Source: Candidatus Obscuribacterales bacterium (GTDB taxonomy: Bacteria; Cyanobacteriota; Vampirovibrionia; Obscuribacterales; Obscuribacteraceae). From it: DNA of 64,000 nucleotides. The stretch lies in assembly GCA_019744775.1 (NCBI GenBank), contig JAIETZ010000003.1, positions 124,001 through 188,000 on the forward strand, read 5' to 3'. The notes beneath the pieces are model-generated. The model made no database searches, was not told where the DNA came from, and saw nothing but the letters and a program-made list of their open reading frames with translations. Positions 1 through 64,000 of this stretch are shown here, piece after piece (position 1 is the first letter of the stretch; the number at the start of each line of letters is the position of its first letter). The translations under genes were made by a program, and so were the position numbers.

Positions 1-29
1 TATTGATTTCCGGCTTGTGGAGTGGACTG

Positions 30-764
30 TTGAGTCTCACCTATTTAGGTCACAGCGCGTTCAAGTTTGATCTTCCTGGACTCTGTCTTTATGTAGATCC
101 ATATTTCAAGCAACCAGTGGACTGGCAGAGACTTGAAAAGGGGCAGCTTGTTCTATTCACGCATGGTCACTTTGATCATGGCGTTAGGATGACGCCCAAA
201 CTTTACGAAGCTTGGAAGTGCAAATTTGCCGGACCGAGTAAGCTCATCAAGTGGTTGCAAAAAAGATACAAGAAGCGTGTGCCGGCAAGTGCATTCATCG
301 AGATTGACCACGGCGAAAGCATCGAATTTAATGGCGTGGAAATAAAGGCTATTCCTGCCCATCATCCAATGACCAGACTAGGCAAGATTAGTAAGGGTAT
401 TTTCTTCTTGGTTGCGCGAGCGTCCGCTCCCGGCAATCCTGTTAATGGCTATTACTTCAACGGCTTCTATCACTCCGGAGACACCCTATATACGGAAGTA
501 ATTGCCAAAAGCCTGAAGGGCAACAAAGTCCATACTGCTTGTTTACCTATCGGTGGTCGCTATAAGGTTGCATCCCCGCAAGAGGCACTGAGAATCGCCG
601 AGGAGATAGGCGCAAAACGCTTGGTGCCAATGCACTGGCAGGCGCTTTACGAGCAGTTTCCGTTCAGATATCAGCCATCGCATTTATTAAAGCTGGCGAA
701 GACCCAAGAGACTCGCGTCAAGGTCAAAGCGCTGGCAATTGGTGAGGAGCTTGACGACGGATAA
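30..764 (+). CDS. Metallo-beta-lactamase-fold metal-dependent hydrolase (UlaG-like)
   Basis: Predicted cytoplasmic metal-dependent hydrolase of the MBL fold; substrate unknown. The start of the protein (LTYLGHSAFKF) and the metal motif THGHFDHG (HxHxDH, about residues 43-50) match the UlaG/YtnP-like single-domain family. Further putative ligands are the His in YHSGDT and the late MHWQ. I chose the TTG at 30 because GGAG lies 7 nt upstream (19-22) and the family normally begins just before the LGHSAF strand. The frame is open to a TTG at position 3, and the window edge prevents checking further upstream. It is followed by a 256-nt leader region belonging to dnaK. Family confident, function not. 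Confidence 0.8.
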   Translation: MSLTYLGHSAFKFDLPGLCLYVDPYFKQPVDWQRLEKGQLVLFTHGHFDHGVRMTPKLYEAWKCKFAGPSKLIKWLQKRYKKRVPASAFIEIDHGESIEFNGVEIKAIPAHHPMTRLGKISKGIFFLVARASAPGNPVNGYYFNGFYHSGDTLYTEVIAKSLKGNKVHTACLPIGGRYKVASPQEALRIAEEIGAKRLVPMHWQALYEQFPFRYQPSHLLKLAKTQETRVKVKALAIGEELDDG

Positions 765-855
765 TATAAAACTTTTGTATAAGTTTAAGAATGCATCAAA
801 TGTTTGTTGGCATGATGGAATCAGGCATAAGATGTTCATAGCTCCAAGGCAAAGA

Positions 856-1002
856 CCGGAGCGTTACGAGTACGGGACCGACGAATCAGCCGAGCGAGAG
901 CTGCGATGAGCAGGTCGCTGAGAGGCGTGAATAGCAAGGAGAAGGCACTAAATGTGCCTTCGGGCTAAGCGAAGGTGAAGACTTGTCTGAACCGGAGCGT
1001 TA
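856..1002 (+). repeat. Dispersed leader element, copy A (dnaK leader)
   Basis: Copy of the element defined by AGCGAGAGCTGCGATGAGCA, then GGTCGCTG, AAGCGAAGGTGAAGAC and a terminal CCGGAGCGTTA (992-1002). The core starts near 885; a second, isolated CCGGAGCGTTA lies at 856-866, suggesting a partial tandem copy. The core matches copy C, upstream of tRNA-Ser, almost base for base over about 40 nt at each end. It ends just before the AAGGAG (1005-1010) that serves dnaK. The rest of the 765-1020 gap is AT-rich (several TATAA-like hexamers at 765-795), where the promoter should lie, but no clear -35/-10 pair can be assigned. Confidence 0.8.
936..978 (+). promoter_or_regulatory. SD-AUG hairpin and 8-codon leader ORF upstream of dnaK
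   Basis: AAGGAG at 936-941 is followed by 10 nt and an ATG at 952. The ATG sits in the hairpin AAGGCAC-TAAAT-GTGCCTT (942-960). The frame reads MCLRAKRR and stops at TGA 976-978. The same AAGGAG-N4-CACTAAATGTG arrangement occurs before hslO, with different outer stem bases that still pair. A translated leader or a temperature-sensitive structure is possible. Both are inference. Confidence 0.45.
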
Positions 1003-1020
1003 TTAAGGAGTACACACATA

Positions 1021-2958
1021 ATGGGTAAGTCAGTAGGAATCGACTTGGGCACCACCAACTCTGTGGTCGCCGTGATGGAAGGTGGACAACCGACCGTTAT
1101 TCCTAACGCTGAAGGCGGACGGACAACTCCATCAGTCGTGGCATTTACGAAGTCAGGCGAGCGTCTGGTTGGTCAATTGGCTCGCCGTCAGGCTGTGCTC
1201 AATCCGGAAAACACCGTTTATTCCATTAAGCGTTTCATCGGCAGACGCTTTAACGAAGTTGAATCAGAACGTTCTATCGTTTCTTACAAAGTAAAAGAAG
1301 GCGGCGACGGCGGTTGTAAGGTTTTAATTCAAGGCAAGGATTATACGCCGGAAGAAATCTCCGCAATGATCTTGCGAAAACTCAAAGAGGATGCCGAAAA
1401 ATATCTCGGTGAAAAAGTGTCTTCAGCGGTAATCACTGTACCTGCTTACTTCAATGACTCACAGCGTCAATCAACAAAAAACGCCGGCACAATTGCCGGA
1501 CTTGAAGTTCTGCGTATTATCAACGAGCCAACGGCAGCAGCGCTTGCGTATGGTCTCGACAAAAAAGAAAACGAAACCATTCTTGTATTCGACTTGGGTG
1601 GTGGCACATTCGACGTTTCAGTGTTGGATGTGGGCGATGGCGTATTCGAAGTTAAATCCACTTCCGGTGATACACACTTGGGTGGCGACGACTTTGACCA
1701 CTGCATCGTTGACTGGGTTGCCGACGAGTTTTTGAAGCTGGAAGGCATTGACTTGAGAAAAGATCGTCAAGCTTTGCAGCGTCTGACAGAAGCTGCTGAA
1801 AAAGCGAAGATTGAACTCTCATCGGTTACCGAAACAAATATCTCCTTGCCGTTTATTACCGCTGATGCCAGTGGTCCTAAGCACTTGGACATCAAGTTGA
1901 GCCGCGCAAGATTCAATGAATTAACAAGACATTTGGTTGAGCGTTGCCGCGCCCCCATGGAACAAGCATTGAGAGATGCGAAGTTGACGTATGAACAACT
2001 CGATGAGGTTGTACTCGTTGGTGGTTCTACACGTATTCCAGCCGTGCAGGAATTGGTTAAGAGCTTAACCGGCGGCAAAGAACCTAACCAGAGTGTTAAC
2101 CCGGATGAAGTGGTAGCAGTTGGTGCTGCAATTCAAGCCGGTGTTCTTGGTGGTGAAGTTAAGGGTGTTGTTCTTCTCGACGTAACACCGCTTTCACTCG
2201 GTATTGAAACAATGGGTGGTGTGTTCACCAAATTGGTAGAGCGCAACACAACCATTCCAACAAGAAAGTCAGAGATCTTCTCTACTGCTGAAGACAGCCA
2301 AACAGCCGTGGATATTTATGTATTCCAGGGTGAGCGTCCAATGGCGCGTGACAACAAGCTACTCGGTAACTTCCGCCTGGATGGTATCCCAGCATCTCCA
2401 CGTGGCGTACCGAAAGTCGAAGTTACATTTGATATTGACGCCAACGGTATTCTCAACGTGACGGCGCGTGATCAATCTACCGGTAAGGAACAGAAGATCA
2501 CGATTACGGCCAGCACTAATCTGTCCAGTGATGATGTTGATCGCTTGGTCAAAGAAGCCGAATCACACGCAGAAGAAGATAAACAGCGCAAGGAAGAAGC
2601 TGATATCCGTAACGAAGCCGACAGCATGTGTTATGCGGTTGAGCGGCAAATCAAAGAGCTTGGTGAACGTGTATCAAGCGGTGAGAAAGCGCGCGCTGAA
2701 ATGCTCGTTACTGAACTCAGACAGAAGCTCAATGAAAACGCTGATCATGACACCATCAAAAACTTGATGAATGATCTTAGAGGTCAGATGGTTGTTATTC
2801 AGCAGTCGGCCGCGGCTGCCGGTTCACCAGTTGGTGCCGGTGCTACATCTGGTGGCGCTGAAAGCGGTGGTTTTGATGGCGGCGGCAATAGCGGCTCCGG
2901 TTCTTCGTCCAGCGGCGATGATGTAGTTGATGCTGAATTCCGCTCATCGGACGAATAA
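1021..2958 (+). CDS. dnaK: Chaperone protein DnaK (Hsp70)
   Basis: ATP-dependent Hsp70 chaperone of the cytoplasm that works with DnaJ and GrpE; neither partner gene is in the window. The 645 residues cover the actin-like ATPase domain: phosphate loop GIDLGTTNS at 6-14, [11 protein letters not shown] in the middle and [10 protein letters not shown] near 330. The substrate-binding domain and helical lid follow, then a Gly/Ser-rich linker and the acidic tail DVVDAEF. Length and motif order are normal. The start is fixed by AAGGAG with 10-nt spacing. No CIRCE operator is visible upstream. Instead the leader holds the dispersed element and a hairpin shared with hslO. Confidence 0.98.
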
Positions 2959-3040
2959 CTGTCAGGGAAAACCATCTTAAATTAACGCAGCAAAAGTGCT
3001 ATCTTGGGATAGGGCCTAGTTAAGCGGAGTTGATGTTGGT

Positions 3041-3952
3041 ATGCCCAAAATTAAACTTGCCGAAGTCATAGTTGGTAGTCTATTAGGCTTTGGACTAATG
3101 TCCTTGCCGTCGGCGTTAGCCGAAGAGTCTGCTCAGGCTATGCTCGGCAAAATAAGCGCCTATGAAAATCGTTTTTTCTTTCATCAATACCCAAGTGATC
3201 CCGGTGATAAGCGCCTGCAAAGACTTGAGTTGCTTATCTTTGGTACCACACAGGAAGGCAGCATTGAGGAAAGACTGGCGCGACTGAGTAAAGCAATTGT
3301 CGAGCGCGATAGTCAATCAAGCGCAAAAACTACTCCAGTTAAACCCGAGACGCATGCTCCTTCGGCTGCGGAAAAAGAGCCACCGGCTAATAAGTCGTCT
3401 GACCAATATCCAATTCTCAATACATTAGAGTGGAGAGTTTTGAAAAAGACGTATCCTGGTGAATCACTTGATGAGAGACTGGCTCGCATTGAGACTAAAA
3501 TATTCGGTCAACCGAGTCCGGCGATTTCGTATTTTGATCGCGTTGATAGATTGAAAAAGACTTTGGGTATTGGCTCTGTTACGGAAATCCCCAAAGGCCG
3601 AATGGGTCCGACTTCGAAGGCTCGACCAGGCAGTCAGTGGGGCGAAGACAATTTCAATCTTCCGCCGACCCAAAATGTGCCGAATATAGTTCCAGGTTTT
3701 CCGGAATTTGGTTCAAACAACGATATCTTTGGACCCTTGTCGGACATCATGCGCCAGATGCAAAAACAAATGAGCGATTTGTCGAAATTGCCGCCAGGTA
3801 CTTATGAACTTGATCCGCAAACAGGCGAGTTTATAGAGAAAGATACTGGTAAACGCACGCAGCCATCTACGCCTTTTGTGCCGCCGAAGTTTACGGAACC
3901 AAAGCAGACAACACCAATGCCTCCGCCTTATAACGATCCGAATTCGATTTAA
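3041..3952 (+). CDS. Exported protein with two RLxRLE/IFG repeat modules, unknown function
   Basis: Not assignable to a named function. A signal peptide (residues 1-27, ending SALA) indicates export. Two copies of a roughly 50-residue module follow, near 40-90 and 125-175. Both carry the pattern aromatic/Tyr-Pro...RL-RLE--IFG...RL-RL (RLQRLELLIFG and RLARIETKIFG). Between and after them the chain is Pro-rich and low complexity (TTPVKPETHAP, PPKFTEPKQTTPMPPP). This suggests a periplasmic or surface protein with short helical domains on flexible linkers. GGAG lies 11 nt before the ATG. Its stop abuts the convergent nitric oxide reductase stop with no spacing. Confidence 0.7.
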   Translation: MPKIKLAEVIVGSLLGFGLMSLPSALAEESAQAMLGKISAYENRFFFHQYPSDPGDKRLQRLELLIFGTTQEGSIEERLARLSKAIVERDSQSSAKTTPVKPETHAPSAAEKEPPANKSSDQYPILNTLEWRVLKKTYPGESLDERLARIETKIFGQPSPAISYFDRVDRLKKTLGIGSVTEIPKGRMGPTSKARPGSQWGEDNFNLPPTQNVPNIVPGFPEFGSNNDIFGPLSDIMRQMQKQMSDLSKLPPGTYELDPQTGEFIEKDTGKRTQPSTPFVPPKFTEPKQTTPMPPPYNDPNSI

Positions 3953-6199
3953 TTATTCTATGGGTAAAGATTCCGGCTTGATGGATTTGCGCACGTAGAA
4001 CATGCCGCGCACGACAACGAATACAATCGGCAGCACGCCGCCAACGACAAACGTTAAATCACCAACCACGCGAAGCCAGGTAAATAACTGGAAGTAATGT
4101 GAGTGGATAAATTCGTAACTGCGAGCAAACCAGAATCCGTGATTGAAACTTGCCACCATCTGAATTACGCCGGCCGGAAAGATGTTTAGGATAAGCATGA
4201 GCAGTAAGCCGATATTCAAACACCAGAACGATATGCCTATTAGTTTATTGTTCCAGACGGAATTTTCCATAAGATATCTGGTGCAAAATAGCACTGCTGC
4301 TACTGCCAGCATTCCATATACTCCCATTAACGCAGCATGTCCATGGTTGGATGTTAGATACGTCGCGTGTTCGTAATAACTTACGATGGGTGTGTTAATT
4401 AGGAAGCCAAATACACCGGCTCCAAGAAAATTCCAGAAGCCTACTGCCAGCAAAAACATCATTGCCCAATAGTGGGAGAAGTTCTTAATTGAGCCTTCTA
4501 CCTTTGCTAGATGGACGAATTTCCAAGCTTCCATCGTTAGTAGTGTCAACGGCACAACCTCAAGAGCAGAGATCATTGAACCTAGCGCCATGTTAATTGC
4601 AGGTTGTGCGGTCCAGTAATAGTGGTGACCAATGCCAACGATACCACTGCCGAGATATAGCAAAATATCCACGTAAATAACAGACAGTGCTGACTTTTCA
4701 GAGACCATTCCTAAGCTACAGAAGAAATAGGCGACGATGATTGTCGTGTAAAGTTCAAATATTCCTTCGACCCAAAGATGAACTACCCACCAGCGCCAGA
4801 AGTCGGCAACTGCGAAATTTGTAGATGGGTCATACATCACCCCAAAACTGAAGAATAAAGGTATTGCCATTACTCCGTACAAAAGCATGTATGGCAAACT
4901 GCCGTGGTCTTGCCCTTTGAGAAGCGGACGAATGCTGCGAAATACAATGAATGCCCATAGCACCATGCCTACAATTAGCAATATTTGCCAGAACCGACCA
5001 AGTTCCAGATATTCCCAACCTTGATGACCGAGCCAGAACCATAAATCACCGAGCATATTTTTAATGCCGAGCCATTCACCGCAGACACTACCTACGGCAA
5101 CAATCAGGACGGCACCAAATAATGCCTTTACCAACCAATGTTGTCCTTTGGGCTCATGCTTTGAGAGCATCGGCGCCAGGAACATGCCACCAGCTAACCA
5201 AGCAGTGGCAATCCAGAAGATGGAAAGCTGCAAATGCCAGCTGCGCGTGATGCTATATGGCAGAAAATTGCGAATATCCAATCCGTAGAGTCCCCCGGAT
5301 TCCACAACGTAGTGAGCGGTAACCACACCGAACGCGGTTTGGAATAGGAATAGAAGCACGACGACCACAAAGTAAGGATAGATAGCTCTTTGGGATCGAT
5401 ATGGTTGAAACGATTTGACATTGTCCGTCATTCCAACGCCGGCAGGCGACCAGCCTAATGAGGGGAAAGCGCTCATGAGAAACTGAGTCAAACCAATGCC
5501 GCCGATTAACATGACAAGACTCAATGCGCTCCACATGAATATTTGCCAGTTCGGAGTGTTGCCTACAAGCTTTTCCGGAGGCCAATTGTTGGTGAACGTG
5601 TAGTCTTTGCCGGGACGATTGGTAGAACACACCCATGCTGTCCAGGCAAAAAATCTGCTTAGTTGCAAACGCTCATTACCATCGGCAATATACTTTGCAG
5701 GCAAAGGTAATTTGCCACCATCACTAAATTCAGTGTCATAGTGATGAATAAGCTCGTTGTAGGCCGCTGTCTGATTATCAGTGAGGGTAAGAGTTTCATT
5801 ATCGCGATTGTAATTGTTGTGCTTAAATTCGGCGGCGAGTCCGCCAGTCAATGATTGTTGTTGCCCGGCGTTGAGTTCGTTGTACGGCTTGTTAAAACGT
5901 TCACCTGCAATCTTGTTGAGACAGAAATCCGCTTCGCGATGTAAATAGTCGGCGGAAAAATCCGGACCATTGTAAGCGCCGTGACCAAAGACGGAGCCGA
6001 CGTCCATCAAGCCGTATTTTTGAAATATGCCTTGACCGGCCAAAATATCTTTACCGGTAAATAAAGTGTTGCCGTGAGAGTCGACAACTGACTTCGGAAT
6101 TGGTGGTGCCTGTGTACTGGTTTCATGACCCATAAAGATGAGTGTTGAGAAACCTGCGATTAATACAAAGAACACCGAAAGTTTCCATTGCCACGACAT
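3953..6199 (-). CDS. norZ: Quinol-dependent nitric oxide reductase (qNor, NorZ/NorB type)
   Basis: Membrane enzyme reducing two NO to N2O with electrons from quinol. It is used in denitrification or NO detoxification. At about 748 residues it is the single-subunit form: an N-terminal TM helix and a periplasmic domain (LHREADFC near 90) are fused to the 12-TM heme-copper-oxidase-like NorB core. Visible core motifs are HLQLSIFWIATAWLAGG, WWVVHLWVEGIFELY with the Glu typical of the FeB site, GIGHHYYW with paired His ligands, and NHGHAALMGVYG with heme His. I chose the ATG at 6199 because GGAG lies 9 nt upstream; a GTG at 6214 would add five residues. No norC is needed for this form, and no FNR or NsrR box is obvious. 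Confidence 0.93.
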   Translation of the reverse strand: MSWQWKLSVFFVLIAGFSTLIFMGHETSTQAPPIPKSVVDSHGNTLFTGKDILAGQGIFQKYGLMDVGSVFGHGAYNGPDFSADYLHREADFCLNKIAGERFNKPYNELNAGQQQSLTGGLAAEFKHNNYNRDNETLTLTDNQTAAYNELIHHYDTEFSDGGKLPLPAKYIADGNERLQLSRFFAWTAWVCSTNRPGKDYTFTNNWPPEKLVGNTPNWQIFMWSALSLVMLIGGIGLTQFLMSAFPSLGWSPAGVGMTDNVKSFQPYRSQRAIYPYFVVVVLLFLFQTAFGVVTAHYVVESGGLYGLDIRNFLPYSITRSWHLQLSIFWIATAWLAGGMFLAPMLSKHEPKGQHWLVKALFGAVLIVAVGSVCGEWLGIKNMLGDLWFWLGHQGWEYLELGRFWQILLIVGMVLWAFIVFRSIRPLLKGQDHGSLPYMLLYGVMAIPLFFSFGVMYDPSTNFAVADFWRWWVVHLWVEGIFELYTTIIVAYFFCSLGMVSEKSALSVIYVDILLYLGSGIVGIGHHYYWTAQPAINMALGSMISALEVVPLTLLTMEAWKFVHLAKVEGSIKNFSHYWAMMFLLAVGFWNFLGAGVFGFLINTPIVSYYEHATYLTSNHGHAALMGVYGMLAVAAVLFCTRYLMENSVWNNKLIGISFWCLNIGLLLMLILNIFPAGVIQMVASFNHGFWFARSYEFIHSHYFQLFTWLRVVGDLTFVVGGVLPIVFVVVRGMFYVRKSIKPESLPIE

Positions 6200-6274
6200 C
6201 CGCTTAGTCTCCACCGCCTGTTGACATTTGGTTGTTCAAACCGACTATATAGTAGCGCGATTATGTCAGTGTGA

Positions 6275-7168
6275 CTAAGATTGGCTTTCACCAGACTTGT
6301 TTGAAAGGTCCAATAAAAGATCTTTGTCGACTTGATAAACGTTGTTGCAAAATTCGCAGCGGCCTTCGGCTTGTCCATCTTCGTTGGCCATCGAAAGTAG
6401 GGAAGCTTTATCGAGGACTTTCAATGCTTCGACAAAACGTGCTTTTGAGCATTTGCACTGGAAGCTTAGTGGCAGCACTTCAGTAATTGGGCGGACATCA
6501 AATCCTTGCAAAATTCTAGACAGGATTTCTTCAATGCCCATTCCTTGTCTCATGAGAAACGTGAATGTACCGAAAGTGCTAACGTTGTTTTCCAACTGGC
6601 ATACAGTATCTTCGTTGGCATCAGGCAATAATTGAACAATCAATCCGCCGGCAGCCTCAACACCTTCGCTTGTAATATGAGTACCGATAATGACTATCGA
6701 ACCGGTTTGTTCCGAATCCACTAGATAGCGATTTATGTCCTCAGCAATTTCGCCTGTCTCCAATTCAACGGTCGATTGGTGCGGCATGCCAAAGCCGCGA
6801 TCAATTATCACGTGCAAGTAGCCCGTGTTTCCTACAGCTGCCCCAACATCAAAATTCCCCAGGGAGTTTAACGGTAACTCAACCTGGGGATTTTCTACGT
6901 AGCCTCTAACGGTGCCTTTGGGATTTGCGTCAACCATTACCGCTCCCAAGGGTCCATTGCCCTGGAACTTTAAGGCTACCTGTCCCTGTTTAGTGACAAA
7001 TGAAGCCAGCAACGACGCGCCTGTCATTGCCCGTCCAAGAGCGGCAGTAGCTGTGAAAGAGAGGTTGTGACGCCTGCGGGCTTCGGCTACGAGATTTGTG
7101 GTCGTGGCAATGACGGCTCGGATAGTTCCATCGGAAGATATTGCTTTTAAAATGCCGTCTTGCATCAT
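6275..7168 (-). CDS. hslO: Redox-regulated chaperone Hsp33
   Basis: Cytoplasmic holdase activated by oxidation and unfolding. The C-terminal zinc switch is intact: CxC (QCKCS) followed about 27 residues later by CxxC (CEFC). The N-terminal beta domain starts MMQDGILKAISSDGTIRAV, which matches the family start. I therefore begin at ATG 7168 (297 aa), although the frame is open upstream for 26 more codons through the dispersed element. The only Shine-Dalgarno is the GGAG inside that element's CCGGAGCGTTA, 10 nt before the ATG. A 14-codon leader ORF ends in an ATGA overlap with this start. It lies downstream of prmC on the same strand, separated by 164 nt. Confidence 0.95.
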   Translation of the reverse strand: MMQDGILKAISSDGTIRAVIATTTNLVAEARRRHNLSFTATAALGRAMTGASLLASFVTKQGQVALKFQGNGPLGAVMVDANPKGTVRGYVENPQVELPLNSLGNFDVGAAVGNTGYLHVIIDRGFGMPHQSTVELETGEIAEDINRYLVDSEQTGSIVIIGTHITSEGVEAAGGLIVQLLPDANEDTVCQLENNVSTFGTFTFLMRQGMGIEEILSRILQGFDVRPITEVLPLSFQCKCSKARFVEALKVLDKASLLSMANEDGQAEGRCEFCNNVYQVDKDLLLDLSNKSGESQS

Positions 7169-7225
7169 GTTCGTAACGCTCCGGTAGTTTTGTCGATCCG
7201 ACAACACATTTAGTGTTGTCTCCTT
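7165..7225 (-). promoter_or_regulatory. SD-AUG hairpin and leader ORF overlapping the hslO start
   Basis: On the minus strand AAGGAG (7225-7220) precedes, by 10 nt, an ATG at 7209. The ATG sits in the hairpin GACAACAC-TAAAT-GTGTTGTC (7220-7200). The frame reads MCCRIDKTTGALRT and its TGA (7167-7165) overlaps the hslO ATG (7168-7166), an arrangement typical of translational coupling. The dnaK leader carries the same AAGGAG-N4-CACTAAATGTG core with different outer stem bases. Confidence 0.5.
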
Positions 7226-7296
7226 ACCTTCGCTTGCCTCCGGCAATCCTGGTTAGCTTCGCAGCGACCGGCTTCACCGCCGCTCTTGCTCAGCTA
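7174..7296 (-). repeat. Dispersed leader element, copy D (hslO leader)
   Basis: Read on the minus strand it runs from AGCTGAGCAAGAGCGGCG through GGTCGCTGCGAAGC, the hairpin TTGCC-GGA-GGCAA (7246-7234) and AAGCGAAGGT to CCGGAGCGTTA (7184-7174). An SD-AUG hairpin is inserted between AAGCGAAGGT and the terminal motif. It ends 5 nt before the hslO ATG and supplies its Shine-Dalgarno. Confidence 0.8.
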
Positions 7297-7332
7297 CTAG
7301 TTTTCCTCATTTTAGCAGCTTCTCAAGCGCAA

Positions 7333-8205
7333 TCAAGTGGATTTAATTGGGCGGGTAGCCGTTAGCACTCTAGGTAGCCCATTCATGTCTTGGTGGATTT
7401 GGACCAGGCGCCATCCAGACTCTGCGAATAGTTGAGCAAGCGCTGTTTCTTGTCCGTCTCCAAATTCAAGCACGATTTGACCGTTAGTCTTGAGATGGAG
7501 AGGAGCAAGTTTTACAAAACTACGATAGAAGCTAAGTCCATCGGCATCGTCGCCAAACAACGCAAGCTCCGGTTCGAAGTCAATTACCTCGGGGGCAAGA
7601 GAGTCTTTCTTGCTCCTGGGGATGTAGGGTGGGTTGGAAACAATTGCATCGAGATCGGATGGAAGATTGTCTTGCCAGTTGCCCAGTATCAGGGTAAGCC
7701 TATCAATGACACCATTCTGCATGGCGTTCAGTTTACTTAGCTCAATAGCCGCCGGCGACAAATCAATGGCAGTGACTTGCGCTTGCGCTAATTCGGTAAG
7801 CAACGATATTGAAATCGCTCCGGAACCGACTCCAATTTCGGCGATGACTGGTGTGGCGATGTCTCGAAGTAGCGTGATGGAGTTTATGACGACCGTTTCT
7901 GTGTCGGAGCGTGGAATGAATACACCCGGCGCTACCGTCAGCTTCGTATTCATGAAGTGCGTGTAGCCGAGGCAATACTGCAAGGGCATTCTCTGACGGC
8001 GCTTTTCTACAATTTGCGCCATTCGCTCAGCTTCTACTTTGGATAAAAGCCTGTCTTCCTCAAGAAGCTGCTCCGCTTGAGACAAGTCGGTTATGTCATT
8101 GATTATCCAGTTGGCTTCGCTTAAGGCTTCGCCATCGCTCAAGCCAATCTGCTTGAGGTCCGAAAGCAGTTGCCGTTTAGCTGTCTTAATCGTCAGTTCG
8201 GGCAC
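7333..8205 (-). CDS. prmC: Release factor glutamine methyltransferase PrmC (HemK)
   Basis: SAM-dependent enzyme that methylates the Gln of the GGQ motif in peptide release factors. It has 290 residues: an N-terminal helical domain and a Rossmann methyltransferase domain with EIGVGSGAISI (SAM loop, near 120). The diagnostic catalytic NPPYIP stands near 187, followed by DSLAPEVIDFEPELALFG as in HemK proteins. Its ATG is 2 nt after the prfA stop, so it is the second gene of a prfA-prmC operon, modifier next to its substrate. The half-site TTAGCACTC near its 3' end has no partner. Confidence 0.96.
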   Translation of the reverse strand: MPELTIKTAKRQLLSDLKQIGLSDGEALSEANWIINDITDLSQAEQLLEEDRLLSKVEAERMAQIVEKRRQRMPLQYCLGYTHFMNTKLTVAPGVFIPRSDTETVVINSITLLRDIATPVIAEIGVGSGAISISLLTELAQAQVTAIDLSPAAIELSKLNAMQNGVIDRLTLILGNWQDNLPSDLDAIVSNPPYIPRSKKDSLAPEVIDFEPELALFGDDADGLSFYRSFVKLAPLHLKTNGQIVLEFGDGQETALAQLFAESGWRLVQIHQDMNGLPRVLTATRPIKST

Positions 8206-8207
8206 TC

Positions 8208-9284
8208 TTAGGAAATCGCTGACTCCAGCAAATAGCGCTGGTTGACCAAAATATTTGCTTCGATAATCTTGTCCATATCGCCTTCGATGATTTGATCAAG
8301 ACCAAAGTTTTGGTTGATGCGGTGATCGGTAACACGATTATCTTTGTAGTTGTAAGTGCGAATCTTTTCTGAGCGATCGCCGGTGCCGACTTGTGCGCGC
8401 TTCTCGTCGCTCAAGGCTTTTTGTTGGGCTTCCAATTCCATTTGATAGAGCTTGGCTCGCAGAATTTGTTTGGCGCGCTCTTTGTTTTGCAATTGGCTGC
8501 GTTCTTCCGAGCAGGCAACCATCAATCCCGATGGTTTGTGTACGATGCGCACGGCTGTTTCTACTTTGTTGACGTTTTGTCCACCGGCGCCGCCTGAACG
8601 CATGGTGGAAATGTCCAAATCGTTTTCATTCAATTGAACATCTACTTCGTCTGCTTCCGGCATTACCGCAACAGTTGCTGTTGATGTGTGTACACGACCG
8701 GAGGCTTCCGTAGCTGGTACGCGCTGTACGCGGTGAACGCCAGACTCGTATTTTAGTCGGCTGTAAACATCGGCGCCGCGGATGTTGAGAATGACTTCTT
8801 TGTAGCCGCCCATGTCGGCCGCGTTAGCGCTAACCATTTCTGTTTGCCAGCCGCGCTTGTCGGCGTACTTGAGATAAAGGCGGAGCAAATCACCGGCAAA
8901 AATTGAGGCTTCATCGCCACCTGCGCCGGCACGAATTTCCATGATGATGTTTTTGTCGTCGTTAGGATCTTTGGGAAGAAGCATGATCTTCAGCTTCTCG
9001 ATTAACTCATCTTCCTTGTTCTTGAGCATTGCTGATTCTTGCTCGGCAATTTCGCGAATTTCTTTGTCGGACTCGGTGCGTAGAATTTCTTGAGCGCCTT
9101 CGCGTTCTGCTTGGGTGCTCTTTAACTCATTGAACGCTTCTACAGTTTGTTCAAGAGTGTGACGTGTCTTGGCTAAGCGACGGAACTCATCCGGTCGCGA
9201 CATGATTGTCGGATCAGCTAACTGCTCTTCCACTTTCTGAAAATCGCGCTCGATTTCCTCGAGCTTGTGAATAAAGTGATCCAT
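8208..9284 (-). CDS. prfA: Peptide chain release factor 1
   Basis: Terminates translation at UAA and UAG. The 358 residues show the codon-recognition tripeptide in [17 protein letters not shown] (PAT, the PxT class of RF1) and the peptidyl-tRNA hydrolysis motif [12 protein letters not shown] (GGQ) with its expected neighbours. The N-terminal coiled region is normal. ATG 9284 is 4 nt after the dispersed element's terminal CCAGAGCGTTA. AGAG in that motif lies 8 nt upstream and is the only Shine-Dalgarno-like sequence. First gene of the prfA-prmC pair. Confidence 0.97.
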
Positions 9285-9287
9285 TTG

Positions 9288-9382
9288 TAACGCTCTGGTT
9301 CCGCTAACGCTACACCTTCGCTTAGCGTTCGCCGCTCCCGCTTCACTGCGATCCGCTCCTCGCGGCTCTTCGCTCAGCTACG
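9288..9382 (-). repeat. Dispersed leader element, copy B (prfA leader)
   Basis: On the minus strand AGCTGAGCGAAGAGCCGCGA, GGATCGCAGTGAAGCGGGA and CTAAGCGAAGGTG lead to CCAGAGCGTTA (9298-9288), one base different from the usual CCGGAGCGTTA. The element is the immediate 5' leader of prfA. Confidence 0.75.
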
Positions 9383-9423
9383 AACTACCCATCCTCCGAC
9401 GTTTTGATACCGAAGAAAAAACT

Positions 9424-9511
9424 CGGAGAGGGAGGGATTCGAACCCTCGCTGCGCTATTAACACAGACAGTCTTTCCAGGACTGCACGATAGACCACTCC
9501 GACACCTCTCC
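9424..9511 (-). tRNA. tRNA-Ser (anticodon GGA)
   Basis: An 88-nt class II tRNA on the minus strand. The acceptor stem is GGAGAGG/CCTCTCC with discriminator G. The D-arm contains GTCGGAGTGGTCTATCG. The anticodon arm CAGTC-CTGGAAA-GACTG gives anticodon GGA (codons UCC/UCU). A long variable arm is followed by the T-arm GAGGG-TTCGAAT-CCCTC. CCA is not encoded; a T-rich run (GTTTTTTC) follows the 3' end. Its leader contains copy C of the dispersed element. Confidence 0.97.
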
Positions 9512-9516
9512 ATATT

Positions 9517-9608
9517 TAGCGCTCCGGTTCAGACAAAGTCTTCACCTTCGCTTGGCTCCGCTTGTCCCGCCTCGCAGCGACCTGCTCATCGCAGCTCTCG
9601 CTCAGCTG
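9517..9608 (-). repeat. Dispersed leader element, copy C (tRNA-Ser leader)
   Basis: Minus strand: AGCTGAGCGAGAGCTGCGAT, GAGCAGGTCGCTGCGAGGCG, CCAAGCGAAGGTGAAGACTT and the terminal CCGGAGCGCTA (9527-9517), ending 5 nt before the mature tRNA. It is the closest relative of the dnaK copy. Finding it before a non-coding RNA shows the element is not tied to translation only. Confidence 0.8.
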
Positions 9609-9639
9609 AGTCTTAGGAACTCTACGCGCCGGAGAAAAT

Positions 9640-9645
9640 ATTATA
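9640..9645 (-). promoter_or_regulatory. Possible -10 box for tRNA-Ser transcript
   Basis: A perfect TATAAT on the minus strand lies about 130 nt upstream of tRNA-Ser. No good -35 is visible at 16-18 nt, so this is tentative. If used, the transcript would include element copy C in the pre-tRNA leader. Confidence 0.3.
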
Positions 9646-9676
9646 GCTTATCAAGTCCCGAGTTTTGGGGCTGTTT

Positions 9677-10477
9677 CTAGGCTTTCGACGAGCAAAGCTG
9701 GGCTTTCTTTGCGCCCGCTTTGATGATGGCTAGAAACTCGTCAGCAGCAAGGCTGGCGCCGCCTACGAGGGCTCCGTCAATGTCGGATTGAGCGAGTTGT
9801 TCTTCTATGTTGGAAGCTTTTACGCTGCCGCCGTAGAGGACAGGAATGGTTTCCGGGAATTCTTTAGATTTGAAGAGGTTGCCAATTGTTGTGCGAATCA
9901 ACTTGGCAACTCGATTTGCCTCGGCTGATTCACATACTTTGCCTGTCCCGATTGCCCAGACTGGCTCGTAGGCTATGACCAAAGTCTTGAGTTCTTCCAT
10001 TGTCAGGTCTGACAAAGCTGCAGCAATTTGTCTTGAGATAACCGAGTCAGCCAAATTTGACTCGCGCTCATCGAGAGTTTCGCCAACGCAAACAATTGGG
10101 ATTAGCTTATGTTTAAGAGCGGTCTTTAACTTCAAGTTAACTGTGGCGTTAGTTTCGCCAAAGAATTGGCGTCTTTCCGAGTGTCCAATGATGACATAGG
10201 TCACGCCTAAGTCAGTCAACATGTTGGCAGCAATTTCGCCTGTGAAAGCGCCGGACTCATGGTGGTCCATATTTTGAGCGCCGACATCAATGCCTTTGCC
10301 GGCAGCGGCTGCCACTGTTGGCAAGCTTGTGAAAGGAGGACAGAGAACGATCTTCGGCAATTCTTTTTCGTTTTTAATTCCCTGCAAGATTGCTTCGGTG
10401 AGCTGCTTAGCTTCGCCGGTAGTTTTGTGCATTTTCCAGTTGCCGGCAATAATCGGCAAACGATGAGCATGTGCCAC
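9677..10477 (-). CDS. tpiA: Triosephosphate isomerase
   Basis: Glycolytic/gluconeogenic interconversion of dihydroxyacetone phosphate and glyceraldehyde 3-phosphate in the cytoplasm. It has 266 residues with the TIM-barrel signatures: GNWKMHK near the start (active-site Asn/Lys), GHSERR (His electrophile), AYEPVWAIGTGK (catalytic Glu and loop 6) and LYGGSVKASN (phosphate binding). Start is GTG at 10477, because AGGAGG lies 7 nt upstream; a longer frame to 10507 lacks a ribosome site. Divergent from lipA with 57 nt between the starts. Confidence 0.96.
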   Translation of the reverse strand: MAHAHRLPIIAGNWKMHKTTGEAKQLTEAILQGIKNEKELPKIVLCPPFTSLPTVAAAAGKGIDVGAQNMDHHESGAFTGEIAANMLTDLGVTYVIIGHSERRQFFGETNATVNLKLKTALKHKLIPIVCVGETLDERESNLADSVISRQIAAALSDLTMEELKTLVIAYEPVWAIGTGKVCESAEANRVAKLIRTTIGNLFKSKEFPETIPVLYGGSVKASNIEEQLAQSDIDGALVGGASLAADEFLAIIKAGAKKAQLCSSKA

Positions 10478-10520
10478 GGCATATCCTCCTTGTATCTGTA
10501 GACCCAAATTCTAACCGATG

Positions 10521-10526
10521 TACAAT
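10521..10526 (+). promoter_or_regulatory. Possible -10 box giving a leaderless lipA mRNA
   Basis: TACAAT ends 8 nt before the lipA ATG, and no Shine-Dalgarno precedes that ATG. Transcription would then start at or next to the A of the start codon. No convincing -35 was found. Confidence 0.3.
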
Positions 10527-10534
10527 ACTTTCGT

Positions 10535-11437
10535 ATGGAAATAAAAGAACAGATCGCAAGTGAAGAGCTGCCAACAAGACTTCCCGAGTGGTTGAAGAAG
10601 AACATTCTCAACACCGAAGAAAATCGTGGCGTTCGAAAAATACTCAAAGAACAACGCCTGAACACTATTTGTGAAAGTGGTCGTTGCCCGAATAAGGGCG
10701 AATGCTGGGCAAGCGGTACGGCAACGTTCATGCTTATGGGTGCAGTGTGCACACGTACGTGCCAATTCTGTGCGGTCAACAAAGGCAAGCCGCAACCATT
10801 AGAAGAAGATGAGCCGACGCGCGTGGCAATGGCTGCGAAGAACATGAATCTTCGACATGTTGTTCTTACATCGGTTAATCGTGATGAGTTGCCGGATCAA
10901 GGTGCTAATCACTTTGCCAAAACCATTAGAACTTTGTACGAAACAATTCCTGGTGTGGCAGTGGAAATTCTCACGCCGGATTTTCAGGGACGCAAAGAAT
11001 GTCTGGAGATAGTGCTGGCAGCCAAACCATCTGTGTTTAACCACAATGTAGAAACTGTGCCGCGTCTCTACAGAAAAGTACGTCCGGGTTCTAAGTACGA
11101 TAGATCACTTTCTGTTTTAGCAATGTCAAAAGAAATTGATGCGAGCATCCCAACTAAGTCAGGCTTGATGCTTGGGTTAGGCGAAACGCAGGAAGAAGTC
11201 TTGCAAGTAATGGCTGATCTTCGCGCGATAGATTGTGATTTCCTGACGCTTGGTCAGTACATGCGTCCGACAAGAGATCAGTTGCCGGTGCAGCGTTATG
11301 TCACGCCGGAAGAATTTGAAGCGCTCGCCGACAAGGCTGAAGCAATGGGCTTTAAAACGGTGCACTCGGGACCATTGGTAAGAAGCTCTTACCACGCTAA
11401 GGAAGTCTATCAAGATTCTCAATTGGCTTCGGTGTAA
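10535..11437 (+). CDS. lipA: Lipoyl synthase
   Basis: Radical SAM enzyme inserting two sulfurs into protein-bound octanoyl groups, needed for 2-oxoacid dehydrogenases and the glycine cleavage system. It has 300 residues. The auxiliary cluster motif CESGRCPNKGEC (CxxxxCxxxxxC, near 48) and the radical SAM motif CTRTCQFC (CxxxCxxC, near 72) are both intact, as is the SGPLVRSSYHA end. No Shine-Dalgarno precedes the ATG, but a TACAAT 8 nt upstream could give a leaderless message. Its TAA overlaps the next ATG by one base, so it heads a three-gene overlapping set with a TPR protein and cobS. Confidence 0.96.
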   Translation: MEIKEQIASEELPTRLPEWLKKNILNTEENRGVRKILKEQRLNTICESGRCPNKGECWASGTATFMLMGAVCTRTCQFCAVNKGKPQPLEEDEPTRVAMAAKNMNLRHVVLTSVNRDELPDQGANHFAKTIRTLYETIPGVAVEILTPDFQGRKECLEIVLAAKPSVFNHNVETVPRLYRKVRPGSKYDRSLSVLAMSKEIDASIPTKSGLMLGLGETQEEVLQVMADLRAIDCDFLTLGQYMRPTRDQLPVQRYVTPEEFEALADKAEAMGFKTVHSGPLVRSSYHAKEVYQDSQLASV

Positions 11438-12657
11438 TGCTCGATAAGGATACCCTTCAACCTGGCGGTCTCAAGGAAGCACAACGTTGCTTTCTCGAAA
11501 AGAAGTACGATGAGTGCTTCTTCCATCTTAAGACGCATTGGATCGAGAATTTTGATGATATGGAAGCCGTCAAGCTCTTCTCGGACTTGATGAAAGCGCT
11601 AGAGCACAAAGACTTGAGCGCTAGCTTTACCTCGCTTTGCACTGATGAAGGCAAGGTCACAGACGATCCGAAATTGATGTTTGAGACTGGCTATAAGCTA
11701 ATCGACACCAGGCAATATGAATTGGCAGCTCTATTACTAAAACGATGCGCGGCAATAGTCCCTGATGATCCAGCGCTAAATTATGAGCTTGGATTTGTTT
11801 TGATGTTGCAAAAGAAATTTAGTGAAGCGATTTTCTATCTTGAAAAATCCTTTGCTCATGAAATGACTTTTGACACGGCTCTAAATTTAGGCGCGTGCTT
11901 TGCGCTTTGCCGAAGAATGAATGATGCTCGTGAACTGCTCGTGCGCATGACCACTCTTGCTGAAACGGAGCAGGAAAAGGCCGCAGTTGTTGAGCATGAA
12001 CACATTTTGAAGCGCTTAGAGCATTTTGCCGGGCAATCAGAAATGGATGCTCGTGATTGGGCTTATGTGCTTTATGGATCGGTGCTGTTGGATGCCGTGA
12101 GCCTCGAAAGCCAATTGGAGGACTACAAGTCAATTGCTGGGATTTTGGTTCAGCTGAAGAATTTTCTCAAATCGTCTTCGGATATCACAGTGATTGAATA
12201 TTTCAATTTGAAGGCACGACCAATTGCTGAATGCTTGGCCGGAATGCTCAAATTGCCGGTGCAAAACTACAAGGGTCCTCTTCAATCAGGCAAAGCCTTG
12301 ACGGTAATTGCAAATGGCGATGATATCATTGGACCTCATAGAAGTTTTCTTCCTCTTTCTGAGGAGCGTACGTTGTTTGTCTATTCGCTGGGACTGGAGC
12401 CATTGCCTTTGATAATGGAATTGATTGGCAAGTTGCCTGATGTTTTGTTGCCTTGGGACAATGACGAACAATTGACCGATTTTAAGGCAAGCTCCGAAAA
12501 GCTTCTCAATGCTGTTGGTAAAATAAATGGCAATGAAGCAGTCTCTGCGTCTGCGCAGAAATTGTTCGCGTACTATCAAAAGAAAAAGTCGCTCTTGCTG
12601 TGGAATAACGCTGAAACATATTCTGAAAGACCACAATACACGGCGGAAATTCCATGA
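11437..12657 (+). CDS. TPR-containing cytoplasmic protein, unknown function
   Basis: 406 residues without a signal peptide. Helical repeats of TPR type lie near residues 85-180 (for example LMFETGYKLIDTRQYELAALLLKRC and LNYELGFVLMLQKKFSEAIFYLEKS). The second half has no recognisable motif (FPLSEERTLFVYSLGLEPLPL region). It overlaps lipA by one base (TAATG) and cobS by four (ATGA), so translation of the three is probably coupled. TPRs suggest protein-protein contacts. No function can be assigned. Confidence 0.75.
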   Translation: MLDKDTLQPGGLKEAQRCFLEKKYDECFFHLKTHWIENFDDMEAVKLFSDLMKALEHKDLSASFTSLCTDEGKVTDDPKLMFETGYKLIDTRQYELAALLLKRCAAIVPDDPALNYELGFVLMLQKKFSEAIFYLEKSFAHEMTFDTALNLGACFALCRRMNDARELLVRMTTLAETEQEKAAVVEHEHILKRLEHFAGQSEMDARDWAYVLYGSVLLDAVSLESQLEDYKSIAGILVQLKNFLKSSSDITVIEYFNLKARPIAECLAGMLKLPVQNYKGPLQSGKALTVIANGDDIIGPHRSFLPLSEERTLFVYSLGLEPLPLIMELIGKLPDVLLPWDNDEQLTDFKASSEKLLNAVGKINGNEAVSASAQKLFAYYQKKKSLLLWNNAETYSERPQYTAEIP

Positions 12658-13415
12658 GCGTGATTGAAAAGATCGCCTATACGGCCTCATGCGTAACGAC
12701 GTTGCCTTTCTTGGAGAAGGTGCAAGAGCGTAGAAACTCGCCTTCCGGATTGGCGATTTATTTACCGGCGGTTGGATTGATAATCGGCGGTATTCTGGCT
12801 GCGATGTCTTGGATGCTTTCGTCGCTGCACGTTAATCAAATGTTGTCTGGAGCGATGCTTGCAATAGCTTGGCTTATTGTAACTGGTGGCATTCATCTTG
12901 ATGGATTGATGGATACGGCCGACGGCATCTTCTCGCATCAAGGCCGTGAGCGAATGTTGGAAATCATGAAAGACAGCAGAGTCGGCAATTTCGGTGTAAT
13001 GTCCGGATTTGTTGTTCTCATTCTAAAGTGTGCTTGTTTGGCTGTAATTCCAAAGACTCTTTTGCCTATCGTATTGCTTCTTTCACCTGTCTGGTCGCGT
13101 TGGTGCGAAGTATTGGCAATTGGTGGTTATCCGTACTTGAGACCGGAAGGGTTGGGCAAAGTGTGGCATGACACAACCAAATCGAGCGATGTGCTTCTGT
13201 CCTTATTCGTGCCTCTTGTAGTAACCGCAGCGGTATTTATGTCCGGCTTTTCCGGAGCGCTAATTTTGGCTGCCGCAACTGTTGTTGTCGGATGGGCTAG
13301 TGCGTACATCTTGAACAAGAAGCTTGCTGGGCACACGGGTGATACATACGGTGCAACGGTGGAGCTTTCGGAAGCGCTGGGGTTGTTGGTGTTTGTCTTA
13401 ACAGTTGCGGCCTGA
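12654..13415 (+). CDS. cobS: Adenosylcobinamide-GDP ribazoletransferase (cobalamin synthase)
   Basis: Integral membrane enzyme joining adenosylcobinamide-GDP and alpha-ribazole (phosphate) at the end of B12 assembly. It has 253 residues with several TM helices and the family signature GGIHLDGLMDTADGIFS near 80-97, followed by RERMLEIMKDSRVGNFG. The ATG overlaps the TPR gene stop. No other cob gene is nearby, so this is an isolated late-pathway gene, which may serve salvage. A GGGCGCATGCAATGCGCCC palindrome follows the stop by 12 nt. Confidence 0.93.
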   Translation: MSVIEKIAYTASCVTTLPFLEKVQERRNSPSGLAIYLPAVGLIIGGILAAMSWMLSSLHVNQMLSGAMLAIAWLIVTGGIHLDGLMDTADGIFSHQGRERMLEIMKDSRVGNFGVMSGFVVLILKCACLAVIPKTLLPIVLLLSPVWSRWCEVLAIGGYPYLRPEGLGKVWHDTTKSSDVLLSLFVPLVVTAAVFMSGFSGALILAAATVVVGWASAYILNKKLAGHTGDTYGATVELSEALGLLVFVLTVAA

Positions 13416-13427
13416 ATTCTTTGGAAC

Positions 13428-13446
13428 GGGCGCATGCAATGCGCCC
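13428..13446. repeat. Dispersed palindrome GGGCGCATGCAATGCGCCC, copy 1
   Basis: Near-perfect palindrome in the 55-bp gap between the convergent cobS and 13471 genes, followed by CTAC. One of five copies in the window, each at a gene 3' end. It could act as a REP-like element or a bidirectional terminator; there is no T-run. Confidence 0.8.
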
Positions 13447-13470
13447 CTACAAGAACAAGGGCAGGCACGT

Positions 13471-14550
13471 CTAGAAGCTTGTGCTGGGACTCTTCAAGAA
13501 TGAAGGCGTATTGTCTTTCTCGTTTGGAATTAGGCCGGGAATGTTGTCCGGATTAGCTGGATTTGGCAGATTGGGATCCAGTCCGGGTAGAACAATTGGG
13601 TTGTCCCCCGCTGCTTTTGCTCGAGCGGCTTCTGCTTCGCGGCGGGCGCGCTCGGCGTCGACTTTGCTTTGCCAGTCTTGTACTTGCTGATCGTAGCTGG
13701 CTTGATCTTCTTTGATTTGTTGCATCAATTGCATTTTGCGAATTCGATAGTCGGCAACGTTAGCAATATCCAGTTCGTTGACTTTCTTGGCGCCTTTGGC
13801 AATTGCGTTGTAATCCGCCGCTGATTCGGCATTATCGAGAGCTTTCTTCAATAGCTGGCGATTTACATCATGCATGTTTAATGACTCGATGCTGTTTAGA
13901 AGCACGCACAGACGCACCGGATTGTCTTCTTGCGTTATAAGATTTGCGATGGACTTGTGTGCCAGCTTCTCCATGCCCATCGTGCGGACTTCTTGCGCGA
14001 AGTAAATTGCTTCTTCTGGTGATGTAGTCTGTTGATAGACCTTTTCCATTGCCATTTCAGCAACATCATTGAGTCCTAAATGTTGTGCGTTGACCGCTAG
14101 ATTCTGCAAGTCCGCGTCCGCGTTGGTATTGTCGATAAGAGTTTTAATTGCTTGCCTGGTTAATTCAAAGAATTGATATTGCCGAGAAGTTAGTGCAACC
14201 AACATCAAGTCGTGGCTTGTCCTGCAAAGACTAAGCGCTTTTCTCACACATTGCCTGCGAACTTCCATCATCGGAAACCCATAAGTCTGAGTAAGATTTG
14301 CCAAATTGAGGCATTCATCTACAGTCGTCACGGATTCCAGCACAGAGATAATCATCGTACCTGCCATCTGGATTTTTCCAGTCTTAAGCAGTTGTTTTAT
14401 CTGTAATATCTTTGCTTGGTTTTCATCCGGCAGCGGAGCTATCGGCTTAGCTTCTTTGAATTTGGCTGCATACGCAGGTGCCGGGCTGCAAATGGGAGCC
14501 GACATAATTGCTCCAATCAATAGAGGATAAATGAGTTGAGAGCTTTTCAT
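13471..14550 (-). CDS. Exported helical/coiled-coil protein, unknown function
   Basis: About 359 residues. A signal peptide (MKSSQLIYPLLIGAI..., ending AYA near residue 28) leads into helical repeats of roughly 40 residues. These fall near 45-270 and are TPR/HEAT-like in spacing (for example LQNLAVNAQHLGLNDVAEMAMEKVYQQ). A charged coiled coil (QQIKEDQASYDQQVQDW... ARREAEAARAKA) and a Pro/Asn-rich tail follow. I chose ATG 14550 because the signal peptide starts there; a TTG at 14568 would add six residues. No ribosome site is clear for either. Probably periplasmic. Confidence 0.65.
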   Translation of the reverse strand: MKSSQLIYPLLIGAIMSAPICSPAPAYAAKFKEAKPIAPLPDENQAKILQIKQLLKTGKIQMAGTMIISVLESVTTVDECLNLANLTQTYGFPMMEVRRQCVRKALSLCRTSHDLMLVALTSRQYQFFELTRQAIKTLIDNTNADADLQNLAVNAQHLGLNDVAEMAMEKVYQQTTSPEEAIYFAQEVRTMGMEKLAHKSIANLITQEDNPVRLCVLLNSIESLNMHDVNRQLLKKALDNAESAADYNAIAKGAKKVNELDIANVADYRIRKMQLMQQIKEDQASYDQQVQDWQSKVDAERARREAEAARAKAAGDNPIVLPGLDPNLPNPANPDNIPGLIPNEKDNTPSFLKSPSTSF

Positions 14551-14674
14551 ATGGTGATTAAACCACAACTTTAAAGCAGTGCTGACAACTGCATCTGCAA
14601 TTTAATTCAATGCATTGAACTTTTTTACTGTTTTTTCGTCTTTATGAATAGAGCGGTAGAAGAGTGTTGTCAGA

Positions 14675-14716
14675 GTGTACGTACACCTTGACATATTTAC
14701 AAGATGTATTTACAAT
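14675..14716 (+). promoter_or_regulatory. Palindromic operator and sigma70-like promoter of brnTA
   Basis: A perfect 12-bp palindrome, GTGTACGTACAC (14675-14686), touches a consensus -35 TTGACA (14688-14693). The -35 is followed after exactly 17 nt by TACAAT (14711-14716). The octamer TATTTACA occurs twice within the spacer and -10. BrnA antitoxins autoregulate, so the palindrome is a natural operator. The -10 overlaps the brnT ATG at 14715, which is unresolved. Confidence 0.6.
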
Positions 14717-14993
14717 GACTATAAGATTCGAGTGGGACGAATTGAAGAACCAGCGAAACATTATCGAGCGAGGGCTTGATTTTGCGGACGCGATTGAAGT
14801 CATAAACAATCCAGCATTTATTCAACAAGATAAGCGGAAGGAATATGGCGAGGACAGATTTATTGCTGGTGGACTTTCCCAGGGACGATTTGTATTCGCT
14901 GTCTACACGGTTCGTTCAAGCGAACTAGTACGAATCATTTCATTTAGGAAGGCAAATAGGCGTGAGAGAAAGAGATATGAAGAGAAAATCTAG
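14715..14993 (+). CDS. brnT: BrnT family toxin (type II toxin-antitoxin)
   Basis: 92-residue RelE-fold ribonuclease toxin that inhibits translation. Family pattern seen: MTIRFEWDELKNQRNIIERGLDF at the start (the F-WD--K---N---HG-F signature with His replaced by Arg). DRFIAGGLSQGRFVFAVYTVRSS and IISFRKANRRERKRYEE follow; the last is the typical RxIS-R-A---E---Y end. The first ATG of the family match is at 14715, although the frame is open from 14664. It overlaps brnA by 17 nt. The gene pair lies between two unrelated minus-strand genes, as expected for a mobile TA module. Confidence 0.9.
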   Translation: MTIRFEWDELKNQRNIIERGLDFADAIEVINNPAFIQQDKRKEYGEDRFIAGGLSQGRFVFAVYTVRSSELVRIISFRKANRRERKRYEEKI

Positions 14994-15288
14994 AACAGAT
15001 TGGAAACGAGTAGATGCCATGACTGATGACGAAATCGATTATAGCGAGATTCCTGAACTCGATGATGAATGGTTCGAAAATGCTGTATGGGGCATTCCTG
15101 TCAAGGAAGTAATAACCATTCGCTTTGACAGCGAAGTTCTAGAATGGTTTAGAAAAAGTGGTCCCGGATATCAGACGAGAATCAATGCAATTCTGAAGGC
15201 TTATGTTGATGCACAGAAACGAAAGGTCGAAGCTGCAAAATCAACCAGAAAAGTTGCCAAAAGCGTGAAGTCGCGTAAGCGTGCTTAG
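14977..15288 (+). CDS. brnA: BrnA family antitoxin
   Basis: Antitoxin and autorepressor partner of BrnT. About 103 residues. The N-terminal part binds toxin. The C-terminal half carries the BrnA signature VITIRFDSEVLEWFRKSG, PGYQTRINAILKAYV, a ribbon-helix-helix DNA-binding fold. An unusually Lys/Arg-rich tail follows (STRKVAKSVKSRKRA). ATG 14977 is preferred over a GTG at 14962. It overlaps brnT at the 5' end and the convergent GH38 gene by 4 nt at the 3' end. The palindrome upstream of brnT is its probable operator. Confidence 0.9.
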   Translation: MKRKSRTDWKRVDAMTDDEIDYSEIPELDDEWFENAVWGIPVKEVITIRFDSEVLEWFRKSGPGYQTRINAILKAYVDAQKRKVEAAKSTRKVAKSVKSRKRA

Positions 15289-17921
15289 GAGAGTCCACGT
15301 ACGGTGGCGAGTTCAAACGGTCGGACGGAGAGAATTGAGGAGTTCTTTTCTTTTTTCGATTCGCCGTTCAGACTGCACTCTGTGACACTTTCTCTGAAAA
15401 GGTTGCCAGATAATTGGATTTCTTGAATCTTGTCTGTTGGATTAAGCACGCGTAAGACTGGGGCATTGCCGTCGTTATGCAGGGAAACAACGCGGGTTGC
15501 GTGATTGTTCAAACGAACCATGTCCGCCTGTTTGATTGAAGTTTGTGAAAGACAAGCCCAGAGGCGACCTTCGAATTGCTCGGCTATGTTGTAGGCATCA
15601 GTTTGTTGTGGAAGAGGAGCCCAGGCGTAGGATGTTTTATTTGGGCCGAGGCAGTTTGCTTCCGGTGTCGGTAAGTGTGGTCCGGCGCCGCCGCCACGGG
15701 TTCTCATTCGTCCACGGGAGAGTAAGGAGACGGAGCGCAATAAGGTGATGGCGATGTTGTTGCCATTGACGGCGTATTCCGGTAGCCCGGAGTTGAGGAA
15801 TATTTGATCGTTGGCGATGAAGAAGCGTTGGCAGGGGAAGCGGTCGACGGGGGCTTCGGTTCCGATTTCTACTGGTAGTTCAACGGTTTCGTTTTTGTGT
15901 TGACGTTTTACAAGCGAGAAGTGATTTTCGGAAAGAGTTTCTTTTACGGTGTTGCCTGTATTGAGTAATACTTCCAGCCGGTGGTCTTTTGATTTGTTGT
16001 CCCAGGTGGTTTCAAAAAATACGATTGGGACATTCTTGCGGACTGAGACTTCTGTCTGGATTTTGTGAGTGACGAGTTTAGTCGAACGAGATAATTGTGG
16101 AATTTGATTTAGTTCTAAATCGCCAGGTGCTTGAATCACTTGGTCTGGGATTTTTATCTCATAGTTGAGGATTATTGAAGAAACCAATGGACCTTTGCTG
16201 CCAATTTTCGCGCTGATGAATTTTGCTTCTATCGGCATATCATTCGGCAGTGGATCAAAATTGTAAGTATCGCCACCGTCGCCAACGTCTTGCAGGCGAT
16301 GGTCTAGGTTGTATCTTTGACCGTCTTTGGTGATTGCCGAAATGCCACCGTCTTTGGAGACTTCAACCGTCAGTAATTCATTGGTAATTGTTTTGACGTC
16401 GGCAGTGCTTGTGGAGCATGTGCTTGCGACCTTGTCATTGAGCTTTGGCGCGCCCTTTGACCATTGAACACTTGTCGCGCCAATGCCTGGCACTGTGCCT
16501 GGCCAGACCCAGCCTTCGTTGTATTGTAGAAGTTTGTAGTAGGGCGTTATGCCTGGTCCTGAGAATAATTCGTCTCGTTTTTCTGTTTTGACGATTTGGA
16601 TGTTGGGTGATTTCTTGTCCTTTTCCTCGCTGTACCAGGTCATGTAGACAGGATAAGCTTGGTCTTGGCCGGAAAGATTGAAAACAGTCAGGTGATTGTG
16701 ATTGCGGGCAGGATCATTCTCCGAAAGTTGGCTAATCGAAGACTGGTCGTTTAACGACAGGCGTGCTCGTCTTTCCAGTGCATCTAGAATATTGTTGAAA
16801 GAGTCTGTGCGTACCATCATTTCTCGATGCACTTCATCAACGCTGCAGCCGCAGATGCTGTCGTGTGGTTGGTTTTGAAGCAGTAATTCCCAAGCGCGAG
16901 CAAGCTCGGCATGCGGATATTCGACTTTGCCCTCGGCGGACAGAAGTGTAAACAATGGTTCGATGATGTTAGTGATTCTATGCTCAGCAAGACGATTCGC
17001 TCGCTTTAAATAAAGTCTTGTCGAAAGAACTCCGGGTAATAGATATGCTCGCTCGAAAAGCTTTGCTTCGGTGTTGTCGCGCAATTCGCCGGCTACTGTG
17101 GAGAGTTGCCCGTTGCTTGCTGTTATCGATGCAGAAAGTAGATTGATAAAGTCGTTAGGCTGTATTACCCAGGTGTCAATGCCTTCACCTTTCAACTTCT
17201 CGTCAATGCTTTCAATTGTCTCGGAGAAATCTTTCGGTGGAAAAATATGATCGCCACCGACAGGACAAAGTGCTCCGTCGATAAATGAGCAATATGAATT
17301 AGCTAGATGATTTGTTTCCGGACTGTGATTGAGCCAGGTTTTTAACGATTTGGAAAGTTCGTCAGTACTTTTATCTTCGTGGAATTGCGTTTGATAATAG
17401 CCGCGATTGAGGTGGTAGGTCAGCACGCGACTTCCATCGGGGCTTTGCCACCAGAAGACAGGATTGGTTTCGACTTTGCCAACACCACGCCAGACAATTG
17501 CGTTGTTAATGCCAAATCCGCTAAGTATTCTTGGCAAGTCTTGGCTGTGACCAAATGTATCCGGGCAATAACCAATCATTGCCGGTTTTCCAAATTTGCT
17601 TGTTGTCTCTAGTCCGAGTTTGAGATTGCGAATGAGACTTTCGCCGGATACAAGCATTTGATCTGCAAGTATGTACCAGGGCCCTGCCGATAATTTTCCG
17701 AGAGCCATTTGTTGTTTGATTCTGTCGGCAAGATGTGGTGCAATTTCAAGTGCGTCTGTAATAATCGCTGCTTGTCCATCCAAGTAAAAATTTGGAAGTG
17801 AGCCGTCATCAAGTCCGTTTAAAACGCGATCCAAAAGCGCAGGAAGTTGGCAGCGAAAACTTTCAAAGGGCAGATACCACTCTCTGTCCCAATGTGTATG
17901 AACATACAAGAAGAGCTGCAT
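15285..17921 (-). CDS. Glycoside hydrolase family 38 (alpha-mannosidase)
   Basis: About 878 residues. Family GH38 retaining alpha-mannosidases cleave mannosides or mannosylglycerate; substrate here unknown. The start YVHTHWDREWY holds the zinc-binding HxHWD. GYCPDTFGHSQDLPRIL near 118 carries the catalytic Asp nucleophile and a zinc-ligand Asp/His. QNQPHDSICGCSVDEVHREM near 355 is the later conserved block with a further metal His. The C-terminal beta-rich GH38C domain is full length. No signal peptide, so cytoplasmic. ATG 17921 is favoured over the TTG three bases upstream. It starts shortly after the PDZ gene stop, forming a two-gene operon. It resembles the bacterial MngB/SpGH38 branch more than class II Golgi enzymes by size. 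Confidence 0.9.
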   Translation of the reverse strand: MQLFLYVHTHWDREWYLPFESFRCQLPALLDRVLNGLDDGSLPNFYLDGQAAIITDALEIAPHLADRIKQQMALGKLSAGPWYILADQMLVSGESLIRNLKLGLETTSKFGKPAMIGYCPDTFGHSQDLPRILSGFGINNAIVWRGVGKVETNPVFWWQSPDGSRVLTYHLNRGYYQTQFHEDKSTDELSKSLKTWLNHSPETNHLANSYCSFIDGALCPVGGDHIFPPKDFSETIESIDEKLKGEGIDTWVIQPNDFINLLSASITASNGQLSTVAGELRDNTEAKLFERAYLLPGVLSTRLYLKRANRLAEHRITNIIEPLFTLLSAEGKVEYPHAELARAWELLLQNQPHDSICGCSVDEVHREMMVRTDSFNNILDALERRARLSLNDQSSISQLSENDPARNHNHLTVFNLSGQDQAYPVYMTWYSEEKDKKSPNIQIVKTEKRDELFSGPGITPYYKLLQYNEGWVWPGTVPGIGATSVQWSKGAPKLNDKVASTCSTSTADVKTITNELLTVEVSKDGGISAITKDGQRYNLDHRLQDVGDGGDTYNFDPLPNDMPIEAKFISAKIGSKGPLVSSIILNYEIKIPDQVIQAPGDLELNQIPQLSRSTKLVTHKIQTEVSVRKNVPIVFFETTWDNKSKDHRLEVLLNTGNTVKETLSENHFSLVKRQHKNETVELPVEIGTEAPVDRFPCQRFFIANDQIFLNSGLPEYAVNGNNIAITLLRSVSLLSRGRMRTRGGGAGPHLPTPEANCLGPNKTSYAWAPLPQQTDAYNIAEQFEGRLWACLSQTSIKQADMVRLNNHATRVVSLHNDGNAPVLRVLNPTDKIQEIQLSGNLFRESVTECSLNGESKKEKNSSILSVRPFELATVRGLS

Positions 17922-17928
17922 CAAAAAC

Positions 17929-18537
17929 CTACATGTGGGTTAAGTAATCGCGCCTGACATAGGGATCGGTAATGTCGTTCAAATCCATTCTCAGCATCTT
18001 GTAGGATGAGTAATCACCTTGTCGCTGAATTGATAGCGTGACTTCTGTTCCTGGTAAGCCGACAATCATGTCGTAAACTTCTTCTTTGCTCAAGCCGACA
18101 GTGGGAATGCCATCGACTGCCACAATAATGTCGTCGTTGCGCAAGCCGACTTTAAACGCCGGCGTCAGCGGGAATACCCTGTTGATTACAGGCGGTCTGC
18201 CCATCGACATGACGAATTTTACGCCGATGATACCAATGCCGGAATTGGCGCTACCCGATAATCCTTGATCGCGAGCATCACCACGCAGGAATCTTTCCCA
18301 GTCTGACTGACCAATACCGCTGCGCATGTTGGGTTGATTCTGTTTGATGGAGCGTTGTATGCCGCCTTTTAATGCCGGACCAGTCTTTGGAGCCGGTTGG
18401 CTCTGAATCGGTGGGGCTGTTTGGGGTACGATGCTGTCCAATTCCGGCACAGCAGGCTTCAGGACAGGCTTGTCCTGCGCGTAACAGGGCAGACCGGCAA
18501 ATGCCACGACTAACACAAGCGAAATAGGCCAATTCAA
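17929..18537 (-). CDS. Exported PDZ-domain protein
   Basis: 202 residues. Signal peptide MNWPISLVLVVAFAGLPCYA (1-20), then a Pro-rich linker and one PDZ domain (about 105-190). The domain has FPLTPAFKVGLRNDDIIVAVDGIPTVGL, the usual carboxylate-loop and GLxxGDxIxxVdG pattern. No protease domain is present, so it is not a DegP/CtpA enzyme but a stand-alone peptide-binding protein of the periplasm. Start is TTG with GAGGA about 9 nt upstream. The dispersed element copy E lies about 90 nt upstream. Probably cotranscribed with the GH38 gene, 7 nt downstream. Confidence 0.8.
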   Translation of the reverse strand: MNWPISLVLVVAFAGLPCYAQDKPVLKPAVPELDSIVPQTAPPIQSQPAPKTGPALKGGIQRSIKQNQPNMRSGIGQSDWERFLRGDARDQGLSGSANSGIGIIGVKFVMSMGRPPVINRVFPLTPAFKVGLRNDDIIVAVDGIPTVGLSKEEVYDMIVGLPGTEVTLSIQRQGDYSSYKMLRMDLNDITDPYVRRDYLTHM

Positions 18538-18861
18538 ATTAAGGAATCCTCACTCTTATCTATAAGCATAACTTGAAATTACTTACCCGTGTTGGGGATT
18601 TGCCCTAGGTTTTTTGTTCCTTTTACGTAATGCTCCGTCTACATTTCATTTTGCCTTCACTTGCTTCCGGCAAAACGCGTTCGCTCCACTGCGACCGCTT
18701 CATCATCGCTCTTGCTTCGCTTCCCATTTTTGCGTGGAAATTGTGGTAAGCTCAAGGGACTTAAAAGGCTGACTGGTGCGCTTCTGCGCTAGATCAGAAA
18801 AACAGCGGTTGCTAGATGGCAAGCGTTGCCTCCCAATCTATAAGACACAAGGAGAACAATC
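18538..18861. other. Divergent intergenic region between the PDZ gene and mdh
   Basis: 324 nt. It holds element copy E (18627-18723, minus strand). On the plus strand it has a short hairpin GCGC-TTCT-GCGC (18779-18790 region) and the sequence GGTTGCTAGATGGCAAGCGT (18807-18826). The last matches an internal stretch of copy F and forms the same TTGCT/GGCAA hairpin, so it looks like a decayed copy in the mdh leader. The remaining sequence must hold promoters for both genes; none is assigned. Confidence 0.5.
18627..18723 (-). repeat. Dispersed leader element, copy E (PDZ gene leader)
   Basis: Minus strand: GAAGCAAGAGCGATGATGAA, GCGGTCGCAGTGGAGCG, TTGCCGGAAGCAAGTGAAGG, then CGGAGCATTAC (18637-18627). 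Same orientation as the PDZ gene, but about 90 nt from its start and with a degenerate end motif, so it cannot supply the Shine-Dalgarno here. Confidence 0.7.
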
Positions 18862-19800
18862 GTGAGCAAGGTCACAGTTGTTGGTTCAGGTTTCGTAGGC
18901 GCTACAGTCGCCCAATATGTTGCCGAAAAAGATTTAGCTGATGTCGTTTTGATAGACATTTTGGAAGGTATTCCACAGGGTAAGGCACTTGACCTCCTCG
19001 AGGCTGCCCCTGTCAACATGCACGGTCGCAGCATCATTGGCACAAATTCGTATGCCGATACAAAGGGCTCGGACATTGTCGTAATCACAGCCGGTATTGC
19101 TCGTAAGCCAGGTATGTCACGCGACGATTTGCTGAAAACCAATGCTGGTATTGTGCAGAGTGTTGCAAAAGAAACATTCAAGCATTCGCCAGATGCAATT
19201 TTCATTGTTGTAACCAATCCGTTGGATGTAATGGCTTATTTGACCTGGCAAACAACCAAGTTGCCGACCAACCGCGTAATCGGTATGGCTGGTGTTCTTG
19301 ACAGCGCACGTTTTGCTGCATTCATCGGCATGGAATTGAACGTTTCTGTTGAAGACATTCGCGCGATGGTACTGGGCGGTCACGGCGACTTGATGGTCCC
19401 GTTGCCACGCTTCTCCACAGTCAACGGCATTCCAATTACTGAACTGATGTCGAAAGAGCGTGTTGAAGCACTATGCCAACGCACGCGCGATGGCGGAGCG
19501 GAAATTGTTGGTCTCTTGAAGTCCGGAAGCGCCTACTACGCGCCAGGTGCTTCAGTGGCTCAAATGGTTGAGTCCATCTTGCGCAACAAGAACCGCCTAT
19601 TGCCTTGTGCCGTGCAAGCAGATGGCAAATATGGCATCAAGGACATATATATAGGATTGCCAACAGTGCTTGGTCGTCAGGGTGTTGAGAGAGTGCTTGA
19701 ACTCAAGCTAAATTCCGACGAAGAAGCGGCTCTCAAGAAGTCAGCTGACGCCATCAAGGAACACATCAACTTGATGAACCAGCTCTTGGTAGCTGTCTAA
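18862..19800 (+). CDS. mdh: Malate dehydrogenase (LDH-like type)
   Basis: NAD-dependent oxidation of malate to oxaloacetate in the TCA cycle. 312 residues. Rossmann motif GSGFVGATVAQYV at 8-20 and VLIDILEG with the NAD-selecting Asp. RKPGMSRDDLL holds the substrate-specificity Arg pair (Arg after Ala-Gly-Ile-Ala, malate rather than lactate type). TNPLDVMAYL and the catalytic His in GGHGDLMVP follow. Start is GTG with AAGGAG upstream at good spacing. A large imperfect hairpin repeat follows the stop and may terminate the transcript. Confidence 0.95.
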   Translation: MSKVTVVGSGFVGATVAQYVAEKDLADVVLIDILEGIPQGKALDLLEAAPVNMHGRSIIGTNSYADTKGSDIVVITAGIARKPGMSRDDLLKTNAGIVQSVAKETFKHSPDAIFIVVTNPLDVMAYLTWQTTKLPTNRVIGMAGVLDSARFAAFIGMELNVSVEDIRAMVLGGHGDLMVPLPRFSTVNGIPITELMSKERVEALCQRTRDGGAEIVGLLKSGSAYYAPGASVAQMVESILRNKNRLLPCAVQADGKYGIKDIYIGLPTVLGRQGVERVLELKLNSDEEAALKKSADAIKEHINLMNQLLVAV

Positions 19801-19819
19801 AACTAGACCAACTGGTAAC

Positions 19820-19888
19820 GTCACCCTGAGAGTAGCGAAGGGTCTCACGTCTTTAACAGGTGAGATTCTTCGCTTCGCTCAGAATGAC
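19820..19888. repeat. Imperfect long inverted repeat (GTCACCCTGAG.../...CTCAGAATGAC)
   Basis: About 29-nt arms: GTCACCCTGAGAGTAGCGAA and on to CTCAC, paired with GTGAGATTCTTCGCTTCGCT and on to GAATGAC, around an 11-nt loop. This resembles a class of dispersed palindromes (GTCATTCTGAGCGAAGCGAA type) that I know from many soil and environmental bacteria; small non-autonomous mobile elements are the usual explanation. It lies 20 nt after mdh and could fold as a terminator, without a T-run. Confidence 0.7.
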
Positions 19889-19899
19889 TGGACCAGGAA

Positions 19900-19918
19900 G
19901 GGCGCATGCAATGCGCCC
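19900..19918. repeat. Dispersed palindrome GGGCGCATGCAATGCGCCC, copy 2
   Basis: Second copy of the palindrome, followed by CTAC as in copy 1. It lies directly next to the long inverted repeat, and a decayed partial copy (TGCAATGCGTCCGTACG) follows at about 19930. The gap 19801-20041 is therefore mostly repeat sequence. Confidence 0.8.
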
Positions 19919-20041
19919 CTACACCTTTTGTGCAATGCGTCCGTACGATTTTTACGCAGGGTTTGTGGTTACAGCTGTATAATGTCCTTAATTCTGGAAA
20001 CAGGTCGTCTTTTGGCCACCACCAAGTTTATAGAGGTAATG

Positions 20042-21040
20042 ATGCGTCGATTCTTTTTGCCTGGTTTGTCTCGTCAGTTGACTATTGCCGTGCTGGCAAC
20101 GATGGTGTTGCCGGTGGTGGCGCAACCAAGTTTGGCTAAGGATGTTTCGGCGGCGCCGGCAGAAGTGTCGAAGAATCCTCTCGGCAAAACTGGAATTTTT
20201 GCTGCTGAAGCTACGCCTCCGGTAGACGATAAGGACAGCGCACAAGAGCGCAAAGAGATTGAGACTCTGCTCAACAACATTGAGCGCGAGTGGAATGCTC
20301 ACAACCTCGAAGGCGTTCTTTCCTATTACGCTGATGATTACATCAACAATGACGGACTCGATAAGAAAGCTGTCGGTGCGTTGACCCAAGACTTTTGGAA
20401 GACGTATCCGGATGCAAAATCCAGCTCGACAATCAAGAGCATTCGTGTGGAAGGGCCATTCGTCACCGTTGAATCGCAAGACGTTGCTGATGGTTCAACA
20501 TCCAAGGAAATGCCAGGTATCGGCGGCAAGGGTGAATTGAGCTCTATCTCCGAAGGTCAGCTTTACGTCAAGAAAGTTGGTCCAAACTGGAAAATAATTG
20601 GTGACCGCATCGACTATGAGCGTGTCAGAGTTGCTTTCGGTATTGCTAAACAAATACCGGCTCAATTTGCGGCGCCTGATCAAGTTAGATTCGGCAATCA
20701 GTATTCAGCTCGTTTGGAATTGAATCTACCCGCTGGTCTAGCTGCAGTAGGATCTATCACAGCTCAACCATTGCAATATCCGCAGCCACAGCCGACAGAT
20801 GCTTGGCGTCCAATGGAAAACCCAATTCTTGAGCGCGTAATGAATGCAAACACCAAGAATCGCAATGAGTTGTTGATGGCTACTGTTGGTATAACCAATG
20901 CTGCTCGCAATTCGTTAATGGGCATCGCATTTTATACACGTCGACTGAATGTTGTTCCGAAGATGGAAATCGAAAGCGATACAACTAAAGTAACGGCTAA
21001 CGCTACGCCGCCGGTAACCCCGAGGGACGAAAGCAAGTAA
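20042..21040 (+). CDS. Exported NTF2-like (SnoaL-fold) protein
   Basis: About 332 residues. Signal peptide MRRFFLPGLSRQLTIAVLAT... ending SLA near residue 32. An NTF2/DUF4440-like domain spans about 60-190 (IETLLNNIEREWNAHNLEGVLSYYADDY, then VKKVGPNWKIIGDRIDYERV), the cone-shaped ligand-pocket fold. The C-terminal 140 residues are Pro/Asn-rich without motif. I chose ATG 20042 (or 20039) because GAGG lies just upstream and the signal peptide begins there; the frame is open from 19928. Its TAA overlaps the lspA ATG by one base. Function unknown. Confidence 0.75.
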   Translation: MRRFFLPGLSRQLTIAVLATMVLPVVAQPSLAKDVSAAPAEVSKNPLGKTGIFAAEATPPVDDKDSAQERKEIETLLNNIEREWNAHNLEGVLSYYADDYINNDGLDKKAVGALTQDFWKTYPDAKSSSTIKSIRVEGPFVTVESQDVADGSTSKEMPGIGGKGELSSISEGQLYVKKVGPNWKIIGDRIDYERVRVAFGIAKQIPAQFAAPDQVRFGNQYSARLELNLPAGLAAVGSITAQPLQYPQPQPTDAWRPMENPILERVMNANTKNRNELLMATVGITNAARNSLMGIAFYTRRLNVVPKMEIESDTTKVTANATPPVTPRDESK

Positions 21041-21528
21041 TGTGGCTAATCTGGTTTGGTGCTCTTGGTCTCACTGTTTTGGATTTTCTTTCTAAAACAT
21101 GGGCCAGAACAAATCTGACTTTTGGTACCACTCAGCCATTCATCCCCGGACTGTTGCAGTTCACGCTAACTACTAATCAAGGCGGAGCTTTTGGTCTCGG
21201 TAAGCAATATGGTTATTCAATGACCATATTGGCGTTCGCGATTTTCATTGGAATTGCCGTGTGGGCTTTTTTTCGGACGCGGGCAAACGACACACCGAAT
21301 CTGATTGAAAAGGCCGGCATGGCCTGTTTGCTCGGTGGAGCGATGGGTAATTTATTGGACAGGGTGCAATACGGACGCGTCACCGATTTCTTGGAATTCT
21401 CGTTTGTTCCTTTTCCGGTATTCAATGTTGCCGATGCGACAATTGATGCAGGTATCGCTTTGATTTTTATTTCCTACTTGATTGGCTCTAGGGCTTCCGA
21501 CGACAATGCCGCAAATGCCAACGAATGA
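21040..21528 (+). CDS. lspA: Lipoprotein signal peptidase (signal peptidase II)
   Basis: Inner-membrane aspartyl protease cleaving signal peptides of prolipoproteins before the lipidated Cys. 162 residues, four TM helices. Catalytic Asp residues are in GGAMGNLLDRVQYGRVTDFL (GNLxDR-G-V-D) and FPVFNVADATIDAG (F-xN-AD--I--G), both complete. TTNQGGAFGL is the N-A-F family block. Lipoprotein substrates in this window include the genes at 26494, 40541 and 46637. Overlaps the upstream stop by one base and the rluD start by about 20 nt. Confidence 0.95.
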   Translation: MWLIWFGALGLTVLDFLSKTWARTNLTFGTTQPFIPGLLQFTLTTNQGGAFGLGKQYGYSMTILAFAIFIGIAVWAFFRTRANDTPNLIEKAGMACLLGGAMGNLLDRVQYGRVTDFLEFSFVPFPVFNVADATIDAGIALIFISYLIGSRASDDNAANANE

Positions 21529-22462
21529 AGAAACAGTTCTGACAATTGTTGTGCACTTGGATGCGGGTAATTCACTGCGTCTGGATAAGTACTTAAGCGA
21601 ACAATTGGAAGAGCTGAGCCGACAACGCATACAAAAGCTAATCGATGACGAAAAGATTTTTGTAAATGGCAAAACAAGCAAGGCATCGCATAAATTAGTC
21701 GGCGGCGAAGAGCTTGAAATTCACATCCCTGCCGTGAAGGATTTGGATGTTAAAGCCGAAGACATTCCGCTCTCGATTATTTTTGAAGACGAGCATTTGA
21801 TTGTGGTCAACAAACCAGCCGGCATGACTACGCATCCAGGCGCTGGCGTGCAGGAAGGCACGCTTGTAAATGCCTTATTGCACCACTGCCGTGGCGCACT
21901 TTCCGGAATTGGCGGAGTTGCCCGACCAGGTATTGTTCATCGCTTGGACAAAGACACATCAGGACTTTTGGTGGTAGCAAAAAATGATCAGGCGCACTGG
22001 AATTTAGCTGATCAAATAAAACACAAGCGAGCAAAGCGCGTTTATATGTCCTTGCTCGAAGGCGTAATGCCACTGGATGAAGGCATTGTCGATAAACCAA
22101 TCGGCAGACATCCTACGCGTCGCAAAGAAATGGCTATTGTTGCCGATGGCAGAAATGCTGTTTCGCACTACACGGTAGTAAGCCGATTTAGTGCCTATAC
22201 CCTTGTGAAAGTTGCACTAGAAACAGGTCGAACCCATCAAATTCGAGTTCATATGGCAAGTCTGGGATATCCTGTTGTGGGTGACATTGTTTACAACAAG
22301 AAAAATACCGGCAGCCTGGCCAAGCGGCATAAAATGGGCATCACTGGGCAGTTTCTGCATGCAGCTTACCTTTCCTTCATGCACCCGGTGACAGGCGATC
22401 ATTTAGAATTTCATGCGCCTTTGCCTGATGATTTGGATAGGCTTGTAAAATCTCTCAAGTAA
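21506..22462 (+). CDS. RluD-family rRNA pseudouridine synthase
   Basis: Isomerises uridine to pseudouridine in large-subunit rRNA; RluC/RluD/RluA class. About 318 residues. N-terminal S4 RNA-binding domain (SLRLDKYLSEQLEELSRQRIQ). Catalytic motif GIVHRLDKDTSGLLVVAKN with the nucleophile Asp. C-terminal RTHQIRVHMASLGYPVVGD. It starts inside lspA at ATG 21506 (21515 also possible), which implies coupled translation of the pair. Exact target uridines cannot be read from sequence. Confidence 0.93.
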   Translation: MPQMPTNEETVLTIVVHLDAGNSLRLDKYLSEQLEELSRQRIQKLIDDEKIFVNGKTSKASHKLVGGEELEIHIPAVKDLDVKAEDIPLSIIFEDEHLIVVNKPAGMTTHPGAGVQEGTLVNALLHHCRGALSGIGGVARPGIVHRLDKDTSGLLVVAKNDQAHWNLADQIKHKRAKRVYMSLLEGVMPLDEGIVDKPIGRHPTRRKEMAIVADGRNAVSHYTVVSRFSAYTLVKVALETGRTHQIRVHMASLGYPVVGDIVYNKKNTGSLAKRHKMGITGQFLHAAYLSFMHPVTGDHLEFHAPLPDDLDRLVKSLK

Positions 22463-22481
22463 TTCCAATTGGGATAAACAG

Positions 22482-22826
22482 ATGATAATTCGCTATGCGG
22501 TTCTGGCAATAAGTATTGTGCTCGCTCTGGCATTTTGTTTGGCCGGCATTTTTAATGGGCAACCAGTGCAGCTCAATATGATTAACTGGCAGGGTGAAAT
22601 TGCCTTGATGGTTTTGATATTGGGTGCTTTGGCTTCCGGTGCATTGCTTGGTTTTAGCATTACTCAACTGAAAGTCGGCAAAGTATCCCAAGAAAAGAAA
22701 AAGCTTGAGTGGGATGCTCAAGACGCGAAGTTAGCTGCATCAGTTAAGTCCGATCGCGAACAGCAACTGGAAGCAAAAATCAACACGCTGGAAGCCGCGC
22801 TCAAAACAGCTTTGAAAAACAAGTAA
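22482..22826 (+). CDS. LapA-domain (DUF1049) membrane protein
   Basis: 114 residues. Two TM helices (about 4-23 and 38-60) with the LapA_dom pattern VQLNMINWQGEIALMVLILGALASGALLG, followed by a cytoplasmic charged coiled coil. In proteobacteria LapA works with LapB on LPS assembly control; here only the fold is clear. It follows rluD by 19 nt in the same direction and meets the bifunctional nuclease gene end to end. Confidence 0.8.
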   Translation: MIIRYAVLAISIVLALAFCLAGIFNGQPVQLNMINWQGEIALMVLILGALASGALLGFSITQLKVGKVSQEKKKLEWDAQDAKLAASVKSDREQQLEAKINTLEAALKTALKNK

Positions 22827-23378
22827 TTACTTTCCCGGCGGATCTTCTTTTTTCTTTTTGGTTTCTTTCTCTTTCTCGCTGCCGCCGAAGTCGGAGGCTT
22901 TGAGATTGTCTATAAAGGTTTTGAATTCTTCTGCTTCCGCAGTATCTTTTTCCAGATCGGCGGGAATGGTTCCATCTGCCACCACTTGTGGAGATACAAA
23001 AATGGGGGCGTGGGCCCTCAATGCAAGTGCTATGGCATCTGATGGACGAGAGTCCATCGGTTTAATTACTTCCTCTAATTTGCCGTTGGGATCCGTCATG
23101 GATAACATAATGGTGGCAAAGTAAGTGTTGGCCGAAAGTTCGTTTATCTCAATTTGTTTGACCTTATAACCAAGCGACTGGATCACGCTTAAAAGTAAGT
23201 CGTGGGTCATTGGTCTTTCCGGTTTGTAATTGTCTAAGGCTCGCCCGATCGCGTTTGCTTCAGCCATGCCGATCCAGATAGGTAATGCTCGGCGTTTTGT
23301 TTCATCGTTCAGTACAACGATAGGATGTCCATTTCGTGCATCCAAGGCTATTCCGGCAACCCACATCTCAATCATCAT
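22827..23378 (-). CDS. Bifunctional nuclease domain protein (DUF151/BFN)
   Basis: 183 residues. The BFN domain covers about 1-140, with LPIWIGMAEANAIGRAL, RPMTHDLLLSVIQSLGYKV and the family signature DSRPSDAIALALRAHAPIFVS. A Lys/Glu-rich tail follows. Plant and bacterial members were reported to have RNase and DNase activity; in bacteria the role is unsettled. ATG pair at 23378/23375. A degenerate CCGGAGCAGTAA stands just upstream of the start and may be a decayed end of the dispersed element. Confidence 0.88.
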   Translation of the reverse strand: MMIEMWVAGIALDARNGHPIVVLNDETKRRALPIWIGMAEANAIGRALDNYKPERPMTHDLLLSVIQSLGYKVKQIEINELSANTYFATIMLSMTDPNGKLEEVIKPMDSRPSDAIALALRAHAPIFVSPQVVADGTIPADLEKDTAEAEEFKTFIDNLKASDFGGSEKEKETKKKKEDPPGK

Positions 23379-23722
23379 CGTCTTACTGCTCCGGAATGCC
23401 TCTCTTGTTTTTCGTAAAGATTACTTGTTGCAACCTTTCGTTCCCGGCACCTCAAGTCAAAGGTCCAAAAGGCAGGCAGGGTGGCTGTATACGGACATCA
23501 TGCCTTCCCTAGTGATATGCCCACAATCGGTCTGTTTATGTTGCTAAAAGATAAATTTTTCGCATCTTGGCGCCATTTTCAGCACTTTGGTTCATGCTAA
23601 CTTGACCTAGCAGGCACGCAATGCATAAACTATTGGATCGGAGCTTTTCCAAGCTGTCCTACCGACTTCCCTTGAGTTTTCTTTAACTGGTAGGATGCAC
23701 AAAATTGGAACCAAGCTAGCGC
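23379..23722. other. Intergenic region before tRNA-Leu
   Basis: 344 nt without a gene. It has a GC-rich stretch with AGGCAGGCAGGG and a partly complementary CATGCCTTCCCT (23470-23516). A 7-bp inverted repeat TCCTACC (23657-23663)/GGTAGGA (23689-23695) ends 27 nt before tRNA-Leu. TAGGAT (23691-23696) could be the tRNA -10, but no -35 fits. The region holds the promoters of two divergent genes; nothing else is seen. Confidence 0.4.
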
Positions 23723-23802
<80 letters not shown>

Positions 23803-23861
23803 AATTTTTTGAATGATGAAACCAAAGGAAGCTCAGCAGTGGTTGCTAAGCTTAACCTGCA

Positions 23862-23954
23862 ACAGCGAGAGCGAGCTTTGCGAATGAGCAATGCGAGTGG
23901 AGCGTGGGTTGCTGGATAGCAAGTGAAGGCGAGGCTCTGCGAGCCGGAGCGTTA
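23862..23954 (+). repeat. Dispersed leader element, copy F (leader of the herA pair)
   Basis: ACAGCGAGAGCGAGCTTTGC, GAATGAGCAATGCGAGTGGA, the hairpin TTGCT-GGAT-AGCAA (23909-23922), GTGAAGGC, a second hairpin GGCTC-TGC-GAGCC and terminal CCGGAGCGTTA (23944-23954). It is immediately followed by AAGGAGG and the ATG of the 84-residue gene. It sits between tRNA-Leu and that gene. Confidence 0.8.
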
Positions 23955-23967
23955 AAGGAGGATTCTT

Positions 23968-24222
23968 ATGCGCAGTCAGTGGCCGCACACAGTTAGCGAT
24001 ATCGTGAAATCGTTGGACGGTGTTTGGGGTCTTGTAGGTGCCACGGATACACAAGGCAACTTGATTCGCTTAGAGCGCAGCCTGCATGAACCTCTCACTT
24101 ACAAAATAACTGAGTATGATGGAGTGAGTGAAGACAAAGTAGTTAGGGAACAACTATACCAAGCGGGCGAAAAGGAACAAGCAGTCAAACAATTTGCCCG
24201 CGCTTTGGGATTTGATGGCTAA
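23968..24222 (+). CDS. Small protein preceding the HerA-like ATPase, unknown function
   Basis: 84 residues, no TM or signal peptide. Not recognised. The start reads QWPHTVSDIVKSLDGVWGLVGATDTQGNLIRLERSLHEP, with a helical Lys/Glu/Gln-rich end. A strong AAGGAGG is 6 nt upstream of the ATG. Its last 8 nt overlap the herA start, so the two are translationally coupled and may work together. It could be a HerA partner or a minimal roadblock-like or DNA-binding module. No motif decides this. Confidence 0.7.
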   Translation: MRSQWPHTVSDIVKSLDGVWGLVGATDTQGNLIRLERSLHEPLTYKITEYDGVSEDKVVREQLYQAGEKEQAVKQFARALGFDG

Positions 24223-25867
24223 AAAACCGGATTACTTGGGAATAGTTACGCAGGGTTCGCTTTCGGGCGGATTAGAAATGCGTCTCAATGAAAAGGCGTC
24301 CGTTGAAGATTTACGTGTTGGACGCTTTGTTGTTGTTGAAGGAAAAAATACGCGCTTCTTCAGCATGTTGACTGATGTAAGCCTGTCTACTGCCAATCCA
24401 AGAATACTAGTCAATCCACCACAGGGCGATGACTTTGTTTTAGAAGTGCTTTCCGGTATTTCAACATTCGGTACGGTGAAAGTGCAGCCCATGCTCATGC
24501 TTGAGCAAAATGGTAAAGCACAGCCTGAATTAAGCCCGGTCAAAACGATTCCTAGCCATTTTTCGTCGGTTTACGAAGCAACTGCAGATGACTTTGCCTT
24601 GGTCTTCGGCGAAGAAGGCAAAGGCGCGGACAACGGCTACTTCAATATTGGGCAGCCTCTCAATATGGATACGCCTATTTGTATTGATTTGTCGAAGTTT
24701 GTTGAAAGATCAAATGGCATATTTGGAAAATCCGGCACAGGTAAGTCTTTCCTGACCCGTATTTTTCTGTCAGGCATGATCAGCAAGGATATGGCGTCGG
24801 TTCTAGTCTTCGACATGCACAACGAATATGGCTGGCAGGCTATTTCAGAAAACAAATCACAGCCGCGTGTAAAAGGTCTCAAGCAATTATTCGGAGCCGA
24901 TGTTGTTGTCTTTAGTTTGGATGCCGAATCTTCTCGTGCACGTGGTCTGCCTGATGCGCATGAGCTATACATTGGCTATGACCAGATTGAAATTGAAGAT
25001 TTAGAGCTTCTGAAATCAGAACTGGCGCTTTCTGAAGCGACTCTGGAAAATGCCTACATCGTCAAAGAGAAATTTGGTCCCAATTGGATATCCACCCTGT
25101 TGGAGATGACTCCTGAGGAAATTGACGAGTTTACGGAAACAAACAAGGGACATCCGACGGCCATAAAAACCTTGCAGCGCAGATTGAACACTGTAATCGC
25201 AAAGACCCAGTACCTAAAAACTCGTGTCAATCATAATTACATAGATGAGATTATTCGGTTTATCCAAGCAGGCAAACACGTCGTGTTGGAATTTGGTCGC
25301 CAGAATAATCTACTTGCCTATATGCTTGCGACAAACATAATCACCAGACGCATTCATAGAGAATACGTCAAACAGTCTGAAGTTTATCTGGCAAATCCTG
25401 AAAAGGTAGCGCCGCCGCGCAAGCTGATGATTGTTATTGAAGAAGCGCATAAGTTTCTGTCGCCGCAAGTTGCTAAACAAACTATTTTCGGCATCATCGC
25501 CCGTGAAATGCGTAAGTACTTCGTGACGCTGTTGATTGTCGATCAACGACCAAGCGGTATTGATCCAGAAGTGCTCAGTCAAATAGGCACGAGAGTCACG
25601 GCCCTTCTAAATGATGAGAAAGACATCGAAGCTGTTTTCACCGGCGTGCCGGGCAGCCAGGCATTGCGAACAGTCTTGTCCCAGCTGGATCCCAAACAAC
25701 AGGCTTTAGTTTTAGGCTATGCCACGCCGATGCCGGTGGTTGTTCGTGCGCGTCCATTTGATGCGCAGTTTTATCAGGCAGTCGCTCCCTCAAGCGAGAT
25801 TCCGTCTGATAAGCAGACGCGCCAGGCAATGGCTCGAAAAGCCCAGGCAGAGCTCTTTGGCGGCTAA
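24215..25867 (+). CDS. HerA-type (DUF87) ATPase/helicase
   Basis: 550-residue FtsK/HerA superfamily motor that forms hexameric rings and translocates DNA; archaeal HerA acts with nuclease NurA in end resection. An N-terminal HAS-barrel-like region covers about 1-140. Walker A FGKSGTGKSFLTR near 172, VFDMHNEYGW after it, and Walker B LMIVIEEAHKFLS near 405 are visible, as are the conserved QRPS sensor (DQRPSGIDPEVLSQIGTR). ATG 24215 lies inside the preceding small gene. No NurA or Sir2/DUF4297 effector is adjacent, so the nuclease or effector partner is missing from this locus. Role in DNA repair or defence is open. Confidence 0.88.
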   Translation: MAKKPDYLGIVTQGSLSGGLEMRLNEKASVEDLRVGRFVVVEGKNTRFFSMLTDVSLSTANPRILVNPPQGDDFVLEVLSGISTFGTVKVQPMLMLEQNGKAQPELSPVKTIPSHFSSVYEATADDFALVFGEEGKGADNGYFNIGQPLNMDTPICIDLSKFVERSNGIFGKSGTGKSFLTRIFLSGMISKDMASVLVFDMHNEYGWQAISENKSQPRVKGLKQLFGADVVVFSLDAESSRARGLPDAHELYIGYDQIEIEDLELLKSELALSEATLENAYIVKEKFGPNWISTLLEMTPEEIDEFTETNKGHPTAIKTLQRRLNTVIAKTQYLKTRVNHNYIDEIIRFIQAGKHVVLEFGRQNNLLAYMLATNIITRRIHREYVKQSEVYLANPEKVAPPRKLMIVIEEAHKFLSPQVAKQTIFGIIAREMRKYFVTLLIVDQRPSGIDPEVLSQIGTRVTALLNDEKDIEAVFTGVPGSQALRTVLSQLDPKQQALVLGYATPMPVVVRARPFDAQFYQAVAPSSEIPSDKQTRQAMARKAQAELFGG

Positions 25868-25938
25868 GGCTATACTCGCCGACGGTTTTCAGCTATTGTT
25901 TTACGGGTATCTAAGCTGCAGGGCGGTTGGCGTAAAGC

Positions 25939-26508
25939 ATGCAGGGACAACAGCACGATCAAGACAACTTTATCGAAAAGCGCGATCCGGCAGAGCTGGC
26001 CATGTGCATCATTTTGGCGGCCATCTATTTAGGTCTGGCTCGCTACTGCTGGGGGGCGCTCATTAACGCGCACCAGATGCGACTGCTGGTAAACATGATC
26101 GGCTTCTTTTGCACGATTGCGTTGCTGTCCATAGTCATCGGCATGCGACCTTACATAAGCCCGTGCAGTCTGCAATTGTCCGGCAAGGGAATTAAGTATC
26201 GCGGTCCGTATTGGCCTCAACGTAAGACCGTCAACTGGGATCAAGTCTTTCGTGTGTACCTGAGCCCCGAGCTGATTATCATTCTTTACCATCCGCTGGT
26301 TAACAACAAAAGTATGTGGCCGCTGCTCATCCAATCTATTTATTTAGCCGAAAAAGACAAAATCCCCAAGGCAATTTTGAAGTACTGTCCGGTGCAGCCG
26401 ATTATGCTTACCGGCCCTAATTGGTTGACTCGCTTATTGCTGATTGTCGGATTTGCTATCGTCGCAATTTTTGTTTTGGACAAACTCGGCGTTTTACTTG
26501 TTAAGTGA
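25939..26508 (+). CDS. Membrane protein with PH-like middle domain, unknown function
   Basis: 189 residues. TM helices near 22-40, 48-68 and 162-182. Between them is a beta-rich stretch (SLQLSGKGIKYRGPYWPQRKTVNWDQVFRVYLSPE) that resembles bacterial PH-like domains. Not assignable to a named family with confidence. Its 3' end overlaps the convergent cytochrome gene by 15 nt. Confidence 0.65.
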   Translation: MQGQQHDQDNFIEKRDPAELAMCIILAAIYLGLARYCWGALINAHQMRLLVNMIGFFCTIALLSIVIGMRPYISPCSLQLSGKGIKYRGPYWPQRKTVNWDQVFRVYLSPELIIILYHPLVNNKSMWPLLIQSIYLAEKDKIPKAILKYCPVQPIMLTGPNWLTRLLLIVGFAIVAIFVLDKLGVLLVK

Positions 26509-26871
26509 TCGTAAATAAGTAACGAGATTTTCCAGCTCGGCGTCGTTGATTGTCTCGACCGATTGCGGAGGCATATTGCCGCGACCTTTGCGAATAATCG
26601 CTTTCAATTGAGCGTCATCAGGAATCTTCTCGTTTATTTCTTCCAGGCTTGGACCGATGCCGGCTTTGCCGCCAGGGTGGCAGGTGTTGCAGCTGCGCAC
26701 AAACAATTGCTCTCCGGTGAGATTCTCTGAGCGAGCAGTTTCTTGACGCTGCTCGGCTTTTTGCACTTCTTCGATGTGCTTCACTTCTTCGGCAATAGAG
26801 CAGGCTGACAGTCCCAAAACGACTGCTGCGACAGGAGTTAGTTTGACCAAATCGGCGGACGTGAATCTCAT
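26494..26871 (-). CDS. Class I cytochrome c lipoprotein
   Basis: 125 residues. Signal peptide with lipobox LSAC (Cys24), so anchored in a membrane on the periplasmic side. One heme-binding CNTCH at 61-65 and a distal Met100 in GRGNMPPQ make a complete cytochrome c fold (cytochrome_C family, cbb3-like small type). A charged linker (30-50) separates anchor and domain. A likely electron carrier for a terminal oxidase or reductase. No partner genes adjoin it. Confidence 0.9.
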   Translation of the reverse strand: MRFTSADLVKLTPVAAVVLGLSACSIAEEVKHIEEVQKAEQRQETARSENLTGEQLFVRSCNTCHPGGKAGIGPSLEEINEKIPDDAQLKAIIRKGRGNMPPQSVETINDAELENLVTYLRSLNK

Positions 26872-27202
26872 GACAGCTCCAATAAAGAATCCAAAAGGAA
26901 TTAGCCCAATGATCCTATTGACAAGTGTTCACTAGGCATTGGCAGTTTAACACGCATCGGTCACCAGCCAGAATCGTGATGGAGAGCAGGTTTACGGCGA
27001 TCAAAAAACTCTTTTCTTTTGTCTGAAATTACGCTAAGGTAATTAAGTAACGTAACGGTTGATAAGCGCGTTAAACACATTGTCTGGTCGGAGTTTGCTG
27101 CCTCAATTAACATATAGTTTACGTTGGCCGTGTAGAGTAGGTTTTGAGGGATGACGGGAGTAACTCGTCCTATCTGATCAACAGAACTCCACCACCCAAA
27201 AG
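26872..27202. other. Intergenic region between cytochrome c and murA
   Basis: 331 nt. Divergent promoter region. TTGACA at about 26918 (plus) has no good -10 at 17 nt; TATAGT near 27111 has no good -35. A short imperfect repeat GACGGGAGTAACTCGTC lies near 27153. No RNA gene or small ORF with a ribosome site is seen. Confidence 0.35.
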
Positions 27203-28570
27203 ATGTCACAAAAGTCGATTACTAGAAAGAAACAACAACACATGTCAACAGAAGCCACTCGACTAGAACAACAGGCTCGCCAGAGCCAAATGGAAGCGGT
27301 ACAAGCCGCAGCGGAACAGAAAATCATCATTCGTGGTGGCAAGCCTTTGAGAGGCACTGTGCGTGTTGGCGGCGCTAAAAACGCCGTGTTGAAGATGATG
27401 GCTGGAGCATTGCTCACCAAAGACGTAAGCATTTTGCGCAACGTGCCAAACCTGACAGACGTCTACATGATGGCTGAAGTCATTCGCTATTTAGGCGCCA
27501 AAGTCGACATCACCGAAGGGCAAGTTGTAATCGACGCCCGTGATGTAAGAGATACCGAAGCACCGTATGAGCTGGTTAGCCAACTGCGCGCTTCAATTGT
27601 TGTTTTAGGACCACTACTTTCGCGCTTCAAGAAGGCAAAGGTTTCTCTGCCAGGCGGTTGTGCAATCGGCGAACGCCGCATCGACTTGCACGAGCGCGGA
27701 CTGAAAATGCTCGGAGCCGAAGTCAAAATCGAGCACGGCTATGTCTATGCCAACACCGAGAAGTTGGTTGGTACAAGAATTCACTTAGACCGTCCATCCA
27801 ACGGCGCCACCGAAAACATCATGATGGCTGCTGTTTTGGCTGAAGGTCAGACAATCATCGAAAACGCTGCCCAAGATCCGGAAATCGTCAACTTGGCAGA
27901 TTTCTTGGTCGCAATGGGAGCAAAGATACAAGGCGCCGGCTCCTACTCCATCATCATCGATGGTGTGAAGCAGGAAGAACTCCATGGCGCTACTTTCGAC
28001 ACCATTCCAGACAGACTGGAAGCAGGCACATTCATTATGGCTGTGCTCGCAACAGGCGGAGAAATCGTCGTCGAAGGAGCCAACCCGCATCACCTCTATG
28101 CCTTGATGAGCAAGGTATCTGAAATGGGCGGCGAAATTTCCATGTATGCTCCGGACACAATGAAAATCCGCAGCGACGGTCTGAACAAAGGCACCGACAT
28201 CACGACCTTGCCTTACCCAGGCTTCCCGACAGACTTGCAAGCACCTTTGATGGCCGTCTTGACCATCGCCGAAGGTACTTCAATCTTGTCCGAGACAATC
28301 TACGAAAACCGCTTCGGTCACGTACCCGAACTCCGCCGCATGGGCGCCGATGTAGCCTTAACCGGCAACGCCGCCGTCGTCAAAGGTGTACCGCGTCTTA
28401 CAGGCGCTGAAGTAAAAGCGACAGACTTGCGCGCAGCCGGTGCACTAATCATCGCCGGACTGGCAGCCGAAGGTATTACCGAAGTTAGCGGACTTATCCA
28501 CTTAGACCGTGGTTATGAACACCTCGAGTCCAAGCTCCGCAATCTCGGTGCTGATATCTGGCGTCGTTAA
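27203..28570 (+). CDS. murA: UDP-N-acetylglucosamine 1-carboxyvinyltransferase
   Basis: First committed step of peptidoglycan synthesis: transfers enolpyruvate from PEP to UDP-GlcNAc. Up to 455 residues, with an unusual Gln-rich N-terminal extension of about 40 residues before the usual start IIIRGGKPLRGTVRVGGAKNAVLK. KNAVLK holds the active-site Lys. The catalytic Cys (fosfomycin target) is present in PGGCAIGERRIDLHERGL. The late DLRAAGALIIAGLAAEG and YEHLESKLRNLGADI blocks are normal. The start is unsure: 27203 has no ribosome site, 27242 has a weak purine run, and 27290 is also possible. Confidence 0.94.
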   Translation: MSQKSITRKKQQHMSTEATRLEQQARQSQMEAVQAAAEQKIIIRGGKPLRGTVRVGGAKNAVLKMMAGALLTKDVSILRNVPNLTDVYMMAEVIRYLGAKVDITEGQVVIDARDVRDTEAPYELVSQLRASIVVLGPLLSRFKKAKVSLPGGCAIGERRIDLHERGLKMLGAEVKIEHGYVYANTEKLVGTRIHLDRPSNGATENIMMAAVLAEGQTIIENAAQDPEIVNLADFLVAMGAKIQGAGSYSIIIDGVKQEELHGATFDTIPDRLEAGTFIMAVLATGGEIVVEGANPHHLYALMSKVSEMGGEISMYAPDTMKIRSDGLNKGTDITTLPYPGFPTDLQAPLMAVLTIAEGTSILSETIYENRFGHVPELRRMGADVALTGNAAVVKGVPRLTGAEVKATDLRAAGALIIAGLAAEGITEVSGLIHLDRGYEHLESKLRNLGADIWRR

Positions 28571-28595
28571 TCGATCGCAGGTAATTGTTTTTGTA

Positions 28596-28616
28596 GGGGC
28601 GCATTGCATGCGCCCC
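28596..28616. repeat. Dispersed palindrome GGGCGCATTGCATGCGCCC, copy 3
   Basis: Complete copy with GTAG on the left and CTAT on the right, lying 25 nt after the murA stop and between two convergent genes. The opposite orientation to copies 1 and 2 is shown by ATTGCAT versus ATGCAAT. Confidence 0.8.
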
Positions 28617-28651
28617 TATTTGTTGGTGCTGACGATTAGGGATCCTCAGGC

Positions 28652-30745
28652 TTAATACGTTTCGGCCATAAACGAACCGTAGTCAAAGCTTGCCGCGCTG
28701 CTTGTTAGAGTTACAATCACCGCTGGGCTGGTGTTCATGGCTTGAGTCGCGGATGGCAAGTTTGTTGTCTTTGTCGCAACAAGGTTACCGTTAATGTATG
28801 CCTTGATTTGAGTCGGATCAGAAGCATCAACAGTGAAGGTAATCTTTGTTCCTGCCGACATGGCTACTCCGGTATCGGTAAATGACCAAACTCCTCCGCC
28901 TGAGGATGTTCCGAATTTCCAATTGGTGTCACCAGCGCTGGTAGACCAACGGAATCCGCAGCCCCCGCCGGTGATAGTTGGAGCATCGCCCCCACTTATA
29001 CCACCTGGATTAAGATTGCATATCCAATACCTGACGTTGGTTGTGGTGTTTGGTGCGATTGAAACTTGCATCTTCGGCTTAAGTTCATATCGGGTTAGCG
29101 CATTGGTGGGCTGCTCGAAGCTGTTTTGACCTGATGTTGTTCCAGTGGTTAAACGATTAGTCGTTATACCATCGGTAACAGTCGCGTTTGCTATAGATCC
29201 GCTTGTGGTAACTGTAAAGCTTGTACCAATTGCGGTTCTGGTATTTACGCTGAAAGACGTTGGGTAGGAGTTAATAACGCGTTTCACTGGTGCAAGGTTT
29301 GGGTTTACTTCTCCGCCACCGGTCGATTGAATGCTAATGCCTGTAGTCGTCTTGGTAATGGTGACGTTGTTACCCGCAGTAATCGAATTGAGTATTGGCG
29401 TTGTGCCAGCCACTGCAAAAGTCCAAGTGGCGATTTTGCTTGTGCTTTGTTCTGTCATCCAGAGATTGCCGTCAGAGCCAATACATATTGATGTGACGCC
29501 GGTGCTTGAAGAGGGGAGCGCATACTCTTGAATCGAACCAGTGGGGGAAACTGATGCAATCTTATCTTTTGCATATTCGCAAAACCATATATTCCCATCA
29601 GGTCCCGCGCAGATTCCGTCTGGTGAGCTGCTGGCAGTAGGAATCGTGTATTCCGCAAATGTACCTGTAGTACTAACTTTTGCTACTTTGTTGACTCCTG
29701 ATTCTGTAAACCAAAGATTGCCATCGGACCCAGTACAGATTGAGAATGGGGAGGCTGAACCGGTTGGTACTGTGTATTCAGTGATGGTTCCTGACGTTGT
29801 AATTTTTGCGACCTTGTTTCCGGCGCTCTCCACAAACCAAAGATTACCCTCCGGACCAGCGCAAATTGAACGTGGTTGAGAACTTCCGGTCGGCACGGTG
29901 TACTCGGTGATTGTACCGGCGGTGGTGATTTTACCTATCTTGTTGCCGTTGAATTCGGTAAACCATAAATTTCCATCTGGTCCAGTGCAGATACCAGTTG
30001 GCTGCGACGATGCTGTGGGAACAGTGTATTCAGTAAAGCTACCGCCTGTTGTAACCTTGGCTATTTTGTTACCAGATTTTTCAGTGAACCAGATATTTCC
30101 GTCTGGACCTGTACAAATTCCCCAAGGAGCTGAGGAACCTGTCGGAATGGTGTATTCCGTAAAACCACCTATTGGGGTTATGGTTGCTATCTTGTTTTGA
30201 TTGTTTTCAGTAAACCAGATATTTCTATTTGGTCCTGTGCAGATACCTAGTGAATTGCTTGAACCTGTCGGTACTGAATATTCTGTTCCTGCGCTAGAAG
30301 CGGCAAGCGTGTGATCAAACGGCAACGGTTGTATCAATGCATTGGCTGGCATGATTACGTTAGGAACGCTTGCGGGAAGATTTCCTGCGGTGAGTGCATT
30401 GGTTGTGCTTCCACCGCCACCGGCACCATTGCTTGCAGAAGTAACCAGCCCTTGGGAGTTTACAGTGATGTCGGCGTTTGTATAGGAGCCAGGTGTAACA
30501 CCGGAACTTGGAAGGCTGACGTTAACTTTGATCTGCCCTGGTGAAGTGGTATCAATAGTGGTGCCGGTGCCATTGACTAGCTGGCGACTTGTTGGCACAT
30601 CTGGAGTTTCATCATTGACTGTGATTGGTGTATTGACCGGAGTTGGTGGGCATTCCGCATTTACCGCGGCACAAAATGCAAACATCGATAAAAGCGCAAT
30701 TGATGCTTTCCAATTATTGAAACGACGAGTTGATTTTTTAAACAT
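28652..30745 (-). CDS. Exported seven-bladed Vgb-like propeller protein with tail-fibre-like ends
   Basis: 697 residues. Signal peptide 1-30 (...FAFCAAVNA). The segment near 90-110 (ADITVNSQGLVTSASNG) resembles the linkers of phage tail fibre proteins. Seven repeats of about 42 residues follow (about 150-450), each TEYTVPTGSS-P-GICTGPDGNLWFTE---NKIAKITT-G. This is the virginiamycin B lyase/NHL-type blade and predicts a closed seven-bladed propeller. Then ITAGNNVTITKTTTGISI (tail-fibre like) and a beta-rich C-terminal domain of about 190 residues. The Vgb catalytic residues cannot be confirmed, so a binding role at the surface is as likely as lyase activity. AAGGAAA precedes the ATG. Divergent from the 30840 gene. 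Confidence 0.75.
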   Translation of the reverse strand: MFKKSTRRFNNWKASIALLSMFAFCAAVNAECPPTPVNTPITVNDETPDVPTSRQLVNGTGTTIDTTSPGQIKVNVSLPSSGVTPGSYTNADITVNSQGLVTSASNGAGGGGSTTNALTAGNLPASVPNVIMPANALIQPLPFDHTLAASSAGTEYSVPTGSSNSLGICTGPNRNIWFTENNQNKIATITPIGGFTEYTIPTGSSAPWGICTGPDGNIWFTEKSGNKIAKVTTGGSFTEYTVPTASSQPTGICTGPDGNLWFTEFNGNKIGKITTAGTITEYTVPTGSSQPRSICAGPEGNLWFVESAGNKVAKITTSGTITEYTVPTGSASPFSICTGSDGNLWFTESGVNKVAKVSTTGTFAEYTIPTASSSPDGICAGPDGNIWFCEYAKDKIASVSPTGSIQEYALPSSSTGVTSICIGSDGNLWMTEQSTSKIATWTFAVAGTTPILNSITAGNNVTITKTTTGISIQSTGGGEVNPNLAPVKRVINSYPTSFSVNTRTAIGTSFTVTTSGSIANATVTDGITTNRLTTGTTSGQNSFEQPTNALTRYELKPKMQVSIAPNTTTNVRYWICNLNPGGISGGDAPTITGGGCGFRWSTSAGDTNWKFGTSSGGGVWSFTDTGVAMSAGTKITFTVDASDPTQIKAYINGNLVATKTTNLPSATQAMNTSPAVIVTLTSSAASFDYGSFMAETY

Positions 30746-30839
30746 CTTGATGTTTCCTTGCCGGCGGTAAATTTGGTCGTGGCTGGTATTATACTGTCTC
30801 GTAGTGCGAACGCCATTAGATTGAGGATGACAAAATAAT

Positions 30840-32177
30840 ATGACTGTCTTTCGGGCGAAGTTCTACTTACTATGTATTGCATTTTCTATGCTCTGGTTGG
30901 GAGTAAGTCAAGCAGCTGAAGCGCTGAATCCACCGGTGATTTCGCCGGGTACGGGTTCGTATACTAGTGCACGCGCGGCAAGCATAATTGCGCCATCTGG
31001 TACCATTTTTTATACAACAGATGGAAGTACACCTACTTCAAATTCAAATCAATATCAATCACCCGTTATAGTTAACAGCCCGACACAAATTAACGCGGTT
31101 GCATATCAAGACGGAATTTATAGCACTGTTGCTACTGCATACATAGATGTAAATTCGGCACTCGAACCAATATTGCAAATTGCACCGTTATTACGCCTTA
31201 CGACTGATTTCGGTGTTGTTACTGGAATTGGATCACCACAACCCGTGCAGCAGTGGATTGATTTATCAGGAAATGGTTACTCAGCTACATATAGTGAAGG
31301 TAATGAACCAATACTTTCTAATCCTTCATCAAGTATTGGCGCGATTAGCTTTAATGGCACATCTCAATTCTTGAATCTGCCGACAGGCTTTTCAAACTTC
31401 GCGTCCGGAATGAGCATTTTTCTTGTTGTGCGTCCAGACACACCAAGCACTGATGCCCGCTTCTTTGAGTTGGGCAACGGTCCTAGCAACAACAATATAT
31501 ATATGTCTCAACCCTCATCGACTGGTGCAGATCTGCATGTTTATAACGGCTCGACAGATAGCTCGGTAACATCATCAAGCGCTATCGCAATAGGACAATT
31601 TCAATTACTAGAAGGCATCTATAACGGAACTAGTACTGCGACAGTTTATACAAATGGAACGCAGGGTGCGCAGAATACTAGTATGCAAACGGCGGTGAAT
31701 ATTAGCCGTTTGCAAAATTACATTGGGCGCGCAAGTGGATTGGGTGGTTTTTACTCCGGCAAGATAGCTGAGATATTGATCTATCCCACTCAATTAACCT
31801 CAACTCAACGTTCAGCTGTCGAGTCTTACTATATTCAAAAATACCAAACACTTTCGGTCGTGCCGGTGACTCCAACAATTAGTGTGGCAGGCGGAACATT
31901 GAGCGGACCGACCGATGTTGCTGTTGCTTCTCAGCCGGGGACTATCACGTACATAACGACAGATGGATCAACACCGACAACATCATCGACAGTATATTCA
32001 GGGCCGCTTAGCGTCTACTACAGTCAGACAGTTAAGGCAATATCTGTGCGCGACGGAGTGCAGAGTAGCGTAGCTTCTGCCACATACGTGTTGGACTCAA
32101 GTCAATGGCCTGCGCCAAATCCTGGTGATACAACACCGCCCACAATTAATCTGCAACTACCAGCTCCTTCTATATAA
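30840..32177 (+). CDS. Exported protein with two chitobiase C-terminal-type domains flanking a LamG domain
   Basis: 445 residues. Signal peptide 1-25 (...LGVSQA). Residues about 30-100 and 345-415 are CHB_HEX_C (FN3-associated) domains, both with the telltale TDGSTPT (FYTTDGSTPTSNSNQY and YITTDGSTPTTSSTVY) and a KAISVRDGVQSS-type end. The middle (110-330) is a LamG/concanavalin-like jelly roll (WIDLSGNGYSATY...ISFNGTSQFLNLP...GFYSGKIAEILIY). A secreted or surface-bound carbohydrate-contact protein is likely. It stands 17 nt before the RHS gene and is probably cotranscribed with it. Confidence 0.8.
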   Translation: MTVFRAKFYLLCIAFSMLWLGVSQAAEALNPPVISPGTGSYTSARAASIIAPSGTIFYTTDGSTPTSNSNQYQSPVIVNSPTQINAVAYQDGIYSTVATAYIDVNSALEPILQIAPLLRLTTDFGVVTGIGSPQPVQQWIDLSGNGYSATYSEGNEPILSNPSSSIGAISFNGTSQFLNLPTGFSNFASGMSIFLVVRPDTPSTDARFFELGNGPSNNNIYMSQPSSTGADLHVYNGSTDSSVTSSSAIAIGQFQLLEGIYNGTSTATVYTNGTQGAQNTSMQTAVNISRLQNYIGRASGLGGFYSGKIAEILIYPTQLTSTQRSAVESYYIQKYQTLSVVPVTPTISVAGGTLSGPTDVAVASQPGTITYITTDGSTPTTSSTVYSGPLSVYYSQTVKAISVRDGVQSSVASATYVLDSSQWPAPNPGDTTPPTINLQLPAPSI

Positions 32178-32194
32178 CATTTGGAAACAAATAA

Positions 32195-35100
32195 ATGGCA
32201 AACAATAGAATCATCTGTCTTTTTCTGACAATGCTTACACTGGCGAATTCGCCGGTTGCATTTGCTGCTGACACAGCTACAGTGAAAAGGCTGAATGCAC
32301 CGCCTCCGCCGGCAATGCCTGCCTTCATTCGTCGTGGCACAAAAGCCATACAACTCCACAACAACAAAGTATTGAAGTTTTCCGCCAAGGCGACAGACAG
32401 CGAAATTTCTGCTGCTCGAATTTTTCCAGAGCCGCTTTGTCCAATGAGCACAAAGCCTGTGCCAGGCGAAAACCAAGCACTCACAAAAGCGCTTTCATCG
32501 TTTAAGTCTAAAGGTGATTGTGAAAATGTTAGCGATCTGAATAGCTTTCTTGCTAAATACCCACGTTCGCGTTGGCGTGCATCATTAGAGCTGAATTTGG
32601 GACAGTGTCGTTTTGAGTCCGGCTATCCTAGTGATGCCTTGCGTTATTGGAAATCAGCATGGACTATTGCCAAGCCAGAAAAAGGACAATTGCAAACAGC
32701 CGTAGCCAACGGGGCAATTTCCAGACTGCTGATGTTAGAAGCGCGACTCGGTAAGATGGAGGACATCAGCAGTCAACTAGCCGAAATCAAAAATCGTCCG
32801 ATGCGTGGCTCAGATGAAACTCGTGTACACAGCGCGCGCACCGGTCTGGAAACAATGAAGACGGATCCAGGCATAGCTTTCAAGTGTGGACCGTATGCAA
32901 TTAATAGTCTTTTGTTTGGCAAAGAGCATGTTAAATCCTGTCATCCAACTTTATATAAAGCCGCTTCGACTATTAAAGGAACGAATTTATGGCAATTGAA
33001 AGGTTGGGCAACTGAAGCAGGTTTGGATTATCAACCAGCTAAAAGAATGCCGAATTCGCCTATTGTCGTTCCAGCTGTTATGCACTGGAAGGTAGGCCAC
33101 TTTGCCGCGATAACTGAAGAAGCCGATGGACGATATCGACTTAAAGATCCAACTTTTGATACCGCTGGTGATAGATGGCTTAGCAAAAAGGCATTAGATG
33201 CTGAGAGCGACGGCTACTTTCTGGTGCCTGCAGGTAAATTGCCCAACGGCTGGCGAGCCTTAAGTCAGCAAGAAGCAGAAAATGTTTGGGGCAAGGGCTT
33301 TGCCAATGATAGCGACATGGATGCTATGACCCCGGATTGTCCTAGGACAAAACCTATGGATCAATGTGAAAAGGGAATGGCCCAAGCTGCATTCTGGACA
33401 ATGCAGACAACTACTAATATTTCCGACATTCCATTGACATATAGTCCTCCAGTTGGACCAGAGATGAACTTTCGTGTCAACTACAACTATCTAGAAAACA
33501 ATCAACCCGGCTCATTTGCCTTTACAACACTCGGAAAAAATTGGACGCTCAACTGGTTGTCCTATTTGACTCTGGATGCTTCTAAGAATGCCACCGTGCG
33601 GGTAAGTGGCGGCGGCTGCGAAGTATTTACCAATACCGGTACGGTGGGCAGTCCTGCCTACGCGAATCCAAATCTAACTTCGCAATCCACACTGGCAATT
33701 GTTGGCGGCAACTATCAGCGCCGTTTGCCTGATGGAACGATCGAGCTATTCAATGATACTGACGGTACAGGCCGGATCTTTATGACACAGGTGTTTGATC
33801 CGCAAGGCAACAGTATTTCAATTCAATATGACTCAAATTTTCGAATTTCAACAATTACGGATGCCATCGGACAGACATCCGCACTTACATATGCAACCAA
33901 CAGCTTTGGTTCACCTGGCTATTACAACCTTACTCAAATCAGTGACCCGTTTGGACGTACTGCCACATTTACATATGATTCAACGTACGCCCTTCTTCTA
34001 TCAATAACCGATCAAATAGGACTGGTATCTAAATTTACATATGATTCAGGTTCTAATTTTGTTACGGCAATGACGACGCCTTATGGAACGACATCCTTTT
34101 ACAGTTACACGCCAGCCCGACCGAGCAATAAATTACCTACAGGGTTGAGAATCAGTTTTCCAGATGGAACTTCGTGCGTCGTGGAAAACTGGAAAGAACA
34201 CATCCTTCAAACCTACTATTGGGATAGAGAAGCGATGTCTCGTTATCCCAATGATCCAGCAAATAGCGTTAATCCGGTCTATTCGAGTACCTGGCACTGC
34301 GCTGTCACCGAATGGCAACTATTAGCTCCGACAACTACCACTCAAAGCCCTGTCCCAAATTGGTACGAGCCTGCTCTTACACAGACAGGATCTGATACTA
34401 GGACTAGTTACTACTATGATGGCTCGACGGCTACCGGCGATGGCGATCACTATTGGACCGGACCAAGTAACAAACCCAACACAGTTACCCAGAACACTTC
34501 AGAGTGGGACTATACCTACAATACATACGGGCATATGACGCAGTCCATAGATCCCAAAGGGCGCAAATTTTCTTATACATATGCCGCGAATAACATTGAT
34601 CTGATTCAAGCAAAGCAAGTTAGAGGAAGTAACAACGATGTAATTGGTCAATGGAGTTACAATCAATTCTCTGCACCACCCACGGCAGCGCTTAGTCAGC
34701 ACCTTCCGCTTTCCTATATAAATGGATCTGGGCAGCAAACCATATACTCCTATAACGCATTTGGTCAGACTACACAGGTGTGTGATCCCCGAGGAAATGT
34801 GTGGAAATACACGTACGGCAGTATCCCAGGCAATTCTCTTCCTGCTTATCTGACCCAAATTGATGGACCACTGTCTGGTAATCAGGACGTCACGACATTT
34901 ACCTACGATGGTTACGGACGGGTCTATCAAGCAACGAATTCCCAGGGCTATACACTAACGTATAGCTATGACAATGCAGACAGAATTACCCAAATAACCT
35001 ACATGGACGGCACGTATGATCAAATTGTCTATGACAGACTTGATCAAATCCTGTTTACTGATCGACTAGGAAGAGTGACGCAAAATTCGTATGACAGCAT

Positions 35101-38100
35101 GCGTCAGCTTGCCTATACAGTTGATCCGCTTGGTCGTAAAACCAAATATACATGGTGTGGTTGCGGTGCTGTAATGTGTTTGACTGATCCAGCCGGGCAT
35201 ACTACGACCATGCATCACGATCTTGAGGGACGTCTCTCAAGCAAGGTCTACGCTAACGGTACAAAATACAGTTACACATACAATAACTTCGGACTTCTGC
35301 AAAACCGTACGGATGCTTTGAGTCAGGTCACGAACTATTCTTACAACAGTGACCTGTCACTTGCAGAGACCAGTTATTCGAAGGCAGTTAACCCCACGTC
35401 ATCGGTATATGTAACCTACGACCCGAATTATCCAAGAGTAACTAATAGACAAAATGGTAATTCCGGACTTTCTTATACCTACAACCCTTACCTAACGTCG
35501 ACCGGTGGAATTGCCACTCTTACACTTGGTGGCTCTCCAACAACTGGCGATGTTGTATCGGTAACGGTAGCGAACACTACTGCCACTAATGTGTCTCTCA
35601 CCGGGACTCCGACCACAGGCAATGTCGTCAACGTTCTGGTAATTAACAACAACCTTTCTGGTGGCAAGTACAATCTGCAATACACAGTCCAGGCTGGTGA
35701 TACAACTTTGTCCACATTGGCAAGCAGTATTGCCACTGCAATTAACGGTAACGGGACGCTTTCGGCAGCCAACATCTCCGCTAGTGCAAGTAGCTCCAAT
35801 GTGAAAATATCAGCCTATGGTGCGACTGGTGCATTTAGCATTCTGCCGAATGCCAATGGCACTGTCACCGAGACAGTTGGCGGCTCAATAAATGCCGGCG
35901 ATGTTGTAAGCGTGTCGGTTTTTGACGCGGGAATTCCATCAAATACATCTACTGGATTGCCTGCTGGACAGCGGACTTATTCGTACACGGTCGGCGGCGG
36001 TGATACGACAATTACAATAGCCAATCAGCTTTCAACTGCAATTAACGCTGATGCCACACTTTCCGGATTGGGTATTACTGCCTCATGGTCTGGCGGAAAT
36101 TCCTACTTCACCATTTCGTCCAATTCTGCTAATCAAACTCAATATGCCCAGTGGGTGAGCCCCGCTGGTAATGAAACAATTACTTTGACTGGTGGTCCGT
36201 CTGAGGCTGCTGCTACAGCCATATTGCCAAGCAGCTCAACGACAGTTAATTACACAGTGCAGTCAAGTGACACTACTTTGACGACGTTGGCGAATTCAAT
36301 TAAGACTGCAATCAATGCGAATTCTGCCTTGAGCAATGCAGGTGTAACTGCCACTGCCAATGCCAGCTATGGCGTGATTTATCTATCTGCACCCGCTCAA
36401 TTTGGTGTGCCCGCGGTAACAGTCGGCGTCAGTGGAGTGTCTCCAACTGAAACGATCACAACGGCAGTCTCTGGAAGTATTTATTTTTCCGGAACCCCCA
36501 CGACAGGTAACAGAATAAATGTAACTGTGTACAATGACACGCTAAGTGGTGATAGTGTCAATTTGCAATACACGGTGCAATCGGGTGATACAACCGCCGC
36601 ACTTTTAGCAAGCTCAGTCGCCAGCGCTATAAATGCAAACTCAACAATTTCCGCTGCCCAAATTGCTGCTACTGCAAGTGGGTCTATTGTCACTCTGACA
36701 GCCCCACCTGCCGCCGGCACGGTGGGTATTACCGCTAATGCCAACGGCACTGTGACTGAAACACTCACATTCTCAGGAACTTTGGGTGATACATTCAGCA
36801 TCACAGTTTATGACCCTGCCTTGCCTGGAGGACAGGCAACTGCATCTTATACGGCAAGTGTTAGTGATACCGCCACGGTTATAGCTGCGGCCTTGGCTTT
36901 TAGGCTCAATTCAAGTACGCATACTTCTGGTATCGTTGCCACCTCAAGTGGTGCGGTAGTTAGTATTAACTCCTCCACTAACAGTCGCACAGTAGTTCAA
37001 CAGAAGACAACTGGTACATCAACAATTGTTCAAGGTGGTGGTTCAACAAGTACGATATTGGCTGGAAGTGCATTTGGCGCCGGAAAATTGTCGTCAACCG
37101 CCAATACAGCAATCAACAATTCTATGACAACATATATCTACGATTCGCTGGGTCGTACCACTAATAGGTCAATAAATGGCCCAGCTAATTCCACAACATG
37201 GGAATATGATGCAATCAATCGTGTAACAAGCGAAGTAAACCCACTCGGCACTTTCAATTACGGATATTTGGATAACTCGCCAGGTTCATCAAAAGGTGAT
37301 CCTCGTTTAGCCTCGATAACCTATCCAAATTCACAAACGACCACTTTCAATTACCTACCCAACATCCTAGATCAACGCTTGCAACAGATAGTCAACGCAA
37401 ATCCAAGCGCCGTAATGGTCTCACAATTCAATTACGCTTATGACCCAGCAGGACAAATACGTCAGTGGCAGCAGCAACAAAATGCCGGCAATATCCACAC
37501 TGATTACGACTATGACCTAGCCGGACAACTCACCTCTGCACAATCCGACTCCGGCAGCATTTTCAAAGCATACATTGGTGGTGCAGTGCACGCTGGCGAT
37601 GTTGTGTCAGTAACTGCATATGACGCATCGCTTACTGGAACTGTACCTGTCGGACAGGAAACAGCCAGCTACACAGTAACCGGTGGCGATACGGCATCTA
37701 GCATTGCCACAGCTCTGGCCAGTTCAATCAACTCAACGATGAGCAACATAAGCGCTACGGCATCTTCGAGTGGCTCCATGGTAACCATAAGTACTTCACC
37801 AAACTACACCACAAGCTTTACTTGTGCAGTAACCGGGGCCGGAGCAACAGACACAATTGCATTAAGTCAAAGCAGTGCAATTTCTCCGCTGCACAAACAG
37901 AACTACTATAAATATGACTGCGCCAGCAATATTGTTGGAATGCAAGGAGACAGCACAGGCAGCTTCCCCTCCGGACTAACAACGACAGCAGCACAAGCAA
38001 CATACGACTGTGTAAATCAACTCACAGAAGTAAAGGCCGCAGGACCTGTTGCCTTCCAAGCCACAACTGTAAATCCCGTCAAATCGGCTGTGGTAAATCT

Positions 38101-39667
38101 AAGCCAGACGGCCACCATAAGTGGAAACATCCAAGCAGGAGACGTCCTTTATCTAAGCGTCCATGATAAACAGCTTCCGCAAGCAGAGATAATTGCCTAC
38201 ACAGTTGGTGGAAGTGACACGCTGACAACGATAGCATCTGCCATTACCACAGCAATAAACGCAAACATGACGCTGAGTACGCTCGGTGTAACAGCAACGT
38301 CTGTTGGAGCAGTAATTACAATATCGTCGACATCTAGCAGCAAGACAAGCTATTCACAAGCAGCTAGCCCGAATGCAAAAACTGTAATAGCCTTGAATGA
38401 CATACGAGGCGCATCAGAAAACATAAAGCCATCGACAAGCTTTGCTAGCAGTCCGAAGCTGGCTGTTGGTACAAACACTGCATCCGTGACAGCAGTCAGT
38501 GGAGGCGGAACTGCAACAACGGACACGTACCCAGTCACGATTGCCAACGGCACCTCAAAGTCATTTAGCTCAGACGCTAACGGTAATATGACGAATACGA
38601 CTACAGGTGCTTACCCACAGTATTCGTATGATGCCGAGAATCGAATAATTCAGATGAATTATGGCGGTACCAACAGTACAAATATTACATACGACGCTGC
38701 GGGACGCTATTCGCAAATTTCGGAAACATACAATGGGGCGGTATTGAGTATCAGCAACTTGGTGTGGTGTGGAGATGAGATTTGCGAGACACGCCTTTCC
38801 GATAACAGCAGTTGGCGTCAATATTTTTCACTGGGACAGATAAACTTCTCCGGTGGATCTAATACAAATTACTTTTATAACTTCGATCATGTAGAGTCTG
38901 TTCGAGAAATGACAGGCACGGATGGAGGGGTTGTTGATCAGTATAGTTATGATTCATGGGGAGTAGGTTCGAAGATTGTTGGAGTCGGACCTGATGCTGA
39001 TTTTGGCTATGCAAATATGTATCTCAATAGTCGTAGCGGACTATACTTGACGAAATATAGAGCTTTCAGTCCGAGTAAGGCTCGCTGGCTAAGTAGGGAT
39101 CCGATGGGAATTAGCGCAGGAACCAATGAGTTTATTTATGTGGGGAATCGCCCGATATCCTACAGAGATCCATCAGGTCTTGGTCCTATAAACGCTGCAA
39201 TATGGGGAACCGCTGGGGCTACTGGCGGATACTATGGTGGTGCCCTCACCGGGGGTGTCCTATCATTGCCAGGAGGAGGCGGACTTGCAATTCCTGGAGC
39301 AGTAGCAGGAGCGCTCCTCGGTGGAATGGCTGGCACTGCTGCAGGTTGGCTCATTCCGGATCCCAAAATTAGCGATATACCAGATCCCTTTTGTGCTGCT
39401 AAGCCGCCGAAAAATGCGTTAGATCCTAATGGACCAAAGGCTCCGGGGAACCCTGCTGATTATCCGGAGACTGGATTTGAGGAACCCAAGGGTGGACCTA
39501 ATTGGGTTCCGAACCCGAATGGACCAGGTAAAGGATTTGAGGCTGCTGACGGGAATGTTTGGGTTCCTAGTGGACCTAAGGGACACGGTGGTCCACATTG
39601 GGATGTTCAAGTTCCTGGGCGTGCCGGAACAGGCTTTAATGTGTATCCAGGGGGACGTGTCCGGTAA
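32195..39667 (+). CDS. Giant RHS/YD-repeat protein with N-terminal C39-like peptidase and C-terminal toxin-like domain
   Basis: 2490 residues. Sec signal peptide 1-25 (ending AFAAD). An N-terminal helical region precedes a papain-like domain with Cys231 (FKCGPYAINSL), His302 (HWKVGHFAAI) and Asp318 (LKDPTF), the peptidase C39-like triad. From about 420 the RHS shell begins, with YD repeats such as TFTYDGYGRVYQATNSQGY. The shell is interrupted three times by beta-rich repeats (about 1106-1625, 1790-1886 and 1969-2052). The RHS core ends with YLTKYRAFSPSKARWLSRDPMG near 2290 and PSGLGP. The 160-residue variable C-terminus has a Gly-rich hydrophobic segment and the end GGPHWDVQVPGRAG...NVYPGGR, which resembles polymorphic toxin type 37 as I remember it. 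Small genes that could give immunity follow directly. Likely a surface or secreted antagonistic toxin with self-cleavage potential. Confidence 0.88.
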   Translation: MANNRIICLFLTMLTLANSPVAFAADTATVKRLNAPPPPAMPAFIRRGTKAIQLHNNKVLKFSAKATDSEISAARIFPEPLCPMSTKPVPGENQALTKALSSFKSKGDCENVSDLNSFLAKYPRSRWRASLELNLGQCRFESGYPSDALRYWKSAWTIAKPEKGQLQTAVANGAISRLLMLEARLGKMEDISSQLAEIKNRPMRGSDETRVHSARTGLETMKTDPGIAFKCGPYAINSLLFGKEHVKSCHPTLYKAASTIKGTNLWQLKGWATEAGLDYQPAKRMPNSPIVVPAVMHWKVGHFAAITEEADGRYRLKDPTFDTAGDRWLSKKALDAESDGYFLVPAGKLPNGWRALSQQEAENVWGKGFANDSDMDAMTPDCPRTKPMDQCEKGMAQAAFWTMQTTTNISDIPLTYSPPVGPEMNFRVNYNYLENNQPGSFAFTTLGKNWTLNWLSYLTLDASKNATVRVSGGGCEVFTNTGTVGSPAYANPNLTSQSTLAIVGGNYQRRLPDGTIELFNDTDGTGRIFMTQVFDPQGNSISIQYDSNFRISTITDAIGQTSALTYATNSFGSPGYYNLTQISDPFGRTATFTYDSTYALLLSITDQIGLVSKFTYDSGSNFVTAMTTPYGTTSFYSYTPARPSNKLPTGLRISFPDGTSCVVENWKEHILQTYYWDREAMSRYPNDPANSVNPVYSSTWHCAVTEWQLLAPTTTTQSPVPNWYEPALTQTGSDTRTSYYYDGSTATGDGDHYWTGPSNKPNTVTQNTSEWDYTYNTYGHMTQSIDPKGRKFSYTYAANNIDLIQAKQVRGSNNDVIGQWSYNQFSAPPTAALSQHLPLSYINGSGQQTIYSYNAFGQTTQVCDPRGNVWKYTYGSIPGNSLPAYLTQIDGPLSGNQDVTTFTYDGYGRVYQATNSQGYTLTYSYDNADRITQITYMDGTYDQIVYDRLDQILFTDRLGRVTQNSYDSMRQLAYTVDPLGRKTKYTWCGCGAVMCLTDPAGHTTTMHHDLEGRLSSKVYANGTKYSYTYNNFGLLQNRTDALSQVTNYSYNSDLSLAETSYSKAVNPTSSVYVTYDPNYPRVTNRQNGNSGLSYTYNPYLTSTGGIATLTLGGSPTTGDVVSVTVANTTATNVSLTGTPTTGNVVNVLVINNNLSGGKYNLQYTVQAGDTTLSTLASSIATAINGNGTLSAANISASASSSNVKISAYGATGAFSILPNANGTVTETVGGSINAGDVVSVSVFDAGIPSNTSTGLPAGQRTYSYTVGGGDTTITIANQLSTAINADATLSGLGITASWSGGNSYFTISSNSANQTQYAQWVSPAGNETITLTGGPSEAAATAILPSSSTTVNYTVQSSDTTLTTLANSIKTAINANSALSNAGVTATANASYGVIYLSAPAQFGVPAVTVGVSGVSPTETITTAVSGSIYFSGTPTTGNRINVTVYNDTLSGDSVNLQYTVQSGDTTAALLASSVASAINANSTISAAQIAATASGSIVTLTAPPAAGTVGITANANGTVTETLTFSGTLGDTFSITVYDPALPGGQATASYTASVSDTATVIAAALAFRLNSSTHTSGIVATSSGAVVSINSSTNSRTVVQQKTTGTSTIVQGGGSTSTILAGSAFGAGKLSSTANTAINNSMTTYIYDSLGRTTNRSINGPANSTTWEYDAINRVTSEVNPLGTFNYGYLDNSPGSSKGDPRLASITYPNSQTTTFNYLPNILDQRLQQIVNANPSAVMVSQFNYAYDPAGQIRQWQQQQNAGNIHTDYDYDLAGQLTSAQSDSGSIFKAYIGGAVHAGDVVSVTAYDASLTGTVPVGQETASYTVTGGDTASSIATALASSINSTMSNISATASSSGSMVTISTSPNYTTSFTCAVTGAGATDTIALSQSSAISPLHKQNYYKYDCASNIVGMQGDSTGSFPSGLTTTAAQATYDCVNQLTEVKAAGPVAFQATTVNPVKSAVVNLSQTATISGNIQAGDVLYLSVHDKQLPQAEIIAYTVGGSDTLTTIASAITTAINANMTLSTLGVTATSVGAVITISSTSSSKTSYSQAASPNAKTVIALNDIRGASENIKPSTSFASSPKLAVGTNTASVTAVSGGGTATTDTYPVTIANGTSKSFSSDANGNMTNTTTGAYPQYSYDAENRIIQMNYGGTNSTNITYDAAGRYSQISETYNGAVLSISNLVWCGDEICETRLSDNSSWRQYFSLGQINFSGGSNTNYFYNFDHVESVREMTGTDGGVVDQYSYDSWGVGSKIVGVGPDADFGYANMYLNSRSGLYLTKYRAFSPSKARWLSRDPMGISAGTNEFIYVGNRPISYRDPSGLGPINAAIWGTAGATGGYYGGALTGGVLSLPGGGGLAIPGAVAGALLGGMAGTAAGWLIPDPKISDIPDPFCAAKPPKNALDPNGPKAPGNPADYPETGFEEPKGGPNWVPNPNGPGKGFEAADGNVWVPSGPKGHGGPHWDVQVPGRAGTGFNVYPGGRVR
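35510..38350 (+). repeat. Tandem and scattered ~100-residue beta repeats inside the RHS gene
   Basis: Coding repeats. Each unit follows GDVVSVTV--------YTVQ-GDTT---LA-SI--AINAN-TLS---I-ATASG--V-ISA. Four to five stand in tandem at 35510-37070, and single units recur at about 37560-37850 and 38100-38350. These interrupt the YD repeat array. They are diverged at the base level, so they are old duplications rather than recent slippage. Confidence 0.75.
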
Positions 39668-39728
39668 ATCTGGAGTGGCGTATGAGGTTGTGTAACATTG
39701 AAAATAGATAGTACTGGAGAATAAGCAG

Positions 39729-40097
39729 ATGGTTAATGCGCAAGTACGACTCATTTTTGTCGGCGATTTGATAGATCCGGACTACATTACACAAACGTTG
39801 GGGATCACTCCAACAAAAGTAATGAAGGAAGGCGAGAAATTTGGGTCATGGAAATACGACGGACTGGCTATTAGTGATGATGAGGCTTCATCCGGCTCCT
39901 ATGAAGCTTGGCGTTTGCTACTTCTTAAAAACAGTGAGCCATTAATCAAACTAAAAGAACTGGGTTACGATGGTTATATAGAGATTGAATGGCAGACCGA
40001 TGGTCATCCAACGAATGACAGCTTATACCTGACTGGTGAATTCGTACAGGAGATCGGGAGGGTCGGACTTGGATTGAGCGTTTGGTTCAAGAGATAA
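39729..40097 (+). CDS. DUF4279-type protein, immunity candidate for the RHS toxin
   Basis: 122 residues, cytoplasmic. The start RLIFVGDLIDPDYITQTLGITPTKVMKEGEKF matches the DUF4279 pattern (dp--IT--LGI-Pt-----Ge). SWKYDGLAI and the beta-rich end (GYIEIEWQTDGHPTNDSLYLTGEF) also fit. DUF4279 proteins are common next to polymorphic toxin genes. It begins 61 nt after the RHS stop with GGAG 10 nt upstream. Immunity function is inferred from position only. Confidence 0.7.
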   Translation: MVNAQVRLIFVGDLIDPDYITQTLGITPTKVMKEGEKFGSWKYDGLAISDDEASSGSYEAWRLLLLKNSEPLIKLKELGYDGYIEIEWQTDGHPTNDSLYLTGEFVQEIGRVGLGLSVWFKR

Positions 40098-40123
40098 CAG
40101 AAATGTAAAACACGCGGTGAAAG

Positions 40124-40453
40124 ATGAATAAGGCGGACTTTAAAGAAATATGGGGACAAGGTCAGCAAGACTCGGTTCGTACTTTGTTATCTCGTGCGGT
40201 CGATCGAGTTCGGAGTATTGCAGGACACACTGCGATTGATGTCTACTCAGAAGAGCGTGTGAAAATTATTTGGGATTCTGTTTGGCTAAATATTGATTGC
40301 GATCCACAAGGCTTTTGGATTCATGCCCCTAAGGATCTTGTTGGTGCTGATATTGATAGCTGGAATAAGGCTCTTGAAAGTTTTCATAAGGAAATTATTG
40401 AACCAATAAAGGATCAGATTGGCGGGGTATCCACCGGCATTGGATTTAAGTGA
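40124..40453 (+). CDS. Small protein downstream of the RHS toxin, unknown function
   Basis: 109 residues, no signal. Not recognised. A helical N-terminus (FKEIWGQGQQDSVRTLLSRAVDRVRSIAG) is followed by a beta segment (VKIIWDSVWLNIDCDPQGFWIHAP) and a helical end. Compact size, GGTGA before the ATG and its place second after the toxin make it another candidate immunity protein or orphan cargo. Confidence 0.6.
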   Translation: MNKADFKEIWGQGQQDSVRTLLSRAVDRVRSIAGHTAIDVYSEERVKIIWDSVWLNIDCDPQGFWIHAPKDLVGADIDSWNKALESFHKEIIEPIKDQIGGVSTGIGFK

Positions 40454-40540
40454 ACGACTGCAGTTACTGGAGCGAATCAAGGGGACATGAATATAAGTTG
40501 GAACATAGCGGGGTGGTAGCTTTACTTGTGAAAGATTTTG

Positions 40541-41038
40541 ATGTCTAAAGTGTTTTTATCATCTGTACTGGTGTTTTCTCTGGTTCTCGTGCTGGGAGGA
40601 TGTGGACAGCCGTATACCCACTCAACTAATGAATGGAGACGTTTTGCAGTGCAACTTCCAGATAGCCAGTATGATCTTCAAATATCTATACGTCCTCGCC
40701 ATGTGTTCTTGGCAGAATATGAGTATGAAGTCCTGGTCCGACGACCGAATCAATCACAAATAAAAGATAGCCTTCAAATGCAGACAGGAGGAGATACCTC
40801 GGTTTTGGTGAGCTGGTATCCTGGTTCTACCAAGGCGGGACCGTTTATTAGGTTTCAGCATAAAGTTGGTCCAGAGCAAATTGATGAATTGCTCGATTTG
40901 AAGTCTGGATCAAAATACGATAGTAGGAACAATGAAGATTTTGGCGACAAGTTGTCTGAAGCTCGCGTAAGCCAAGGGCAAGTTGTTGGATATATTGATA
41001 ATAATTTTGAGTACCACAAAGAGAAAAATGTGCCATGA
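40541..41038 (+). CDS. Putative lipoprotein, unknown function
   Basis: About 165 residues. Signal peptide with lipobox LGGC (Cys near 22) predicts lipidation by LspA. The mature part is beta-rich (FAVQLPDSQYDLQISIRPRHVFLAEYEYEVLVRRP). ATG 40541 chosen; a TTG one codon upstream is open. No family recognised. Part of the string of small genes after the RHS locus. Confidence 0.65.
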   Translation: MSKVFLSSVLVFSLVLVLGGCGQPYTHSTNEWRRFAVQLPDSQYDLQISIRPRHVFLAEYEYEVLVRRPNQSQIKDSLQMQTGGDTSVLVSWYPGSTKAGPFIRFQHKVGPEQIDELLDLKSGSKYDSRNNEDFGDKLSEARVSQGQVVGYIDNNFEYHKEKNVP

Positions 41039-41135
41039 AGTTCAACGATAGCTAATCCGATATGATTGTGACGATGAAATAGTTGATTGGTCTGCCCAAT
41101 GGATCGAATACTGAAGAATGGAGAGATAAGGGCCC

Positions 41136-41993
41136 ATGCTGGAAGAATTTTCTCAATCATCCATTCGTTCATTGATACAGTCCAATGAGGAAGCTCAGCT
41201 AACAGCGCAACCGAAGATCAGAGATATTGAACTGTTTCTTGCTGTCACTAGTGAAGCTAACGGAATTGCCTGTTCTGTACTTAGTTCTCTTGGTCTAACA
41301 AAAAATGAAACTCGTTCTTGTTGTGCGGAACTGTTTCCTCAAGAAACAAAATCAACGGATAGAGACAGAGAATATGATAGGAATTTTTGGCATGCCCTCG
41401 AGCGTGCTCGGCATACACAAGTGCTATTAGACCATCGCCTGCTAACTACAGGACATCTATTGATTGGTTCGCTTGATTGCGTCAACATTTGCAAGGTGGT
41501 TGAAAAGCTGGGACTAGATCGTGCAACCATCTCAGAACAAGTCAAAGTTGCATTTAGCGATCCAGATAATGTAGCCAGAGAGGAGAGAAACCCAGACTCA
41601 GAGTTGCTTTCTTCGCTCTCGAAACGTTTGGGCAGTAAGGGTACTATTCTTCTAACTATTGCTGAAAGTGAGGCTCGAAAGTATGGACACTTTTACATAG
41701 ATTCAGGGCACCTTTTATTGGCCTGTTTTTTAAGCACAGTGAGAATGCCACCAGAGCAATGTAGGAGTCAGTTAGTAGACCCCGTACGGAAGGAACTCCT
41801 ACGAATGGCTGGCACGGGTAGTGGTTGCGAACTTGCTTTGCATCCACTAATGATCACTATTCTGGAAGACGCAATATCTCTAGCCAAGTCGGCGGACAAA
41901 GAAGTGGATGCCGAGTTTGTTTTTCAAGCAATCAAAGGAAATGAAAAAGGAATTGCTTTACGAGCAATGGAGAATCTTGGTATTGAATTGTAA
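41136..41993 (+). CDS. Stand-alone Clp N-terminal-domain protein
   Basis: 285 residues, no ATPase. Helical repeats match the Clp_N fold twice over. One pair is near 10-135 (FWHALERARHTQVLLDHRLLTTGHLLIGSLD with preceding half). A second is near 155-285 (LTIAESEARKYGHFYIDSGHLLLACF and LEDAISLAKSADKEVDAEFVFQAIKGNEKGIALRAMENLGI). Such proteins can act as adaptor-like or substrate-binding modules of ClpC-type unfoldases. GGAGAGATAAGGG lies upstream of the ATG. Its presence inside the RHS cargo region is unusual. Confidence 0.7.
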   Translation: MLEEFSQSSIRSLIQSNEEAQLTAQPKIRDIELFLAVTSEANGIACSVLSSLGLTKNETRSCCAELFPQETKSTDRDREYDRNFWHALERARHTQVLLDHRLLTTGHLLIGSLDCVNICKVVEKLGLDRATISEQVKVAFSDPDNVAREERNPDSELLSSLSKRLGSKGTILLTIAESEARKYGHFYIDSGHLLLACFLSTVRMPPEQCRSQLVDPVRKELLRMAGTGSGCELALHPLMITILEDAISLAKSADKEVDAEFVFQAIKGNEKGIALRAMENLGIEL

Positions 41994-42039
41994 ATGGGCC
42001 AACTGAACTTTGAAGTACGTTAGCAGTTACGGTGAAAAA

Positions 42040-42573
42040 ATGCAGAAAATGTCGGTTACCCTAAATTTGACAGCAAAAGATATGGTTGTGTGCGGAGAGC
42101 AACTTTTCTTGCGAGACATTATGCGCAGGCGGGGGCTTTGGATTTTATATGCGATCTGTTTGATTGAATCATGTCTGTCACAAGCATATTTTTCTGGAAA
42201 TCTACTAGATGCTTTTTGTTGGTTCATTGTATGTTGGTTGCCAGCGTTTATTGTGTTCATAGTCTTTGTTGGTGTTCCAAGTCAATCATGGATCTACTAT
42301 AGGGATAACCGCGAGCGCCTATCGAATGTCGTAATCACTATTTCACCGGAGAACCTTTTGAATGAGGCTAAGTCGGCCGGTGTTACTGCAGTCTACGAAT
42401 GGGCGGCTATATCCAACATTGAGTTGAGGAAGCATTACATTTGGATTCAAGTGTTAAAGCATCCGCCAGTAGTAATATGTGTTCCACTGAGATCCTTTCA
42501 GGACGCGGACGAGGCTGAAGAGTTCTATAGACAGGCTTATTCATTTTGGCAACAGGGTAAGCTTCGGCAATAA
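42040..42573 (+). CDS. YcxB-like membrane protein
   Basis: About 177 residues. Two TM helices (roughly 32-50 and 58-82) followed by a PH-like cytoplasmic domain. That domain has ITISPENLLNEAKSAGVTAVYEWAAISNIE and CVPLRSFQDADEAEEFYRQAYSFW, as in YcxB C-terminal domains. GGTGA precedes ATG 42040; a TTG at 42010 would add ten residues. Function unknown. YcxB-like genes often stand next to toxin and immunity genes. Confidence 0.65.
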   Translation: MQKMSVTLNLTAKDMVVCGEQLFLRDIMRRRGLWILYAICLIESCLSQAYFSGNLLDAFCWFIVCWLPAFIVFIVFVGVPSQSWIYYRDNRERLSNVVITISPENLLNEAKSAGVTAVYEWAAISNIELRKHYIWIQVLKHPPVVICVPLRSFQDADEAEEFYRQAYSFWQQGKLRQ

Positions 42574-42621
42574 TATTGGAGGCGGAACTTTCGAGCAGAC
42601 GATACACCAATTAAGAGTAAA

Positions 42622-42927
42622 TTGCCGATTTTAACTAATGGAGTGGTGGGAGTATTGCGGATTCAAGCGGTGAGACTAATACTAGTGAAATTAGCGCTTG
42701 GCTCCATGAGTCTCGCTGCAGTAGCGTTAATCCTTACACTACTAGGATTTCCGAAGTTTCCTGCCCTGCTGGCCGCTGTTTCAAGCTTATCGTTTTGTCT
42801 TTTTGTGTGGGCAGCCGTTTGGAGGCGGAATATTGTGCTCTCGATAGCGTTTGCACTCCTGTCCGTCACCGCATTCATTGCACATGTATGGGCATGGGGA
42901 CCGCACCTGCATCTCATCGCATTTTGA
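42622..42927 (+). CDS. Small three-TM membrane protein, unknown function
   Basis: 101 residues or fewer. Three hydrophobic segments (about 18-42, 45-66, 70-92) and a short His-containing end (WAWGPHLHLIAF). The start is doubtful: TTG 42622 has no ribosome site, and GTG/TTG codons up to 42658 are possible. GGAGG at 42581 is too far away. Last of the RHS-region string. Confidence 0.45.
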   Translation: MPILTNGVVGVLRIQAVRLILVKLALGSMSLAAVALILTLLGFPKFPALLAAVSSLSFCLFVWAAVWRRNIVLSIAFALLSVTAFIAHVWAWGPHLHLIAF

Positions 42928-43017
42928 TTAATTGAGTTCTGTTGATGCGCATGAGACAGCTTTAGCGCATAAATTCAATTCCTTTATCGATCTAGTGACA
43001 TTTGAAAAGGCTGAAAA

Positions 43018-43092
43018 ATGTCAGAATACGCTACAAGAAAAATCTGGACAGAAGAAGACTTGGACTCAATTAACTGGCAATTAGCTTATTGA
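43018..43092 (+). pseudogene. 24-codon ORF, probable remnant of a larger gene
   Basis: ATG 43018 has AAGG 8 nt upstream. The frame reads MSEYATRKIWTEEDL...INWQLAY and stops at 43092. The wording looks like the start of a normal soluble protein rather than a leader peptide, and the frame after the stop does not continue convincingly. It lies in the 237-nt gap before tetR, which otherwise holds only the TetR operator. Confidence 0.35.
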
Positions 43093-43135
43093 GGCACCTG
43101 CAAGCTCTTGCCCAAACGCGCTGCGGCATTTAGAA

Positions 43136-43155
43136 TTAGAACCATACGGTTCTAA
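43136..43155. promoter_or_regulatory. TetR operator at its own gene (TTAGAAC-N6-GTTCTAA)
   Basis: Perfect inverted repeat TTAGAACC-ATAC-GGTTCTAA ending 9 nt before the tetR ATG. It has the same 20-bp layout, TTAGRAC-N6-GTYCTAA, as the site at 43828-43847, as expected for autoregulation. Confidence 0.75.
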
Positions 43156-43164
43156 AGTGGTTAT

Positions 43165-43761
43165 ATGATTCCGGTCAAAGAAAGCTCATCTCGAGAAAAG
43201 CTCATAAGCGCGACGATGCAGCTTATGTCTTCGCGTGGCTTTGAGTCTATGGGCATCCATAGCATTCTTGAAGAAGCGGGTGTTACTAAAAGCAATTTTT
43301 ATTACCATTTCAAATCCAAAGAAGAGCTTTGTCTGGCAGCGCTTGATCACATGTCGGACTACTTCTTTGAGATGTTTGTTGATCCGATATTGCTTGATGC
43401 GAAGGTCTCGCCGAAAAAGAGGCTGCATAAGTTAATTGATTTCTTCAAGCAAAAAATGAGTGAGTCGCAGTGCTCGGGCGGTTGTGCCTTTGTCAATTTG
43501 TCCGCGGAGACGTCAGACTTTCATCCGGCGTTTAGAGAGAGAATTACTCGTCACTATAAAGAATATGCAGATCGTATCGCTAAGTGCTACGAAGAAGGCG
43601 TGAAGAAGGGCGAGTTCACGAAGAAGATAAAGCCGCAGCAAGCTGCACAAATGATTATGTCTTTGATGAATGGCACGATGTTGATGTCTAAGGTTCAAAA
43701 AGACCCTGGTGTTATTGAAATGAATACGAGCACCCTTTTTAGCCTTATCAGCGAAAAATAG
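43165..43761 (+). CDS. TetR/AcrR-family transcriptional regulator
   Basis: 198 residues. N-terminal helix-turn-helix at about 30-48 (IHSILEEAGVTKSNFYYHFKSKEEL, classic TetR). The C-terminal ligand domain includes SQCSGGCAFVNLSAETSDFHPAFR. This is the GCL-vNLsaE block, with Cys in the region where NemR-like regulators keep their electrophile-sensing Cys. Flanked by matching operators in front of itself and in front of the Cys-rich gene downstream. It probably represses both and may respond to reactive electrophiles or metals (inference). Confidence 0.92.
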   Translation: MIPVKESSSREKLISATMQLMSSRGFESMGIHSILEEAGVTKSNFYYHFKSKEELCLAALDHMSDYFFEMFVDPILLDAKVSPKKRLHKLIDFFKQKMSESQCSGGCAFVNLSAETSDFHPAFRERITRHYKEYADRIAKCYEEGVKKGEFTKKIKPQQAAQMIMSLMNGTMLMSKVQKDPGVIEMNTSTLFSLISEK

Positions 43762-43798
43762 CTACTGACAAGGTCAATCTTTATCTTTTTGTTCTTGA

Positions 43799-43847
43799 TT
43801 AGGACAGACCGGTATGATTCAATTTAGTTAGGACAAGTCGGTCCTAA
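43799..43847 (+). promoter_or_regulatory. Tandem TetR operators and -10 upstream of the Cys-rich gene
   Basis: A full site TTAGGAC-AAGTCG-GTCCTAA (43828-43847) and a half-conserved site TTAGGAC-AGACCG-GTATGAT (43799-43818), 29 bp apart. TATGAT (43813-43818) in the half site is a candidate -10. Both match the operator before tetR. Confidence 0.7.
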
Positions 43848-43889
43848 TGCGTAATTCAGATTAAACAACCATAGAAAAGGAATACACAC

Positions 43890-44207
43890 ATGTCTAACGA
43901 ATGCTGCGAAGAAAAGGGTCATTGCAGTGAGCCTGCCAGCCAGCAACATTGCTCAACTGGTGCTTCTCATGGCAATGAGGGCGAGTGCAATATGCACGAA
44001 AAGCTTCTGTGCTTGGCTGATGAAGCCTGGAAGGAAGTTTTGAAAGAGAAAATCAAACAGGAAATCGAAAAGACTTCCGGTGCCAAACTTTCGTCACTGG
44101 CTAAGCTTGTCGCGGAAGCTAACGGTAAGAAATGGGCGTTTATGATTCAAGGCAAGAAGGCTTGCGAAGAATACAAAGCCCAAGTTCGTAATTTGCTGAC
44201 TGAATAA
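43890..44207 (+). CDS. Cys/His-rich small protein, TetR target candidate
   Basis: 105 residues. The first 41 residues hold six Cys (5, 6, 12, 21, 33, 41) and four His (11, 20, 27, 36), spaced irregularly: a metal-binding or thiol-scavenging region. The rest is helical and charged (ADEAWKEVLKEKIKQEIEKTSG, LVAEANGKKWAFMIQGKKACEEY). No family recognised. AAGGAA precedes the ATG. Controlled, by its operators, by the adjacent TetR protein. Its 3' end is 5 nt from the convergent yifB stop. Confidence 0.75.
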   Translation: MSNECCEEKGHCSEPASQQHCSTGASHGNEGECNMHEKLLCLADEAWKEVLKEKIKQEIEKTSGAKLSSLAKLVAEANGKKWAFMIQGKKACEEYKAQVRNLLTE

Positions 44208-44212
44208 TTTGG

Positions 44213-45742
44213 TCACTTGGGTGATCGATAACGAATAGCCTCGGCAACGTGCTTGCTGTCGACATTTTCCGAAGCTTCGAGATCAGCAATGGTCCGAGCA
44301 ACGCGCAAAATGCGATCGTAAGCACGTGCTGATAGTCCGAGCTTGTTGACGGCTAGTGCGAGTAGTCTGCTTGCTGATTCGTCGATGCTGCAGAATTTTC
44401 GTACTTGTTTATGGGATAGCTGTCCGTTGTAGATGAAGTCGGGTGTGGGGAAGCGGGATTTTTGGGCTTCAACTGCGCGTTTGACGCGGAGAGAAATTAT
44501 TTCGGAGGATTCGGAGATTTTGGTTGAGGCGAGCTCTTCTTCGCTTAGGCGGGCAGCTTCGACGTGTAGGTCCATGCGGTCGAGGAATGGGCCGGATAAG
44601 CGAGCCCAATATCTATCGGCTTGATTGGGTGTACACGTGCAGTGTTTGACTTTGTCTCCGCGGAAGCCGCATGGGCATGGATTGCAGGCGGCGACTAAAA
44701 GAAATGATGCGGGATAGGTGAGAGTCTGGCTGACGCGCGAGATGGTTACGTTGCCTGTTTCCATTGGTTGACGTAAAGTGTCCAGATGAGCGCGTGGGAA
44801 TTCGGTGAGTTCATCGAGGAAGAGAATTCCTAAATGGCTCAGTGAAATTTCTCCCGGTTTTGGTTGGCGTCCTCCGCCGACTAGACCAAATGCGGATGCG
44901 CTGTGGTGTGGTGTGCGGAATGGACGTTGATTGATGAGCGACTTTTTGTCGGATAGAAGTCCGGCTACGCTGTACAGCTTCGTGAGTTCCAAAGATTCAC
45001 CGAACGAGAGTGGTGGCATGATGGACGGCAAGCGTTGAGCTAGCATTGATTTGCCGGAGCCGGGTGGGCCGACCATTAGGATGTTGTGGCGACCGGCGGC
45101 GGCTATTTCTAGAGCGCGTTTTGCGTTTTCTTGTCCCTTAACGTCGCAGAAGTCTAAGTCAAATATCAATTGAGTTTGCCTTTGTTCGAATATTTGTTTA
45201 GCGCTTCGTACGAGTTGAGATGAGTTGTCCAAACCAGACAAAATATTTACCACTTGCTTCAAGTGGCTGGCTGGATAGACAGTTAGACCTTCGACAAGAC
45301 CTGCCTCTTCGGCGTTAACTTCAGGCACGATTATGTTCTTTGCGCCGTAGTGAAAGGCAGCAAGAGCAACAGGTAAGACGCCTGTGACGGGGCGAATTGA
45401 ACCATCCAGACTGAGCTCGCCGATGAGCCAGAAATCAGACAGCTTGTCTGTTGGCAGATAGCCAGTTGCAGCAAGTATGCCTGCGGCAATAGGCAAATCG
45501 TAAGCTGGTCCTTCTTTGCGTGTGTCAGCGGGTGCGAGATTGACCACCCACTTCTTGCCGGGTGGAAGAAGGAAGTCGCAAGCTTTAATTGCTGAGCGGA
45601 CTCTTTCTTGTGATTCTTTGATTGCTGTATCAGGCAATCCGACAATTAAAATTTGTCCTATGCCACCGCCCGAATCAACTTCTACTTCAAGACGATAACC
45701 GTCGACACCTACTATGGCTCCAGAATAGACACGTGCGAACAT
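44213..45742 (-). CDS. YifB/ComM-family Mg-chelatase-like AAA+ ATPase
   Basis: 509 residues. N-terminal ChlI-like Lon-protease-fold domain (GGIGQILIVGLPDTAIKESQERVRSAI). AAA+ core with Walker A GPPGSGKSMLAQRLP near 222 and Walker B LGILFLDELTEF. Cys-rich insert CNPCPCGFRGDKVKHCTC. C-terminal Mg_chelatase_C domain (GLSARAYDRILRVARTIADLE). ComM is a hexameric branch-migration helicase in natural transformation; this full-length orthologue suggests a similar DNA role. AGGAGG precedes the ATG by 5 nt. Confidence 0.93.
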   Translation of the reverse strand: MFARVYSGAIVGVDGYRLEVEVDSGGGIGQILIVGLPDTAIKESQERVRSAIKACDFLLPPGKKWVVNLAPADTRKEGPAYDLPIAAGILAATGYLPTDKLSDFWLIGELSLDGSIRPVTGVLPVALAAFHYGAKNIIVPEVNAEEAGLVEGLTVYPASHLKQVVNILSGLDNSSQLVRSAKQIFEQRQTQLIFDLDFCDVKGQENAKRALEIAAAGRHNILMVGPPGSGKSMLAQRLPSIMPPLSFGESLELTKLYSVAGLLSDKKSLINQRPFRTPHHSASAFGLVGGGRQPKPGEISLSHLGILFLDELTEFPRAHLDTLRQPMETGNVTISRVSQTLTYPASFLLVAACNPCPCGFRGDKVKHCTCTPNQADRYWARLSGPFLDRMDLHVEAARLSEEELASTKISESSEIISLRVKRAVEAQKSRFPTPDFIYNGQLSHKQVRKFCSIDESASRLLALAVNKLGLSARAYDRILRVARTIADLEASENVDSKHVAEAIRYRSPK

Positions 45743-45833
45743 AAGCCCTCCTTTTCAAGGGATACCTTGCTGGTGTTTATCTATAGACGGTCAAGAGGTG
45801 GAAAAAGTTCAATGCAATTGGCAGATTTTATCT

Positions 45834-46580
45834 TTAGCCGATAGCGTATGCATGTCCGCAACTCAAGCAGAATGAGAAGTCGTGCTGTCCGTTGATGCCG
45901 CAGTGTGGACACGCAAAGGCAGCGTTTTTGCTATTGACTTGAGTTCCAATATCTTTGTAATTGAGACTATCAAATTTGTATTCGCCGAAATCGTAATTTA
46001 ACGGCTCTGGCATAGGCATGCGTTCTATTGCCCGCACTTCAGTTGCGTAGGGATCAGAATGCGTAGCAATAGTGTCGTACATAAATTGCCCTGCTTTGAT
46101 GTCTCCGTAGCCTAGGTTGTTTACGGCATCAGGGTCAGTGGGACTTACAATTGGCTGGGCGCAAACGTTTTGTTGTAGGTGGCTGCGCACAAATTCATCT
46201 GTAAATTCATTGACGTTTTCCGGTGGCGTTTCGTGTGACACTTTTAACGTGGACCGAAGAGACTCGGGAGGAGCATTTATTGCTTTCGGTCTGGAGCGAG
46301 TATAACTTGGTTGAATGTCTTTCGGTTTTTTCTTTGGTGGTCGCGATAGTGCGGATTCGGCAGCGATTTCTGTGGTGGCGATGATCGACAGCACAACATA
46401 AGCTCCCAACAGCACGCCGAAATGCTCGGACATAAAAATACGAATAAGCACGCCAATTACAAGCCAGCGTAAGGCTGATAAACCACTGGCATAGACGTTG
46501 CCCACTCCTAGTAGGAATATGTTGAGAATCCAGACTAGAAGTATTGATTTTGAGGCTGGAAAGCGTACTGGCGAAACCAT
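45834..46580 (-). CDS. Membrane protein with C-terminal zinc ribbon, unknown function
   Basis: 248 residues. Two or three TM helices in the first 75 residues, a disordered Pro/Lys/Ser-rich middle, and a C-terminal zinc ribbon CPHCGINGQHDFSFCLSCGH (CxxC-x10-CxxC). The N-terminal LLVWILNIFLLGVGNVYASG resembles TM2-like small membrane domains. No function assigned. Confidence 0.7.
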   Translation of the reverse strand: MVSPVRFPASKSILLVWILNIFLLGVGNVYASGLSALRWLVIGVLIRIFMSEHFGVLLGAYVVLSIIATTEIAAESALSRPPKKKPKDIQPSYTRSRPKAINAPPESLRSTLKVSHETPPENVNEFTDEFVRSHLQQNVCAQPIVSPTDPDAVNNLGYGDIKAGQFMYDTIATHSDPYATEVRAIERMPMPEPLNYDFGEYKFDSLNYKDIGTQVNSKNAAFACPHCGINGQHDFSFCLSCGHAYAIG

Positions 46581-46636
46581 TGTCCTGCCCTGAAAAAGGG
46601 TCTGCCTAGCCTATTACTTGCCCTTAAGCAGCTAAT

Positions 46637-47386
46637 TTATTTCGCTTTTTTGATGCCTTGAAACAAAGATAGATATTTCTTTGCCTCTTCGTTTTTAGGG
46701 TCTTTCGCCAGGATTTTGTTTAACTCGGCTTCGGCTTGAGACTTGTCGCCTTTGTCGTTCAGCGCTATTGCCAGACCAATTCGAGCTTCGGCATTATCTG
46801 GGTTTATCTCGAGAGCCTTTTTCTCTTCGGCAATTTGTCCATCAAGCTGTCCGCCTTGTCCTAAGGCTAGTCCGAGTTTGTGGTGGACAACATCATCGTC
46901 TTCGTTCAATTGCAGCACATAGCGGTAGTGATCGACTGCCACTTGAATGTCGCCTTTGCCCAGCGCGGCGTCTGCAAGCGCTTTGTGAGCCTGTGGCTCT
47001 GTTTGAGAAAGTTCAATTGCGGTGCTTGCTTCTTTTATTGCTTCGTCGAATTGCCCTTTGTTGGTCAATGATTGAGCCAATACGTAATGAGCAATTGTGT
47101 TTTTGGGATCAAGTTCAATTGCTTTGCGCAAAATGCTAATAGCTTCGTCGTATTGTCCTTGTTCGTTTAGGATGACACCGAGGTTGTTGGCGGCAACAGA
47201 GCTTGTCGGGTCTAATTTGAGAGCCTGTCTGTATTCGGTCTCTGCGTGTTTGTAATCCGACATTTTGAAATAGTTGTTGCCGCTTATCAAACAGTCAGTA
47301 GCGCTCTTTACCGTGCAGCCGGCTAGTGCGGCGCTTAGGCAGAGAGCAGATATGATGAAAGCTGATGAACGCAACGTCTTACTCAT
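46637..47386 (-). CDS. TPR lipoprotein
   Basis: 249 residues. Lipobox LAGC (Cys24) predicts a lipid-anchored periplasmic protein. Six TPR units follow from about 30 to 240 (for example AAVANNLGVILNEQGQYDEAISILRKAIELDPKN). It starts one nt after the aspS stop and is surely cotranscribed with it. TPR lipoproteins of this kind (PilF/NlpI-like) scaffold envelope complexes; the partner is unknown. Confidence 0.82.
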   Translation of the reverse strand: MSKTLRSSAFIISALCLSAALAGCTVKSATDCLISGNNYFKMSDYKHAETEYRQALKLDPTSSVAANNLGVILNEQGQYDEAISILRKAIELDPKNTIAHYVLAQSLTNKGQFDEAIKEASTAIELSQTEPQAHKALADAALGKGDIQVAVDHYRYVLQLNEDDDVVHHKLGLALGQGGQLDGQIAEEKKALEINPDNAEARIGLAIALNDKGDKSQAEAELNKILAKDPKNEEAKKYLSLFQGIKKAK

Positions 47387-47387
47387 G

Positions 47388-49199
47388 CTAGGTTTTGGAA
47401 CCCATCGTAGCAGGTTTGTTTTGCCCTAACAAATGAAGCTCTTTCAGTTGTTCTGCTGAAGCTTCCGATGGTGCGGCAGTCATTAAGCAAGTGCCGGATT
47501 GAGTTTTTGGAAACGCAATGACATCACGAATAGACTTTTGTTTTGCTAGAAGCATGACGATACGGTCAAGTCCGAGTGCTATGCCTCCGTGTGGTGGCGC
47601 ACCGAATTCCAGTGCTTCTAATAGGAAACCGAATTTGTCATATGCGGTATTACGATCGATGCCTATTGCAGCGAACGCTTTTTGTTGGACTTCTTGGCTG
47701 TGAATACGAATAGAGCCGCCGCCAATTTCTACTCCGTTGTAGACAGCGTCGTAAGCGCGAGCACGACATTTTTCGGGGCTTGTTTCTATGTATTCGATGT
47801 CTTCCGCCTTTGGTGCGGTAAATGGATGGTGCACTGCCATCATGCGTCCTTCTTGTTCGTCGAATTCAAACATCGGGAAGTCGACTACCCAAAGAAGTTC
47901 GTGTTTTGATTCATCGATAAGACCAAGCTCTTCGCCAAGTTTTAAGCGCAGTCTGCCGAGCACGGTGGCAACAACATTTTCTTTGTCTGCCACGATTAAG
48001 ATGACGTCGCCTGCGGTAGCTCCTGCAAGTGACTTCATGGTTTCGAGTTCTTCATCGGAGAAATGTTGGACAAGTCCTGATGAGCGAATGCCTTCTTTCT
48101 CGCCGCTTGCCGGGAAAGAAATCCAGGCAAGTCCTTTGGAACCTTGGGCTTTGGCGTATTCCACCCATGTGTCCAGGTGTTTGCGCGAAGTTGTCTCATG
48201 CGCGTTTTTCAAGGTGAGCGCTTTTACTTTGCCGCCGGCTTCAGCTACTGAGGCAAATACTTTGAATTTGCAAGTTTGAGCCAGTGGTGTCAGATCTCTG
48301 ATTTTTAAATCAAAGCGCAAGTCCGGTTTGTCAGAGCCGTATGAGCCCATTGCTTCTGCGTAAGACAAACGCGGGAACGGACGTTTTACAGCGATGTTTA
48401 CTTGTTTGAAAGACTCTTCAATAATGCCTTCGGCAATATTCATCACGTCTTCTTCATCGACAAAAGACATTTCCAAGTCTATTTGCGTGAATTCAGGTTG
48501 ACGATCAGCGCGCAAGTCTTCGTCACGGAAGCAGCGAGCTACTTGATAGTAGCGATCAAGACCGCTAACCATCAATGTTTGTTTGAATAGTTGTGGAGAC
48601 TGCGGTAATGCATACCATTGTCCGGGATTAAGACGGCTTGGCACCAAGAAGTCTCTTGCACCTTCAGGAGTTGCTTTGGTGAGCATTGGCGTTTCGACTT
48701 CAATGAAATTTTCTTTGTCGAGATATCTGCGCATTGCTTGTGTGATGTTGTGACGCAATTTGAGATTGCGGTTCATTGTCTGCGAGCGCAAATCCAAGAA
48801 GCGATACTTTAAGCGCAATGCTTCATCAACATTGTCAGATTCATGTAGTTGGAATGGCAATGGTTTGGAAGTGTTGAGAAGTTCAACTTCATCAGGATAA
48901 ATTTCCAACTGACCGGTTGCCGCTTCTTTGTTCTGACTTTCGTCCGGGCGCTTGGTAACCGTGCCCTGGGCAATTATTACGTATTCGCTACGCAGGTTTG
49001 AAAAGATGTCGTGGACGGCTTTATTTTTGTTGGGGTCGGCTACCAATTGAATTTTGCCGGTTGTATCCCGCAATTCAATAAAGATGAGCCCGCCCAAGTC
49101 GCGCCTGGCATCCACCCAGCCTGCCACGGTTACTTTCTGTCCGATATTAGTGCTGGAAAGCTCGCCAGAGCCGCAACTACGTTTTAATCCTTTAGCCAT
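47388..49199 (-). CDS. aspS: Aspartyl-tRNA synthetase
   Basis: Charges tRNA-Asp (or both Asp and Asn tRNAs in the non-discriminating type; not decided here). 603 residues. N-terminal OB anticodon-binding domain ([23 protein letters not shown]). Class II motif 2 ([27 protein letters not shown]). The bacterial GAD insertion lies around 290-420. Motif 3 is [14 protein letters not shown]. First gene of a pair with the TPR lipoprotein. Confidence 0.97.
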
Positions 49200-49323
49200 T
49201 TCCTACAAAAAATCTCCTGCAAAAAGGACAGTTATCCCCTGCCCCGGACTCTAATTATAATTGCCCGCTTGGGTGTAGACTGAAGGGGTAAAGTAATTAC
49301 ATCTTTTGACAAGGTTTTAACTA

Positions 49324-49890
49324 ATGCCCCCAGAGACCGCAGGTTTTATTTCTCAAATGAATCCCGTCGTATTGACGGTTTTGCCATGGTTGCTGTTGGC
49401 TTTGGGCGGATCTTTTATCTACAAGTCGGTTCTAGCCACCTTTTGGGGGCGCACCCGCTATTGGCATGGTTTTTTGCCAATTTCTCTTGTCTCGCCGTTA
49501 TTTTTGCATTTGCCGTCGTCCCCACGCTCGCCGGTTAAGACTACCCACCAATGGTGGGTTCACATTCTGCTTGGACCTTTGTTCCTATTTCTTGGTCTGG
49601 GCTGTTTGGCCAGTGGCGCTGACCTATTGGGCTGGGAAGGTACCAAGTCCGTCAATCGTTTACTGACCCTTGGTCAAGACCATGTTGTTGATAAAAACGG
49701 TAAAACCAGAGCGGTCAAACCGCTTATCGTATTTGATCGGGATAGAGGTTATAGCTTTCCGGGATTCCATAGACTGCGCAAGCATTTTGTAAAAGTATTC
49801 AATCAGCCGGTATTCAAAGAAGAACACCCACAACCCGGACAGCCTGCGCCAGTGGAAACCGAGGAAGAGTCAAGCGACGATTCCGAATAG
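49324..49890 (+). CDS. Membrane protein, unknown function
   Basis: 188 residues. TM helices near 15-35 and 80-102. A conserved-looking cytoplasmic part (VVDKNGKTRAVKPLIVFDRDRGYSFPGFHRLRKHF) and an acidic tail (VETEEESSDDSE). Not recognised. It lies 47 nt upstream of the EF-G-like gene in the same direction. Confidence 0.6.
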   Translation: MPPETAGFISQMNPVVLTVLPWLLLALGGSFIYKSVLATFWGRTRYWHGFLPISLVSPLFLHLPSSPRSPVKTTHQWWVHILLGPLFLFLGLGCLASGADLLGWEGTKSVNRLLTLGQDHVVDKNGKTRAVKPLIVFDRDRGYSFPGFHRLRKHFVKVFNQPVFKEEHPQPGQPAPVETEEESSDDSE

Positions 49891-49937
49891 GCTTGCCAAC
49901 AGTCAAGTTGTAACCAAAATGCCGAAGGGAGTATCCG

Positions 49938-52031
49938 ATGACAAATTCTCTTACGCATACACGCAACGTTGCTTTTGTCGGACCGAATCATGCCGGCAAA
50001 ACAAGTTTGATAGAGGCAATTCTTCACTCCACAGGTGCAATTACACGACGAGGGAAAATCGCTGATGGCACCATGACGATGGATCATGAGCCGGAAGCAA
50101 TTGCCAGACAAATTTCCACTTCGACATCATTTGCGCGATTTACTTATAAGGACATCACATTCAATGTGCTCGATTGTCCGGGCTTCGTTGATTTTGTCGA
50201 GGAAGCCAAACTTGCTTTGCTTGGCTGTGATACCGCTGTCTTTGTGGTCGAACCTGATCCGCAAAAGCTAATTCAAATGGATTCGCTTTTGCATTTTGCC
50301 GAAGAATTGGGGCTCGCTTGTCTTGTCTTTGTAAATAAGATGGATAAGCCGGACATTGATTTTCACGAGACGTTAGATGCTTTGAATGCAATGACAGGTG
50401 TTAAGACATTGCATCCGATGACGGCTTTGGAGTATCCCATTTCTGATGCATCCGGCATTACAGGCTACGAAGATGTGTTGAAAATGGAAGCCTATAAATT
50501 TGGCGCTCAGGGCAAAGCAGAAAAAATGCCGGCTCCTGATGCGCTAATAACGGAAGTAGAAAATGCCCATGAGAAACTCATTGAGAATTTAGCGGATACG
50601 GATGATGCTGTTTTGGAATTGGTCATGGATGGCAAAGAGCCTCCTGTTGATCTATTGCAAAAAGATTTGAAAAAAGCTGTGCGTGAAGGTAAGTGCGTGC
50701 CTATTCTTGTTGGGTCAGCGCACACGGATGCCGGTGTATTTGCGCTGCTTGATACGCTTGTTGATGTTTGTCCTTCGCCTGCTGAGCGCCAATACAAAGA
50801 CAAAAATGGCAAAGTGATAGCAGTGTCGGAGAATGGTCCTGTAATTGCACAAGTCATAAAGACTTACATTCATCCACAATTCGGTAAGCTGTCGCTGACA
50901 CGAGTTATTTCAGGGACAATTTCAGGTGATGCGCATCTCGTTGACTCTTCTCGATCGGGAGCCAAGGAAGAACGCATTGGTGGCTTGTATTGGTTGCTTG
51001 GGAAAAAGCAAGAGACAATGCCTTCGGCTCCTGCTGGTTCTATAGTGGCGATTGCCCGATTGGAGAGTGCGCACACGGGTGATACTATCGTTGCCGGCAA
51101 AGATTCAACGGTGATGTTTGCGCCACCGGCACCACCGCCTTTGTATTCGCTGGCGATAACTCCAAAAACACATGGCGATGAAGCAAAGCTTTCTACATTG
51201 CTGGCAAAAATTATTGAGGAAGATCCGACTATCAAAGTTGATCGTGATCCTGACACTAATGAGTACTGCATTTATGGTCAGGGAGAAGTGCATCTAACGC
51301 TGACCAGGCAACGACTCGAGCGTAAGTATCATTTAGAACTTGAGTCAAAACGTCCTTTGATTGCTTACAAAGAAACCATCCAAAGCAAAGTAGAAGCGCA
51401 TGGGCGTCACAAAAAGCAAAGCGGCGGACGTGGTCAATTTGGTGAAGTCTATCTGCGTTTGGAGCCACAGGAAAGAAGCAGTGGTGTCAAATTCAGCGAG
51501 TCCATCGTTGGTGGTGCAATACCGAGGCAGTACATTCCCGGCGTGGAAAAGGGAGTCATGGAGGCGCTTCAGCGCGGACCGCTCGCTAATTTCCCTGTAG
51601 TAGATATTTCGGTGAATCTATTTGATGGTTCATTCCATGATGTGGACAGCGATGAAATGTCCTTCAAGATGGCTGCAATTGTTGCCATGCGCGAAGGTTT
51701 GCAAAAGTCTCATCCGATTATTCTTGAGCCGATTGCCGAGGTGAAGGTCGTTGTGCCTTCAGCTCATACATCAGGTGTGCTCAGCCAAATTACTGGTCGC
51801 CGCGGACACATTTTGGGATACGGACCAAGCGGGACACGCGCCGGTTGGGACGAAGTCTCCGCGCATGTACCGCAAGGTGAGCTGTGGGATTACATAATTG
51901 AATTGCGAACTCTCAGCCACGGTCTGGGCTATTACACCTGGCAATTTGATCACCTCTCCCCTGTACCAGTGCAATTGAGCCAAGAGCTTATCTCCCAAGC
52001 CGCCGCCACCCACGATCACAGCCACGGGTAA
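49938..52031 (+). CDS. Elongation factor G-like GTPase
   Basis: 697 residues with the five-domain EF-G layout. The G1 loop is GPNHAGKTSL rather than the AHIDAGKTT of the main EF-G. Switch I lacks the RGITI sequence (ARQISTSTSFARF instead). DCPGFVDF and NKMDKPD are normal. The domain IV/V part is full length (GGRGQFGEVYLRLEP, EPIAEVKVVVPS, ITGRRGHILGYG). It is therefore a paralogue of the EF-G-II/FusA2-like group, not the main fusA. Such paralogues are linked to recycling or stress, or are uncharacterised. AAGGGAG lies upstream of the ATG. Confidence 0.88.
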   Translation: MTNSLTHTRNVAFVGPNHAGKTSLIEAILHSTGAITRRGKIADGTMTMDHEPEAIARQISTSTSFARFTYKDITFNVLDCPGFVDFVEEAKLALLGCDTAVFVVEPDPQKLIQMDSLLHFAEELGLACLVFVNKMDKPDIDFHETLDALNAMTGVKTLHPMTALEYPISDASGITGYEDVLKMEAYKFGAQGKAEKMPAPDALITEVENAHEKLIENLADTDDAVLELVMDGKEPPVDLLQKDLKKAVREGKCVPILVGSAHTDAGVFALLDTLVDVCPSPAERQYKDKNGKVIAVSENGPVIAQVIKTYIHPQFGKLSLTRVISGTISGDAHLVDSSRSGAKEERIGGLYWLLGKKQETMPSAPAGSIVAIARLESAHTGDTIVAGKDSTVMFAPPAPPPLYSLAITPKTHGDEAKLSTLLAKIIEEDPTIKVDRDPDTNEYCIYGQGEVHLTLTRQRLERKYHLELESKRPLIAYKETIQSKVEAHGRHKKQSGGRGQFGEVYLRLEPQERSSGVKFSESIVGGAIPRQYIPGVEKGVMEALQRGPLANFPVVDISVNLFDGSFHDVDSDEMSFKMAAIVAMREGLQKSHPIILEPIAEVKVVVPSAHTSGVLSQITGRRGHILGYGPSGTRAGWDEVSAHVPQGELWDYIIELRTLSHGLGYYTWQFDHLSPVPVQLSQELISQAAATHDHSHG

Positions 52032-52071
52032 TTGCCCTTTTGTCAGCAATGCAAACCTCGCGTCCGTCGTA

Positions 52072-52091
52072 GGGGCGCATTGCATGCGCCC
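52072..52091. repeat. Dispersed palindrome GGGCGCATTGCATGCGCCC, copy 4
   Basis: With GTAG to its left, 41 nt after the EF-G-like stop; same orientation as copy 3. The right flank (GCTTCC) lacks CTAC, so this copy is trimmed on one side. Confidence 0.8.
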
Positions 52092-52214
52092 GCTTCCAAA
52101 AAGTGAATACATTCCTCAGATCTACAAAAGAAGCGCCATAGATGCTAAGATCCTTTGACTTCGAGTTTTTCGAGAAGATTTGTACTGTCTAAGTTTTCTT
52201 AGGGGGAGGTTCCC

Positions 52215-52388
52215 TTGTCCGAGGTTAGAGTCGCAGAAGGCGAAAGCATAGAAACAGCGCTGAAGCGTTTCAAGAAGAAGATCCAGAAAGCTGGCATCTT
52301 GTCTGAAATTAAGCGCCGCGAACGCTATGAAAAGCCGAGCGTAAAGCGCAAGCGCAAGGCCGAAGCAGCTCGTAAGCGCCGCGCCTAA
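52215..52388 (+). CDS. rpsU: 30S ribosomal protein S21
   Basis: 57 residues: [37 protein letters not shown] and a basic [14 protein letters not shown] tail, the complete S21 signature. Small-subunit protein that helps base pairing with the anti-Shine-Dalgarno. Start is TTG at 52215 with a strong GGGGGAGG (52202-52209) upstream. A strong intrinsic terminator follows after 25 nt, so it is a single-gene unit. Confidence 0.95.
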
Positions 52389-52413
52389 AACTCTGATTTT
52401 TTGCATTCTTGTT

Positions 52414-52441
52414 ACACGCGTCACAATGACGCGTGTTTTTT
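52414..52441 (+). terminator. Rho-independent terminator of rpsU
   Basis: Perfect 10-bp stem ACACGCGTCA-CAA-TGACGCGTGT followed by a T-run (52436-52441). The clearest terminator in the window. Confidence 0.92.
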
Positions 52442-52453
52442 GCTAAATAAATT

Positions 52454-52505
52454 CCAATCTTGACATCACGTATCAAATTGGAAACGTTAATGTTGTCAAG
52501 GTTGG
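52454..52505. repeat. Imperfect 12-bp inverted repeat upstream of the 52558 gene
   Basis: CCAATCTTGACA (52454-52465) and TGTCAAGGTTGG (52494-52505) pair in 11 of 12 positions with a 28-nt gap. The left arm contains TTGACA (52460-52465). It could be a promoter-operator or a leader stem; nothing further decides. Confidence 0.45.
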
Positions 52506-52557
52506 TTGGCAATCCAAATGGGGAATAAAAACCTTACGTCCCCCAAGGAGGCCGCTA

Positions 52558-52824
52558 ATGGGCAGCGCTAAATTTGGCAACCAGGAAAATCTAAAGTTGG
52601 CATCCGTATCGACCAACACCTTAAAAGAGCGCCTAAACGGCATCTACAGAACCATGCAGCGCCGTCCGGAGACGATGATTACGCCAGGTCTTTTTGAGTA
52701 CCTGTGGGATTTGAAAGAACTTGCGCTTCTAGAGGGCAAGCCGTCAGTTGAAGTGCCGGAGCCATGGCTCGCTGAATTAGAAGACACCTGCTGCACAGTC
52801 AGCAATGGTCTGCGTCTCAATTAA
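52558..52824 (+). CDS. Small soluble protein, unknown function
   Basis: 88 residues, no signal or TM. Helical with TLKERLNGIYRTMQRRPETMITPGLFEYLWDLKELALLEG and a CC pair near the end (EDTCCTVSN). Not recognised. AAGGAGG lies 6 nt upstream of the ATG, so expression is likely. 17 nt before the next gene. Confidence 0.65.
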   Translation: MGSAKFGNQENLKLASVSTNTLKERLNGIYRTMQRRPETMITPGLFEYLWDLKELALLEGKPSVEVPEPWLAELEDTCCTVSNGLRLN

Positions 52825-52841
52825 CTTCTATAATTGAGGCG

Positions 52842-53420
52842 ATGTTTTGCCTCAAGAATTACCAAATCAAAATTACTGTTAGTGCGTCAGCGCTGTTGTT
52901 TTTCAGCGGTGCCGCAATTGCGAAACATGCAAGTCAGAATTATGCGGTTTTGTACAAAGACATTCTTGCTGCAACTGTCCAGGCGGATGAGCAGTTAGTA
53001 AACGATATTGAAACAGTAGCTGAAACACTCAGAGAGTTTGCCCAAAGTCAGGGACACTTTCCAGATACCGGTGACGATATTGACGGCATGGCTTTGGAGT
53101 TGAGTGCGGTTTTGCCTAAGAATCCATATTCAGGGCAAGAAGCTCCGAAAGTTGAAGCGCACACGGATTTTTTAGATGGCTACGGACGACCCGAAGCGAA
53201 ACGTGCGCGAATTATTTTTGATCCAAGCTTGAATGAAAGTATTGTCGACAAACTTAGTATGCATCCGTATTCTACGTGGACCGCTAAACCTGGCACGGTT
53301 GTTGCTGTTACCAACGGCTACGATCTCTGCCTCGTTTGGGGAGCAGGTATGGACGAACAACCGATGCGCGGAGAAGGCGGCCGTGTGCGTCTCGCTGTTC
53401 TTAGACGAGATACGGATTAA
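52842..53420 (+). CDS. Exported protein, unknown function
   Basis: 192 residues. Signal peptide to about residue 27 (SGAAIA). The mature part (LVNDIETVAETLREFAQSQGHFPDTGDDIDGMALELSAVLPKNPYSG) is reminiscent of pseudopilin C-terminal domains (the Q-G-FP-t---...NPYsg pattern), but the N-terminus lacks a type IV prepilin cleavage site. Function open. GAGG before the ATG. Confidence 0.65.
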   Translation: MFCLKNYQIKITVSASALLFFSGAAIAKHASQNYAVLYKDILAATVQADEQLVNDIETVAETLREFAQSQGHFPDTGDDIDGMALELSAVLPKNPYSGQEAPKVEAHTDFLDGYGRPEAKRARIIFDPSLNESIVDKLSMHPYSTWTAKPGTVVAVTNGYDLCLVWGAGMDEQPMRGEGGRVRLAVLRRDTD

Positions 53421-53436
53421 ACCACTCGGATTGTAT

Positions 53437-53455
53437 GGGCGCATTGCATGCGCCC
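53437..53455. repeat. Dispersed palindrome GGGCGCATTGCATGCGCCC, copy 5
   Basis: Between the convergent 52842 and 53465 genes, 16 nt after the first stop. Flanks lack GTAG and CTAC, so only the core is left. Confidence 0.75.
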
Positions 53456-53464
53456 TTTGTTTTG

Positions 53465-53848
53465 TCATTGCTCGTAAACTTCCAAAGGCAGTCCGTCAGG
53501 ATCAAAAAAGAAGAAGAATTTCTTGTTGGTGATTTCATCGATACGAATTGGTTCGCATTTGATTCCATGTTCTTCCAAATGCGTTCGGTACTTATCTACA
53601 CTTTCCACTTCGAAAGCCAGGTGCCTTAATCCACAGGCTTCGGGTCTTGTAAGACGCTTCGGAGGAGACGGGAAGGAGAAGAGTTCAATCTGGTTGTGTT
53701 CTCCTACTTTTAAGTCCAGCTTGTAGGAGTCTCTTTCGGCGCGGTAAGTCTCTTTGATTATGGGGAACTTGAGAACTCGACAGTAAAAGTCTTTGGACTG
53801 TGCGTAATCCGAGCAAATAATGGCTGCATGATGAATTTTGGTCAGCAT
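53465..53848 (-). CDS. VOC superfamily (glyoxalase I-like) protein
   Basis: 127 residues, two beta-alpha-beta-beta-beta modules. HHAAIICSDYAQSKDFYCRVLKFPI carries the first metal-ligand His, LRHLAFEVESVDKYRTHLEEHGI the third, and PLEVYEQ the last Glu, giving the H/E/H/E set of metal-dependent members. Close in form to YaeR/GloA2-type proteins. Substrate unknown. 53849-54122 upstream holds no gene. Confidence 0.88.
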   Translation of the reverse strand: MLTKIHHAAIICSDYAQSKDFYCRVLKFPIIKETYRAERDSYKLDLKVGEHNQIELFSFPSPPKRLTRPEACGLRHLAFEVESVDKYRTHLEEHGIKCEPIRIDEITNKKFFFFFDPDGLPLEVYEQ

Positions 53849-54122
53849 TTGGGTTCCCAGTGACGTTTGAGGGAACTATTGTCCTGTAAAACCATCCTAT
53901 TTTTGTTCGGATTAAGGTTCTTGTTCTACTTGCCTTCACTTGTCTTAACTTTTACGCAGTCAGTTATTGAAGGTGGTTTATGCAGAAAGCTCCAGTCAAA
54001 AAGCAAAGTTTATGCAGATGCCGGAATTCTTCCACGGATAGTTCTAGGAAAAACCCTATTTTCGGCGGCCACCTGAAGGCGTAATCTGGTTGCAGTAAAA
54101 GCCATTAGGGGGCTACAAGTTT

Positions 54123-56654
54123 ATGTTTAAATTAGGGAAACGGGCTCACGGAGCCCTTTGTTTTGCTGCGTCTATGATCGCGCTAACCCTGTCGGCGCCT
54201 TGGTTTGCATATGCCAAACCGGTGGCAAGTCCAACCAAGAGAATCAGTTCCGCGTCGCCAGTGCGTCAGGCACCCGGTCTGTTAAATCAATTTGGCAAAG
54301 AAGATTCCGGATCGCTTTCGGCAATTAGCCCAGGTGGAAAACCTTTGGGCAAGTGCCCTCTTAAACATACGGATGTTAAAGCGGAAATATCCGGTTTTGT
54401 TTCAAGAGTAAAAGTAATACAGCAATTTCAAAATCCATTTCCAGAGAAAATTGAAGCCGTCTATACTTTCCCGCTGTCGGAATCAGGCGCCGTCGACGAA
54501 ATGCTCATGAAAGTCGGCAATAGAATCATTCGTGGGGAAATCAAAAAACGCGAAGAGGCAAGGGAAATATACGAGCGTGCTAAAGCACAAGGACACACCG
54601 CGTCATTGTTGGATCAGGAAAGGACAAATATATTCACGCAATCAGTAGCCAATATCAAGCCTGGCGAAACTATTGAAATAACCATTTCGTATGTTGATCT
54701 ATTGCCATATGAAGCAGGTAATTTCAGTTTTGTTTTTCCGACGGTAGTTGGTCCACGATTCATTCCTGGACAGGCTTTGGGCAATCAAGGAACCGGCTGG
54801 GCTTCAGATACGGACAAGGTACCGGATGCCTCGCGCATAACGCCGCCTGTAACACCGAAGGGCACACGTGCAGGGCATGACATTTCCATTTCTCTAGACA
54901 TCGATGCTGGAGTACCAATTCTTGATTTGCAGTCAAAACTACACGAAGTAACCATTACAAAAAATGGTGACCGGAAAGCAGTGGTGGCATTAAAGGATAA
55001 GGAAACAATACCTAACAAAGATTTTGTACTCTCGTGGCAAGTAGCAGGCGAAAAGCTAAAGAGTGGTTATTTAACGCACAAAACCGGCGATAAGGGTTAT
55101 TTCTCTTTGATGATTTTGCCACCCAAGCGCGTGACTCCAGAGACCGTAGCGCCCAAGGAAATGATCTTTTTGATCGATTGCTCGGGTTCACAGTCCGGGG
55201 CTCCGCTTGAAAAAGCAAAAGAGACTATGAGCTACATTCTCGATCACATGAATGCAAATGACACGTTTCAAGTAATTGCATTCAACAATCAACAGACTGT
55301 GCTTTTCGATAAGCCGGAAGTTGCTGATTCATCAATGCGTGCTCAGGCAAGAAAATTTATTGCCGGACTAAACGCCAATGGAGGCACCTGGATGGCGCCT
55401 GCTGTTGAAAAGGCGTGTGCTATTCCAGCTGATGAGCATCGTCTGCGCATAGTTACATTTATGACTGATGGTTATGTTGGAAATGATTTTGAAATCATCG
55501 GCATGGTCAAAAAATTGCGCGGTAAATCACGCTGGTTTCCGTTTGGCACTGGCAATGGCGTCAACAGAATGCTCATTGACATGATGGCCAAAGAAGGTGG
55601 CGGTGAGTCTGAATATGTTCTATTGAACAGTTCCGGAGCCGAAGTCGGTCACAAATTCTACGAACGCATTGCTTCGCCTGTTTTGACTGACGTCAAGATT
55701 GATTTTGGCGGACTATCCGTCAAAGATGTCTATCCGCAGCAGGTATCGGATGTTTGGGCGGAAAAGCCTTTGTACATCAAGGGCTGTTACACCAGAGCCG
55801 GTGCCGGTACAGTAACCATTTCCGGTTATAACGGCGGCAAGCCATATACCGAAAAACTAGCTGTCAATCTTCCTGTTAAGCAGACAGACAACGCTGTCAT
55901 GGGTTCTATTTGGGCTCGCGCAAAAGTTGATCAATTGATGTCGGAAGATTGGTTCGGCGCACAGCAAGGCTCTGTAAAAGAGGAATTGAAGAAGGAAATT
56001 GTTGCTACCGCGCTTGCCCATCACATCATGACTCAATACACATCATTTGTGGCTGTGGAAGAGAAGCGTGTTGTCGAAGGTGGTGTGCCGAAGACAGTTA
56101 CGGTGCCTGTGGAAATGCCGGATGGCGTATCCTATGAGGGAGTTTTTGGTGAGTCCGATCCTAATGTGGGTTGTGCTCGTAAAGCCCGCTTTAACTTTGC
56201 GCCGACGATGTATGGATCTGGTGGTTGTGTGCCACCACCTCCGATGGCTGCTCAAAGTTGTCTACCGATGGGTCATGTAGGTTTGTATAAATCTCGTGCC
56301 GAACTCTGTCTAGATGCGGCTTCGCCGAAGCCTGCAGTTCGCGAGAAAGAGTCGACATCCATGAAATTCAAAGATCTATCGAAGCTCGATAAGTCTCTAA
56401 TTGCGGTTCTGGCTGCTTATAGCCGAGGAACAATCAACGGCAAAGCTGCAGGAATTGAAATTCGCGACGGCAAGTTGAGTGTGCGTATCCTTGTAGCTAA
56501 GGCTAATGAAAGCATTGTGAGTGCACTTACGAAACTTGGACTGCAAAATGCTCAATTAAACAAACACGCCTTGGTAGTCACCGGCGTGATCGCAGTCGCA
56601 GACTTGGAAAAGCTTGTGGACTTGAAGGAAGTGCTTTATGTGCGAGCTAACTAG
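54123..56654 (+). CDS. Exported VIT and von Willebrand factor A domain protein
   Basis: 843 residues. Signal peptide 1-31 (...PWFAYA). VIT domain about 75-205 (LKHTDVKAEISGFVSRVKVIQQFQNPFPEKIEAVYTFPL). vWA domain about 340-510 with MIDAS DCSGSQSG (DxSxS) and a later TDGY. The C-terminal half has a helical stretch and a repeat-like end (ISVRILVA... region). It resembles inter-alpha-trypsin-inhibitor-like bacterial proteins; no sortase motif or anchoring TM is seen at the end. A surface or periplasmic metal-dependent binding role is likely. Its stop overlaps the small minus-strand ORF by 8 nt. Confidence 0.85.
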   Translation: MFKLGKRAHGALCFAASMIALTLSAPWFAYAKPVASPTKRISSASPVRQAPGLLNQFGKEDSGSLSAISPGGKPLGKCPLKHTDVKAEISGFVSRVKVIQQFQNPFPEKIEAVYTFPLSESGAVDEMLMKVGNRIIRGEIKKREEAREIYERAKAQGHTASLLDQERTNIFTQSVANIKPGETIEITISYVDLLPYEAGNFSFVFPTVVGPRFIPGQALGNQGTGWASDTDKVPDASRITPPVTPKGTRAGHDISISLDIDAGVPILDLQSKLHEVTITKNGDRKAVVALKDKETIPNKDFVLSWQVAGEKLKSGYLTHKTGDKGYFSLMILPPKRVTPETVAPKEMIFLIDCSGSQSGAPLEKAKETMSYILDHMNANDTFQVIAFNNQQTVLFDKPEVADSSMRAQARKFIAGLNANGGTWMAPAVEKACAIPADEHRLRIVTFMTDGYVGNDFEIIGMVKKLRGKSRWFPFGTGNGVNRMLIDMMAKEGGGESEYVLLNSSGAEVGHKFYERIASPVLTDVKIDFGGLSVKDVYPQQVSDVWAEKPLYIKGCYTRAGAGTVTISGYNGGKPYTEKLAVNLPVKQTDNAVMGSIWARAKVDQLMSEDWFGAQQGSVKEELKKEIVATALAHHIMTQYTSFVAVEEKRVVEGGVPKTVTVPVEMPDGVSYEGVFGESDPNVGCARKARFNFAPTMYGSGGCVPPPPMAAQSCLPMGHVGLYKSRAELCLDAASPKPAVREKESTSMKFKDLSKLDKSLIAVLAAYSRGTINGKAAGIEIRDGKLSVRILVAKANESIVSALTKLGLQNAQLNKHALVVTGVIAVADLEKLVDLKEVLYVRAN

Positions 56655-56820
56655 GTGGTATGAATGCTGCGTAGCATAAGAATAGACCTATGCCTATTCC
56701 GAAAATGCCAATGAAAACAGCAATCAAAAAATTGCGGGCAGCAATTGAGCTACGCACAAAGAAAGCGCCGCCGCCTATGTACACAAGTCCTAAAATGAAG
56801 CAAAGTACGCGTTCAACCAC
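56647..56820 (-). CDS. Small two-TM membrane protein
   Basis: 57 residues from GTG 56820, right after the stop of the 56827 gene (6 nt apart, same frame). Two hydrophobic segments separated by a basic turn: VLCFILGLVYIGGGAFFV, RSSIAARN, FLIAVFIGIFGIGIGLFLCY. The composition is clearly that of a membrane protein. No Shine-Dalgarno, so coupled translation from the upstream gene is likely. Function unknown. Confidence 0.5.
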   Translation of the reverse strand: MVERVLCFILGLVYIGGGAFFVRSSIAARNFLIAVFIGIFGIGIGLFLCYAAFIPPS

Positions 56821-56826
56821 AGACTT

Positions 56827-57105
56827 TTAGCTCTTATGTCTGGGTGGCATGCTCAAGTGGCTGGCTAGTGCTACGGCAACGAATATGGAAAAACCAACTT
56901 GCAGGAAGAGCATCAAAAAGAGAATGGTTTGATCCCCTTGTGGAAGTTGTTCCATCGTGCCTAATTGATCCACTTTGGGTTTTGCCGGAGGCATAGGAAT
57001 TGGACTATTGGCCGGCTGAGCATATGCAGCAAGTCCAGATATTCCAACAACTGTCAGAGCCAAGGCGCTCAGCAGACTAGTCTTTACGGCTTTCATATTC
57101 GGCAT
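56827..57105 (-). CDS. Small exported or membrane protein, unknown function
   Basis: About 92 residues. Signal-type N-terminus (MKAVKTSLLSALALTVVGISGLAAYA), a Pro-rich linker (PIPMPPAKPKVDQ) and one C-terminal TM (ILFLMLFLQVGFSIFVAVALAS). AAGGGG is 8 nt before ATG 57105. Upstream of the 57-residue membrane protein, with which it probably forms a pair. Confidence 0.65.
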   Translation of the reverse strand: MPNMKAVKTSLLSALALTVVGISGLAAYAQPANSPIPMPPAKPKVDQLGTMEQLPQGDQTILFLMLFLQVGFSIFVAVALASHLSMPPRHKS

Positions 57106-57164
57106 AGAATATTCCCCTTGATACATTAGCCGCCTACGTATCAATCATATACCCTATAGTTGAT

Positions 57165-58322
57165 TTACGGCCCGCCGCACTGTAAACGCCCAGGCAATCC
57201 TGGGTGGACGTCTGCGTGGTCGATAACCACCGGAAGCCTTTGTCTGCCCCAGTTTCCTTTGTTTTTCTCAAATAGTCCCGGAATAGGCTCTTTGCAAAAA
57301 CTGCACTTGTTTCCCTTAAGCCGATAAACGCCTAGCTGGAACCAGTCGCGTTCTATCAGACACTCATGGCATTTCGGACAGTAGGTACTTTCTCTTTCAA
57401 CATCGTAGACATTGCCGACGTAGGCAAACTTTATACCGGCCTCTATTGCTTGGTTGCGCGCGCGAATAAGAGTGGCATGCGGTGTAGGCGGCCGGTTCAA
57501 TTTGAAATCCGGGTGATAGGCGGTGAAATGTATTGGCACGTCATCGCCTAGATTTTTCAAAATCCAGTCGCACATGCGAGCAATTTCGTCTGCTGAATCG
57601 TTTTCTTCCGGTATAACGAGATTTGTTAATTCGAACCAAACGTTAGTTTCTTTTTTCAACCATTTGAGTGTGTCTAGGACAGGTTCAAGATGAGCCAAGC
57701 ATAGGTGTTGATAGAAGAGTTCAGTAAAAGCTTTCAAGTCCACATTGGCTGCGTCCATTACCGAATAGAATTCCGGGCGTGCCTCAGGTGTAATGTAACC
57801 AGCGGTGACCGCGATAGTCTTCAGTCCTCGCTCGTGGCAGGCTTTGGCTGTGTCAATTGCGTATTCAGCCCAAAGAACGGGATCGTTATAAGTAAACGCA
57901 ACTGACTTACAACCCAGTTTTAGTGCTGCTTCTGCAATTTCATCAGGTGTGGCCTTCTCGGATAGTGCTGCGATCTCACGTGATTTACTGATTGACCAAT
58001 TCTGGCAAAAGCGGCATCCCAAGTTGCATCCGGCTGTGCCAAATGAAAGTACGCTCGTACCTGGTAGAAAGTGATTCAGTGGTTTCTTCTCCACGGGGTC
58101 CACGCAAAACCCAGTGCTCATGCCGTAAGTAGTTAATATCATCTCGCCGCCGACATTCTGTCGCACGAAGCAAAAACCCCTGTCACCGTCTTTCATCACA
58201 CACTGACGGGGACAAAGATTACATTTTATACGCGCGCCGTCCTCAACTGGTCTCCACCAGCGACCTGGATATTTCCCAACTAACATTTCGTCCATAATTT
58301 CAGTATAGCAATCAAGAATCAT
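57165..58322 (-). CDS. amrS: AmmeMemoRadiSam system radical SAM enzyme (AmrS)
   Basis: 385 residues. An N-terminal Cys motif CNLCPRQCVMKDGDRGFC comes first. The radical SAM motif is CNLGCRFCQNW (CxxxCxxC, near 100), then AFTYNDPVLWAEYAID. A C-terminal zinc-like pair (CPKCHECL and CSFCKEPIPG) completes the family pattern (PflA-related, TIGR04337-type as I remember). The partner genes AMMECR1 and Memo are not adjacent here. The start may be M1 (58322) or M10 (58295); TATACT precedes the latter by 6 nt. Substrate of the system is unknown. Confidence 0.9.
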   Translation of the reverse strand: MILDCYTEIMDEMLVGKYPGRWWRPVEDGARIKCNLCPRQCVMKDGDRGFCFVRQNVGGEMILTTYGMSTGFCVDPVEKKPLNHFLPGTSVLSFGTAGCNLGCRFCQNWSISKSREIAALSEKATPDEIAEAALKLGCKSVAFTYNDPVLWAEYAIDTAKACHERGLKTIAVTAGYITPEARPEFYSVMDAANVDLKAFTELFYQHLCLAHLEPVLDTLKWLKKETNVWFELTNLVIPEENDSADEIARMCDWILKNLGDDVPIHFTAYHPDFKLNRPPTPHATLIRARNQAIEAGIKFAYVGNVYDVERESTYCPKCHECLIERDWFQLGVYRLKGNKCSFCKEPIPGLFEKNKGNWGRQRLPVVIDHADVHPGLPGRLQCGGP

Positions 58323-58326
58323 TGCT

Positions 58327-58425
58327 AGCAGCGTAGCAAGAGCGCTGATGAAGCGGTCGCCGCGAAGCGAACGTCAGTTGCCGGATGGCGAGCAAAGGCG
58401 GAGTGAAACGAAGCCGGAGCGTTAT
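58327..58425 (+). repeat. Dispersed leader element, copy G (opposite orientation to both neighbours)
   Basis: Plus strand: AGCAGCGTAGCAAGAGCGCT, GATGAAGCGGTCGCCGCGAA, hairpin TTGCC-GGAT-GGCGA (58378-58391), GAGTGAAACGAAG, CCGGAGCGTTA (58414-58424). Both flanking genes are on the minus strand, so this copy is not a sense leader. An ATG 8 nt later opens only a 20-codon frame antisense to the next gene's end. Confidence 0.78.
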
Positions 58426-58445
58426 TAAAAATATGCGCCCGTTGT

Positions 58446-59156
58446 TCAATAATACAAATTACCCCAGACCGCCTCTAACTGATCCATGGTTTTGAATAGT
58501 GTCGTGCGCATGTGCTTATCTTTGGTGCAATATGCTTGCCAGTACAAGTCCCACCACTCTCCGTAAGCTTTTTCACGACCTTTAGCGGATTCCTCATCCA
58601 ATACTTCTTGTCCCAGGATCATTGGTTTCATAGGACAAGCGGTGTCGGTGCATTCAACAGGTGGAAAGTCATCCGGTGTGAGGCTGGCTCCCTTATTAAC
58701 CCAAGCGCGGCTAATATTCTCCACCGTGGCTGGATAAAGGTGCTTAATTTCCATACGGAAAATGTCGTCCGCCCGGCGGCAGCGTTCGGGATAAAACTCC
58801 ACGATGCCTTCCTCGGGAAATTTTGTTTGAGGTGGTACATTCTCGCCTTCCGAGCTCATCACGACTAGATGACCCGGGAAGCTAGTAATCATTTTGTCGA
58901 ACATGGCTTGCTGGATGCGTCGCCAGAGCTGCCTGGTGAGCTTGAAGTGGCCGTTGTCGGAAATTGACAGAGCCGCATTAACTACTTTTAGACAGTGGGC
59001 TAGTCGGTAAAGATCCGGATTTTCTATATGTTGATCAAGAAGACGGTAATAGCGATAAGACTCATCTAGAGCCAACTTATCGCGACGATCCATTCGTGAC
59101 ACGGTTGCCCTCCCAAGGATTCCAAAATTTACTGCACTGACTTTATACCCAGGCAT
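58446..59156 (-). CDS. Conserved-looking soluble protein, unknown function
   Basis: 236 residues, no signal or TM. Helical and rich in Trp/Tyr/Arg (YRYYRLLDQHIENPDLYRLAHCLKVVNAALS, GEWWDLYWQAYCTKDKHMR). One CTDTAC segment near 175. Not recognised. It lies 45 nt after kdsC in the same direction and could be the last gene of the KDO operon. A role in envelope metabolism is only a guess from position. Confidence 0.6.
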   Translation of the reverse strand: MPGYKVSAVNFGILGRATVSRMDRRDKLALDESYRYYRLLDQHIENPDLYRLAHCLKVVNAALSISDNGHFKLTRQLWRRIQQAMFDKMITSFPGHLVVMSSEGENVPPQTKFPEEGIVEFYPERCRRADDIFRMEIKHLYPATVENISRAWVNKGASLTPDDFPPVECTDTACPMKPMILGQEVLDEESAKGREKAYGEWWDLYWQAYCTKDKHMRTTLFKTMDQLEAVWGNLYY

Positions 59157-59201
59157 AGATAAAACTCTCTGCCATGGCTTGTTTCAATCAGTTTTATTGC
59201 A

Positions 59202-59762
59202 TTAAATTGCCGGCTCTAAGCCGTATTTGGCTAGAATGGCGCCCCAGTGCCCTTGTGCTTTTAAGATTAGCTCGGCTACTTCGCGAACGGCACCCTGTCC
59301 GCCGTCGGTATTGGTCACATAATCGGATGCCGATTTAATCTCTGGTCGAGCATTTGCCGTGGCTATGGATAGCCCGGATACCTTCATCTGTGGGTAATCT
59401 ATAAGATCGTCCCCGATGAATGCCGTCTGGGACTCCGTAACGCCCGCCTTTGCCATGATTTCCTTGAAGGAAGCCATCTTATCCAGGTGCCCTTGATAGA
59501 TGTATTTCATGCCCAGGAGAGTTGCTCTTTCCTCTACAGCTGGAGACGTGCGGGCGCTTATTAAGCCGGTTTGTAGTCCATATTGATGGAGAAGTAAAAT
59601 GCCCAGTCCATCATGGGAGTGAAAGCCCTTAAACTCAGCCATTGTGCCATCTGGAGCCGGTACATACGAAAGGACACCATTGGTCAAAACGCCATCGACA
59701 TCCATGACGAGAAGTTTTATTTGGCTGGCTTTAAAGGCAATTTCGTTGGGGATATTATTCAT
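59202..59762 (-). CDS. kdsC: 3-deoxy-D-manno-octulosonate 8-phosphate phosphatase (KdsC)
   Basis: HAD-superfamily enzyme giving free KDO for LPS core synthesis. About 186 residues, small uncapped type as usual. Motif I MDVDGVLTNG (catalytic DxD), ISARTSPAVEERATLLG, and motif III/IV IGDDLIDYPQMK. The ATG overlaps the stop of the preceding phosphatase gene by four bases (ATGA); a longer frame to 59786 is open. With kdsB two genes upstream this is a KDO operon. Confidence 0.93.
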   Translation of the reverse strand: MNNIPNEIAFKASQIKLLVMDVDGVLTNGVLSYVPAPDGTMAEFKGFHSHDGLGILLLHQYGLQTGLISARTSPAVEERATLLGMKYIYQGHLDKMASFKEIMAKAGVTESQTAFIGDDLIDYPQMKVSGLSIATANARPEIKSASDYVTNTDGGQGAVREVAELILKAQGHWGAILAKYGLEPAI

Positions 59763-60394
59763 TTGGCACCTGGGTTTTTGTCCCAATAATTGAGTGTGCA
59801 GGAGCCGTTATCCAGGAGCAGTTCGCAGAGATGTCCTGTTTTGACTTTCACTTTTTTTGCTTGACGACGACTTTCAAATTCGCCGTTCATCAGCGTCAGG
59901 AAATAGCGCAGGCGACCATTGCTGCTTACAGCCATTATGGTGTCACTTGGTGAGTGCTTTCTTTGTATCTCATCGACAAAGGATTTGATATCGGCAAGTA
60001 CGGCAGCTTCGCTTCCACCCCAAGAGCCTTTTTGCGGCCATTGACTTAGCTCGCTCCACTTTTTAAGCTCGTTTTCGCCAAAGCGCTCAATGATTTCCTG
60101 ATCCGAAAGTCCAGTCCACTCGCCGTAATCTATTTCATTCAAACGTGCATCAATGATAGGTTGATAGTTAAGTGCTAGTCTCTCAATTACAATCTCTGCA
60201 AATTTCTTAGTGCGCTGCAGCGGACTGCAATAAATTGCCGTAGGTTTGATGTTTTCTGCAAGCAAATATTCTGCTGCATTATGAGCTTGCTTCAATCCTG
60301 TTTCTACAAGTGTTAAATCATTGCTGGAGCCGGCCCAGACGACTTTGTCTCCTGGCGCGAAGGTATTGCCATGGCGTGCAAGAATGAGGCGCAT
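59759..60394 (-). CDS. Histidine phosphatase superfamily protein (phosphoglycerate mutase-like), second His replaced
   Basis: 211 residues. The catalytic ARHGNT is at the start, CSPLQRTKKFAEI holds the phosphate Arg, and NEIDYGEWTGLSDQEI the general acid Glu. The second catalytic His, normally in VSHG, is Asn here (VSSNGRLRYF). It lies between kdsB and kdsC with overlaps at both ends (1 and 4 nt), so it is coupled to KDO synthesis. Either an altered or a non-catalytic branch of the family, or a KDO-pathway phosphatase with a different mechanism. Confidence 0.85.
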   Translation of the reverse strand: MRLILARHGNTFAPGDKVVWAGSSNDLTLVETGLKQAHNAAEYLLAENIKPTAIYCSPLQRTKKFAEIVIERLALNYQPIIDARLNEIDYGEWTGLSDQEIIERFGENELKKWSELSQWPQKGSWGGSEAAVLADIKSFVDEIQRKHSPSDTIMAVSSNGRLRYFLTLMNGEFESRRQAKKVKVKTGHLCELLLDNGSCTLNYWDKNPGAK

Positions 60395-61173
60395 CAGACA
60401 AGCTCCCCTTCTTTTTCAATTATTGATTCGGCAATTGTGACATCATCAGGGCTGTCGATTGCCCAGTGACTGCGCCCTTTGTAATCGACCAAGACTACCT
60501 TAATTGGAATGCCGTTTTCCAGAGCGCGCAACTGCTCGAGCTTTTCGCTTTGCTCCAAAGGAGTCGGTTGAAGTTGCAGATAGTTTTTCAAACATTCATA
60601 GCGATAGCCGTACAAGCCAATGTGACGAAAAACGGGAGGCATGTCTTGTTTCTTGTCACGCAGAAACGGTATCAGTGCTTTGGAGAAATAAAGTGCATTG
60701 TTGTTTTTGTCGAATGTGACTGTTGTGCCACCGGCAACACCATTTGATTTGCTGGCTGCCAGTTTTTCATACTGCTCCCACGTAAGTTGCGTCGCAGGCG
60801 TTGCTAATTGCACTGCAGGATCAGAGTCCATTGCATCGACAATTGCTTGAATAATCCATGGCGGTGTAAGTACGGCATCACCTTGCAGATTAATTACCGC
60901 ATCCGGTTTGTAACCGATATTTTGAATTGCTTGCCAGACTCTTTCCGTGCCGTTTTCGCACTCGCCTGTCATTACAGGCGTGGCGCCTATCTGTTCGGCA
61001 TGTTCAGCAATGCGCTCATCGTCGGTGGCTACAAAGACACCTTCAACGTTTTTAACAGCTTTTGCGATTGCGCAAGTGCGCTCAAGCAAACTCTTACCTT
61101 TGATTAATTTCAAAGGCTTTCCAGGAAAGCGTGTTGAGCCATAGCGCGCCGGTATAACGATAACGGTTTTCAT
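60394..61173 (-). CDS. kdsB: CMP-KDO synthetase (3-deoxy-manno-octulosonate cytidylyltransferase)
   Basis: Activates KDO with CTP for transfer to lipid A. 259 residues. IPARYGSTRFPGKPL (nucleotide-binding start), VATDDERIAEH, TGECENGTERVW (the TS-H-SGT-R block with changes), NLQGDAVLTPP and a late IGLYGYRYECL with LEQLRALENG. Heads the operon kdsB-phosphatase-kdsC. Divergent from the FAD oxidoreductase with only 29 nt between the starts; TATACT on the minus strand lies about 17 nt before its ATG. Confidence 0.95.
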   Translation of the reverse strand: MKTVIVIPARYGSTRFPGKPLKLIKGKSLLERTCAIAKAVKNVEGVFVATDDERIAEHAEQIGATPVMTGECENGTERVWQAIQNIGYKPDAVINLQGDAVLTPPWIIQAIVDAMDSDPAVQLATPATQLTWEQYEKLAASKSNGVAGGTTVTFDKNNNALYFSKALIPFLRDKKQDMPPVFRHIGLYGYRYECLKNYLQLQPTPLEQSEKLEQLRALENGIPIKVVLVDYKGRSHWAIDSPDDVTIAESIIEKEGELV

Positions 61174-61186
61174 AAGGCATTTATTG

Positions 61187-61195
61187 TATAGTATA
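61187..61195. promoter_or_regulatory. Overlapping divergent -10 boxes between kdsB and the FAD oxidoreductase
   Basis: TATAGTATA in a 29-nt gap reads as TATAGT on the plus strand and TATACT on the minus strand. Start sites would lie a few nt before the FAD gene ATG (61203) and about 10 nt before that of kdsB. Neither gene needs a long leader. -35 boxes would be inside the opposite gene. Confidence 0.4.
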
Positions 61196-61202
61196 TTGGG
61201 CG

Positions 61203-63323
61203 ATGAAGATTAGAGGGAATAAGGTCATAGCGCTTGTTGCAGCGCTCAATGTCATGGGATTTGGACCCTTGTCAGCATATAGCGAGTCAAAATCTGCAGA
61301 CGGCCAAAGCTTTGAGCTTGTTGATGTTTTGCAAGTGCGTGCAGACGATCCTCAAAGAGCAGTTAAAAAATTCAAGATAGGCAAGCCGTTAAAGCAACTA
61401 AGTTGTGATGTTTTAGTAGTTGGTGGTGGCGTTGGCGGAGTGGCAGCAGCTCTCCAGGCGTTAAAAGCCGGCATGACAGTTTGTCTGACGGAAGAAACAG
61501 ACTGGCTTGGCGGACAGATGACTGCGCAAGGCGTATCAGCCCTTGATGAAAATTACTTGGTAGATATATCGGGAGCTAGCTCCAACTATCAAGAACTACG
61601 CAAAGCGATACGGTCTCACTATCTAAAGTCTTACAATCTGAGCCAAGCGGGCATTGATCAAGAGCGGCCAATTAGTTGGACAGGTGACACAACTCCAAAG
61701 GGCATTGAGTATTTCAATCCGGGAAATTGTTGGGTGAGTTGGTTGGCGTTTGAACCAAAAGTGGCCGTTGCAGAAATTGAAAAACTTTTCGTCCCGTATT
61801 TATCTGATGGCAGTCTGACTATTCTTAAGCGACACAAAGCAATTTCCATATCCGGCTCAGCGCTGAAAGTGTTAGTCGTGAATCTTGTAAATCTAGATGT
61901 CGGTACGACAGTCAAAGTGAAGCCAAAACAAGTCGTTGATGCTACTGAATGTGGTGATTTGCTGCCAATGGCTAAAGTGCCCTATGTCAGTGGTGCCGAG
62001 TCCAGAAAGCAAACCACCGAACCACATGCTCCGGAAAATGCCGATGCGGAAAATGTACAAGACTACGTATTTCCGTTTGTTGTTGAATTTTGTCCTGGCG
62101 AAAATCACACTATTGAAAAGCCTTCAGGCTATGAACAATTCCGTGATCAGGGAAAATATTCACTTGAAGGCTACAAAATGTTTACAGGCGCTGACTTTTG
62201 CAAACGTGATCGCAAGCCTGGTGAAAATGCGCCTTTCTGGACTTATAGGCGTCTTATCGACTACAAGATGTTCGCCAATGGTTCATTCGGCAAAGACATA
62301 GCTATGATTAATTGGTCGAGCAATGATCTGCGTGGTAAGAACATCATTGATAAGCCTGCAATAACCGTTGCCGAACGACTTGCTGAAGCGAAACAATTGA
62401 GCTTAGGGTTCTTATACTGGCTGCAAACCGAAGCGCCGCGCGATGACGGTGGCAAAGGCTATCCTGAAATGCAGTTGCGCAAAGATATTATGGCAACGGA
62501 AGATGGACTTTCCAAATACCCCTACATTCGCGAGGGAAGAAGAATAGTTGCCCACACAACGGTGATTGAGCAAGACATTGCTAGTGCAACCAATAAGACA
62601 GCACGAGCAAAGCTTTTCAATGACTCTGTTGGCATTGGACTTTACCCTATTGATATTCATGGTCGCCAGGAAGTGCCTGGTGCAGGACAATTTGCTCGAC
62701 CATTCCAAATCCCCTTGGGTTCACTTATCACCCAACGCTCTTCAAATATAATTCCAGCTGCTAAAAATATCGGTACAACACATGTAAGCAATGGCGCTTA
62801 CAGGCTGCATCCTGTCGAGTGGGGCATCGGCGAAGCCGCCGGTGTTATTGCGGCCTATTGTGCAAAAAATGGCATTCGCACAGATAAGACACGTACTCAG
62901 CTGAAGCATTTGAGACAAATTCAAAAGTCACTGGTCGAACAAAGAATTCCAATTTATTGGTACAAAGACATTTCAACAACAGATCCCGACTTTGCCGCGA
63001 TTCAATTCCTCTCCGCAATAGGTGCGTTGCCGTCAGCTAGTGATAATCTCCTTTTCGATCCGCAACAGACAATTAGTCGCAGTGATGCTAGATCTGCTTT
63101 AGCGCGTGTCCTCAAGCTTCAAGGACACGACCAAATCCTTGATAGCATCATAAAGAGTAACGACGATGAGTCGCTTACTTGGAGTGATTTGGCTGTAATG
63201 GGCCGACATAGAAGCATAAAGAAGGACACCAAAAAGGCTGACAATTCAACTGTCTCACGTCGTGACTTTGCGGCATGGCTATATTTGGTTGCAACTGATC
63301 CCAAATACATGGGGAAAGTCTAA
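61203..63323 (+). CDS. Exported FAD-dependent oxidoreductase
   Basis: 706 residues. Signal peptide about 1-25. FAD-binding DVLVVGGGVGGVAAALQALKAGMTVCLTEETDWLGGQMTAQG near 70-112, the GxGxxG plus downstream GGQMT of the FAD_oxidored (PF12831) group. The large middle and the late PFQIPLGSLITQRSSNIIPAAKNIGTTHVSNGAYRLHPVEWGIGEAAGVIAA (flavin contact, family hallmark) are complete. An additional S-layer-homology-like helical stretch lies near 590-700. Substrate unknown; relatives are often described as xanthan-lyase associated. No Shine-Dalgarno at the ATG. Confidence 0.85.
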   Translation: MKIRGNKVIALVAALNVMGFGPLSAYSESKSADGQSFELVDVLQVRADDPQRAVKKFKIGKPLKQLSCDVLVVGGGVGGVAAALQALKAGMTVCLTEETDWLGGQMTAQGVSALDENYLVDISGASSNYQELRKAIRSHYLKSYNLSQAGIDQERPISWTGDTTPKGIEYFNPGNCWVSWLAFEPKVAVAEIEKLFVPYLSDGSLTILKRHKAISISGSALKVLVVNLVNLDVGTTVKVKPKQVVDATECGDLLPMAKVPYVSGAESRKQTTEPHAPENADAENVQDYVFPFVVEFCPGENHTIEKPSGYEQFRDQGKYSLEGYKMFTGADFCKRDRKPGENAPFWTYRRLIDYKMFANGSFGKDIAMINWSSNDLRGKNIIDKPAITVAERLAEAKQLSLGFLYWLQTEAPRDDGGKGYPEMQLRKDIMATEDGLSKYPYIREGRRIVAHTTVIEQDIASATNKTARAKLFNDSVGIGLYPIDIHGRQEVPGAGQFARPFQIPLGSLITQRSSNIIPAAKNIGTTHVSNGAYRLHPVEWGIGEAAGVIAAYCAKNGIRTDKTRTQLKHLRQIQKSLVEQRIPIYWYKDISTTDPDFAAIQFLSAIGALPSASDNLLFDPQQTISRSDARSALARVLKLQGHDQILDSIIKSNDDESLTWSDLAVMGRHRSIKKDTKKADNSTVSRRDFAAWLYLVATDPKYMGKV

Positions 63324-63326
63324 ACG

Positions 63327-64000
63327 TTAGTCTTTTCCATTAGCTATTTCTACACGGACGCCACGGGCGCGGCCGCTTACGCCGGCCACAGCGTCCATAA
63401 TTACTATCAAATCGCCTGAGGCAATTAGGTTGGCAGCGATTGCTGTTGGTATTGCTGAGCGGGGCATGTTTTCGTCATCAGTTGCTGATTTGATGTGCAG
63501 CGGATAAACACCCCAGAGAAGTGCCATTTGTCGGCAAATGGAAGCTCGTGAGGCTGTGGCAATGATTGGTGAACGCGGACGGAATTTGCTAATTAATCGA
63601 GCGGTACTACCACTGTAAGAAGGGACGATTATTGCTGCTGCATTGAGTTCAGAAGCTAAGTGCGTGGCGGCAACGGTAATAGATTCAAGTATTTGTCTTG
63701 AGCCGTCGATGTCTCTATGAGCTGGTAGTTGTTCTGATGTTTCTACCTTTTCAATAATGCGGATCATTGTCTCAACGGCTTCCAGGGGATACTGACCTGA
63801 GGCCGATTCGTTGGAAAGCATTACAGCATCGGTGCCGTCAAAAATTGCGTTGGCGACGTCAGAGGCTTCCGCGCGAGTTGGGCGGGGTGCACTGACCATG
63901 GAATCAAGCATTTGGGTTGCAGTTATGACTGGACGACCAGCGATATTGGCTTGACGAATGATTTGCTTCTGGATAAGCGGCACGTCTTCTGAAGGACATT
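63327..64000 (-). CDS. pyk: Pyruvate kinase, C-terminal part (runs off the window)
   Basis: Final ATP-yielding step of glycolysis. About 224 residues visible, reading in from beyond 64000. VPLIQKQIIRQANIAGRPVITATQMLDSMVSAPRPTRAEASDVANAIFDGTDAVMLSNESASGQYP is the standard active-site and effector region of the barrel. The C-terminal alpha/beta domain follows (AAIIVPSYSGSTARLISKFRPRSPIIA), ending VRVEIANGKD. The 5' end lies outside the window. It meets the FAD gene tail to tail with 3 nt between. Confidence 0.94.
   Translation of the reverse strand, partial: CPSEDVPLIQKQIIRQANIAGRPVITATQMLDSMVSAPRPTRAEASDVANAIFDGTDAVMLSNESASGQYPLEAVETMIRIIEKVETSEQLPAHRDIDGSRQILESITVAATHLASELNAAAIIVPSYSGSTARLISKFRPRSPIIATASRASICRQMALLWGVYPLHIKSATDDENMPRSAIPTAIAANLIASGDLIVIMDAVAGVSGRARGVRVEIANGKD

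Follow-up and report, generated by a model that had tools for sequence, protein, structure and literature searches.

The usual view of small bacterial repeats is that they are tolerated where they stay clear of translation starts. Among the closest described systems, the BOX and RUP elements of Streptococcus pneumoniae have been proposed to be IS-mobilised via their terminal inverted repeats, and the small repeats of the pneumococcus are overrepresented between convergent genes (PMC3049150). Effects of bacterial MITEs that have been reviewed include RNase sites, sRNAs and gene inactivation, whereas a search of the review's text turned up no mention of ribosomes (PMC10969869). Described here is a dispersed repeat family of ~96 nt with seven copies in a 64,000-nt stretch of a Candidatus Obscuribacterales genome (the window). 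The preferred reading, with a probability of about 0.77, is a non-autonomous mobile repeat (a REP/MITE-like small interspersed repeat) that is specific to one family of the Obscuribacterales and donates ribosome sites. The element is probably undescribed as a family. It is tolerated, and its use as a leader that carries a ribosome site is probably an exaptation.

Seven copies had been proposed from the window alone, and all of them fall into the family when they are aligned together with copies retrieved through an exact match to the end CCGGAGCGTTA, an 11-mer that occurs 38 times in the 4.1-Mb genome (0 for the reversed-pattern control). The claim was borne out by a covariance model built from 14 copies (R1), which recovers 7/7 window copies at E values of 1e-10 to 1e-22; the training set included copies D, E and G, whose scores are therefore not independent, while those of A, B, C and F are. 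Copy A had been placed at 856-1002; positions 887-1002 stand as a full element, and 856-886 proved to be what is left, at the 3' end, of another copy that has decayed. The features of the window are as follows.

856..886, plus strand: orphan 3' end (CCGGAGCGTTA...), remnant of a decayed copy neighbouring A
887..1002, plus strand: copy A, full element, dnaK leader (dnaK starts at 1021), R1 65.5 bits
941..961, plus strand: nested hairpin GAAGGCACTAAATGTGCCTTC (CACTAAATGTG type) inside copy A
7174..7296, minus strand: copy B, hslO leader (hslO starts at 7168), R1 79.7 bits
7200-7220: nested CACTAAATGTG-type hairpin inside copy B
9288..9380, minus strand: copy C, tRNA-Ser/prfA spacer (prfA starts at 9284), R1 64.6 bits
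9517..9608, minus strand: copy D, tRNA-Ser leader, ending 4 nt before the tRNA and lying downstream of the TATAAT box, R1 73.7 bits
18628..18722, minus strand: copy E, leader of the PDZ gene 17929-18537, R1 84.1 bits
23863..23954, plus strand: copy F, upstream of the ORF 23968-24222 and the HerA gene 24215-25867 (Pfam), R1 52.9 bits
58329..58424, plus strand: copy G, antisense to the minus-strand gene on either side, R1 103.3 bits
57165-58322 and 58446-59102, both minus strand: the genes flanking copy G (radical SAM and a gene of unassigned product, respectively)
13424-13451, 19896-19923, 28593-28620, 52067-52100 and 53433-53460: five copies of a second dispersed palindrome, G(T)AGGGGCGCAT(TG/GC)ATGCGCCC(CTACA)
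29634-30286: tandem array of five 126-nt units, inside the ORF 28652-30745 of the minus strand
32231-39667: an ORF of about 2,480 aa, very long and containing internal repeats

The search of this genome and its relatives that the sequence-only reading had proposed was run with covariance models. At least 105 copies were found in the 4.1-Mb genome with R1 at E<=1e-3, a lower bound because 150 of 1165 candidates were scored, and two congeners carry similar numbers (at least 74 and at least 104 copies). A second model (R2) detected related elements within the order Ca. Obscuribacterales, where 21 of the 53 genomes have them, with a patchy distribution even inside genera; R2 matched neither the three genomes of the order's second family nor any of 193 further genomes sampled from the phylum. 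In other genera of the family the sequence is a version peculiar to the genus: the middle differs, and the outer domains and the CGGAGCGNTTA end are the same. The host itself falls in Candidatus Obscuribacterales according to the relatives of its PrfA. L129 (SBAT01000423.1), titled 'Chloroflexi bacterium', is a congener by PrfA (92% identical) and synteny and is likely mislabelled. Using Rfam 15, only tRNAs reach the gathering score in the window, and the elements of four loci are without a match at E<=1. The literature search on repeats in Obscuribacterales yielded nothing relevant, and the open-access papers searched contain no description of the family or of a repeat donating ribosome sites on such a scale; as regards Rfam and these papers, the initial impression that this is not a known family holds.

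The 5' domain of the element consists of GC-GAA-GC, AA, a hairpin (six or seven pairs, loop of the GATGA type), GCN and GC-GAA-GC; it is followed in the window's genus by a middle hairpin (GCC-GGAN-GGC) and by a 3' domain made up of GC-GAA-GG(T/C), a variable hairpin, (A/G)CC-GGA-GC and then G-TTA. Over 125 copies, aligned by fitting to the covariance model and in agreement with an independent MAFFT alignment, 94.0% of cells are paired, 18 of 20 pairs show changes on both sides, and 340 double-changed cells are observed vs 98.5 in shuffles; when the partners are shifted by 1-3 columns, pairing falls to 24-39%. Covariation extends across genera (51 double-changed cells vs 12). The GAA/GGA internal loops, as counted, suggest tandem purine mismatches. 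Each end of the element (AAGCGAAGC and GGAGCGTTA) pairs inside its own domain, and the two do not pair across the whole element, so that terminal inverted repeats of the MITE kind are not present. A further stem that covaries around a fixed CACTAAATGTG core is the nested hairpin (GGAGA)CGACACTAAATGTGTCGTCG, noted in the window and at loci L300, L302 and L303. The core CACTAAATGTG occurs at 21 sites genome-wide vs 0 for the control, about 13 of them within elements and at differing positions. The same hairpin is also found alone inside another repeat (TTTGTCATTTCGACCAAGGAGA...), and it looks like a smaller mobile module.

Covarying secondary structure would be expected if the element were a cis-regulatory leader RNA (such as a riboswitch, a thermosensor or a binding site for a protein) marking out a regulon. 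Each copy would then be retained for the control that it exerts on its gene, and the Shine-Dalgarno sequence, which does sit inside the 3' domain, would be held in the 3' helix. The placement of the copies bears on this alternative in both directions. In the window, six of the seven copies lie in sense leaders as originally read, namely those of dnaK, hslO (HSP33), prfA, tRNA-Ser, the PDZ gene and the pair of small ORF and HerA gene, while G is antisense; the TATAAT box upstream of copy D places it within the transcribed tRNA-Ser leader. Based on our own gene calls and ARAGORN, the 105 intergenic copies comprise 55 sense-tandem, 12 antisense-tandem, 26 divergent and 12 convergent ones, and the excess of sense over antisense copies in tandem spacers of the window's genus (P=1e-7) speaks for a leader RNA, as does the proximity to start codons. 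A sense feature lies downstream of 81 copies, 24 of which end 1-6 nt before it, with a second cluster at 15-20 nt; of the six sense tRNAs, five follow the element at a distance of 2-6 nt and one at 9 nt. Upstream of sense copies, boxes resembling -10 elements show a mild enrichment at 0-45 nt. Against a leader RNA, the downstream genes are unrelated as judged by eye from their N-termini (ribosomal proteins, tRNAs, pyrG, carA, clpC and others), and 24 copies have an antisense gene downstream, about half of them overlapping or abutting its stop codon (-4 to +3 nt) with the terminal TTA as TAA. The tandem sense:antisense counts in other genera are 9:1 (G020), 3:0 (G018), 5:1 (G023), 1:1 (G019) and 5:9 (G010), and the consensus changes by genus. 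Random strand and placement, which would have refuted the first reading, are not what is seen in the window's genus, where placement is sense-biased; in G010 it is not sense-biased. Because G010 shows no such bias, the sense bias is probably selected and not intrinsic to the element. The position of the 3' end beside a gene boundary, next to TTA/TAA, recurs in all genera examined.

In the window, inspection of the sequence agrees with the earlier observation that the element's own GGAG/AGAG is the sole Shine-Dalgarno of hslO and prfA; a native GGAGG comes after copy F (23863..23954). Nineteen confidently called genes of the genome start within 6 nt of a copy. In 18 of these, a core Shine-Dalgarno is found at 6-10 nt, and at such a gap it must be the GGAG of the element; of the other genes, 51% have any core Shine-Dalgarno. 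At larger gaps between element and gene, a native Shine-Dalgarno often lies within the gap. For about 19 genes of the genome the GGAG of the element is located at Shine-Dalgarno distance and, to judge from this position, would act as the Shine-Dalgarno sequence.

Sites were compared between the window's genome and its sister species (L128/G001, with a nucleotide identity of about 87-94%, and L129/G002). Regarding the genes of the window, the hslO site is filled in the window and empty in L128, where it reads AAGAGGCTGTTACGATG and has its own Shine-Dalgarno (AGAGG); the site of a tpiA-like gene (window 9677-10477) is empty in the window and filled in L128; the prfA site is filled in the window and L128 and lacks the element in L129; and the dnaK copy (A) is largely deleted in L128, with the 5' domain gone and the same orphan remnant next to it. 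The tRNA-Ser leader contains an element in four lineages (window, L128, L129 and L130), each of different sequence and with two in tandem in L130, and is empty in three other relatives, which suggests an insertion hotspot or repeated conversion. A further 25 orthologous genes were compared: the element is common to both species at 12 sites (at two of them with internal deletions), whereas in the sister species one site holds a remnant, one a copy in opposite orientation, and 11 are empty. This polymorphism shows gain or loss and not its direction, and some differences may be deletions of old copies, as internal deletions are seen among the compared sites. At locus L229, the second dispersed palindrome fills the spacer of G001 where the window's genome (G000) has a 96-nt element. 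Copy E is shared with G001, its stem changed and still paired, and three other shared sites show double compensatory changes in place; pairing was thus kept after insertion, although conversion between copies may be an alternative source of such changes.

Compensatory change in place is also in accordance with a leader RNA, but a conserved leader would be kept upstream of orthologous genes, and occupancy is not conserved by gene. Because dnaK, hslO and prfA keep, lose or lack the element by species and the versions are genus-specific, a conserved regulatory leader, one of three options originally considered, is not supported and has to be regarded as quite unlikely. CsrA, a GGA-binding regulator considered for the GGA loops, does not rescue it, as no match to PF02599 was found in G000, G001 or G002. 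The option of a REP-like mobile unit with a ribosome site is supported because 11-13 of the 25 sites differ, the fold covaries and the GGAG serves as Shine-Dalgarno. Regulation by the element is a possibility.

A mobiliser was sought for the mobile repeat. Target-site duplications are not in excess (71 copies, all offsets, k=3-8; best 6 observed vs 2.9 expected). The Y1 transposase (PF01797) has 0 matches in G000, which is 97.8% complete, and in G001 and G002, and a RAYT/Y1-driven REP was rejected on these grounds; Y1 is absent from most relatives, too, and its single match in G023 has no element within its 3.2-kb locus. Retromobility was likewise rejected, since no reverse transcriptase (PF00078) was found in G000, G010, G020 and G018, all of which are copy-rich. 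Regarding viral carriage, the pattern is absent from viral contigs. As a sub-hypothesis that would name the mobiliser, the repeat may tentatively be considered an IS200/IS605- or REP-type single-strand element whose Y1 was lost or is too diverged, with bottom-strand hairpins recognised, insertion 3' of TAAN and no target duplication. The lack of duplications, the imperfect subterminal hairpins, the GTTA at the empty hslO site and the 3' ends next to TTA/TAA in all genera are consistent with it, whereas the missing Y1 argues against it. Two other empty sites are GATA/TTTA-like, and the remaining ones are too diverged to read, the insertion junctions being blurred by about 10% divergence between the sister species. 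The 3' GTTA also resembles the attC core (G-TTRRRY), and the GCGTTA at the 3' end and an orientation matching that of the following gene would fit an integron-like attC site scattered outside arrays. A conserved RYYYAAC is missing from the 5' end in the base profile, however, there are no cassette arrays, and the repeats occur singly in housekeeping operons; with its 5' partner box missing, this highly improbable explanation is largely refuted.

Under the preferred reading of a mobile repeat, new copies would arise by a transposition-like process that joins the 3' end beside a TTA/ATA-like site in spacers. Sense copies in leaders would be kept as they bring a ribosome site and leave expression unblocked, antisense copies at gene ends would be kept as the TTA end supplies a TAA stop, and other insertions would be removed. 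Once inserted, the structure would be part of the transcribed leader, with some copies staying paired. An unlikely variant is a mobile leader RNA that spreads independently of a transposase, or coupled to transcription, with a preference for the transcribed 5' ends of genes, and replaces native ribosome sites with its own; genes for ribosomal proteins, tRNAs and chaperones would in this way come to share a single structured leader. More than 100 copies lie in spacers, many at the starts of core genes, and some appear to supply the ribosome site; a repeat would thus be in the process of rewriting how housekeeping genes initiate translation, and sister species offer filled and empty alleles that can be compared.

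The element resembles ERIC and other bacterial MITEs in length (about 100-130 nt), in numbers of tens to hundreds of copies and in its probable co-transcription with genes (PMC10969869), but no TIR/TSD signature was detected here. It shares with REP sequences mobilised by RAYT/TnpA-REP a high copy number (>100 per genome), imperfect hairpins or palindromes, an extragenic position and lineage-specific variants (PMC2817692, PMC8266576), and differs from them by its about 96 nt with three stem regions, as compared with one palindrome of 20-40 nt, and by a genome without Y1 transposase. Like BOX and RUP, it is a small modular intergenic repeat that is strongly folded, probably often transcribed in leaders and subject to slow turnover from strain to strain (PMC3049150). 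Unlike in BOX and RUP, no terminal repeats or duplications were found; the preference of the pneumococcal repeats for convergent spacers is the opposite of the placement seen here, where sense leaders are favoured and a Shine-Dalgarno sequence is donated.

What the first reader, a model, noticed from the sequence alone, without database searches (positions are those of the whole stretch)
32195..39667. RHS protein combining an N-terminal C39-like peptidase, an internal beta-repeat insertion and a toxin end
A Sec signal peptide, a papain-like triad (C231, H302, D318), then YD repeats interrupted three times by GDVVSVTV/AINAN repeats, then the RHS core and a 160-residue toxin-like end. The C39-like domain is not followed by a transporter, so it may process the RHS shell or a neighbour after export. 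Insertion of flagellar-hook/adhesin-like beta repeats within the YD array is unusual and would bulge out of the RHS cocoon, perhaps as a surface-display arm.
Basis: partly seen in the sequence, partly recalled or inferred. Interest (0 to 1): 0.7.

Follow-up and report, generated by a model that had tools for sequence, protein, structure and literature searches.

The report
RHS toxin with protease and arms
This gene of an uncultured relative of cyanobacteria encodes a very large exported toxin: a built-in C39-type protease domain at the front, a protein shell carrying extra domains that resemble part of phage tails, and an exchangeable poison at the tip; it belongs to a family, not described in the papers found, whose genes always sit behind one for a surface-binding partner protein.

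Summary
ORF 32195-39667 (2490 aa, an Obscuribacterales-type genome) has a signal peptide, a TPR domain, a C39-fold peptidase domain with C231/H302/D318, YD repeats interrupted by three insertions (8 domains, 6+1+1), an Rhs core with the aspartyl self-cleavage dyad, and a C-terminal Ntox37 toxin domain followed by a DUF4279-like putative immunity gene. The same TPR-C39 N-terminus occurs only in this family and one other family of the order; the triad is invariant in 25/25. Shells are alike, tails differ (Ntox37, Ntox44, unknown): a polymorphic-toxin family. (1) The repeats are not hook/adhesin-like: sequence, PHROG and fold searches all point to a domain of contractile-phage tail sheaths, and 3-12 copies sit at shared YD sites in every relative long enough to tell. 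(2) Every C39-RHS gene examined lies directly behind a Fn3-assoc/laminin-G adhesin gene whose C-terminal tail is conserved. The oxyanion Gln of classical C39 is an invariant Pro, so activity is unproven. Likely mechanism: Sec export, partner-assisted display, C39 cutting near the N-terminus, Asp-dyad release of the toxin. New variant of a known kind.

The parts
30840..32177 (+). Partner gene: exported Fn3_assoc / CHB_HEX_C + Laminin_G_3 protein, 445 aa, ending 17 nt before the RHS gene; conserved C-terminal tail 'WPAP...INLQLP'
   Evidence: Pfam; homologue directly upstream of every fetched C39-RHS locus; tail alignment
32195..39667 (+). C39-RHS polymorphic toxin, 2490 aa
32195..32266 (+). Sec signal peptide, residues 1-24 (A-F-A | A-D)
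   Evidence: read directly; relatives have a hydrophobic N-terminus too
32468..32863 (+). TPR domain, residues ~92-223
   Evidence: AlphaFold2 helices, pLDDT >90; TPR matches in PDB; CpoB hit
32867..33229 (+). C39-type peptidase domain, residues ~225-345
   Evidence: Pfam PF03412 E 2e-7; ComA/PCAT1 fold, Z 13.1, rmsd 2.4-2.9 over 115-119 residues
32885..32887 (+). Cys231, putative nucleophile; the -6 position is Pro225, not Gln
   Evidence: invariant 25/25; aligned with the Cys of 6mpz and ComA
33098..33100 (+). His302
   Evidence: invariant 25/25; aligned with the His of 6mpz and ComA
33146..33148 (+). Asp318
   Evidence: invariant 25/25; aligned with the Asp of 6mpz and ComA
33290..33379 (+). 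Linker between C39 domain and RHS shell, residues 366-395, hypervariable in length between conserved GKG and GM; candidate cleavage region (inference)
33380..35503 (+). First YD/RHS stretch, residues 396-1103
   Evidence: Pfam RHS_repeat, 11 stretches in the protein
35504..37060 (+). Insertion 1: six (one partial) tail-sheath-like domains, residues ~1104-1622
   Evidence: shared site C
37061..37561 (+). YD/RHS stretch, residues 1623-1789
37562..37873 (+). Insertion 2: one domain, residues ~1790-1893
37874..38089 (+). YD/RHS stretch, residues 1894-1965
   Evidence: between HMM-defined insertions
38090..38464 (+). Insertion 3: one domain plus linker, residues ~1966-2090
   Evidence: HMM hit 1973-2065; local pLDDT mostly 81-91, strands-helix-strands
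38948..39181 (+). Rhs-associated core, residues 2252-2329
   Evidence: TIGR03696 E 9.9e-15
39098..39169 (+). Aspartyl self-cleavage dyad D2302...D2325 (DPMG...DPSGL)
   Evidence: equivalent to RhsA D1324/D1346 and Tse15 D1369/D1391
39182..39424 (+). Gly/Ala-rich pre-toxin stretch, residues 2330-2410
   Evidence: read directly
39437..39655 (+). Ntox37 toxin domain, residues 2415-2487, with HWD
   Evidence: Pfam PF15535 E 1.5e-10; 65% identical to a Nocardia Ntox37-like domain
39729..40097 (+). Putative immunity gene, DUF4279-like, 122 aa, 61 nt behind the toxin gene
   Evidence: DUF4279 proposed as immunity of a Salmonella Rhs toxin

Best explanation
It is a Sec-exported polymorphic RHS toxin of an Obscuribacterales-type family, encoded as a two-gene module plus an immunity gene. 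An exported adhesin-like partner (Fn3-assoc/laminin-G) and the toxin are made together. The YD repeats form a shell enclosing the C-terminal Ntox37 toxin, which is cut loose inside it by the Asp dyad D2302/D2325, as in RhsA and Tse15. Tail-sheath-like domains inserted between YD strands add outward or stacking modules to the shell. The N-terminal TPR-C39 unit is not the toxin; most likely it is a processing peptidase acting in cis (in the variable linker behind it) or on the partner, after export, to free the shell from its N-terminal anchor, with the TPR domain (perhaps binding the conserved tail of the partner) choosing the substrate. The downstream DUF4279-like protein protects the producer. 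Shown here: architecture, conservation, gene pairing, exchange of tails. Inferred: export, encapsulation, cleavage, substrate, toxicity and immunity.
For: Family: the TPR-C39 N-terminus is found in 20 of 99 related genomes, all in the same family or one other family of its order. The triad is invariant in 25/25 aligned sequences at 37-55% identity to the window protein; with 27 invariant columns of 297, three chosen columns all being invariant has a chance of ~7e-4. C39 fold with pLDDT 93.9 and Z 13.1 to ComA and PCAT1. Shell: RHS repeats and Rhs core, Foldseek matches to RhsA, Tse15, Tc and teneurin shells. Asp dyad, spacing 21-24, in most relatives whose core could be read. Polymorphism: unrelated tails on alike shells; Ntox44 in L038; a same-genus gene fragment 65% identical with another tail; paralogues in G029 94% and 85% identical in DNA over 6.8 kb with different tails; orphan 3' cassettes 88-90% identical over 2.2-2.4 kb. 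Ntox37 in 1 of 99 relatives only. Immunity: a protein in G024 fuses a DUF4279-like domain with a domain homologous to the ORF behind Nocardia Ntox37. Partner: at every fetched C39-RHS locus.
Against: The Gln at -6 of the Cys (present in three other C39-type proteins of related genomes) is an invariant Pro, so activity is uncertain. No conserved double-glycine motif is visible in the alignment of the regions around the C39 domain. The toxin is expected to be freed by the Asp dyad, so the C39 domain is not needed for that. The immunity hit is below the Pfam cut-off (24.6 against 25). How a ~260-kDa protein crosses the outer membrane is unexplained. Encapsulation was not modelled: the AlphaFold2 model of the shell region is poor.
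Confidence: 0.6

Rival explanations
1. The C39 domain is a catalytically dead (or nearly dead) peptide-binding module that anchors the toxin or holds the partner's tail, like the inactive transglutaminase domains found after the signal peptide of other RHS toxins.
For: The classical oxyanion Gln is an invariant Pro in 25/25. Zhang et al. 2012 describe inactive transglutaminases in just this position. A sister RHS family in related genomes has a Transglut_core N-terminus whose Cys position reads A/S.
Against: C, H and D are all invariant in 25/25 here, unlike the Cys in the sister family; a pure binding domain would be expected to lose them.
Confidence: 0.25
2. The C39 domain is a second effector: a peptidase that attacks the target cell, with the RHS tip a second toxin.
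For: Zhang et al. list Tox-PL-C39 as a toxin domain; VIA-align rows include papain-like CDI toxins 8ssm and 9l5u at Z 11.8-12.3.
Against: It sits at the N-terminus behind a signal peptide and TPR domain and is conserved at all loci, while tails vary; toxin domains of these systems are usually C-terminal and exchanged.
Confidence: 0.08
3. Not a competition toxin but a surface/adhesion protein: RHS shell, sheath-like domains and laminin-G partner form a fibre or matrix, and the tails are degenerate.
For: Several tails are short and Cys-rich and match nothing; the partner has lectin-like domains; the inserted arrays are long.
Against: Ntox37 and Ntox44 above cut-off, Asp dyad conserved, tails exchanged between near-identical shells, immunity candidate.
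Confidence: 0.1

Closest known systems
Polymorphic toxin systems with RHS repeats exported by Sec (Zhang et al. 2012, PMC3482391)
   Same: Signal peptide, N-terminal papain-fold domain, RHS array, exchangeable C-terminal toxin, neighbouring immunity gene; lectin-type domains embedded among RHS repeats and papain-like Tox-PL1 inside RHS arrays are reported there
   Different: A C39 domain with intact triad at the N-terminus, behind a TPR domain; arrays of tail-sheath-like domains at shared YD sites; a constant adhesin partner gene
T6SS Rhs effectors RhsA (PMC8765631) and Tse15 (PMC11461821)
   Same: YD shell, Rhs core, Asp dyad with near-identical spacing, C-terminal toxin; in both the N-terminal part is cut off too
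   Different: No PAAR/T6SS N-terminus, but a signal peptide; a C39 domain where RhsA has an unidentified activity and Tse15 a Glu nucleophile
C39 peptidase domains of PCAT/ComA transporters
   Same: Fold (Z 13.1, rmsd 2.4-2.9 over 115-119 residues) and C-H-D triad
   Different: No transporter, no oxyanion Gln, exported, fused to a toxin
Contractile phage tail sheath (9cb9; PHROG 165)
   Same: One ~95-residue domain: sequence profile E 2.6e-5, 32 of 39 domains match PHROG 165, fold match rmsd 3.5 over 105-108 columns
   Different: No other sheath domain; here in tandem inside an RHS toxin

Membership tests
RHS/YD polymorphic toxin | YD/RHS repeats and Rhs-associated core | tested here: met
RHS/YD polymorphic toxin | Asp dyad at the core/toxin junction (DPxG...DPxGL) | tested here: met
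   D2302/D2325; motif
RHS/YD polymorphic toxin | Different toxin tails on alike shells | tested here: met
RHS/YD polymorphic toxin | Immunity gene next to the toxin | tested here: inconclusive
   DUF4279-like ORF just below the Pfam cut-off; fusion evidence
Ntox37 | Match above the curated cut-off, Hx[DH] motif | tested here: met
   41.9 against 27.8 bits; HWD at 2468-2470; family features
Peptidase family C39 (bacteriocin-processing) | Pfam model and fold | tested here: met
   31.4 against 22 bits when scanned alone
Peptidase family C39 (bacteriocin-processing) | Cys-His-Asp triad | tested here: met
Peptidase family C39 (bacteriocin-processing) | Oxyanion Gln six residues before Cys | tested here: not met
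   Pro in 25/25; Gln present in three other C39-type proteins of related genomes
Peptidase family C39 (bacteriocin-processing) | Fused to an ABC transporter | tested here: not met
Peptidase family C39 (bacteriocin-processing) | Cuts after double glycine | not testable with these tools
   needs an assay
T6SS Rhs effector | PAAR/VgrG N-terminus | tested here: not met
   only TPR and C39 found there
Tc toxin BC component | SpvB and beta-propeller domains | tested here: not met
   Pfam scans of the whole protein and pieces
Contractile tail sheath protein | Whole sheath architecture | tested here: not met
   only one domain resembles it
LysM | Full-length LysM match | tested here: not met
   only positions 1-20 of 43 match

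The most novel reading that the evidence does not exclude
A clade-specific exported toxin machine: the TPR-C39 unit is an active, non-classical (oxyanion-Gln-less) cysteine peptidase that recognises the conserved C-terminal tail of the adhesin partner, coupling surface anchoring or target contact to release of the RHS shell, while arrays of domains shared with phage tail sheaths form stacking or reaching arms on the cocoon.
Probability: 0.2. Interest if true: 0.75.

Novelty: new variant of a known kind. Interest (0 to 1): 0.5.

Why it matters
How Sec-exported RHS toxins are displayed and set free is open, and what makes the N-terminal cut was left unknown for RhsA (PMC8765631). A conserved N-terminal peptidase domain with a named triad and a fixed partner gene makes this directly testable. 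Tail-sheath-like domains inside an RHS cocoon, at shared sites and in varying number, are not described in the papers found here, and the organisms are little-studied relatives of cyanobacteria.

Tried and rejected
LysM reading of the repeats: only the first 16-20 of 43 model positions match, the 'YTV..GDT..IA' motif; taken as convergence. Spread of the inserted domain as a mobile element through this genome: it occurs only in this ORF, in 29 of 50 genomes of the family and in 1 of 244 drawn from the phylum, the window's own. No match of insertion 1 in plasmids or phages by tblastn. The fold of shell plus insertions is too poor to place the domains relative to the shell; no claim on 'bulging out' is made from it. 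DUF4279-like protein: no match in plasmids; its homologue in G024 lies beside a transposase-like ORF, not a toxin. Literature searches for Obscuribacter + RHS, and for RHS + peptidase C39 + polymorphic toxin, returned nothing.

Full report
What is there. The ORF 32195-39667 encodes 2490 aa. The window is G000:C3:124001-188000 of a 4.1-Mb genome; two relatives found in a named collection are Candidatus Obscuribacterales / Melainabacteria, so the host is very probably of that group. Pfam and NCBIfam find RHS repeats (E 2e-32), the Rhs-associated core (2252-2329) and Ntox37 (2415-2487, E 1.5e-10). Scanned alone, residues ~231-345 match Peptidase_C39 at E 2e-7.

N-terminal unit. A search of 99 related genomes with residues 86-418 found the unit in 20, all in the same family or one other family of the order. 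In the alignment of 25 sequences C231, H302 and D318 are invariant. AlphaFold2 on residues 66-362 gives pLDDT 93.9: a TPR domain followed by a C39 fold, best matches ComA and PCAT1 (Z 13.1; Foldseek 6mpz E 1.4e-4). A profile alignment puts C, H and D on those of 6mpz and ComA. Position -6 of the Cys is Pro in 25/25; two C39 transporters and a small exported C39-type protein of related genomes have Gln there. So the fold and triad are C39-like, the oxyanion residue is not, and activity is open. That Gln forms the oxyanion hole in classical C39 is my own knowledge of the family, not a result here.

Inserted domains. An HMM built from the window's own repeats finds 176 domains, 3-12 in every relative whose ORF is over 1000 aa. 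Mapping each flank separately shows shared sites in the YD array (window residues ~770, ~876, ~1102, ~1790 or ~1922, ~1970), with occupancy and copy number varying; the window lacks the first two sites and has six domains at the third. The profile matches a tail sheath protein in the PDB (9cb9 residues 93-166, E 2.6e-5); 32 of 39 domains match PHROG 165, tail sheath (best 1.4e-5); the predicted model matches phage sheath and structural proteins over 105-108 columns at rmsd 3.5. Each line is weak; the three agree. The composition is Thr/Ser/Ala/Gly-rich, so some caution stays. In the local model (pLDDT mostly 81-91 for the third insertion) the order is strands, helix, strands.

Shell and tip. 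Foldseek of the partial shell model finds RhsA, RhsP, Tse15, Tc toxins and teneurins. D2302 and D2325, 23 apart, match the dyad of RhsA (D1324/D1346) and Tse15 (D1369/D1391), which cuts the toxin loose. Tails differ among relatives, with Ntox44 in one. In G029 three paralogues share the gene body at 94% and 85% DNA identity but not the tail; a downstream cassette in G038 (L071) and one in G029 (L070) repeat the 3' part at 88-90% identity with other tails. This is the pattern of RHS toxin exchange. Ntox37 occurs in no other of 99 relatives, but the window's domain is 65% identical to the end of a Nocardia farcinica protein.

Neighbours. Behind the toxin lies a 122-aa DUF4279-like gene (Pfam E 3.2e-5, 24.6 bits against a cut-off of 25). 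In G024 a 229-aa protein joins a homologue of it to a domain homologous to the ORF behind the Nocardia Ntox37 toxin. DUF4279 has been proposed as immunity of a Salmonella Rhs-Ntox33 toxin (PMC13304343). In front lies a Fn3_assoc/CHB_HEX/Laminin_G_3 protein. A homologue precedes every one of the 25 fetched C39-RHS loci, mostly within 75 nt where the ORFs are whole; one locus (L031, a broken gene) shows only a piece of it. A profile of its C-terminal 95 residues finds in 50 genomes, at full strength, the C39-RHS loci and one contig end in G011 where a similar N-terminus begins. Its last residues (PAP...L.INLQLP) are conserved.

Mechanism. Shown: architecture, conservation, pairing, exchange of tails. 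Inferred from known families: Sec export, encapsulation, Asp-dyad release, toxicity, immunity. Inferred from anatomy only: C39 cutting of the variable linker 366-395 or of the partner, TPR recognition of the partner's tail, arms on the shell. In related genomes a sister RHS family has a transglutaminase-like N-terminus without its Cys, as described for other RHS toxins in PMC3482391; the contrast with the invariant triad here favours an active peptidase.

Known or new. The kind (RHS polymorphic toxin with N-terminal papain-fold domain, domains embedded in the array) is known (PMC3482391). The combination, the sheath-like inserts and the fixed adhesin partner are not in the papers found. Hence a new variant of a known kind.

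Noticed in passing
window 28652-30745 (-): 697-aa protein with a Vgb_lyase (virginiamycin B lyase family) match, E 2.7e-105, far below the NCBIfam cut-offs for the true resistance enzymes; probably an ordinary propeller protein.
   Followed up: no
window 41136-41993 (+): Stand-alone protein with two stretches like the Clp N-terminal domain and no ATPase found.
   Followed up: no
L064-L069: Sister RHS proteins (2143-2207 aa) with a Transglut_core N-terminus (scanned in two) whose Cys position reads A/S, and one to three sheath-like domains.
   Followed up: partly
L072:6822-9374 (+): ORF that starts like a DUF1016-type protein (by eye) and runs into three sheath-like domains and a Cys-rich tail, as if a rearrangement had joined them.
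   Followed up: no
L031 (G007:C6) and L051 (G016:C14): C39-RHS genes broken by stop codons: the N-terminal ORF ends early (145 and 430 aa) and a long RHS ORF follows.
   Followed up: no
L030, L035, L036, L052: The adhesin partner varies from one to many tandem Fn3/laminin-G units (ORFs up to 2202 aa).
   Followed up: no
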